DNA of 34,326 nucleotides from Halohasta salina. GTDB lineage: Archaea; Halobacteriota; Halobacteria; Halobacteriales; Haloferacaceae. Below are positions 1-34,326 of this stretch, in pieces. A model generated the notes under the pieces. That model was given only the letters and a program-made list of their open reading frames with translations, was not told the DNA's origin and made no database searches. Within the stretch, counting starts at the first letter, position 1. Every line of letters starts with the position of its first letter. The translations under genes were made by a program, and so were the position numbers. The stretch spans positions 1 through 34,326 of the forward strand of contig NZ_JAMZIE010000012.1 in the NCBI RefSeq assembly GCF_024178165.1, written 5' to 3'.

Positions 1-96
1 CCGCTCTCGCTCCCAACATTCAAGATTTGCCGTGTCTAACGACTCACTGAGCAGTTCTGGGGATAGCATCAACAACTCAAACCACGAACTGCTCAC
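1..96 (-). CDS. partial open frame at left edge, unknown
   Basis: An open frame on the minus strand runs off the left edge. It can start at the GTG complementary to 94-96 and gives about 32 residues beginning VSSSWFELLMLSPELL. A stop codon lies just upstream in the same frame, so this would be the N-terminus of a gene. I do not recognise the family. It lies beyond the 3' end of the IS4 fragment and may be a host gene or another mobile-element gene. Too short for a functional call. Confidence 0.25.
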   Translation of the reverse strand, partial: MSSSWFELLMLSPELLSESLDTANLECWERER

Positions 97-299
97 TTCT
101 CAAACTGGCTTAACTAGACAGTGCCGGATCACCGATCAAAGACAGCTACTGCATCTTCTGAGTAGAGAATCACCGAGTATAGACCGTAGAGACGCGATTA
201 ATTAACCCTACCCCGACGCTGTCTTGCGTTCAACAGGGCATCACAAGAACAAGTCGCACCGTTGATCCTGTATCCTAACGTGGCAACATTTGTCTTTAG
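97..299. other. non-coding flank of the IS4 fragment
   Basis: No credible reading frame. This is probably the 3' non-coding end of the IS4-family element plus flanking DNA. I could not locate the terminal inverted repeat with certainty. Confidence 0.3.
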
Positions 300-1034
300 T
301 TAGGACACACACTTCGGTTGCGTAGCTGTAGAGAGCGTTTCTTGGAGAATCGGTCGTTGCTGGTGTATCTTCTGGGCGTCTTCGATCAACCGTTCAAGCA
401 GTGGCTGTGGCGAATATCCCAAAAATTCACCGAGTTTCGAGAGGATCAGCTGGGCGTGCGACCGGAAGGTCACCGCCCAGCGTTCTGGTGGGAAGACGAT
501 CTCGACATCAGCCACCTCAGTGACTAACCCCAGTAGATCACGGCTCACCAGCAGTGACAGCAACGCTGCGTACACCAGAATTTCAACAACCGCTGGGTCG
601 GATGTGTCGAACTCATCCAGTTCGTATTGCGTTTTGAGTTCACGGAACAGCAACTCTACCTCCCAACGGCACCGATACAGCGTTGCTAGATCTGACGGGA
701 GAAACTCTTCTCTCGGGAGGTTCGTGATGTAGAGATGGTAGTCGTCGTCGTCCTCATTGCGGACGCCGACGACGCGGAATCGCTTCCTATCCAATGACTG
801 AGTGCCGTTGTACAGCCCCCGTTTGAATTCTGCTTCGACTTCTACGTCGATGTATGTGCGGTAGAGGTCATCTACAACGTCGTGGATCTGCTTTCCCTCC
901 AAGCGAATGGCGTCGCCACGCCATTCGCGGAGTTCCTCTGTTATGACCGGGTTTACGTTCTGTTTCAGTCGGCTGACGAAGTAGCCGTCATTCTCGTCGA
1001 TCAGTGCAAACCTGCGGTACTTGAAATACGCCAA
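300..1034 (-). pseudogene. IS4-family transposase, C-terminal fragment
   Basis: About 244 residues of an IS4-family DDE transposase. The family signature Y-(2)-R-(3)-E-(6)-K is matched exactly in YRCRWEVELLFRELK at about residues 120-134. This block carries the catalytic glutamate. The N-terminal half with the first two catalytic aspartates is absent: the frame opens abruptly at AYFKYRRFALIDE, exactly where the right end of an IS1595 copy abuts. The element was therefore truncated by that insertion, and its missing half is not found elsewhere in the window. It resembles haloarchaeal ISH8-group transposases, but the subgroup is inferred. Not functional. Confidence 0.8.
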
Positions 1035-1862
1035 CGCTCTTGTGGCGTAGATTGTTGGTGAGTCATAGTGCAGCTTCGAGGATACTTTTTAGAGCTTCTT
1101 TTCGTGGTTTTCTGAAGACCTCACGTCTAAGCTGAAACGCTCTGAGGTACGGTGTGAGTTTGTCTTTTGAGACACCTTGATGGGGCGAGACCCAGGATCG
1201 CACCAGCGATCCATGGCTCTCGCAGGTATTCACGTGAACCTCTTCATCAACGTACTTGCCGTCGCCATGGATGACGTATTCTCGGGTGAATGCGTCGTCC
1301 TCCTCAAGCGGTTCATACGCCCGAAAGCCATCGGTATAGACAGTCAACGACTCCTGGTGGCGGTCAGCCAGCAGGAGTCGAAATGTCGATTCATCAGCGG
1401 CTTTCGTGGGGATTACGTACCGCTCACCGGTGCCGCGGTCTGTGAGAATAAACACGGGTGGCTTGTCAGCAGCGTATGTGTTCCACGCCCGCGCGTGGAG
1501 AGGCCACGCGAGCGCGACAGTCGGTCGCGCTCGCGGCCTTTGAGTCCAGCTTTCACGTACAGCTCGTCGATCTCAACCGGGCCTTCGAGGTATGGCGCCG
1601 GTAGACAGTCTTGTAGGAAGCATCGATTACCACGTCTAGCTGTCTGAGACTGGTGTTGAAACGGATGTAGGTGTAGACAGCGAGGAACCATTTTCTGAGA
1701 GCAACCGCTGAGTGTTCAAAGACCGTGCTAGTCTGATCGTTGAACGTACGGTCGCAATTTTCACACCGATATCGCTGAAACACTCGATAGCTGCCGTACC
1801 GAATCACGGATTCGGCACGCAGCGTGGGCAATAGATGCCGTCACGCCAGCGAACCTGTCGTA

Positions 1863-3015
1863 GTACTCAAGTGAAGTTATGGGGATACGTGAGAAGAGTT
1901 TCTCATGGGCGGAGATCGGCGGAAGGAGATTATTCGACATCTCAGCGAGGATGATCTTGATCGCTTGCTATCGGAGGCGGACGATCCGAAGGTCGTCCGC
2001 CGCCTCTCATTTGTGAAAAATCTCTATGCAGGCGATACACTTGAAGAAGCAGCTGCTCGCGTCGGAAAGTCTGAATCAACAGGCAGTCGATGGGCGCGAA
2101 GGTGGAACAAAGGTGGCCTTGGACAGCTCACGCCGAACTTCGGGGACGGTCGTCCCCCGAAGCTCGGCGAAGATGAACAGGAGCAACTCGTTGAGATGCT
2201 CCGTGAGGATCAACCATGGCAACCGCAGGAAATTCAGCATCTTATCAACGAGGAATTTGGCGTCGAATACCACCCAGTCTATCTGAGTGAGTTTCTCAAA
2301 GACCTCGGTCTCTCGTACGCAATTCCACGGACAAAGCGACCCTCTCGACCAGAAAACGCCGAAGAGATTCTCGACGAGCGCGTCGATGACGCGCTCGCCG
2401 AGGACACAGATGGGCCTCACAACAAACGCGAGGGTGACGACGATGAAGGCTGGGTTGTTGACGACGATGTCTGTACGGACGGTGGTACTGTGGTCGGCTT
2501 TTTCGACGCGTCACATCCACAGCCGTACGATAACTCACGACGGATGTAGTATGTAGATGATCCACATCATGAACGACCGCTGGTTCAGATTTTCGAACCA
2601 GCGGTCGGGTTCTATGCACTCAACGGTCAAAGCGTAGTTAGCTTTCCGGAAGATCAAACGAAGGAGCGGATCTGTGAGTGCTTAGAACGGATACGCGAGC
2701 AGAATCCCGCGTCGCGGATTCTGCTCGTCTTAGATAATCACTTCGCACACACGTGCGAATACACCCGAAGGCGTGCCCATCAGCTTGGCATCGATTTTGT
2801 GTTCCTCCCGGTTGGTTCACCAGATCTCAACCCAATTGAGCAGATTTGGAAGAGTCTCAAGTGGGAAGCTTCACCGCTCATCGTCGAGAGCGGGAACGAG
2901 TTCCGCGCTCTCGTCTCCGATCTCTTCGAGCAACTCACCTCTCGGCTCAGCTTCGCCAAATCGTGGATCGATGAGTTTCTCGGCTCTCGCTTGCAGTTCT
3001 TCTCTTAGGTACTAG
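1863..3015 (+). mobile_element. IS630-family element nested in IS1595
   Basis: The insertion is flanked by TA at 1861-1862 and 3016-3017, the expected IS630/Tc1 target duplication. Removing it restores the IS1595 coding sequence (…NLL-R-QVRW…) without a length change. The subterminal ends are imperfect inverted repeats, GTACTCAAG on the left and GTACCTAAG (reverse complement) on the right. Length is 1,153 bp with a single transposase gene. Confidence 0.8.
1905..3008 (+). pseudogene. IS630-family transposase with an in-frame amber codon
   Basis: A 367-codon frame starting MGGDRRKEIIRHLSEDDLD. It contains an N-terminal helix-turn-helix block (TLEEAAARVGKSESTGSRW) and a DDE domain. The catalytic residues fall in VVGFFDASH (first D), ILLVLDNHFAH (second D) and SPDLNPIEQIW (E). 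A TAG at 2547-2549 interrupts the frame after NSRRM, and the same frame continues YVDDPHHERP to 3008. Related transposases would be expected to have Trp there (TGG to TAG), so this looks like one point mutation. There is no frameshift and length is normal for the family. The stop separates the first catalytic aspartate from the other two residues, so the product should be inactive unless read through. Confidence 0.85.
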
Positions 3016-3198
3016 TAGCAGGTTCGCGGCTTGACGCTCCGAGACAAACGTCTTGATTGGGAACATCGTTTGTCGGGTGGCACGAACGTGTCACCCTTGG
3101 CTGAGACTTCCAGTTACTGCTAAGACCTGACCAACAATCCTCTACCCAAGAGCGACAATCTTTAAATTCAATTCAGAAGGTGTAGTTAGTTCTTAATA

Positions 3199-4167
3199 CT
3201 ACTGATAGCCAAGTTGTTTTAACCGAGTTTCAATAATTTCTTTATCAACAAGGATGCTATTACAACCATCATCTTCAATCTCTCGTCTTTCATCTTCAAA
3301 TTCAGCCCAAGGAACCGTAGTTAATTTTGGATGATGTAGATTATCCGGGTGAGCATAGCGACGCATAGGGAATGGGCGAAGGAGTTCACCAAATAACTCA
3401 CCATGATCGGCAGTCACGACTTTTTTTCCAGAAACGGACTCCAAGTATCTCTGTGCATGATGCCAAGCGTATCCAGTATTTTCACAATATACCTCCCAGA
3501 GCTCTTCTTTTGAAACATCGCCTTCAATGTAGGAGTCTGCTTCCGGGTGTATCCTTGAAGGTTCTTCACGTTCTGTCCCATCTCGAAGTCCAATACAGGG
3601 GGCGTGGGGCTGAAAATAATGGACGATAATCCGCTTATTTGGATACTCTTCTGCTACCTCTATTGCTCGATTGGTAACATCACGGGCAGGAATTGTTGTA
3701 CCATAGTCAAAATCGAATTTCCTCATATCTGTAGCATTAGCCAAGTCAGCATGATCAAGATCGTAGAGTTCTACCCAGAGATTGATGATATCATGAAAGG
3801 AATCAGGAGCTTGCCTAGATACCCACGGATTCGCGCTCACGTACACAGTATCTCCCATCGACTTGCTCGCGAACGTGCGCTTGATCCACTCTGGAGTGGC
3901 AGATCCATTTGACCTCCTTCGTTGGTAGGAGTCACCAACTTTTCCAACCACTTCCTCAAACATATCTGCTCTACAGGCATCCAATATCAATAGGTGATCC
4001 CAATCCTCTACCGCCATATCCACCCCGCTTGAATAAGTATTGTTTATTATGGGAATAAATATAGATTCCTCCAGTCGTGTCTTGGTATAGTTCCGTGTTT
4101 CAGTAAATAATTTTCTTACTCCGTTATTTCGAAATATCTCTATAGCTCTTTTCCATTTTTGGATCAT
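3199..4167 (-). CDS. alkaline phosphatase/sulfatase-superfamily protein 1
   Basis: 322 residues. Superfamily metal-site motifs are visible: LLILDACRAD (59-68) with the first metal-binding Asp, IVHYFQPHAP (181-190), and VTADHGELFGE (251-261) followed by YAHP (271-274). Seen: the classical formylglycine motif C/S-x-P-x-R is absent; the equivalent region reads GSATPEW (88-94), making Thr91 a candidate nucleophile. Known: this superfamily includes sulfatases, phosphodiesterases and phospho-group transferases. Inferred: it modifies or hydrolyses an ester on the surface glycan. No signal peptide is obvious; the N-terminus is Lys/Arg-rich and amphipathic. The protein ends ETRLKQLGYQ, a tail shared with other proteins here. 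It appears to have its own TATA box (4189-4197) 26 nt before the ATG. It is paralogous to the gene at 9010-9936. Confidence 0.8.
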   Translation of the reverse strand: MIQKWKRAIEIFRNNGVRKLFTETRNYTKTRLEESIFIPIINNTYSSGVDMAVEDWDHLLILDACRADMFEEVVGKVGDSYQRRRSNGSATPEWIKRTFASKSMGDTVYVSANPWVSRQAPDSFHDIINLWVELYDLDHADLANATDMRKFDFDYGTTIPARDVTNRAIEVAEEYPNKRIIVHYFQPHAPCIGLRDGTEREEPSRIHPEADSYIEGDVSKEELWEVYCENTGYAWHHAQRYLESVSGKKVVTADHGELFGELLRPFPMRRYAHPDNLHHPKLTTVPWAEFEDERREIEDDGCNSILVDKEIIETRLKQLGYQ

Positions 4168-4188
4168 ATTTATGGATGCTACCTAATG

Positions 4189-4197
4189 TTTATAAAT
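4189..4197 (-). promoter_or_regulatory. TATA box for phosphatase-like gene 1
   Basis: On the minus strand this reads TTTATAAAC, centred about 26 nt before the ATG at 4167. The spacing implies transcription starting at or next to the start codon, as in leaderless haloarchaeal transcripts. Inferred from spacing and sequence only. Confidence 0.45.
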
Positions 4198-4222
4198 TCT
4201 TCCGATTATTTGTGAGAGGATC

Positions 4223-4966
4223 TTATTTCGTCGCCACAGTTACCCGGACATCCTTGCTGTTCATGACCTCTTCTCGTGAGGGTTCTGCAACTCCTACCGT
4301 TTTTATGTTGTATCCTCTCTCTAAGAGAGTACCAATAACTTTATTTGTGGGTGCTTCAAGAACACCATGAGATTCAACAACAACGGCACGAGGCTGTGGG
4401 ATTTCATTTAGTATTTCCAATTCTGCACCCTCTATATCTATAATGTATACATCTGCAGATGGAAGTTCATTAGTACATACATTTTCTGGTGAGCCAAGCT
4501 CTCCCCAGACTTCTTCAATGTCACCAACGACAGCGTGATTAACTTCAACAGGAGCGCTAGTCCGATTTCGCCTGATAGTCTCCTCTAATACATCCACCAT
4601 CTCTTGTGATGCCTCAAAAACGCGTACGCTCCCGTTTGGTCCTGCATAGCGACTAGCGTGTGTTGTTACCACCCCAGCGCCTCCCCCAAGAATGGTAACA
4701 TCATCACCCGGCTGTATAACCTTTTGAGCGCCCCTTCGTAGACCCTCCTCATAAGTGGGCCGAATGAATCCACCAGTGTCGTATTCTGCTGAGCATATTT
4801 CACCAATTCGGTGATGTCTAATAGTGACTTTATTACAACGCTGGTAAATTCGAGGAGTACAAGGGGCCACCTTTTGGTTTAAGATGAACTGAAATGTGCG
4901 CGAAATCAGAGCTAGCAACCCAGATTCAGAATATATTTTTTTGGCACCCTTCAAGTGAGTATTCAT
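4223..4966 (-). CDS. FkbM-family SAM-dependent methyltransferase
   Basis: 247 residues. A Rossmann methyltransferase core starts near residue 88: DDVTILGGGAGVVTTHASRY has the SAM-binding glycine loop (94-98), VRVFEAS (115-121) has the acidic residue that binds the ribose hydroxyls, and YIIDIEGAELEIL (174-186) is the block typical of FkbM-like enzymes. FkbM-family members are O-methyltransferases common in polysaccharide and antibiotic clusters. Inferred role: O-methylation of a sugar in the glycan built by the neighbouring GTs. It lies 55 bp upstream of the phosphatase-like gene on the same strand, but each gene appears to have its own TATA box. The first 60 residues are poorly conserved in style and could be a substrate-recognition extension. 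Confidence 0.8.
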   Translation of the reverse strand: MNTHLKGAKKIYSESGLLALISRTFQFILNQKVAPCTPRIYQRCNKVTIRHHRIGEICSAEYDTGGFIRPTYEEGLRRGAQKVIQPGDDVTILGGGAGVVTTHASRYAGPNGSVRVFEASQEMVDVLEETIRRNRTSAPVEVNHAVVGDIEEVWGELGSPENVCTNELPSADVYIIDIEGAELEILNEIPQPRAVVVESHGVLEAPTNKVIGTLLERGYNIKTVGVAEPSREEVMNSKDVRVTVATK

Positions 4967-4986
4967 GGACAGAATTCCGAATCCTA

Positions 4987-4996
4987 TATTATAAAT
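4987..4996 (-). promoter_or_regulatory. TATA box for the FkbM methyltransferase gene
   Basis: The minus strand carries CATTTATAATA centred about 25 nt before the ATG at 4966, again consistent with a leaderless transcript. Confidence 0.45.
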
Positions 4997-5039
4997 GTTT
5001 TCTGAATTTTCGGCTTTGTAGTATCAGTAGATGGGGGTT

Positions 5040-5373
5040 GGTTTCGTAGAACTCTGAAGGCTGCGGTGTATCTCCAGGGGTGGTTGCCGTCAATCGTGAC
5101 ATTTGCTGAGGCTATTGAGGGGTTCGAGGTGCCGTGGACCTCGAACCCCGTCGAACGCCTGATGGGGGAAGTCAGCAAGCGGTGTAAGAACCAGTGGATG
5201 CGCTGGACAGCAGAGGGGCTAGAGGCGTTACTCCAACTTCGGCTCGTGAAGTACGCTGATCCATCTCACTACCAGCTGTTCCTCGACGAACTGCTCCAGC
5301 GATCAACCAAAACAGCAATGAGCTGTGACCTCTCAACTGAGAGCACCAGAGGCAAACTCTAGAGGACTTTGCG
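5040..5373 (+). mobile_element. ISH6 right half with intact right inverted repeat
   Basis: This fragment encodes the C-terminus of an ISH6-type transposase and ends with TCTAGAGGACTTTGC (5358-5372). That is a perfect 15-bp inverted match to GCAAAGTCCTCTAGA at 11115-11129, which begins an ISH6 left half. The left half of this copy is missing, and the junction with AT-rich DNA lies near 5040. Confidence 0.8.
5066..5362 (+). pseudogene. ISH6-type transposase, C-terminal fragment
   Basis: About 98 residues including WLPSIVTFAEAIEGFEVPW, TSNPVERLMGEVSKRCKNQW and a C-terminus ending TESTRGKL. These are recognisable as the C-terminal end of the haloarchaeal ISH6 transposase (about 440 residues in full copies). 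The N-terminal three-quarters is absent here. It is a fragment without an N-terminus and is not functional. The complementary N-terminal piece sits at 11195-11536, but this need not be the other half of the same copy. Confidence 0.8.
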
Positions 5374-5422
5374 ACGCGACCAATTATTTACCTTGGAAGT
5401 AACCACTGAATATATAAGTAAT

Positions 5423-6433
5423 TCACAGGCTATTGCCAGACAGGACCGCACTCAATCCCTCTACGGTTTTGTTCCAAGAGAACCGTTCGGCGTTCTCAGT
5501 TGCTGCTCTACGTTGCCAACGTGGTACCTCACGCTCTATTATATTCACTACATCATTTGGTGTCGATACAGAGTGCCAATCTTTGCCTTCTTCTCCCAGT
5601 ATCTCATGGTTGATACTAATATCTCGCCCCAAAGGAATCGTACCATGCGTCTGTGCTTCTACTGGTGACCGTCCAAAACCTTCAGCTTTGGACGGATGAA
5701 GGTAGTAGTTAGAGGATGCATACACTTCTGCTAATTGTCTTCCAGAAACTCCTGATAATACCTTACACGGTAAATCGATTTCTTTAAAATTGACTGCGAC
5801 ACAATTAAATCCTGATTTAGCGGCTAACGCGATAGATTCTCGAAGAAACGTAGGATCCTTACGCTCAATCACGCTTCCAACGTATAATAAATCAATCGAC
5901 CGATTGCTGACTTGTACACATGGTTGTTCAACGCCTTGGTAAATTACTGTTGCCTCTCCATCAAAGGGTGTTCGATGATACACATCACGTTTCGTCTCCT
6001 CGGATGCACAAACGATCTCAGAGCACTTCACGACGTTCGTAAGATATTTTCGAGCTCGATTGAGCTCAAGTTTACTTGAAAAGAGCGTAGTTGCCGGGAA
6101 AATATCATGCACATATGGGATGATTGTAGAATTTGCCACCTCGGGGTCAATCCAGAGAAAATCTTGTGAGGAAATGAAGAGAACGTCGTATTGACGGGCG
6201 GCCTGATATAGTTTCCTTCGATACTGCATAGTTGTGGCCCATGAGTCAATATAAGTAAGAATAGGAATATCTCTGAATTCGAAATCTGGGAAAGGCCAGT
6301 ACGCGTCGATCTTCACTTTCTCTGCACCAATTCGTTTTACAAGAGGATCAAGAGCTTTTCTATTAAATTTTCCACGTGCAGATAACTTCGGGCCTGGGTA
6401 GTATACGACTCCGATATTTTTCTTCTTCATCAT
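5423..6433 (-). CDS. GT4-family glycosyltransferase
   Basis: 336 residues with a GT-B architecture. The N-terminal acceptor domain includes IIPYVHDIFPATT (104-116). The C-terminal nucleotide-sugar domain starts at LLYVGSVIERKDP (182-194) and contains HPSKAEGFGRSPVEA (246-260), the E-x7-E type block that binds the donor sugar in GT4 enzymes. Expected role: cytoplasmic transfer of a sugar from an activated donor to the growing lipid-linked glycan. Donor and acceptor cannot be read from sequence. It is the last gene of a three-gene minus-strand operon; its ATG overlaps the stop of the upstream gene by 4 nt (6430-6433), indicating translational coupling. Slightly short for GT4 but complete. Confidence 0.85.
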   Translation of the reverse strand: MMKKKNIGVVYYPGPKLSARGKFNRKALDPLVKRIGAEKVKIDAYWPFPDFEFRDIPILTYIDSWATTMQYRRKLYQAARQYDVLFISSQDFLWIDPEVANSTIIPYVHDIFPATTLFSSKLELNRARKYLTNVVKCSEIVCASEETKRDVYHRTPFDGEATVIYQGVEQPCVQVSNRSIDLLYVGSVIERKDPTFLRESIALAAKSGFNCVAVNFKEIDLPCKVLSGVSGRQLAEVYASSNYYLHPSKAEGFGRSPVEAQTHGTIPLGRDISINHEILGEEGKDWHSVSTPNDVVNIIEREVPRWQRRAATENAERFSWNKTVEGLSAVLSGNSL

Positions 6434-7602
6434 ATAGTCTGTTGATATAGGTTTGCATGGGCCTTTGCGACGGCTTGGAAAGAATTCGCTTTCCCATATG
6501 CACGGAGGCCGGATTTTAGTTTTTCACGGTGGGACTCAGACTTAATAGTGTGCTGTACGGCGGAAGCTAACTCCTTGATTCCATTATTTTTAGGAACGAC
6601 ATCTACACTTCCCCAACCAGCCTGCAAACGCTTAAAATATGGCAAATCATATGCCACAATAGGAGTTTCATAGACTACACACCAATTAAATATTCCACTT
6701 TGATCGATATCCCGATACGGGAGTACAACAACGTCTGCAGCTTGGAAGACTCGCTTGAATCTTTCTTCCTCGAGTGTGCCAGTAATCTGTACATTTTCAC
6801 CACTTTGACGGCGGATCTCTTCTTCATAAGATTCCATGGTTTCGGTTCTGGCTCCCCCACCGATAAGAAACTCATACTCTGGGAATTGTTCGGCTAGATG
6901 GATGAAGTCACGATGGCCTTTTCGGTGTTCCATGTAACCTGGGAGGGCTATTACTGTCTCATCTTTGTTATAGCCAAACGTGACCTTCGCAGCACTAGAT
7001 GGAATATAAGTAGATTCATCCAATTCCGCACCGTGTGGAAGGTCTTCGATTTTCCCGAGAATCTTGTCCCTCTCAAAGTCCGCTTTACTATCTTCCGAGA
7101 GAAGTATAACTGTCTCTGAGGACCAGGCTATCAGTGAATGAAGGAATCTTAGATATATGGCCCCATACCATGGACGTTGATCGTCCTCACTATCATGAAC
7201 TGTATGGACTGTAGTAAAAATTCGTTTCCTATGTAGAAAACAAAGAAAACGTAGCAGTGGAAAAAATAGAACCGCAGCTACAGCTGGTATATTCGATTTT
7301 TCGCAAATGGATTCACAATACAATCCATATTCAAACTGAACATGTATAATTTTTTCACCAGACATACATGCCTTAAGTGCGAGAGAAATGTAGGTTAGGA
7401 TGGTGGCAGTATCAGCATCAAATGTTGTCTTTGTTGCCCTGACGTTCTCAAAAGATTCTATTAGTTGCTGTGTGTATTTGCCAATCCCACAGCTACCATC
7501 TGCCTCTGTTGTCACATAACGAATATCGTCATCAATTTGTTGAAATGATTGATGAGGAGTATCGTCGCTATTTGGGTAATCTGTCACGGGTTCTTCACGC
7601 AA
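6430..7602 (-). CDS. GT4-family glycosyltransferase
   Basis: 390 residues. The first 30 residues are a polar, acidic extension. The GT-B fold opens at GSCGIGKYTQQLIESF (36-51), the glycine-rich acceptor-side loop of GT4 enzymes. It continues with HVQFEYGLY, FTTVHTVHDSE, and in the donor domain IALPGYMEHRKGHRDF and VVLPYRDIDQSG. The usual C-terminal E-x7-E block is weak here (GIFNWCVVYETPIVAYD), so the donor site is somewhat divergent. The hydrophobic run around AAVLFFPLLRFLCFL (about residues 108-122) may attach the enzyme to the membrane. It starts 12 bp after the stop of the upstream GT and overlaps the downstream GT by 4 nt, so all three are probably co-transcribed. Confidence 0.85.
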   Translation of the reverse strand: MREEPVTDYPNSDDTPHQSFQQIDDDIRYVTTEADGSCGIGKYTQQLIESFENVRATKTTFDADTATILTYISLALKACMSGEKIIHVQFEYGLYCESICEKSNIPAVAAVLFFPLLRFLCFLHRKRIFTTVHTVHDSEDDQRPWYGAIYLRFLHSLIAWSSETVILLSEDSKADFERDKILGKIEDLPHGAELDESTYIPSSAAKVTFGYNKDETVIALPGYMEHRKGHRDFIHLAEQFPEYEFLIGGGARTETMESYEEEIRRQSGENVQITGTLEEERFKRVFQAADVVVLPYRDIDQSGIFNWCVVYETPIVAYDLPYFKRLQAGWGSVDVVPKNNGIKELASAVQHTIKSESHREKLKSGLRAYGKANSFQAVAKAHANLYQQTI

Positions 7603-7614
7603 ATCCGCACTTAA

Positions 7615-8802
7615 TCAAGTTTCGGCGACCTCTCGATAGAGTCGTTTAAGAGCAACGCCTGCTTCCTCCCAGTGTTGTTTCCTTGCGTAATTTTCAAGAC
7701 TATTCTGGTAATCTTCTTCTGAGTTTATTAGACTAACGATAGCTTGACAAAGATCCTGACCCGACTCACGTGTGAACGTTTCTCCGAGGTCATACCTATC
7801 GATTATTTCACCGATGTCTGAATCCTGATTACCAATGATAGGGACTCCGGTCATGCAGGCTCTGCGCATGGGCCCTGAAATACCACGTTTTCGACGGTAA
7901 GGCAGCACAAGCACATCCGTAGCTATGAAGTAGTAGTCGACCAATGATTCAGGGATGAATTCGAGATGGCTTACAACCTCAACAGAGTCATTAGCTCCTT
8001 CAATCCACTCATCGACATCGTCCTCATCATAATCAACGGCAGAGCCAGCAAAGACTACTGTGATCTCACAGTTTAGCGCTCCAAGTTCTTTTCCGAGAAT
8101 ATCTGGCCCCTTCTCGTATCGTAGTCCTCCAAAAAACAAGATAATTGGTTTATCTTGTGGGAGATTCAATTTCTTTCTTGCCTGTTGCTTGGTACAATGG
8201 GTCGAAAGATCAGGTGTCGGAGCGGGGATGACTTGGACATCTTCTTCCGAGATGCAGATTGTCTGCGCAAGGAGACGTTTTTTAATACTGTCTGCGTGAA
8301 CTGTGAGGACATCAAGGGCTTTGCTCTTCAGAACTGAGGCTAATGATAACGTGGAAACCTGTCTTGTCGCTTGTTTCAGAACACCCCCTCCGGAGGACGT
8401 GAAAGAGTCTCTGTGAAGGGTCCCAACTACAGAGAAATCATAGGCTTTTAGATGCAACGAGGCGATGGTGTACGGAACAAGTGTTCTGTCGAACCACAAG
8501 AGATGGAGGACATCGCAGTTTTGACCTTCCGCCGCACTCAATATAGATTTGATCTGCTGGGTGCGAACTTTCTGTTCTGAAATAGATCCTATGAGTCCCT
8601 CGCTTGGATCCCTCTGCGGTGAGGGGACTGAAATTTCCTGAATTTGGAATTGTTCATGATCAGGAAGCTCATCAAGCCGCTGGTGACTTGGGTCCGTTAT
8701 AAACACAACCTTATTGCCTTCTTTCAATAAATATCTGCTTATAAGAGATACATACGGGGTATGATGTCCTTTCCAATGCAGATCTGCTAACACTAATTTC
8801 AC
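7615..8802 (-). CDS. GT4-family glycosyltransferase
   Basis: 395 residues starting with GTG (complement of 8800-8802). N-terminal landmark: LADLHWKGHHTPYVSLISRY (5-24). Donor-domain landmarks: PIILFFGGLRYEKGPDILGK (near 221-240), VLVLPYRRKRGISGPM and CMTGVPIIGNQDSDIGE. It is the first gene of the three-gene GT operon and is followed after 12 bp by the next GT. No other plausible Met start lies nearby, and a purine-rich GAAGGA lies about 10 nt upstream. Reaction: transfer of an unidentified sugar to a glycan intermediate on the cytoplasmic side. The specific acceptor is unknown. Confidence 0.85.
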   Translation of the reverse strand: MKLVLADLHWKGHHTPYVSLISRYLLKEGNKVVFITDPSHQRLDELPDHEQFQIQEISVPSPQRDPSEGLIGSISEQKVRTQQIKSILSAAEGQNCDVLHLLWFDRTLVPYTIASLHLKAYDFSVVGTLHRDSFTSSGGGVLKQATRQVSTLSLASVLKSKALDVLTVHADSIKKRLLAQTICISEEDVQVIPAPTPDLSTHCTKQQARKKLNLPQDKPIILFFGGLRYEKGPDILGKELGALNCEITVVFAGSAVDYDEDDVDEWIEGANDSVEVVSHLEFIPESLVDYYFIATDVLVLPYRRKRGISGPMRRACMTGVPIIGNQDSDIGEIIDRYDLGETFTRESGQDLCQAIVSLINSEEDYQNSLENYARKQHWEEAGVALKRLYREVAET

Positions 8803-8978
8803 AATTTATATTCCTTCATACTGTGCCATTGCGTTTGAATGTTATTGTAGCTATTTCGTTGATACTGTTTAACTCTAACGAACAACAAAAGAGTGATAAA
8901 GATATAAAACGTAGTTGTAAATTAATAAATGAGATTGAACTACTCCACGTTTTTAACTATATCCGATGTAAAGAAAGG

Positions 8979-8989
8979 TTAATTATTTA
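8979..8989 (+). promoter_or_regulatory. TATA box for phosphatase-like gene 2
   Basis: TTAATTATTTA centred about 26 nt before the ATG at 9010, consistent with a leaderless transcript. The rest of the 207-bp divergent spacer (8803-9009) is AT-rich, and I found no clear TATA box at the right distance for the GT operon on the opposite strand. Confidence 0.45.
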
Positions 8990-9009
8990 GCTATTCTTAT
9001 CAACAATAC

Positions 9010-9936
9010 ATGGGTATAATTCCTGGTATTACAGATCGATTGAAAACAGAGATAAATAGATTTGGATTTGTTGATGGTATTAGGTATTGGAAAAGACAAG
9101 CATCTATACGAAGCCAAAATAATGTTATAGGGGTAAATGTATATGAACGTGATTGGGATGCATTGATTCTCTTAGATGCTTGTAGAGTGGATGAACTCAA
9201 GAGACAGTCATGCAAATTTGAATTTCTCTCGGACTTTAATCAAATTCCATCTGTGGCAACACATAGTCCTTCTTGGATGTCAAACACATTCGCAAATATC
9301 ACCCCAACCGAACTAGACAACACAGCCTATATAACAGCCAACCCATTTAGCGAAGAAATTCCAGAGGTACAAAAAGTTGAGTTTTTAGATCATGTCTGGA
9401 AATATGCGACAGATTCATCGCTCAATGTGGTCCCTCCTCGCCCGGTGACAGATAGGGCAATTAAGCTAGCACGGTCCCAATCGTATGATAGACTAATTAT
9501 CCATTACATGCAGCCTCATGCACCGTTCATACGCCAATCAGATGACGACATCGAAACAATTCTAGAGGGGAATCAAAGTGAGAATGATTACGGAGAGGGA
9601 TTAGGTGTATGGCCAGCAATTTATGCAGGTCATGTTGATCTTGACGAAGCCATTGAAGCTTACCGAGAAACTCTTGCTTTTGTTTTAAACGATGTTGCAC
9701 TCCTCCTGGAGAATCTTGATGCCCCCGACACAGTCATCTCTGCAGATCACGGGCAGCTGTTCGGAGAGCAGGGGATCTATGGGCATCCTCCCGACATGCC
9801 ACTCCCCCCTTTGCAGAACGTCCCGTGGGTGAAAACCGCTGCCTCTGATTTAAATACCTATAGTCCGAAGTCATATGACCGTAGTGTCGACGATATAGGA
9901 AGAGATGAGCGTCTTCATGCACTCGGTTATCATTGA
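9010..9936 (+). CDS. alkaline phosphatase/sulfatase-superfamily protein 2
   Basis: 308 residues, paralogous to the protein at 3199-4167. Motifs: ALILLDACRVDEL (51-63), IIHYMQPHAP (163-172), ISADHGQLFGEQGIYGHP (243-260). The position of the sulfatase Cys/Ser motif is replaced by SVATHSPSW (81-89); Ser86 aligns with Thr91 of the paralogue as candidate nucleophile. There is no C/S-x-P-x-R, so an ordinary formylglycine sulfatase is unlikely. The start was chosen because the ATG lies 26 nt after a TATA box. The C-terminus is DERLHALGYH, the shared RLxxLGY tail. An IS1595 copy starts about 6 bp after the stop. The GT operon is divergently transcribed on its left. Confidence 0.8.
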   Translation: MGIIPGITDRLKTEINRFGFVDGIRYWKRQASIRSQNNVIGVNVYERDWDALILLDACRVDELKRQSCKFEFLSDFNQIPSVATHSPSWMSNTFANITPTELDNTAYITANPFSEEIPEVQKVEFLDHVWKYATDSSLNVVPPRPVTDRAIKLARSQSYDRLIIHYMQPHAPFIRQSDDDIETILEGNQSENDYGEGLGVWPAIYAGHVDLDEAIEAYRETLAFVLNDVALLLENLDAPDTVISADHGQLFGEQGIYGHPPDMPLPPLQNVPWVKTAASDLNTYSPKSYDRSVDDIGRDERLHALGYH

Positions 9937-9941
9937 TGGAT

Positions 9942-10172
9942 GCTCTTGGGTAGAGGATCGTTGGTCAGTTCTCAAAAGTAGTTGAAAGTCATAGTAGGTA
10001 GAGGTTACACGTTTGTGTCACCCGACAAACAACATTTCCAATCAAGACCTTTGTCTCGGATCGCCGGGCCGCGAACCTGCTGCAACAGGTTCGCTGGCGA
10101 GACGGTGTCCATTGCCCACGCTGCGTGCCGAATCCGTGATTCGGTACGCTAGCTATCGAGTGTTCCAACGAT
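9942..10172 (+). mobile_element. IS1595-family remnant (left end), copy 2
   Basis: The left terminus CTCTTGGGTAGAGGATCGTTGGTCAG is nearly the same as that of copy 1 at 3126-3160. It is followed by the transposase 5' end (KTFVSDRRAANLLQQVRWRD), in which the usual ATG has changed to ACA. The fragment carries the same one-base deletion after CPRC as copy 1 and then ends where another IS1595 begins at about 10173. It is a decayed piece, roughly 85-90% identical to copy 1 by eye. Confidence 0.75.
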
Positions 10173-11114
10173 CGCTCATCCGTAGGAGATTGTTGATACT
10201 GCTAAGCGGTCGCTCCAGAGTCGAAGAGGACAAGGCCACCGCGTCAGCGGTGGCCGACACGAATGATTCCGCTCGATGTGTTCGGATCGGAAGCAGTCGC
10301 AGCGAATCTGCTCCAACAAGTTCGCTGGTGTGACGGTGTAACTTGTCCTCGCTGCCGTTCTGACCGGACGGTCAGAAACGGCAGCTACAGAGAGTTTCAA
10401 CGGTATCTGTGTAAGAATTGCGACCGCACGTTCAACGATAAGACGGGCACGATTTTCGCTTACTCGAAGATTGCACTCCGTCTGTGGCTGTTCTCGATTT
10501 ATGCGTTTCTCCGGTTTAACACGAGCCTCAGCCAACTACAGTACGAAATTGGAGTAACACACAAAACGGTCCACCGGCGCATCGAGTGCTTCACCAGAGC
10601 ACTTGATGCGCCTTCCCTCGATCTCGTCGGACCAGTCGAAATCGACGAGGTGTACGTCTCTGCCGAAAAGAAAGGCCGCGAGCGCGATCAAGAGTCGCGC
10701 TCGCGTGGCCTGTCCACGCGTGGGCGCGGAACATATGGTAGTGACAAGCCACCCGTGTTCATTATCGCTGACCGCGGTACTGGACAGCGGTACGTTATCC
10801 CTGCGAAAGCCGCTGACGAATCGACGATTCGACTCCTGCTGGCTGACCGCCACCAGGAGTCGCTGACCGTCTATACAGACGGCTTTCGAGCGTACGAACC
10901 ACTTGAATCGGACGACGCATTCGACCGCGAATACGTCGTCCATAGCGACGGAGAATATGCCGACGACGGGGTACACGTCAATACCTGCGAGAGCCACGCG
11001 TCGCTGGTGCGACGGTGGCTCTCGCCGCATCGAGGCATCTCTAAAGACAAGTTGACACAGTATCTCAGAGCGTTCCAATTACGCCGGGAGCTGTATCGAA
11101 AGCCTAGTCGTGTT
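10173..11114 (+). mobile_element. IS1595-family element copy 3, right end lost
   Basis: The left end CGCTCATCCGTAGGAGATTG resembles the IS1595 terminus of copies 1 and 2, and the internal gene is nearly complete. The right inverted repeat is missing: ISH6 sequence starts at 11115, inside the last codons of the transposase gene. The element is inserted in the copy 2 remnant. Confidence 0.65.
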
Positions 11115-11138
11115 GCAAAGTCCTCTAGAGCTCAGTAG
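10263..11138 (+). CDS. IS1595-family transposase, C-terminus replaced
   Basis: 291 residues, open throughout. N-terminal zinc ribbon: CPRCRSDRTVRNGSY … CKNCDRTFND (two CxxC pairs, about residues 29-60). Then a helix-turn-helix region, and the ISXO2-like catalytic domain with VEIDEVYV (first Asp), TVYTDGFRAYEPL (second Asp) and NTCESHASLVRRWLSPHRG. The last eight residues (VAKSSRAQ) are encoded by the ISH6 inverted repeat at 11115-11129. Copy 1 ends instead KEALKSILEAAL, so about ten native residues are lost. Activity is doubtful because the right end of the element is also gone. Confidence 0.85.
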   Translation: MIPLDVFGSEAVAANLLQQVRWCDGVTCPRCRSDRTVRNGSYREFQRYLCKNCDRTFNDKTGTIFAYSKIALRLWLFSIYAFLRFNTSLSQLQYEIGVTHKTVHRRIECFTRALDAPSLDLVGPVEIDEVYVSAEKKGRERDQESRSRGLSTRGRGTYGSDKPPVFIIADRGTGQRYVIPAKAADESTIRLLLADRHQESLTVYTDGFRAYEPLESDDAFDREYVVHSDGEYADDGVHVNTCESHASLVRRWLSPHRGISKDKLTQYLRAFQLRRELYRKPSRVAKSSRAQ

Positions 11139-11536
11139 CAACTGACTCCCTTGAGGAAAGGGACGCCTCTGGTGTCCAGTCCGAGAGGTGCCCCATGCAC
11201 GCCACAATCGACGTGCGGTTGACCGTTAGCATCGACGACGACAAAACGATACCGCTGGCCACGCTTGCCGAGTTCATTACTGACCAAAACATCGAATCGG
11301 TCCTCCTCGAAGGCCTTGTCGAGAGCCTCGACGCAGCCTGCGTCGAGGCACTCTGCGGCGAGAAACACGCACACGGCAACAGTGAACAACGCTTCCAACG
11401 CCGCGGCACCGATACCCGCACAGCCATCACAACTGCCGGGGACCACGAGTTCAGCCTCCACTACGTTGAAGATACCGCCGCTGACCACGACGAATCCAGT
11501 TACTTCCGGCCCGTCGAAGATGTTCTCAGCTTCGAG
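11115..11536 (+). mobile_element. ISH6 left half with intact left inverted repeat
   Basis: Begins with GCAAAGTCCTCTAGA (11115-11129), the exact inverted match of the ISH6 right end at 5358-5372. It is broken at about 11536, where IS6-family coding sequence begins. The flanks of the two halves do not match as an 8-bp duplication, so the halves did not come from one simple insertion. Confidence 0.8.
11195..11536 (+). pseudogene. ISH6-type transposase, N-terminal fragment
   Basis: About 114 residues beginning MHATIDVRLTVSIDDDKT, with RFQRRGTDTRTAITTAGDHE and ADHDESSYFRPVEDVLSFE. This is the characteristic N-terminus of the haloarchaeal ISH6 transposase. The frame breaks at 11536-11573, where it runs into an IS6-family gene. 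The catalytic part is absent. Confidence 0.8.
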
Positions 11537-12038
11537 TTTTTGTGGAACAAGAATCGACACCAGAGTTTCTGATGAAGCTCAGTATTCAGCTACATCTGTT
11601 GGGTCTCTCACTTTCGACTATTGTTCGAGTATTTGTGATATTCGGTATCCAACGTGCTCAATCAACAGTTCATAGTTGGATTCACAAGGCCGATCTACGG
11701 CCAAAATCTGGCAAGAATCCAGATTACACTGCGGTTGACGAAACGGTGATCCATCTCAACGACCAACAGTATTGGCTGTATGCAGCAATCGATGCTGAGG
11801 CGAACGAATTGCTTGAAACAACTAGAACACCATGATTGCTCAGCAGTTCCTCACTGAGATCGGTGAGAAACATGACGTCTCTGAGGCAGTGTATCTCATT
11901 GATGCAGCACAACCATTGCAAGTTGCGTGTCACCGAGCGAGCTACGATTTCAAATATGAAAAACATGGAGATCGGAATGCCGTCGAACGTGTCTTCAGAT
12001 ATAAATCGTCGAACTATCCGTTTCTCGAAGTGTTTCAG

Positions 12039-13617
12039 GTAGTTGGATAGCAGTTCCATGCCGAGACGATTTCGTAGCAGTCTCATAGATCGTTCACCAG
12101 TACTGAACTATTGTGTCGCTGGGGAGTCGCGGATCAGCGGAATCGATAGATTCCGTGATCCGCACCGATGATAGTCCGCTACTCCGCCAGCAGTTGGTAA
12201 TCAAAGAGCTTGAGAACCGGTTTCTACGCCGCCAGATCACTGCACAACAACAGGAGATCGAACAGCTTGAGGCACGCCTCAAGCAGTACGAAAACCCAAA
12301 CACACCACCCAGTAAGCAGGGTGGTGCGGCTAAATCACCAGGTGGTGACGGTCAAGACGGGGATGAAGACGAAGAATCTGAAGAAGACGACGCTGGCGGC
12401 GACCCTGACGCCGCCAGCGACTCATCGCCCGGACGGAGTGAAGGTCACGAAGGGACAACACGACCGCCACCAGAACCCGAAGAGACGATTCGGGTTGATC
12501 AGGGATACTGTCCAGACTGTGAGCAAATCCTCTCGAACCCTGATAACTACCTCTCACGAACTGTTATCGATGTCCCGCTTCCCGTTCCAACCACCGTCGT
12601 AGAGTTCCAACTCGGCAAACACAACTGCTCCTGTGGAAACGAGGTCGTTGCTGAGCATCCTGACTGTCCCGAAAAGGGGCGGTTTGGGCCAAATATCCTG
12701 GCCCAAACCGCTCTCGGTCGGTTCCATCAACGACTGCCAAACCGAAAACAGGCCGAGTTGTTTGACTGGGAGCTCGACCTTCCGATCTCCCACCGGACGA
12801 TCTACAACTTAACCAAGCGGGTCGCAGACCGGCTGCGACCCGCATACAACGATGTCAAAGAGAAGATTCGAGAGAGTGAGGTCGTCTACTGTGATGAAAC
12901 AGGCTTTCCGGTTGACGGAGAGCAACACTGGGCGTGGACGTTCGTCACTGATGACGAAGTGCTGTTCTGGGTTGATGAGAGCCGTGGAAGTCAGGTCCTG
13001 GAAGACGTCCTCGGCGAGGAATTCGCCGAGGACTCGACGCTCAGTTGTGACGGCTGGTCAGCGTATCCGAGTTATCACACGAAGCTTCAGCGGTGCTGGG
13101 CGCATCTGTTGCGGGAAGCCGAGTACGTCGCTGAACGGTACGACGAAGCAGAGCGGCTGTCTGGAGAGTTGCACGCACTCCACGACGATCTAACGGCGTT
13201 CGTCGAAGGAGATCCGTCCGCTTCCGCCCGCGAGCAGAAGCGGGCGGAAGCGTCCTTGCACTTAGAGGGCCTGATTAGGGAAGATTACCAGGTCCGAGAG
13301 GTTCAGCAGCTGATCAAGAAGATCAGCAATGGGTTGGGTCATTGGCTGACGTTTGTGACTGAGCCAGACGTTGAATCGACGAATAATCGCGCAGAGCGGG
13401 CTCTGCGCGAGCAAGTAGTCCTTCGGAAGATGTTTCGGACCCTCCGTTCGGCAGAAGGGGTCCAGATTCACGAGACAATAACAACGATGTTGGCGACGTG
13501 GAAACGGCGAGGACTTGACCCACCTGAACAGCTCCAGTCAATTTTGGGTGGGAGAGAACTTCGGTAAGGACGAGAGGCATCACTGAGCGGTGTATCTTGG
13601 TCTTGCTATCCAACTAC
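12039..13617 (+). mobile_element. IS66-family element with perfect 8-bp target duplication
   Basis: Ends GTAGTTGGATAGCA (12039 on) and TGCTATCCAACTAC (to 13617) are inverted repeats. The 8-bp sequence TGTTTCAG occurs immediately outside both ends (12031-12038 and 13618-13625). Removing the 1,579-bp element and one TGTTTCAG rejoins the IS6 coding sequence in frame, which confirms the boundaries. Only the transposase gene is present, without the accessory genes seen in bacterial IS66 elements. Confidence 0.9.
12113..13567 (+). CDS. IS66-family transposase
   Basis: 484 residues from a GTG at 12113; an internal GTG around 12155 is an alternative start. Order of parts: an N-terminal coiled coil (KELENRFLRRQITAQQQEIE, about 30-60), a long acidic low-complexity linker (about 70-120), a zinc-binding region (CPDCEQILSN … HNCSCGNE) and the DDE domain. 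Catalytic blocks are VVYCDETGF (first Asp), LSCDGWSAYPSY (second Asp) and ESTNNRAERALR (Glu). Length and layout are those of a complete single-gene haloarchaeal IS66 transposase (ISH10-like). It is intact and, with clean ends, potentially active. Confidence 0.88.
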   Translation: MSLGSRGSAESIDSVIRTDDSPLLRQQLVIKELENRFLRRQITAQQQEIEQLEARLKQYENPNTPPSKQGGAAKSPGGDGQDGDEDEESEEDDAGGDPDAASDSSPGRSEGHEGTTRPPPEPEETIRVDQGYCPDCEQILSNPDNYLSRTVIDVPLPVPTTVVEFQLGKHNCSCGNEVVAEHPDCPEKGRFGPNILAQTALGRFHQRLPNRKQAELFDWELDLPISHRTIYNLTKRVADRLRPAYNDVKEKIRESEVVYCDETGFPVDGEQHWAWTFVTDDEVLFWVDESRGSQVLEDVLGEEFAEDSTLSCDGWSAYPSYHTKLQRCWAHLLREAEYVAERYDEAERLSGELHALHDDLTAFVEGDPSASAREQKRAEASLHLEGLIREDYQVREVQQLIKKISNGLGHWLTFVTEPDVESTNNRAERALREQVVLRKMFRTLRSAEGVQIHETITTMLATWKRRGLDPPEQLQSILGGRELR

Positions 13618-13823
13618 TGTTTCAGCAAAGCTTTAGCGGAGACTGCCGACGACTGGATCAGCTCGCTCAGCTTAGCATGGAACCAGCTTATCTAAACACT
13701 ACCGCTATAGAGGGGCAAAGGTACAATACTTGTTGAGTGTATGGACAACGGCAAACTTATGCCTCACATTGTCTGGTTATAGAACAGAATGGTTCTCAGA
13801 GAGCACCATCACGGGGTGAGGGT

Positions 13824-15617
13824 ATGACCGATGAGATGATCTCCCGACGAGAACAGTTTCGGGCGTTGCTGGAAGTGGCACGCTACCGCCCGAAATTCAC
13901 CGCGAGTATTGTCGCATTAGGTGTCGTGGTCGCAGTTCTTGAAGGTGTAGGGTTGGGCTTCATTTACCCGATTATCCAGGTTACTCAGGGGAACACCGAA
14001 GCAAGCGGGGGTCTTGTTGGTTTGTTCGCGCGGGCGTACGATTTCGTCGGCATCCCGTTCACGTTACAATACATCATTTTAGGTGTCGGCTCAATTCTTG
14101 CTGTCCGCTACACCTTTGCCTTCGTCATCGACTGGTTAACCGCAAAGCTCCGGATGGATTACATGCGATACCTCCGGACAGAGACATTCGAGAATGCACT
14201 AGATGCTCGTATCGCGTACTTCGACAAGAAAGGCTCGGACGAGATGCTCAACGCTATTATCACGCAGACACAGTACGCGGCCAGTACGATTCGTCGGATT
14301 CGTCGGGCACTCGAACTCTCACTCATCAGTCTCGCCTACGTACTCGTTGCTGTCGCACTCTCACCCGTATTGATGCTCGCCAGTATCGTCGTCTTAGGGG
14401 GATTCATGCTAGGAATCCGTCGAGTACTTGAATCCGGGTTCAGCGTCGGAAGCAAGGTAGCCAGTGCGAACGAGCGGGTTCAGGAGTCGGTACAGGCAGG
14501 GATGCAAGGCATCCGAGACGTGAAAGCGTTTAATTTACACAACGAACTGTTTGGAGACTTCGGTTCCGCGGTGAACCAACATGTCGTCTCTTTGGTTCGC
14601 CAGCGCCGGAATCAGGCGATTATCAATAACTTCAATCAGTTCATGACGGCGGCAACCGTCTTCGCGCTGATTTTTGTTGGTATCGAGGTAGTGAACCTCT
14701 CGGTTGGGGTACTTGGTGTATTCCTGTTCGCGATGTTCCGGCTGGGGCCAAAACTGAGTAACCTGAACGACGTAGTGTACACTTTGGAGAACGATCTCCC
14801 ACACCTCGTTAGGACGCAGACGTTTGTCACGAGCCTGAAGAACAACCGAGAGGATAGTGGAGAGGCGTCGGTTCCGGCCCCGATGGAAGAGATTTCGTTT
14901 AATCACGTGGATTTTTCTTACGAGACGACCCAGGAACAGGTTCTCGATGGGGTTTGCTTTAATATCGAACGTGGCGAGTTCGTTGCATTCGCAGGACCTT
15001 CGGGTGCTGGGAAGTCGACAATTGTCTCACTCTTGATTCAAATGTATACCCCAGACAGTGGAACAATTACCGCAGACGGAAAGTCGATAAACCAGTTTGA
15101 GATTCACGACTGGCGATCGCGTGTCTCTCTGGTCCGACAGAATCCGTTCATCTTCAACGATACATTACGATACAACCTCACAATCGGCAACCGGGACGCG
15201 ACGGATGAAGAAATTGACAGTGCGTGCCGAATTGCGAAGGTTGATGAGTTCCTTGACGATCTACCGGCCGGATACGACACTGTTCTGGGAGATAATGGTG
15301 TTCGTCTCTCTGGTGGACAGAAGCAGCGCGTCGCTATTGCAAGAGCCATTTTGAAGGATGCTGATTTTTTGGTGCTGGATGAGGCGACAAGTGATCTTGA
15401 TAGCCATCTTGAATCCGATGTTCACAAGGCCATTGAGGCAATGGACCGGGACTACGGTATCATCGCCATCGCTCACCGACTTTCTACCATCACCGATGCA
15501 GATAGAATCTACATGATGGAAGATGGGTCAATTGTAGAGAGTGGCGAGCACGGAACGCTCGTAGAACACGATGAAAAGTACGCAAATCTGTATGCTGCCC
15601 AATCACAAACTGGATAA
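13824..15617 (+). CDS. ABC exporter, MsbA/PglK-like lipid-linked glycan flippase candidate
   Basis: 597 residues from the ATG at 13824, chosen because GGTGAG lies just upstream; the open frame extends 29 codons further but without support. It is a half-transporter. Six-helix transmembrane domain about residues 20-310; nucleotide-binding domain about 355-597 with Walker A GPSGAGKS (391-398), signature LSGGQKQRVAIARAIL (495-510), Walker B FLVLDEATSDLD (about 514-525) and the switch histidine in IAHRLST (about 549-555). Works as a homodimer. Related exporters (PglK, MsbA) flip lipid-linked oligosaccharides or lipids across the membrane. Next to GT genes, flipping of the assembled lipid-linked glycan is the natural inference, but substrate cannot be read from sequence. 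Confidence 0.85.
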   Translation: MTDEMISRREQFRALLEVARYRPKFTASIVALGVVVAVLEGVGLGFIYPIIQVTQGNTEASGGLVGLFARAYDFVGIPFTLQYIILGVGSILAVRYTFAFVIDWLTAKLRMDYMRYLRTETFENALDARIAYFDKKGSDEMLNAIITQTQYAASTIRRIRRALELSLISLAYVLVAVALSPVLMLASIVVLGGFMLGIRRVLESGFSVGSKVASANERVQESVQAGMQGIRDVKAFNLHNELFGDFGSAVNQHVVSLVRQRRNQAIINNFNQFMTAATVFALIFVGIEVVNLSVGVLGVFLFAMFRLGPKLSNLNDVVYTLENDLPHLVRTQTFVTSLKNNREDSGEASVPAPMEEISFNHVDFSYETTQEQVLDGVCFNIERGEFVAFAGPSGAGKSTIVSLLIQMYTPDSGTITADGKSINQFEIHDWRSRVSLVRQNPFIFNDTLRYNLTIGNRDATDEEIDSACRIAKVDEFLDDLPAGYDTVLGDNGVRLSGGQKQRVAIARAILKDADFLVLDEATSDLDSHLESDVHKAIEAMDRDYGIIAIAHRLSTITDADRIYMMEDGSIVESGEHGTLVEHDEKYANLYAAQSQTG

Positions 15618-15855
15618 AGCGTCTCAGAGGAAGCCAATCAGTAATTTTAGATTTGCTTTGAGTAGGCTCAGTTGACCACATCGGATTAGAGGAAGTGCTT
15701 GCTTGAATGTAGTGTGAGACCAAGCAGTATACAGATAGAAGATGAACATCTGTTTGATTTGTCGTCAACAGCCTCAAAGAGAAGCTTCCGATATATCTCG
15801 CAAAGGGTGTTAAGATTCCGACTCAAAGGCATTTGTTTATGAAATCTGTGAGATA
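15618..15855. other. no recognised gene
   Basis: AT-rich stretch after the ABC gene. Short open pieces exist, such as a plus-strand LKEKLPIYLAKGVKIPTQRH around 15774-15833, but none has a start or a family I recognise. Given what follows, it is probably decayed coding or IS sequence. Confidence 0.3.
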
Positions 15856-16025
15856 AGTGATGACTCCCCACACGCTAATACAGTCCACAGACACCTTACT
15901 GATCAGTTCAATCTTGATACTGTTGAACAGTCTGGAACACTCTAAATGGGAAGCATCGTCGTTAATTGTGAGAGCGTGACAGAATACCACGCCCTTCACA
16001 TTACTTTTTTGAGCAACTGGTGGTT
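15856..16025 (+). pseudogene. IS630-family transposase remnant
   Basis: The plus strand reads SDDSPHANTVHRHLTDQFNL, then TVEQSGTL and KWEASSLIV across frames. This matches the catalytic end of an IS630 transposase: the second-Asp block, the NPIEQIWKSLKWEASPLIVE block and the final segment. The comparison is the copy at 2710-2950. Numerous stops and frameshifts are present. It is an old insertion remnant. Confidence 0.55.
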
Positions 16026-16074
16026 AAAAAGCTATTGAGACAACTCATAAGACAAGTTGAGATAATCTCCCTAG

Positions 16075-16320
16075 ACACACGAATATCTCCTCATTTCTCT
16101 CGAAAGACACGTATATAATCTACTGCTATACGGCGGTTCTTGGCTTACTAAAGACGAACGTTTCTCTGACTTGTTCAACTTAAAATACGATATAATTATA
16201 TCAGATCATGGCTATACAATACGTGAACGATGGCTGTGGGACCCTCGCTATTGGGTACAACACGCCACTATGCGAGAAGTCCCTCTGGTTGGGACAAAAA
16301 ATAAAACCTACGACATATGA
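16075..16320 (+). pseudogene. alkaline-phosphatase-superfamily gene, 3' remnant
   Basis: An open frame of about 80 codons without a start. It includes LLYGGSWLTKDERFSDLF and YDIIISDHGYTIRERW, then WVQHATMREVPLVGTK and a TGA at 16318-16320. The IISDHG block is the second metal-site motif of the phosphatase/sulfatase superfamily, as in SADHG or TADHG of the intact copies here. The upstream part of the gene is gone, probably lost with the IS630 insertion. It indicates that a sixth phosphatase-like gene once stood directly upstream of the GT genes. Confidence 0.55.
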
Positions 16321-16382
16321 TCCCAAAGAAAATCGTCAAGGAAATCAAAGAAGTCCGTCTGAAAACATTCAGGCATAAGTAG
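16317..16382 (+). CDS. 21-residue small open frame, possibly a truncated N-terminus
   Basis: Reads MIPKKIVKEIKEVRLKTFRH and one further Lys. Its ATG overlaps the stop of the preceding remnant as ATGA, and its stop lies 4 nt before the ATG of the next GT. The Lys-rich amphipathic start resembles the N-termini of the phosphatase-like proteins in this window (for example MIQKWKRAIEIFRNN), so it may be the stump of a deleted gene. It could also be a short translated leader coupling translation to the GT. No Shine-Dalgarno sequence was recognised. Confidence 0.3.
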   Translation: MIPKKIVKEIKEVRLKTFRHK

Positions 16383-16386
16383 GGTA

Positions 16387-17550
16387 ATGACTGAAAATAT
16401 CACAGTTATTTTTGTATATCCTCATTCAGATCCTCTCGATCCAGCGGGATCTGGAGGGCAAAATAGACTATATAATTTCATTATTAAAATGGTAGACAGG
16501 TATAATGTGTCCGTCATTGGCCAAAAATTCGGAAATGATGTTCCAAAAAATATTGAAACTATTGTATATGATGGTAAAACACCGGGATTTGTTTCAGACT
16601 TGGATTACTCATTGGCTGGGCACCTGTATAAAAGCATTAGAACGCAAAGTCCAGATATTATTCACATACCGTATCCATCAGGAATTGTGCTCTCAAAACT
16701 ACTTTCAATCCTCATTCGATCTGACACCAGTGTTGTGCTTGATGCCCACGACGTGATGACCGAACGCGCTAAGCAGTTCGATAATAGAAATCTCGGCGCG
16801 ATTACGAAACACTCACGCAAAATCTATATCCCCACTCTTGAATCCATTGCGACTAGAGTCGCTGATCACGTGATCACAGTCAGTGAGAAGGATGCAAAGC
16901 TGATGGAACAACTCAACGGGATTCATCGGAACAAAATTACGGTCATTCCTAATGGTGCCGACCCTGTCGATCAAACAGAGCTCACTCCTCGAGAGAGCGT
17001 CCGCGACGAACTCGGCCTTGGGCCTGACACGGTTGGCCTTGTCTTCCACGGAAATTACGAGACTGGAACACACAATCTTGAGGCCGCAGAACGGATTATT
17101 GACGTTATTGCTCCCCAGTTCAGTGACCGTACCGATGTGCAATTCTTCATCATCGGGAAAGGGACTCCAGAAACGGATCTGGAGAACGTGACTACACTGG
17201 GATTTGTGGATGATCTCTATTCAACTCTCAATGCGATGGACTTGGCTGTTGTTCCACTCACTTCCGGGACGGCGACGAAGCTGAAGATGTTCGATTACAT
17301 GTCGGTCGGACTTCCGATCGTCTCGACGGAGAAAGGTACGGAAGGAATTGAGCTTGAGCACAACAAACACGTACTGTGTAGTGATACCGATACCGAGCAA
17401 TTTGTCTCCAGTATTGAGCGTCTCTTGGAAGACGATGCTCTGCGCGACCGTCTCAGGAGGAATGCTAGACGGCTGATCAAAGAGAAATATAACTGGGACA
17501 CAATCGGAGGTCGGCTCAATGATGTCTACGAGAACCTCATCGACCGATGA
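16387..17550 (+). CDS. GT4-family glycosyltransferase
   Basis: 387 residues. N-terminal domain: VIFVYPHSDPLDPAGSGGQN (7-26) with the glycine-rich acceptor loop, then VVLDAHDVMTERA and HVITVSEKDAKL. C-terminal domain: LVFHGNYETGTHNLEAAERI, VVPLTSGTATKLKMFDYMSV and GLPIVSTEKGTEGIEL, the donor-binding region. This domain order is that of GT4 glycosyltransferases acting in the cytoplasm on lipid-linked intermediates. The sugar is unknown. Its last four bases (ATGA, 17547-17550) overlap the start of the next GT, so the two are translationally coupled. The 5' part of the gene is markedly AT-richer than its 3' part. Confidence 0.85.
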   Translation: MTENITVIFVYPHSDPLDPAGSGGQNRLYNFIIKMVDRYNVSVIGQKFGNDVPKNIETIVYDGKTPGFVSDLDYSLAGHLYKSIRTQSPDIIHIPYPSGIVLSKLLSILIRSDTSVVLDAHDVMTERAKQFDNRNLGAITKHSRKIYIPTLESIATRVADHVITVSEKDAKLMEQLNGIHRNKITVIPNGADPVDQTELTPRESVRDELGLGPDTVGLVFHGNYETGTHNLEAAERIIDVIAPQFSDRTDVQFFIIGKGTPETDLENVTTLGFVDDLYSTLNAMDLAVVPLTSGTATKLKMFDYMSVGLPIVSTEKGTEGIELEHNKHVLCSDTDTEQFVSSIERLLEDDALRDRLRRNARRLIKEKYNWDTIGGRLNDVYENLIDR

Positions 17551-18713
17551 CGAGAATCGCCATCATCCACCGCAAGTTCGGTATCGGCGGTGGCGAATCC
17601 GTTTGCTTTCACATTCTCGAGGCACTTCAGGATAGCTACGACGTACATCTGTTCGCTCTCGAAGAACCGGAGTTTGAGAGACTGAATAAAGCATTTGGAA
17701 CGGATGTAGATAATGTTACAGTACATGCGCCACCGTGGCTCGCGCGCTCCACACGCTTGGTCAATACGCTCAGTTCTAAGGCTACCGGAGGTGCTGCTAG
17801 TGTCCAAACCGGGCTTGAATTATCAGCACTTTCGCGTCGATATGGAAGCGAGTGGAATTCCTTTGATCTAAGAATCAGCACCCACGGCGAACTCCCTCTT
17901 TCTCCCCCCGCTATCCAATATCTACATCACCCGTTTTTAAATCGGTGGAAAGGTGGAGGACACTTCGAAATTGAGGGCCCGCTTGGCGAAAATTTCAACA
18001 AGGCGTATACTATGCTTAGTGGAGCTACTCCGGACGTAGTTCGACAAAGCGAACTATTAACTAACTCCGAATGGACGGCCGATCAAATAGAGAAGCTATA
18101 TCACAACCGACCAGCTGTCGTGTACCCCCCAATTAGAACCAACAAATTCGAAGGAATACCATGGAACCAGCGTGAAAATGGATTTGTCTCAGTTGGGCGA
18201 GTGTCGCGTGACAAGCACACTCACCGAGCAATTGATATCATTAATGAGGTCCGATCAAACGGTTACGATGTACATCTTCATCTTGTCGGGAATATTGACG
18301 TAGATACACAATATGGGCGTCGGATAGTAAGGGCGGGAGAAAACTACGACTGGCTGAAAATTGAGGGCCGAGTACCACAAGAAAAACTCTATGAGGTAAT
18401 TGAACGCCACCGTTGGGGCCTCCACACAAAACCGTTTGAACACTTTGGAATGGCGGTCGCCGAATTTGTCGCGGGAGGTACAATTCCGTTTGTACCAAAT
18501 AATGGGGGGCAAGTAGAGATTGTTAAACGACTATCTTCATTATGTTATAGTTCAAACAACGATGCGGTGGTGAAAATTAGCAGATGCTTGGAATCGAAAG
18601 AGAACGTCATGACGATCCGAAATAGATTATCAAATAGAGAATCCGAATTCAAAAGAAATAAATTTATGGAAGAAATCAAAAATCTGGTAGCAATAAACAT
18701 AGACATAAATTAG
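17547..18713 (+). CDS. GT4-family glycosyltransferase, ALG11-like features
   Basis: 388 residues. N-terminal FGIGGGESVCFHILEAL (11-27) is the acceptor-side glycine loop. ALLTNSEWTADQIEKLY-like text (ELLTNSEWTADQI) and AVVYPPIRTNKFEG precede the donor domain. That domain has GFVSVGRVSRDKHTHRAIDI, HLHLVGNIDVDTQYGRRI, and HTKPFEHFGMAVAEFVAGG with the E-x7-E-type donor site. The YPP(I/V) followed by a VSR-K-H block is reminiscent of ALG11-like mannosyltransferases, so mannose transfer is possible but unproven. It overlaps the preceding GT by 4 nt and is followed 20 bp later by a phosphatase-like gene on the same strand, forming one operon. Confidence 0.83.
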   Translation: MTRIAIIHRKFGIGGGESVCFHILEALQDSYDVHLFALEEPEFERLNKAFGTDVDNVTVHAPPWLARSTRLVNTLSSKATGGAASVQTGLELSALSRRYGSEWNSFDLRISTHGELPLSPPAIQYLHHPFLNRWKGGGHFEIEGPLGENFNKAYTMLSGATPDVVRQSELLTNSEWTADQIEKLYHNRPAVVYPPIRTNKFEGIPWNQRENGFVSVGRVSRDKHTHRAIDIINEVRSNGYDVHLHLVGNIDVDTQYGRRIVRAGENYDWLKIEGRVPQEKLYEVIERHRWGLHTKPFEHFGMAVAEFVAGGTIPFVPNNGGQVEIVKRLSSLCYSSNNDAVVKISRCLESKENVMTIRNRLSNRESEFKRNKFMEEIKNLVAINIDIN

Positions 18714-18733
18714 TTCACTAGATTAAATACAAT

Positions 18734-19957
18734 ATGAATGATATTATCATAATCACAGTTGATTGCTGGCGTCATGATGCAATCTCAAAAATGCCAAAAG
18801 TTCTGGATAGTCTAGAAGATTTCCAAAAATCAAAAGCGGTTTGTCATTCTCCATACACAGCCGGAGTTTTTCCTACACTCTTAGCGAGTAACCATGCTTG
18901 GGAAGCTTTCGAAGACGGGGAATTATCAGATAGTACATTTTCTTTGCCGGGCAAACTCTCTAAATTAGGTTATTCAACAGGGGGCTTCGTTGCTGGTAAT
19001 CCATTTCTCAATGCGTGGGCAGATGAATTCGACACGTTCTGGAACGCGGGATATTTTACTGGTAGGGTGAAAAGTAATAAAGTGAAAAAGACGGTAGAGT
19101 ACTTGTACCGTTTACTTTTTCAACGACAGGAAGTCCCGGCGGAAAAAGTATTCAGGAAAGCTAATAATTGGTGGACTAATCAGACGTCTCCGACATTTAC
19201 TTGGATCCATCTAATGGAACCTCACTCACCATATCATCCCGGCCTTCGCAGAGCGAGGGATATCGGATTGGTGGGCTCTTACTATGCCAATCTTGACTAT
19301 AAATTCACAGAGTATCAAACGGCCCAATCTCTTACAAAATTCACGCAGAGGAGAGTGGAACAACTATACTGGGAATGTATTGAATTGTTGGACGATAAGA
19401 TTTCAACTTTTGTTGATAAAATCCCAGAAAATGCTACTGTCTTGTTACTTGGGGATCACGGAGAGGAATTTGATCATGGTGTCTATGGCCATGCTCGTCT
19501 TTATGATGAGACAGTATTGGTCCCATTCCTCAGTAGGTGGACACTTTCAGAACGTGACTTCGGTGAACCCCTACGTCAACTGGATCTAGCACCAACCATT
19601 GTCAATGGATTAGACAGTTCGCTCCCTGAATCTTGGTCTGGAAAATCATATTCTTCAGATTTTACTCCTGCCTATATGTGGTCCGCGCCCGACGTTGGTG
19701 GTTATATTTATGCAGGCATTCGAACAGACCAATTTAAAATAATAAGAACTTTTGATCGAGACATGGAACCTTTAGATCTTGAGATATATGATATAAAAAG
19801 TGATCCAAATGAGTCTGATGATATTTCGCAGTCAAATCCACGACAAAGTCTGGTTAATGCATTAGATAACTGGGCCAGTGAAGAGCACAATGTTGATTTC
19901 ATCTCAAAGAAAAATGATTATGTCCAAGATAGATTGGAAGCACTTGGTTATAAATAA
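18734..19957 (+). CDS. alkaline phosphatase/sulfatase-superfamily protein 3
   Basis: 407 residues. Begins directly with the first metal-site strand, IIIITVDCWRHDAI (4-17), so no signal peptide. SPYTAGVFPTLLAS (39-52) occupies the nucleophile region: Thr42 replaces the formylglycine Cys/Ser, and there is no x-P-x-R. Later blocks are WIHLMEPHSPYHPG (157-170) and LLGDHGEEFDHGVYGHARLY (about 236-255). The fold and motif order are those of sulfatases and phospho-transferases, and a Thr nucleophile favours a phosphate-type chemistry. The C-terminal region includes YDIKSDPNESDDIS, a block typical of sulfatase C-terminal subdomains, and the protein ends QDRLEALGYK. It closes the GT-GT operon starting at 16387 and probably acts on that glycan. 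Confidence 0.8.
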   Translation: MNDIIIITVDCWRHDAISKMPKVLDSLEDFQKSKAVCHSPYTAGVFPTLLASNHAWEAFEDGELSDSTFSLPGKLSKLGYSTGGFVAGNPFLNAWADEFDTFWNAGYFTGRVKSNKVKKTVEYLYRLLFQRQEVPAEKVFRKANNWWTNQTSPTFTWIHLMEPHSPYHPGLRRARDIGLVGSYYANLDYKFTEYQTAQSLTKFTQRRVEQLYWECIELLDDKISTFVDKIPENATVLLLGDHGEEFDHGVYGHARLYDETVLVPFLSRWTLSERDFGEPLRQLDLAPTIVNGLDSSLPESWSGKSYSSDFTPAYMWSAPDVGGYIYAGIRTDQFKIIRTFDRDMEPLDLEIYDIKSDPNESDDISQSNPRQSLVNALDNWASEEHNVDFISKKNDYVQDRLEALGYK

Positions 19958-20155
19958 AATTTAGTGAAGCGCTTCCGGTGGTGATTGACTCATCAGAGAG
20001 TTTTAAATGATGCCCTAGTTATAGTTTTATAGATCCACCGCGGTCATTCCCCAATTATTTTTATGGATTGATGACTAAAGCCAGATTAGTTTTTATATAA
20101 TGGTTTCATTTACTTCGAACTTTTCCCCTCTCGTCGGTATGCTGAACAAATCTTC
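19958..20155. other. AT-rich spacer without a gene
   Basis: No reading frame or RNA gene recognised between the phosphatase-like gene and the IS5 target duplication. T-rich runs (ATTATTTTTATGG, TTTTTATATAATGG) at about 20055-20105 could end transcription of the upstream operon. Confidence 0.3.
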
Positions 20156-20163
20156 AAATAAAC

Positions 20164-21065
20164 GGCTCTATTGAATCGCCATACGGCGTTGGAATTTGCG
20201 GGTTAGGTACTGTTTGATGTTGTAGACGAGACACGTCAGGACAATTTCACGGAACTCACGATACCACTCACGCGCTCGGACGGCGGAGCCGTACGAGCGC
20301 TTGAATGAGGAATTCACCGTCTCGGTCATTGATCGCTGGTTGTAGAGATCGTCACAGATCCGGGCGTTGTGCGCGTGGTCATATGGTGCGAAGACGCGAT
20401 GCTTCACTAGCGGACGTATGCCCATCTCTCGAAGAGTTTCACGCAATACTGGCTGTCATAGCCTTTGTCAGCAGTGAGAGTCCGCAACTCTGCGTCGCTT
20501 CCTTCCAGAGTCGTTGTGCAGTGAACCTCTAGGATGGCTTGCGTCTCTGTATCGACGAGTTTCGTCGCCTCAACCGTCTGAACACGGTAGTCTGTACGGT
20601 CGCAGTAGTGTTTGCTCGCCGGTGATCGCTCGTAGTAGTTTGCATCAACGGCAACGTGTGGAGACGGCTCGTGCAGCTGCGCCGACTGGCGCAGAAGCAC
20701 TCGCCAGACCTCCATGATAATCTTATCAAACCACTTATTCAACGTCGATGGATGCGGGAGATCCTCGGGCTCAAGCCCGATGATCTCCAAAATTGGCGGC
20801 ATCACTTCTAGGCGGTTGATGATCATCTCGTAGGTTTCATCAAGGAAAATCCGCAGTCCGTGGAGGGAAATGATCGCATACTCCGCGAAACTGCCGCCGC
20901 CTTCCGGCGCGGCAGTTTCGTCCGAATCGTCGGAATAACTTTTTGCTAGCGACACCATCTCCTCGGTGAAGCGGGTGGTAACGTTCATCCAAACCGATAC
21001 TCTCCCGCTTCAACTCCTTTGATTTACCGACCTATCCCGCCGCCGTCTAGTGATTCAATAGAGCC
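20164..21065 (-). mobile_element. IS5-family element with perfect 8-bp target duplication
   Basis: Inverted repeats GGCTCTATTGAATC (20164 on) and GATTCAATAGAGCC (to 21065) bound a 902-bp element. The 8-bp sequence AAATAAAC lies immediately outside both ends (20156-20163 and 21066-21073). Clean ends indicate a recent insertion, although the transposase gene has a frameshift. Confidence 0.9.
20168..20988 (-). pseudogene. IS5-family transposase with one frameshift
   Basis: The first frame (20988 to about 20440) reads MNVTTRFTEEMVSLAKSYSD, then ETAAPEGGGSFAEYAIISLH, SPHVAVDANYYERSPASKHY (first Asp), LVDTETQAILEVHCTT and LRTLTADKGYDSQY (second Asp). One base is missing after DSQY (TTG where TTGG is expected). 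The shifted frame continues RETLREMGIRPLVKHR and SMTETVNSSFKRSYGSAVRA (catalytic Glu) to 20168. Joined, it is a full-length IS5-family (ISH11-like) transposase of about 270 residues. The lesion is a single deletion. A programmed frameshift is unlikely because no slippery run is present. Confidence 0.85.
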
Positions 21066-21085
21066 AAATAAACAGAACACGGCCA

Positions 21086-22495
21086 TCACTCCGCGTATCC
21101 GAGTTGCTTGAGTCGATCCATGGTTGCCTGATCGAAGCCCCCCGACGTGAATGAGTTGAGTGAGTTCGGCTCCACTACGATCTCGTTGGCCCGGTCACGA
21201 AGCTCGGCATTCACTGAATCCGACTGGATGCGCTCCTTCGGATCGATATCTGTCCGATACAATCCAGCTGGCTGAATAGATATCTCCGCCGTCTTCCCTA
21301 ATTTATTTGTCTGTGTCACGTGCTTCTCTGCTCCGCTCCGAGCGACGACGGTGTGCCCATAGTGACTGATCGAGTCCGCAAGTAGTACTCCTTCATCTTG
21401 TGTAGCCTCCGTGGTAAGGGAGTGTTCTCGTGATAATGAAAGGGGTGCCTCTATTTTTTTAAGACCACAGAGGTCGGTTATCAACTCGTGGAGCCACCCG
21501 AGTGAGAACTCCCACGAGAGCCGTCCACCATCTTCCCCCGGAACACGAACAATCAGCGGCACGGCGAGCAACTCGTCGTACGTGTAGTGCTGAGGGTGCC
21601 CGTAGATACCTCGATCGTACAGTGCATCCCCGTGGTCGGCTGTCACGATGAGCGCGGTTTCCTCCCAGATGTCGTTTGATTGCAGCCAGTCGACGATCCG
21701 TTTCACCTGACTGTCGGCGTACCGGACTGCACTGTCGTACCGTGCCTCTGTCTCAACATCTTGGACATCACTCACCCGCCTGGCATGTGACCTGAACTGT
21801 GAGAGCAGCCTACCGTCCGAGAATCCACCATCGCCGACAGAATCCGGATGAATCGGTCCGTGAACGTCCATAAGGTGCGTCCACCCAAAAAAGGGTGCAT
21901 CCGCCGCCGACAGCTTGTTGAGGAACGTATCGATCACCCGCTCGCCTCGGACCGAGGGCCACCCCGTGATGTACTGGTAGGTCCGGAAACCAAGGAATGG
22001 AAGCTCATACCGATAGGGAACCGAGTCGTGCTCCCGCATCGATTCCCTAAGCTGGTACAGCCGTTCCCCGACCTGGAGATCTGGCAGAACCGATCTCGAG
22101 CGATCCGCGGTGACGGTCCCAGATCTACCGTCCGTCCGGAGGTTCCTGAAAGTCTCGAATCCTCGATCCGTGTCGACGTGGGTTCCGATCCGGGGGTTGG
22201 AGATTACGCCGACCGTATCGTAACCGGCCTCCTGAAGATGAGAAGCGATTGTTGGCTCACCATCTGGAATCCGCTTCTGGTAGAGATTCTCGCCAGCGAC
22301 ACACTGGGCAGAGAGCCGCCCGGCCAGTATTCCGGGGAACGACTCCGTAGTGACCGGCCCCGTCGCATACGCATTGTCGAAGACGAACCCCTCCCGACCG
22401 AGCGCGTCCAGTGTAGGGGTTGTATCACGGTGATGGCCGTAGATGCCACACCGGTCACGTCGGAGACAATCTATGGTGACCAATACAATGTTCAT
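21086..22495 (-). CDS. alkaline phosphatase/sulfatase-superfamily protein 4
   Basis: 469 residues. First metal-site block MNIVLVTIDCLRRDRCGIYG (1-20) starts at the initiator Met, followed by DTTPTLDALGREG. The nucleophile region reads GPVTTESFPGILAG (46-59), so Thr49 or Thr50 sits where sulfatases have Cys/Ser, without the following P-x-R. Other blocks: WTHLMDVHGPIHP (205-217) and IVTADHGDALYDRGIYGHPQ (283-302). No signal peptide. C-terminus MDRLKQLGYAE carries the shared tail. It is divergent from a GT4 gene, with only 63 bp between starts. Known relatives act on phosphate or sulfate esters; modification of the glycan built by the adjacent GT is an inference. Confidence 0.8.
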   Translation of the reverse strand: MNIVLVTIDCLRRDRCGIYGHHRDTTPTLDALGREGFVFDNAYATGPVTTESFPGILAGRLSAQCVAGENLYQKRIPDGEPTIASHLQEAGYDTVGVISNPRIGTHVDTDRGFETFRNLRTDGRSGTVTADRSRSVLPDLQVGERLYQLRESMREHDSVPYRYELPFLGFRTYQYITGWPSVRGERVIDTFLNKLSAADAPFFGWTHLMDVHGPIHPDSVGDGGFSDGRLLSQFRSHARRVSDVQDVETEARYDSAVRYADSQVKRIVDWLQSNDIWEETALIVTADHGDALYDRGIYGHPQHYTYDELLAVPLIVRVPGEDGGRLSWEFSLGWLHELITDLCGLKKIEAPLSLSREHSLTTEATQDEGVLLADSISHYGHTVVARSGAEKHVTQTNKLGKTAEISIQPAGLYRTDIDPKERIQSDSVNAELRDRANEIVVEPNSLNSFTSGGFDQATMDRLKQLGYAE

Positions 22496-22558
22496 TCAGC
22501 TTCAAAAATATCTCGAACGGCAAAGTACAATTGTTTTGTGATACAAGATGACTACAAT

Positions 22559-23707
22559 ATGCGCATTTGCCTTCTCTCCAAAATGTTCCCGCCGGTTGTG
22601 GGCGGATCAGCAATGTACGCCTATGAGATCGCGAACGCTCTCGGTGCTCGCGGCCACGACGTCGACATCTACACCCAGTCGAAGCCGGGAGAAGAACTGA
22701 CTCGGTCCGTACACGAGAATGTCTCCGTCTACACGCTCACGACGGCCCGGCGGTATCTCGTCACGTTCGAAACACTCTATTACAGCCTTCGTGCCAGGTT
22801 GGGCGTTAATTTTGACGACTATGATGTGATTCATGGAACCTTGATGCCCGCCTCGACAATCGCCCTCACCGACCGATTCACCGTCGACACCCCGGTCGTC
22901 CTCACGAGTCACAGTTTTGCGCTCAGCGAAGTGTTCGCCCATTCAGCGGAGAAGCCAGCGGACTACCTCCTCAAGTACGCGTTTCACCCGATGAACGTCG
23001 TGATGGATAACATCTGCGCAAGGGGCGCAGACCGGATCATTGCGATCAGCGAGGAGATGCGCGAGCAACTCATCAACCGATACTATCTCGACGAATCCAA
23101 GATTACCCGTATCTCACATGGTGTAGATACCAACAGGTACCGACCACATGAGAAACGACACGAGGCCGTCTCGGCCGACGCACTCACTCTTCTGTTTGTC
23201 GGACGGTTAGTTTCCCGCAAGCGTGCCGATCTGGCTATTGAGGCCCTAGCGGCTGCGGACCGGAGCGACATCGAACTCTTGGTCGCGGGAACTGGTCGGC
23301 TAGAAGCGGACCTGAAAAAACTCGCAAGAGAGCACGGCGTTTCCGACCAGGTGACGTTCCTCGGGTACGTCTCGGAAGAGGACCTGCCCCTTCTATATTC
23401 CTCAGTCGACGCCACCCTGTTCACGTCTGACTACGAGGGGTTCGGTCTTGTGTTTATGGAGTCGCTAGCCTCCGGGACCCCCGTCATTGGAACCCCGGTC
23501 GGCGGGATTCCGGACGTGATCGAGGACGGGGCGAACGGATACGTCTGTCCCCACGATTCATCCGCGCTCGCCGGTCGGATCTTAGAACTGGCTGACGACC
23601 CCAAACGACTCGCTGCGATGTCGACGGCAGCAAAAAATGCCGTCCGGACCCGCAACTGGGAGGACGTAGCCAAACGAGTTGAAGCAGTTTACGAGGACGT
23701 GATCTGA
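22559..23707 (+). CDS. GT4-family glycosyltransferase
   Basis: 382 residues from the ATG at 22559. The frame stays open for over 230 codons further upstream, but that part is antisense to the phosphatase-like gene and is not protein-like. The protein begins MRICLLSKMFPPVVGGSAMY with the acceptor-side glycine loop, then DVIHGTLMPAS, ADRIIAISEEMREQ and RISHGVDTNRYRP. The donor domain has LLFVGRLVSRKRADLAIEAL, LLVAGTGRLEADLKKLA and SDYEGFGLVFMESLASGTPV, a textbook GT4 E-x7-E block. It is the most canonical GT in the window, close to PimA/WsaF-type enzymes. Convergent with the DUF2206 gene. Confidence 0.88.
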   Translation: MRICLLSKMFPPVVGGSAMYAYEIANALGARGHDVDIYTQSKPGEELTRSVHENVSVYTLTTARRYLVTFETLYYSLRARLGVNFDDYDVIHGTLMPASTIALTDRFTVDTPVVLTSHSFALSEVFAHSAEKPADYLLKYAFHPMNVVMDNICARGADRIIAISEEMREQLINRYYLDESKITRISHGVDTNRYRPHEKRHEAVSADALTLLFVGRLVSRKRADLAIEALAAADRSDIELLVAGTGRLEADLKKLAREHGVSDQVTFLGYVSEEDLPLLYSSVDATLFTSDYEGFGLVFMESLASGTPVIGTPVGGIPDVIEDGANGYVCPHDSSALAGRILELADDPKRLAAMSTAAKNAVRTRNWEDVAKRVEAVYEDVI

Positions 23708-23780
23708 TGGTCCTAAATCGGGCCGTGAGGACACGGTAGATCCAAGTCATCTGTCGTTTTTATAGATCTATTAACACCAC
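23708..23780. terminator. convergent intergenic stop region
   Basis: 73 bp between two convergent genes. It contains a T-run, GTCGTTTTTATAG (23752-23764), usable as an archaeal T-rich terminator for the plus-strand GT gene. No gene fits here. Confidence 0.35.
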
Positions 23781-25946
23781 TCAACGACTCCCGTTGTAAA
23801 AAACGTGGCTCCCGGCCGATGCGTACACTTTGTCCATCCGGTCGACCGACCGAACTGGTTCGTCGTCACACGAACCCTGCCGCTCGATTGGCTGACGAGC
23901 CAAATTTGTACAGTTATACAGACCGCTGATAACCTTCCGACTGCTATATCGGTAGTACGCTTCATCGTTCCCATCCCCATGTTTCCTGCTGTCAAGCCAA
24001 GCGGCCCCTTTAATGTCGTAGATTGTGTCGTAGTGCATCGCCCAAAAGTAGTCTTTCTCGGCCAGCGATCCATCTTCAACCACCCGCTCCTTGTCGATTA
24101 GGATGTTCGGGTGGTACTCCTCCGTCACGGCCCCGTACAGCCCGACATTCAACACGAAATACGTGAGGACGAACGTCAGTGCCAGAGCCTTCCCAGCCGT
24201 CCGGAGCGACGAGCGGTTGAGGTGATCTCCGAGAAGTTTCAGTACTCTACGCGGTGTGAGGATTACGAATGGCGCGAAAAACATGAGCGCGGGCATCAAC
24301 GTCCGCGCAGTACTGAGCTTGTCGACACCAACGAATGTTATACCGAAGACGCCCAAAAACGCAGTCGCGTAGAGGAAGTATTCGGTGCGGGCAATCGATG
24401 CATCCGAAGAAATGTCGCCGAGTACGCCTTTCTGGTACCGCTGCCACAGGTGCACCAACCCGAGGACAGCGATACTTACGGCTGCGAGTATCCCAAGAGC
24501 GAAATTCATCGACTTCAGCCACCGGATTGTGTTGGAGGTGTAGGTTGTGGTAGCGTACTGGGCGGTCGTCGAATCTTCTGCCGAGACGACACTACCCCCC
24601 TCAACGAGATCCCGCCACAGATCAAAAGAGAGGTTGTAGAACTCGACAACCAAGCGGTTGAATGCGCCCCCATCATAGACAATAAACACATACCACACGA
24701 ATGCTAGTAGCCCGAATAATATCACAACGGTCGGGGCTGTGCGCACATACTTTCTCGTACGAGTAGCACCAAACAGCACCCAGTTTCCTAGAAGCACCAG
24801 TCCCACTGCAAAGAGAACAAGATACGCCGTCGCGTAGTGAGAGACGATAAGCCCGAACAGGAACACCAACATGAGAACACGTCCCTTTCGGTGCGTAAGC
24901 GTCCGGTCAGTCACTGCAAGCGCGGTCAGCGACAGGAACAGCAATGCACCGCTTGTCCGACTGTTCACCGACAAAACGGTGAAAAATGAATAAAATGACA
25001 TGGGTAACATCACCGCGAGGAAGGCATCCGACCGATCTATTACTGTCTGATAAGATTTATAAAAAGCGACTGGTGCGAAAGAAAAGAGAATTGGGCTGAC
25101 AGTCTTGAATTCCCAGACTAGGTCGATGTCTGCAAGCAGCGCGTAGATAGGATGCAACAAGACAATCCGCAGCATCGCATTTTTCATCCATCTCCCGCCC
25201 ACGGTTGGGTCCCAGACGCCATTCTCAATGACGACCGTCGCAAGGCGTAATTCCTTGCCCACGTCCCACGCCAGTGTGTGCGTTAGCACTGAGTTGTGCA
25301 GGAGTAACGACACTGCAATTGCCCAGATTGTGATTGGAAAATATTTCTTTGGTAGGCGGCCGATATATGCTGCGACCGTGAGAAACCCTAAACCCGTTAA
25401 TACAGCGAGGATGAGTGTATTATCGCCAAATCGGGTAACGGTTCGAGCCCCGAGTACCGATAAAAACGGGAGACAAAGCACAGCTAGCGGCCATGGGTGC
25501 CACACCTTGTCAACGAACGCTGTAACATTAATCCGTTGGGTGTCGTTCTGCGTGATATAAATAATAAATAATCCTCCGATCCCTGTAAGCATCGTTATGA
25601 ACAGTACTATCTGGTTGAACACGACACCAACGCCAAGCCTTGGGAGAACAGTGTTGAGGACTAGTCCGTATATCATCAGAAAACAGAGGCTCAGACCAAT
25701 CGCATAGAGTAAGCCTGTTACCGTATCTCTCGGTTCGATCTGTAGAATCCTGAGAACTAGATACCCCGGAACGAAAGACAAGAACGGAACAACGATGATG
25801 GGACGAATGAGCCACAACTCGATCCCGATCATTTCAATTATGATGCTTCCGGCGAACAACGCGAACATAACACCGAGTAGATTAGTGTCTCGGTTCCAGT
25901 CGGTCTGTCGAGTAGCCCACCGGAAGACGTTCTCTGCTGCGCTCAC
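23781..25946 (-). CDS. DUF2206-type polytopic membrane protein
   Basis: 721 residues from a GTG. Many hydrophobic segments, about a dozen or more transmembrane helices, cover residues about 20-595, for example VMFALFAGSIIIEMIGIELW and LLYAIGLSLCFLMIYGLVLN. A soluble domain of about 120 residues follows (HPNILIDKERVVEDGSLAEK, YYRYSSRKVISGLYNCTNLA), expected outside the cell. Layout and N-terminal motif fit the archaeal DUF2206/predicted membrane protein group that is common in glycosylation loci and resembles GT-C glycosyltransferases. The reaction is unproven; an extracellular-face glycan transferase or polymerase is possible. Its promoter region is shared with the divergent DUF1616-like gene, and a TATA-like AGATTAAGG (complement of 25972-25980) precedes the GTG. 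Confidence 0.75.
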   Translation of the reverse strand: MSAAENVFRWATRQTDWNRDTNLLGVMFALFAGSIIIEMIGIELWLIRPIIVVPFLSFVPGYLVLRILQIEPRDTVTGLLYAIGLSLCFLMIYGLVLNTVLPRLGVGVVFNQIVLFITMLTGIGGLFIIYITQNDTQRINVTAFVDKVWHPWPLAVLCLPFLSVLGARTVTRFGDNTLILAVLTGLGFLTVAAYIGRLPKKYFPITIWAIAVSLLLHNSVLTHTLAWDVGKELRLATVVIENGVWDPTVGGRWMKNAMLRIVLLHPIYALLADIDLVWEFKTVSPILFSFAPVAFYKSYQTVIDRSDAFLAVMLPMSFYSFFTVLSVNSRTSGALLFLSLTALAVTDRTLTHRKGRVLMLVFLFGLIVSHYATAYLVLFAVGLVLLGNWVLFGATRTRKYVRTAPTVVILFGLLAFVWYVFIVYDGGAFNRLVVEFYNLSFDLWRDLVEGGSVVSAEDSTTAQYATTTYTSNTIRWLKSMNFALGILAAVSIAVLGLVHLWQRYQKGVLGDISSDASIARTEYFLYATAFLGVFGITFVGVDKLSTARTLMPALMFFAPFVILTPRRVLKLLGDHLNRSSLRTAGKALALTFVLTYFVLNVGLYGAVTEEYHPNILIDKERVVEDGSLAEKDYFWAMHYDTIYDIKGAAWLDSRKHGDGNDEAYYRYSSRKVISGLYNCTNLARQPIERQGSCDDEPVRSVDRMDKVYASAGSHVFYNGSR

Positions 25947-26077
25947 GTCTAGATAGTATTACCACTCAGACCTTAATCTTCCGTGTTCCAGCAGTTCGCT
26001 GAAAATGAATACGACACTACGAACTCCGAACCGACTGTATTGGTCAAGGGCGCTGGCAGCGTCATCACAAGAAAAGA

Positions 26078-26083
26078 TTATAT
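26078..26083 (+). promoter_or_regulatory. TATA box fixing the GTG start at 26107
   Basis: TTATAT centred about 26 nt before GTG 26107. The position implies a leaderless transcript and supports the GTG over the ATG at 26005, which lies upstream of this TATA box. Confidence 0.5.
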
Positions 26084-26106
26084 GTAAACCTGATAACCTC
26101 CTATAC

Positions 26107-26538
26107 GTGTCCGCTAAGGGTCAAACTACCGCCACGCGGGTCGTTGCCTTTATTTTCATAACCCTCGTCGCCAGTGTCGGCTATCTTGCTGCGAATCCGG
26201 CACTCACTACGACTGGCCATACTGAATTCTACCTCCCCAACGCTGCTGGTGACGATACAGGACAGAGAAGCACCTCTGCCGGAGAAACAACGGATTTCAC
26301 CATCGCCATCGCGAATCACGAACATCGCGCAGGCACATATCGGGTTATCGCCACTGTGAACGGGACGAGATCAACTGAACGTACTTTACAGATATCGAAC
26401 AATGAAACTCGTGAAGTACCGTTATCAGTGACAGCACCTACTGTTCCAGGACGGTACAAAGTCGAATTTCAGCTGTACTACGACGATGGTAGTGACCCCG
26501 ATCTTACGACGTGGTGCTGGATTGAGGTTATCGAGTGA
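26107..26538 (+). CDS. DUF1616-like membrane-anchored extracellular protein
   Basis: 143 residues from GTG 26107 (MSAKGQTTATRV). One N-terminal transmembrane segment, VVAFIFITLVASVGYLA (about 12-28), with a short basic cytoplasmic side, then an extracellular beta-sandwich-like domain. HTEFYLPNAAGDD, SAGETTDFTIAIANHEHRAG and VPGRYKVEFQLYYDDG match the C-terminal domain of haloarchaeal DUF1616 proteins. Those proteins normally have about four or more helices before this domain, so this is a short, detached version. It contains the glycosylation sequons NGT and NET. Divergent from the DUF2206 gene, so the pair may work together outside the cell. Function unknown. Confidence 0.7.
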   Translation: MSAKGQTTATRVVAFIFITLVASVGYLAANPALTTTGHTEFYLPNAAGDDTGQRSTSAGETTDFTIAIANHEHRAGTYRVIATVNGTRSTERTLQISNNETREVPLSVTAPTVPGRYKVEFQLYYDDGSDPDLTTWCWIEVIE

Positions 26539-26595
26539 ACTGCCTCGAGGTAAAGCCCCGAGATACTCTGCTTGTTTCCTCTGTAGAGTAAGCTA

Positions 26596-27875
<1,280 letters not shown>

Positions 27876-28040
27876 CTGTACTTCATATGCAGCACTGGGT
27901 ATTTATATTAGTTTGGATTGGCGTGGGGGAGTCAGCCTGCTATCGAACGCGGTGTGTATCCAGGTTGTCGGCTTCCTCCCGCGCCTGAAGTCGCGGGTTT
28001 CCGCCTTGCAGTCATTATGAAATCATTGACTTCGGTATCA

Positions 28041-28046
28041 CTTTAA
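28041..28046 (+). promoter_or_regulatory. TATA-like element for the 28070 operon
   Basis: CTTTAA centred about 26 nt before the ATG at 28070. It lies between the left end of the TnpB element and the first gene, so the operon seems to keep its own promoter despite the insertion. Confidence 0.4.
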
Positions 28047-28069
28047 CTCCCGACTTTTATCAAGTCAAT

Positions 28070-28300
28070 ATGGCTGAATCACAGGAGGTAGAGTCGATAG
28101 AAGTACCGGTTGAGCTTCTCAAGCGACTTGAACCACGTATAGAGGCTACTGAATTCAAGAATAAAAGTGAATATATCACTCACATTCTTGAAGAAGTCCT
28201 CTATGAACTTGAACAGGAATCCGATCACTCCGCTGCTGGATCAGTCGACGAGCAGCAGGTTCAAGAGCGCCTCAAGTCGCTCGGCTATTTGAACGAGTGA
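28070..28300 (+). CDS. small ribbon-helix-helix-like protein with RLxxLGY tail
   Basis: 76 residues, strongly acidic. VESIEVPVELLKRLEPRIEA (8-27) followed by SEYITHILEEVLYELEQ (33-49) has the strand-helix-helix pattern of CopG/Arc-type proteins. I see no basic strand that would clearly bind DNA. A linker (50-64) leads to QVQERLKSLGYLNE, whose RLKSLGY is the same terminal motif as in four phosphatase-like proteins of this window. It starts the operon with a GT4 11 bp downstream, an epimerase and a phosphatase-like protein that itself lacks this tail. It may be a regulator, or an adaptor that carries the tail in trans. The second idea is inference only. Confidence 0.7.
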   Translation: MAESQEVESIEVPVELLKRLEPRIEATEFKNKSEYITHILEEVLYELEQESDHSAAGSVDEQQVQERLKSLGYLNE

Positions 28301-28310
28301 CATCTCAGTA

Positions 28311-29453
28311 ATGCGTATCGCTTTCATCTATGACGCGGTATATCCTTGGGAAAAAGGTGGGGCACAGAAACGCATCTGGGAGCTTGCCCGTCGGCTCGCT
28401 GACGATCACGATATCCATCTCTATGGGATGCACTACTGGGATGGCCCGCCAGTAATTGAGCGAGAAGGCGTTACACTCCACGGCGTCTGCGAGCCACGAG
28501 AACTCTATGTTGAGGGACGACGATCGATCCCACAGGCGGTCTATTTCGCTTTGAATGTTCTTCCGTCGCTATTAAAGGAAGATTTTGATCTGATCGATTG
28601 TCAGGAGTTCCCCTACTTTCCCTGTTTCTCGGCAAAAGCCCACGAACTCCTCCGTAGCAGCACCCTCGTCATCACTTGGTATGAGGTGTGGGATGACTAT
28701 TGGTATGACTATCTGGGGGCAAAAGGTATCTTCGGTAAGGCCATCGAACGAACCACTTTACGCCTCGCAGACACGGTTATTCCCATCTCGGAGTACATCG
28801 CATCCGACATCAGAGATATCGGACGTACCCGGGGACTCGAAGTCGTCGAAAACGGAGTCGACTTCGATCGACTGCAGGAGATTCCCAGCGCAGACACCGA
28901 CTGGGATGTCATTTATATAGGTCGTCTTTCAGAACACAAGAACGTCGATCTACTACTCGAAGCGGTCGACATTGTTTCCGAACGTCTTGACAGTAACCTC
29001 TCGTGTGGTATCATTGGCGATGGTCCAGAGCGCGAACAACTCGAAGCCTACGCGCGTAAACTTGATGTCGACGATATAGTAGAATTTCTCGGGTTTGTCG
29101 AATCCGACGAAGATGTCATCGGCAACATCAAAGCCGCCTCGGTGTTTGTCCTGCCGTCGATTCGTGAAGGGTTTCCTAATACGATTCTTGAGGCGAACGC
29201 CTGCGGGGTTCCCAGCATCATTGTCGATCATGCAGAGAATGGCTCGACAGCCGTCGTTGAGGACGGCGTTACAGGATTCATTACGGATGTCTCCTCGGAA
29301 GATATTGCAGACCGGCTCGTAGATTGTCTAAGCGACGATGCGCTGCTTGCAGATCTATCGTCTGAAGCTACAGAATACGGGCGGGCTCACAGTTGGGATG
29401 TGATTGTCGACGAACTAGAAGATGTATATTCAAGTGCAGTCCAGTCAAAATGA
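28311..29453 (+). CDS. GT4-family glycosyltransferase
   Basis: 380 residues. N-terminal FIYDAVYPWEKGGAQKRIWE (5-24) carries the acceptor-side glycine loop. Then DTVIPISEYIASDI and VVENGVDFDRL link to the donor domain: VIYIGRLSEHKNVDLLLEAV, CGIIGDGPEREQLEAYARKL and PSIREGFPNTILEANACGVP, with the E-x7-E donor site. Complete and canonical. It lies 10 bp after the small LGY protein and 10 bp before the epimerase, so it is in one operon with both. Donor and acceptor unknown. Confidence 0.87.
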   Translation: MRIAFIYDAVYPWEKGGAQKRIWELARRLADDHDIHLYGMHYWDGPPVIEREGVTLHGVCEPRELYVEGRRSIPQAVYFALNVLPSLLKEDFDLIDCQEFPYFPCFSAKAHELLRSSTLVITWYEVWDDYWYDYLGAKGIFGKAIERTTLRLADTVIPISEYIASDIRDIGRTRGLEVVENGVDFDRLQEIPSADTDWDVIYIGRLSEHKNVDLLLEAVDIVSERLDSNLSCGIIGDGPEREQLEAYARKLDVDDIVEFLGFVESDEDVIGNIKAASVFVLPSIREGFPNTILEANACGVPSIIVDHAENGSTAVVEDGVTGFITDVSSEDIADRLVDCLSDDALLADLSSEATEYGRAHSWDVIVDELEDVYSSAVQSK

Positions 29454-29463
29454 AGATCAGTCC

Positions 29464-30399
29464 ATGCAATCGAGGAATGTACTTGTCACTGGCGGTGCAG
29501 GATTCATCGGCTCAGAATTCGTCGAAAAATTGTCCGAGACCGAAGCAAACGTCCTGGTGGTCGACAACTGCTTTGCGGGTTCCGAGTCTCTGGTTCCCGA
29601 TGGTGTAGCATTCGAACAGGTCGATATTCAGAGCAACCGACTTTCTGAACTCGTTTCTGATTTCGACCCCAACGTGATTGTCCATCTCGCTGCGATCCAT
29701 TACATTCCGTACTGCAATGAACACCCCGAGGAGGCCTTCGACGTGAACGTGATGGGGACTCGAAATCTTCTGACTGCTGCGCGAGAACTATCGAATCTCG
29801 AGATGATGATGTTTGCATCCTCCGCAGCTGTTTACCCTCCCCGTGAGGGATCCAATAGTGAATCGTCGGAGACCGGACCGACTGACATCTACGGCAAGAC
29901 GAAGTTAATCGGGGAAAACTTGGTTCGGCAGTTTCAGCAGGAGACAAACACGACAACCGCCGTGGCCAGGTTATTCAATGTCTATGGACCGAATGAAACG
30001 AACGAGCACTTGATTCCGGCAGTGTTGAATCAAGTACGAAGCGGAGACAGAAAAATAGAACTCGGGAACCTCACCCCGAAACGGGATTTCATTCACGTCT
30101 CAGATGTGGCGGACGCACTAATGACACTTCTGACTGAATTTGACGATGGCTACGGGGTTTACAATATCGGAACCGGAAGCGAGTACTCGGTTCAAGAAGT
30201 CGTCGAAAAGACCAGTGAGGCACTTGAAGAGGAAATCGATATCATACAGGACAAAGACCGGGTTCGGGAGAGTGACCGCCCGCATCTTCAAGCAGACATT
30301 TCTAAAATGCAGTCCGACTTCGGTTGGGAACCCAAAGTTGAGTTTGTGGAGGGACTCAGAGAGCTTCTTCACCAGAACAAAGAGGTGCTCGTCACGTGA
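29464..30399 (+). CDS. NAD-dependent nucleotide-sugar epimerase/dehydratase (extended SDR)
   Basis: 311 residues from the ATG at 29464; an in-frame ATG at 29422 would overlap the GT gene. NAD-binding TGGAGFIG (9-16) and a VVDN block after the second strand. Catalytic residues: Ser in MFASSAAVYP and the Y143-x3-K147 pair in DIYGKTK. NVYGPNE, KRDFIHVSDVADAL and NIGTGSEYSVQEV are the substrate-domain landmarks of UDP-glucose/GlcNAc 4-epimerase-like enzymes. It probably supplies an epimerised or modified nucleotide sugar to the GTs. The exact reaction (4-epimerase, 4,6-dehydratase or decarboxylase) cannot be fixed. Its stop overlaps the GTG start of the next gene (30396-30399). Confidence 0.85.
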   Translation: MQSRNVLVTGGAGFIGSEFVEKLSETEANVLVVDNCFAGSESLVPDGVAFEQVDIQSNRLSELVSDFDPNVIVHLAAIHYIPYCNEHPEEAFDVNVMGTRNLLTAARELSNLEMMMFASSAAVYPPREGSNSESSETGPTDIYGKTKLIGENLVRQFQQETNTTTAVARLFNVYGPNETNEHLIPAVLNQVRSGDRKIELGNLTPKRDFIHVSDVADALMTLLTEFDDGYGVYNIGTGSEYSVQEVVEKTSEALEEEIDIIQDKDRVRESDRPHLQADISKMQSDFGWEPKVEFVEGLRELLHQNKEVLVT

Positions 30400-31664
30400 C
30401 ACAGCGAAATATCGTTCTCGTTACCTACGATAGCTTGCGTGCCGACCACTGCGGGCATCTCGGGTACGAGCGAGACACAACGCCTAATTTAGATGAGATG
30501 GCAGCTGAGGGAATCAGTTTTCCCGAAGCAATCTCCCCAGCGTCCCGAACGAATCCATCGATGGCAGGAACATTCACAGGCGAACCGATGGTTGCAAGAG
30601 ATCAGGTCGCCGACCCATCGCACTCGCGACGCCATTTAGCCCGCTATGGTACGCTTGCGGAGGAACTCTCTGAGCTAGGATACACAACCGGTGCATTCAA
30701 CCCGAACGCTTACGCGTCCAGACATTACGGGTTCGACCGTGGATTCGACCACTTCGAGGACTTCTTGTTTTCCACAGACCAATATCAGGAGATCTTCCAG
30801 AAGCATCTTTCGGATTCCACAGTGTATACCCTCCTCCGTAACTTCCGGAACTATCTTCGTCGCGAAGAGGCGTTCAAAACGTGGGACCGATATGTCGATC
30901 AAATTGAACAATGGGCTACGTCTCAATCGGAACCGTTCTTTTTGTGGGTCTTCTCGCTCGATACGCATTTCCCACACCTCTCTCCGCGAAAGCATCGAAA
31001 GTGGAGCACGCTTTTCAAGCAATATTATTACAACTGGCGGTGCAATCAGTTGATCGACGACCTAGATCCGGATCTCTCCGAGCGAGAGGTGCAAAAGATC
31101 ATCGACATCTACGACGATTCAATCCGGTTCGGCGATGTTCTTTTGGCTGAACTACGGAACAGACTAGCGGGATTTGACCCCGTCTACATCGTTTTCGGAG
31201 ACCACGGAGAAGCATTCGGTGAACGGGATATCTACGGACACTTTTATCCCTCACTCTATGAGGAGAACATCCACGTCCCGCTGGTGGTTTCGGAGTCGGT
31301 GAAGTGCAATGGAGATCCCTCGCAGCCGATCTCGCTCACACAAATTCCCAACATCGTCAAACAATTCACTGATGCCAACACTCGGCCACAGCTCAGTACG
31401 TGGGCAATCGCAACTGATTATGATGGTCGATATGATCGGAATCTAATCACAGTTCGGACGAAAACGGCCAAGCAGATTGCCACCTGGCAGAACGGACAAC
31501 TTACTAGCACCAACACCTACTCAATGGAAGACGTCACAATTGAGGGGGAGCCACTTTCGGATAAAAGTGAACTCCACGAAAGCTTGCAACCTGTTGTGCA
31601 ACGACGATATAATCACGAATCAGAACTGTGTTCCATTCAGACAGGCGTAAAAAACATACTCTGA
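30396..31664 (+). CDS. alkaline phosphatase/sulfatase-superfamily protein 5
   Basis: 422 residues from a GTG that overlaps the epimerase stop by 4 nt. NIVLVTYDSLRADHCGHLGY (5-24) and DTTPNLDEMAAEG form the first metal-site region. SRTNPSMAGTFTG (50-62) has Thr52 where sulfatases have the formylglycine Cys/Ser, and Met instead of the conserved Arg. Later come FSLDTHFPHLSP and YIVFGDHGEAFGERDIYGHF (second metal site). No signal peptide. Unlike the other four copies it lacks a C-terminal LGY tail and ends TGVKNIL. Fourth gene of the operon led by the small LGY protein. Probable glycan ester transferase or hydrolase; substrate unknown. Confidence 0.8.
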   Translation: MTQRNIVLVTYDSLRADHCGHLGYERDTTPNLDEMAAEGISFPEAISPASRTNPSMAGTFTGEPMVARDQVADPSHSRRHLARYGTLAEELSELGYTTGAFNPNAYASRHYGFDRGFDHFEDFLFSTDQYQEIFQKHLSDSTVYTLLRNFRNYLRREEAFKTWDRYVDQIEQWATSQSEPFFLWVFSLDTHFPHLSPRKHRKWSTLFKQYYYNWRCNQLIDDLDPDLSEREVQKIIDIYDDSIRFGDVLLAELRNRLAGFDPVYIVFGDHGEAFGERDIYGHFYPSLYEENIHVPLVVSESVKCNGDPSQPISLTQIPNIVKQFTDANTRPQLSTWAIATDYDGRYDRNLITVRTKTAKQIATWQNGQLTSTNTYSMEDVTIEGEPLSDKSELHESLQPVVQRRYNHESELCSIQTGVKNIL

Positions 31665-31728
31665 GAATTTCAATTAACTAACTATACATGAATCTTAATC
31701 AACCGTTTTTATCTGACTTCTTCACTGG

Positions 31729-32298
31729 TTAGATTCTATGTCCATAGCGCTGTGATATATCCTTTAGAAGTAGCACGAATACTAATCCAAGTAATATAAC
31801 AGAGAATATACTCCAAAGGATGAGGAATATTTGTCCGGGGCCGCCCCACCATGCTCCGGGCGACTTCGAGATAGTAGTAAACGGCCAGAATATACTCGGC
31901 GGAATAGTGCCCTCAAGAAATTTGGGAGTCCAGTCAGTAAGCCAGTGTACAGTATATGCAAATACAAATCCTACCCCAAGATGCGTACGGTCTGTAGTGC
32001 GGGCATACATCAACACAAGCACAGCGACAGGGATAGCGAACGGTAGGGAGTGCATTCCTACCCGCCCCCATGGAACGACTCTAGCCAGTTCGAGTGGCTT
32101 ATCGACGAGATCCGGGAATTGGCTGCCGACGAATACAACAAACAGCATCGGTCTTGTTGGTAGCCGACGATAGCGGAAAAAAACATATCCTGACACTGGT
32201 AGCAGTGCGAGAAGAAAGGTTTCCACCGGTCCAAGAGCGATCAATGCAACCTTTTCTGAGTAGGTCAGGTCAGAGAGAAAATATTTTAAAATTGGCAT
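31729..32298 (-). CDS. DUF457/YbcI-type membrane-bound hydrolase-like protein
   Basis: 189 residues with about four or five transmembrane segments (for example KVALIALGPVETFLLALLPV and GQIFLILWSIFSVILLGLVF). FVGSQFPDLVDKP and WGRVGMHSLP match the Asp- and His-containing loops of DUF457 (YbcI/YdjM-like, annotated as metal-dependent hydrolase), with a further H-W-L-T-D in the fourth loop. Activity in this family is not established. It stands alone, convergent to the preceding operon, and may mark the edge of the glycan locus. Confidence 0.65.
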   Translation of the reverse strand: MPILKYFLSDLTYSEKVALIALGPVETFLLALLPVSGYVFFRYRRLPTRPMLFVVFVGSQFPDLVDKPLELARVVPWGRVGMHSLPFAIPVAVLVLMYARTTDRTHLGVGFVFAYTVHWLTDWTPKFLEGTIPPSIFWPFTTISKSPGAWWGGPGQIFLILWSIFSVILLGLVFVLLLKDISQRYGHRI

Positions 32299-32469
32299 TA
32301 TTCGTAGCTAAATTTCCCCAGAAGACGATTCTCTGCTTTGGGGTTGCACAATTCTGTTAGAGCGTTCGTTAGTAAAGTAATTCTCCTGTAGAGTAAGAAT
32401 GTATCGCTAAGCTGCTGGCTTAATTCGGTCGCACTGTAACTGGAGAATTTTGGGTCTTCTTAACAAACA
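32299..32469. other. spacer without a gene
   Basis: No credible frame. It separates two divergently transcribed membrane-protein genes and probably holds the promoter of the DUF457 gene, though no clear TATA box is at the usual distance. Confidence 0.3.
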
Positions 32470-32477
32470 ATATATAT
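32470..32477 (+). promoter_or_regulatory. TATA box for the small membrane protein gene
   Basis: TATATATC about 33 nt before the ATG at 32507. It favours this ATG over the in-frame ATG at 32450, which is upstream of the TATA box. Confidence 0.35.
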
Positions 32478-32506
32478 CGGTCTACGACATAACACTCTAT
32501 ACGTGG

Positions 32507-32788
32507 ATGCAGCCGATTTCATATCGATTTATACAGTATCTTCTTGCGTGGGTACTGGCAGTGCTAATCGCGATGACCTTAATTAATGCGTTCACGTTAG
32601 AGGTGTTTTTTGTCACATCGCTAATCGGTATATTGGCGATTACAGAGGTAATGCTGCCGATTAATATACGCCCTCTCTGGTATCGCCGGTTACGGTGGGT
32701 GATCGTTGTGGGGCTTGGTGTGTTTGGATATATCCTGCTACGGCGGGTCTTCTCATTGCTTCCAATTGAGTTCACACTCGGTCTCTGA
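32507..32788 (+). CDS. small membrane protein, unknown
   Basis: 93 residues from ATG 32507. Three hydrophobic segments: YLLAWVLAVLIAMTLINAF (about 10-28), VFFVTSLIGILAITEVMLP (about 32-50) and WVIVVGLGVFGYILL (about 64-78), with Arg-rich loops after the second. No recognised domain. It could be a complete haloarchaeal orphan membrane protein. Confidence 0.5.
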   Translation: MQPISYRFIQYLLAWVLAVLIAMTLINAFTLEVFFVTSLIGILAITEVMLPINIRPLWYRRLRWVIVVGLGVFGYILLRRVFSLLPIEFTLGL

Positions 32789-33117
32789 TCGGGAGAAACA
32801 GTTCTCAGAGAATTATAAACAGTTCGTCTGTTTTGAGGTACGTCTGGAGGTCGCCACAAAGAGTTTATTCGTTACCTCGGTGACGATAATCTTGACCGAC
32901 CTCTTTCGAAGTCGCCATATAGACAGGGCGAATGCCTCGAGGCTTGACCCAAAGGTAGTTCACTAATGAGAGGGACAGCCCTGTCAAAGAATCCTTTAGC
33001 TCCCCTAAACACGGAAGTGGGCTGTCTACTCCAAGAAGTTCCCATACACGCCACAATCCTGTCAGAAAAATTTATCTCTCAGATTTTCGTCAACTACTGT
33101 ACACCCCAAGGAGAATC
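32789..33117 (-). other. unassigned stretch with a decayed-looking open frame
   Basis: A minus-strand frame at 32865-33056 reads MWRVWELLGVDSPLPCLGEL … NYLWVKPRGIRPVYMATSKE over 63 residues. It lacks neighbours and ends without a family I recognise. The style (hydrophobic, Arg-rich, higher GC than its surroundings) suggests the end of a transposase or a lost gene. Nothing else is visible here. Confidence 0.3.
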
Positions 33118-33369
33118 TCAACTGCGGTGCCAGTGATAGAGCCCGACAGAGACAGTAGGTAGAACGACGAAGTGCAACAGAAGCAACTCCTGTACCATCT
33201 CACCATGTTGGGCAACATCAACGACGGTGGTTCCTCCGCCGAGAATGGCTGCATTAAATACTGTCATCAGCGCGATTGAGAGACCGAGCAAGAATGCAAT
33301 CGCAAATACCTCGAACAAACTCTTTCTTTCGCGATCTGGGCTCACAAATATCATATTCTGTGTGTCCAT
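33118..33369 (-). CDS. small two-helix membrane protein, unknown
   Basis: 83 residues. A polar N-terminus (MDTQNMIFVSPDRERKS), a first helix VFAIAFLLGLSIALMTVFNA (about 20-39), a glycine-rich loop AILGGGTTVVDVAQHG, and a second helix LLLLHFVVLPTVSVGLYHW (about 62-80). A TATA-like GGTTAATAG (complement of 33393-33401) lies about 26 nt before the ATG, supporting this start and a leaderless transcript. Function unknown. Confidence 0.5.
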   Translation of the reverse strand: MDTQNMIFVSPDRERKSLFEVFAIAFLLGLSIALMTVFNAAILGGGTTVVDVAQHGEMVQELLLLHFVVLPTVSVGLYHWHRS

Positions 33370-33426
33370 ACTTTGTTAATCATAACTTACTAACTATTAA
33401 CCAGATCATTACGGAAAATTCGAGAC

Positions 33427-33441
33427 GAAAGCCTCGTCTTA
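33427..33441. other. short palindrome
   Basis: AGACGA-AAGCC-TCGTCT just before the ATG at 33451 can form a 6-bp hairpin. Role unknown. It could be a terminator-like or regulatory hairpin, or chance. Confidence 0.3.
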
Positions 33442-33450
33442 AGTCCGGGC

Positions 33451-33703
33451 ATGAGCCAACAGTATACCGACTTGGCGGGAGTATCCTGAAGAACCTCCAG
33501 TAATCAAACAGGTCGACGGGTTCCGAACGAACGGCTACAGTCGCGTGCTCGTTGTTCCCGGCGACGCCGTCGCCGCTGCTGAGGAGTTGGCCACCGAGAT
33601 CGTTGTTCCCGGCGACGCCGTCGCCGCTGCTGAGGAGCTGGCCACCGAGATCGGCGGGACCGTACATGTCACGACGCCCGACGGTGTGGCCGACTTGTTG
33701 TAG
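33451..33703 (+). pseudogene. decayed small gene with an internal 51-bp duplication
   Basis: The ATG at 33451 gives MSQQYTDLAGVS and a stop (33487-33489). Another frame continues YPEEPPVIKQVDGFRTNGYS and RVLVVPGDAVAAAEELATEI, ending TTPDGVADLL at a TAG (33701-33703). The two frames join if one shift is assumed near 33480. Residues VVPGDAVAAAEELATEI are present twice in tandem. Codon use is GC-rich, unlike the membrane-protein genes to the left. The family was not recognised. It sits beside the putative origin, where haloarchaea often keep small origin-associated genes. Confidence 0.45.
33551..33652 (+). repeat. tandem duplication of a 51-bp coding unit
   Basis: Units 33551-33601 and 33602-33652 differ at one base (GAGTTG versus GAGCTG). 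The unit is 17 codons, so the duplication keeps frame. Confidence 0.9.
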
Positions 33704-33711
33704 TCGATTAA

Positions 33712-33734
33712 CCATACTCCACGTTCCAACTGTA
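33712..33734 (-). repeat. ORB-like repeat 1 (degenerate)
   Basis: Minus strand TACAGTTGGAACGTGGAGTA. The core is kept but the G-string is broken. Confidence 0.55.
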
Positions 33735-33924
33735 ACGATCGGCTGTAGGAACTGCTACTCACGTCTCGATAGAGAGGCCACTAGCAGCCGCCGACAGCCA
33801 GTCGACCATCGGTGGTGGGTGCTAGGCCGTTAGCGGGGCCGGCTGCTGTGCGGTCGGTGCTGGGCGGTTGCTTTGCTGTTGTTGCTGTTGTTGTTCTAGT
33901 TCTAGTCGACGACTAGGAGGGGGC

Positions 33925-33949
33925 CCCCACACCCCACGTTCCAACTGTA
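33925..33949 (-). repeat. ORB-like repeat 2
   Basis: Minus strand TACAGTTGGAACGTGGGGTG followed by TGGGG. Full core and G-string. Confidence 0.7.
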
Positions 33950-33996
33950 TTCTCTCATGGTGGAGTTGGGATCAACGAAGACTTCTAGACGCCGAA

Positions 33997-34018
33997 CACA
34001 CCCCACGTTCCAACTGTA
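33997..34018 (-). repeat. ORB-like repeat 3
   Basis: Minus strand TACAGTTGGAACGTGGGGTG followed by TG. Same orientation as repeats 1 and 2. Confidence 0.7.
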
Positions 34019-34131
34019 AATACGTCGTATTCAGCAGAGAAAACGGCTGTCTGATGGATTACGGATTCGAGACCATAAGCAAATACGATTCTGCCGGTTC
34101 AGTTGGACGAACCCGTCGTTCTGGTGAGAGA

Positions 34132-34158
34132 TACAGTTGGAACGAGGGGTGTGTGGGG
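34132..34158 (+). repeat. ORB-like repeat 4
   Basis: Plus strand TACAGTTGGAACGAGGGGTG followed by TGTGGGG. It is inverted relative to repeats 1-3. A weaker half-site, TTCAGTTGGACGAACCCG, precedes it at about 34098-34115. Confidence 0.7.
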
Positions 34159-34214
34159 GCAGGTGGCCGTGAGGTCCGATCGCCGAGTCGACCACGCCCT
34201 ATCATATCAGAAAA

Positions 34215-34326
34215 TACACTTGGAACGTGGGGTGTGTGGTGAGTCGATACAGTTGGAACGTGGGGTGTGTGGTGAGTCGATACAGTTGGAACGTGGGGTG
34301 TGTGGTGAGTCGATACAGTTGGAACG
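34215..34326 (+). repeat. four ORB-like repeats with a 33-bp period, last one truncated
   Basis: Repeats start at 34215, 34248, 34281 and 34314. Each is TAC(A)NTTGGAACGTGGGGTG plus TGTGGTGAGTCGA, and the second and third are identical. The first reads TACACTTGG instead of TACAGTTGG. The array runs off the window edge after 13 bp of the fourth. Confidence 0.85.

Follow-up and report, generated by a model that had tools for sequence, protein, structure and literature searches.

Enzymes of the alkaline-phosphatase (AP) superfamily that lack a C-terminal LGY tail were found to be accompanied by the gene of a small ribbon-helix-helix (RHH) protein that ends in this tail. In our judgement the chances are about even that the tail is a docking peptide of sulfate activation and transfer enzymes, which the RHH protein, as an adaptor, lends to enzymes without one. 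In the window, the whole stretch of 34,326 nucleotides of Halohasta salina DNA that was analysed, the RLxxLGY C-termini reported in an earlier note were confirmed on four enzymes (3199-4167, minus strand; 9010-9936, plus; 18734-19957, plus; 21086-22495, minus) and on the 76-residue protein encoded at 28070-28300 on the plus strand (Table 1). The fifth enzyme, encoded at 30396-31664 on the plus strand, ends in IQTGVKNIL and is tail-less, and its gene does belong, as had been claimed, to the operon headed by the small gene.

Table 1 Features of the window that bear on the LGY tail
Feature	Position	Strand	Evidence
RLKQLGYQ tail of AP-like enzyme 3199-4167	3202..3225	-	C-terminus
RLHALGYH tail of AP-like enzyme 9010-9936	9910..9933	+	C-terminus
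RLEALGYK tail of PF00884 enzyme 18734-19957	19931..19954	+	C-terminus, Pfam
RLKQLGYAE tail of PF00884 enzyme 21086-22495	21089..21115	-	C-terminus, Pfam, AF2
76-aa RHH-fold small protein, C-terminus ERLKSLGYLNE	28070..28300	+	Operon gene 1
RHH-fold domain, residues 5-49	28082..28216	+	AF2 helices, NikR superposition, weak profile matches
Acidic low-confidence linker, residues ~50-60	28217..28249	+	Residues 51-60 mean pLDDT 54 (AF2)
C-terminal helix and RLKSLGYLNE tail of the 76-aa protein	28250..28297	+	Conservation, AF2
GT4 glycosyltransferase	28311..29453	+	PF00534, E 8e-38
NAD-dependent sugar epimerase/dehydratase, overlaps both neighbours	29422..30399	+	PF01370, E 3e-56
Tail-less AP-superfamily enzyme (PF00884), Thr at nucleophile position, proposed client	30396..31664	+	Pfam, alignment

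The operon is compact and encodes, in this order, the small protein, a GT4 glycosyltransferase, a sugar epimerase and the PF00884 enzyme. The small gene ends 11 bp before the GT4 gene (28311); the GT4 gene and the epimerase gene at 29422 overlap, as do the epimerase gene and the GTG start at 30396. The window is a glycan island rich in mobile elements (300-1034, 10263-11138, 12113-13567 and 26637-27875), including DDE, IS1595-type and IS66-type transposases and a TnpB-like protein immediately 5' of the operon. A YdjM-family membrane protein is encoded 3' of the operon on the opposite strand (31729-32298). The ORF at 33380-33715 contains a direct amino-acid repeat (DLGGQLLSSGDGVAGNN, twice) and is probably not a gene but a DNA repeat.

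The enzymes fall, as the earlier note held, into different subgroups. PF00884 was matched by the enzymes starting at 18734, 21086 and 30396, the last with 118.9 bits against a cut-off of 25, which supports its assignment to the AP superfamily and to this family. A Pfam search with enzyme 3199 gave no match, and the sole Pfam match of enzyme 9010 was to PglZ, below threshold. The metal-binding residues D9, D287 and H288 (numbering of enzyme 21086) are invariant in A4, and H300 is nearly so. The nucleophile position is occupied by Thr (T49 of enzyme 21086), invariant in A4 including enzyme 30396, so these PF00884 enzymes are not formylglycine sulfatases; this identity was rejected because the Cys or Ser of C/S-x-P/A-x-R is absent from that position. 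The label phosphatase-like is better replaced by alkaline-phosphatase superfamily; sulfotransferase activity has been demonstrated for relatives of the same fold (PMC11980604). An AF2 model of enzyme 21086, calculated from a shallow alignment of mostly tail-less sequences, has a sulfatase fold with a confident core, a pLDDT below 50 for residues 441-457 and of about 60 for the tail.

The small protein is predicted to have the beta-alpha-alpha RHH fold of the CopG/NikR/Arc superfamily. Its single-chain AF2 model consists of two RHH helices (residues 14-25 and 32-56), a weak linker and a terminal helix ending in LGY. Residues 5-49 superpose on the RHH domain of NikR (1q5v_B) with a Z of 5.0 and an rmsd of 1.5 A over 45 residues in a VIA-align comparison limited to two chains. 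The score against PF01402 is below threshold (14.2 vs 20.5 bits) and the match to the NikR profile is weak; a paralogue in the same family passes PF01402 with 30.1 bits, and a Foldseek search with the model gave no useful match. The superposition and the paralogue's score bear out the earlier description of the protein as ribbon-helix-helix-like. The sole invariant residues among 63 homologues from archaea and bacteria are L68, L71, G72 and Y73, all in the tail.

A homologue of the small protein is present in 233 of 292 Halobacteria genomes. Two kinds were distinguished among the haloarchaeal homologues: a core paralogue (..TTVSIPK.LA..VEETIEGTSF..) found in most genomes, and an accessory clade, with identities of up to 63%, located in glycan loci. 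The core paralogue (L040:7711-8301, L095:8040-8264) lies just 3' of a predicted glycosyltransferase-like gene, near genes assigned by eye to branched-chain amino acids and away from AP enzymes. A GTDB-wide scan further found archaeal members in Thermoplasmata, ANME/Methanophagales, Methanoperedens, Altiarchaeales, Thermococcus and Bathyarchaeota, and bacterial members in Chloroflexi and other bacteria. At P-2 of the strand, the position before the proline that aligns with a DNA-contact residue of NikR, 31 of 52 members of the accessory clade have E or D, whereas the strand of the ANME paralogue is a basic K-x-T-x-K, so the family may hold both regulators and adaptors.

Comparisons across related loci showed that the tail is a C-terminal signature shared by unrelated proteins. 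LxxLGY occurred 88 times in 1025 ORFs of these loci, 79 times at the C-terminus compared with about 2 expected by position, so the shared ending is not a chance occurrence. When the small family, which is enriched in this ORF set, was removed, the motif was still mainly terminal and nearly confined to AP-type enzymes. The consensus is [VI]xx[RK]LxxLGYx(1-3) after an acidic linker, and it was found on AP enzymes of at least three types (PF00884, 3199/9010-type and PF01663-type), on CysD-type proteins and on the small RHH family. The logo common to them has a hydrophobic residue at -4 and R or K at -1 (in ~78-100% of the proteins of these five groups), followed by L, L, G and Y, and the Y normally stands 1-3 residues before the protein end. 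The 25 residues preceding the tail of tailed PF00884 enzymes contain 29% D/E, vs 17% in the core. Genome-wide searches with the tail pattern were noisy and blind to other codons. Apparent matches of the RHH family within long enzymes were either the tail itself or upstream start overshoot; fusions were therefore rejected, and no genuine RHH-AP fusion was found among these matches.

The earlier note had allowed that the tail might be simply a buried part of the sulfatase fold. This is not the case: the tail is borne by three unrelated folds (AP enzymes, the CysD/PAPS-reductase fold and the RHH protein), it is preceded by a linker that is acidic and prone to disorder, its AF2 confidence in enzyme 21086 is low, and entire clades with the small gene do without it.

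The presence of the tail on an enzyme was complementary to the proximity of the small gene. The comparison set consisted of enzymes fetched by similarity to enzyme 30396, regardless of the small gene, together with small-gene loci. Among PF00884-type enzymes with no small gene nearby, 88 of 90 were tailed and 2 tail-less; within 3.5 kb of a small gene, 8 were tailed and 42 tail-less (n=50), many of these loci having entered the sample because of the small gene. The association is strong (Fisher p 4e-25), but this p-value overstates the number of independent events because the tail-less enzymes form about two tail-loss clades. The tree of the family contains tail-less clades of 46 and 5, all RHH-linked, besides a few outlying distant rows. 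Owing to co-inheritance the number of independent tail losses is small, and a test on phylogenetically independent pairs found too few informative pairs. In all 34 haloarchaeal loci where an AP gene lies no more than 500 bp from the small gene, a tail-less one was present at that distance. The expectation that homologues of the small protein adjoin tail-less AP enzymes far more often than tailed ones was thus borne out.

Position within loci gave the same picture. Where a locus had several AP enzymes, the one nearest to the small gene was the less tailed 16 times and the more tailed 0 times (sign test p 3e-5); in the window, only the operon's own enzyme is tail-less. Tail-less enzymes that had been retrieved without regard to the small gene (L205-L208) have one 12-40 kb away. 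The pattern was repeated in the PF01663 family, in which 0/3 enzymes adjacent to a small gene and 7/7 located farther off in the same loci are tailed, and whose tree requires at least five changes of tail state, three of them forced by well-supported branches. The exceptions were five tandem loci with a tailed enzyme on the other side of the small gene, and three loci (L070, L074, L075) in which a tailed enzyme lies 1.9-2.6 kb from it. A tandem of tailed PF00884 enzyme, RHH-LGY protein and tail-less PF00884 enzyme recurs in L055, L057, L060, L067 and L068; the two enzymes of such a tandem may share a glycan substrate.

Beyond the haloarchaea, the small genes frequently come as a tandem pair and were found next to genes for CysD, CysN, Sat, APS kinase and type I phosphodiesterase, and next to a permease labelled TauE-like by eye. 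In Methanophagales and Dehalococcoidia, CysDN operons begin with two RHH-LGY genes in tandem (L160:7750-8204, L128:644-1107, L168:1120-1583); the strand of the first gene's product is basic and DNA-binding-like, and that of the second is not. The ANME sulfate paper leaves the small genes unmentioned. Of 97 haloarchaeal genomes, 96 encode a CysD-like protein ending in MERLRDLGYM (loci L287-L316). Among 59 haloarchaea, one has Sat and three have a clear APS kinase; the only Sat genome of these (G021) is also the one without the CysD-like protein. This distribution suggests that the LGYM protein serves as the haloarchaeal sulfate-activating enzyme, with no obvious CysN.

Two sulfatase-like AP-superfamily proteins of Halobacterium salinarum, VNG1056C and VNG1057C (Agl30/Agl31), were identified as glycan sulfotransferases by deletion and heterologous expression (PMC11980604), and the window's enzymes match them in superfamily and gene context. 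Sulfation rather than dephosphorylation is accordingly the likeliest business of the window's enzymes, as judged from fold and context. Because these two proteins are proven glycan sulfotransferases, we interpret the tail as a peptide for docking within the machinery of sulfate activation and transfer. The tail of CysD, the sulfate-activation operons (sat/cysDN) and the sulfotransferase function together shift the likely meaning from phosphatase docking, now set aside, to sulfation. C-terminally tagged VNG1056C and VNG1057C are active in Hfx. volcanii (PMC11980604), so that a free C-terminus would not be essential if these proteins are tail-bearing. Our literature search found no account of the route by which the sulfate donor reaches archaeal AP-fold sulfotransferases, and no description of the LGY motif or of such an adaptor.

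We propose that the tail acts as a short docking peptide on a flexible acidic linker, used by CysD-type proteins and by cytosolic enzymes of the AP superfamily that are probably sulfotransferases of glycans or lipids. A part of the AP enzymes would have lost it, and their genes are accompanied by that of the small RHH-fold protein with the same C-terminal peptide. The RHH part, probably a dimer, would bind the tail-less enzyme (here that at 30396-31664) and present its LGY peptides to a shared partner, as a detached adaptor rather than mainly a DNA-binding regulator. This proposal is favoured by the invariance of the tail, the shared logo, the complementarity in both PF00884 and PF01663, the sulfate-gene neighbours and the acidic P-2 of most accessory members, unlike the ANME strand. 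Against it, CysD keeps its tail despite small genes in the same operons, and the core paralogue of most haloarchaea is not adjacent to AP genes. Of the earlier interpretation, supply of the tail in trans has gained strong comparative support from the complementarity; docking to a common partner stays a proposal, to which a pathway can now be attached.

The main rival, which we consider rather unlikely, is that the docking site is the AP catalytic domain itself: in tailed enzymes the tail would fold back or swap within a dimer to complete or gate the active site, with no third partner; the RHH protein would then be a regulatory subunit giving the same peptide to tail-less enzymes. Such docking accounts for the complementarity and the adjacency with one component fewer, and RHH antitoxins offer a parallel, in that the product of the neighbouring gene is bound by their C-terminal part. 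It is harder to reconcile with the CysD-type proteins, which have another fold and the same tail and occur in operons with the small gene, or with RHH genes that also adjoin CysD and Sat; the AF2 model of enzyme 21086 likewise places no confident tail, although its alignment is shallow and mostly tail-less. A generic helix C-cap that arose by convergence, with complementarity as a sampling by-product around the small genes, is already disfavoured and appears highly improbable. APS kinases (L148) and other proteins may end in similar caps, and the small gene was the reason why many loci were fetched, but the motif is nearly always at the C-terminus and occurs in two or three classes of protein, the set fetched by enzyme similarity alone was almost entirely tailed, and the tail-less relatives L205-L208 have the small gene at a distance.

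It is also unlikely, in our view, that the small protein simply regulates transcription of its glycan or sulfate operon, as an ordinary RHH protein whose LGY segment senses the enzyme or the pathway, in which case the complementarity would be only apparent and come from a co-inherited gene pair. The closeness to NikR, the place of the small gene as first in the operon or divergent from its enzyme, the ANME paralogue with its basic strand and PF01402 match, and the few independent tail losses in PF00884 all agree with regulation. The acidic strand residue at P-2 of the accessory haloarchaeal clade speaks against it, as do an invariant part that is the tail and not the RHH strand, and the repetition of the tail-less/adjacent pattern in a second AP family.

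A peptide common to the CysD-like protein and the AP enzymes points to a physical link between sulfate activation and transfer. If the adaptor proposal is correct, a family at best annotated as CopG-like regulators would become a concrete, testable adaptor. A tentative extension, to which we give somewhat less than even chances, is that a prokaryotic sulfation machine, linking sulfate activation by CysD to AP-fold sulfotransferases, uses RLxxLGY as its general docking code, with RHH proteins repurposed as plug-in adaptors for enzymes without it.

Among known systems, Agl30/Agl31 are, like the window's tailed and tail-less enzymes, sulfatase-like AP-superfamily proteins of archaeal glycan clusters, and their description includes neither tail nor adaptor (PMC11980604). 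CysD (PRK05253/TIGR02039) has archaeal and Chloroflexi versions that end in KLRALGYM and operons that contain the small gene, but it is an adenylyltransferase of another fold, non-homologous to the small protein, and its canonical end is KKEGYF; the LGY ending of CysD may be a variant of this ordinary C-terminus. Encapsulin cargo peptides, microcompartment encapsulation peptides and the docking domains of PKS/NRPS are likewise short, linker-tethered terminal helices on unrelated enzymes, and can come from a separate protein; they differ in sequence, and here the peptide is fused to an RHH fold and no scaffold or shell was found. The NikR, CopG and CdrS regulators share the RHH fold of residues 5-49, but the small protein has no metal domain, has a mostly acidic strand position in the accessory clade, and is set apart by its strictly conserved LGY tail and its association with sulfate and AP genes.
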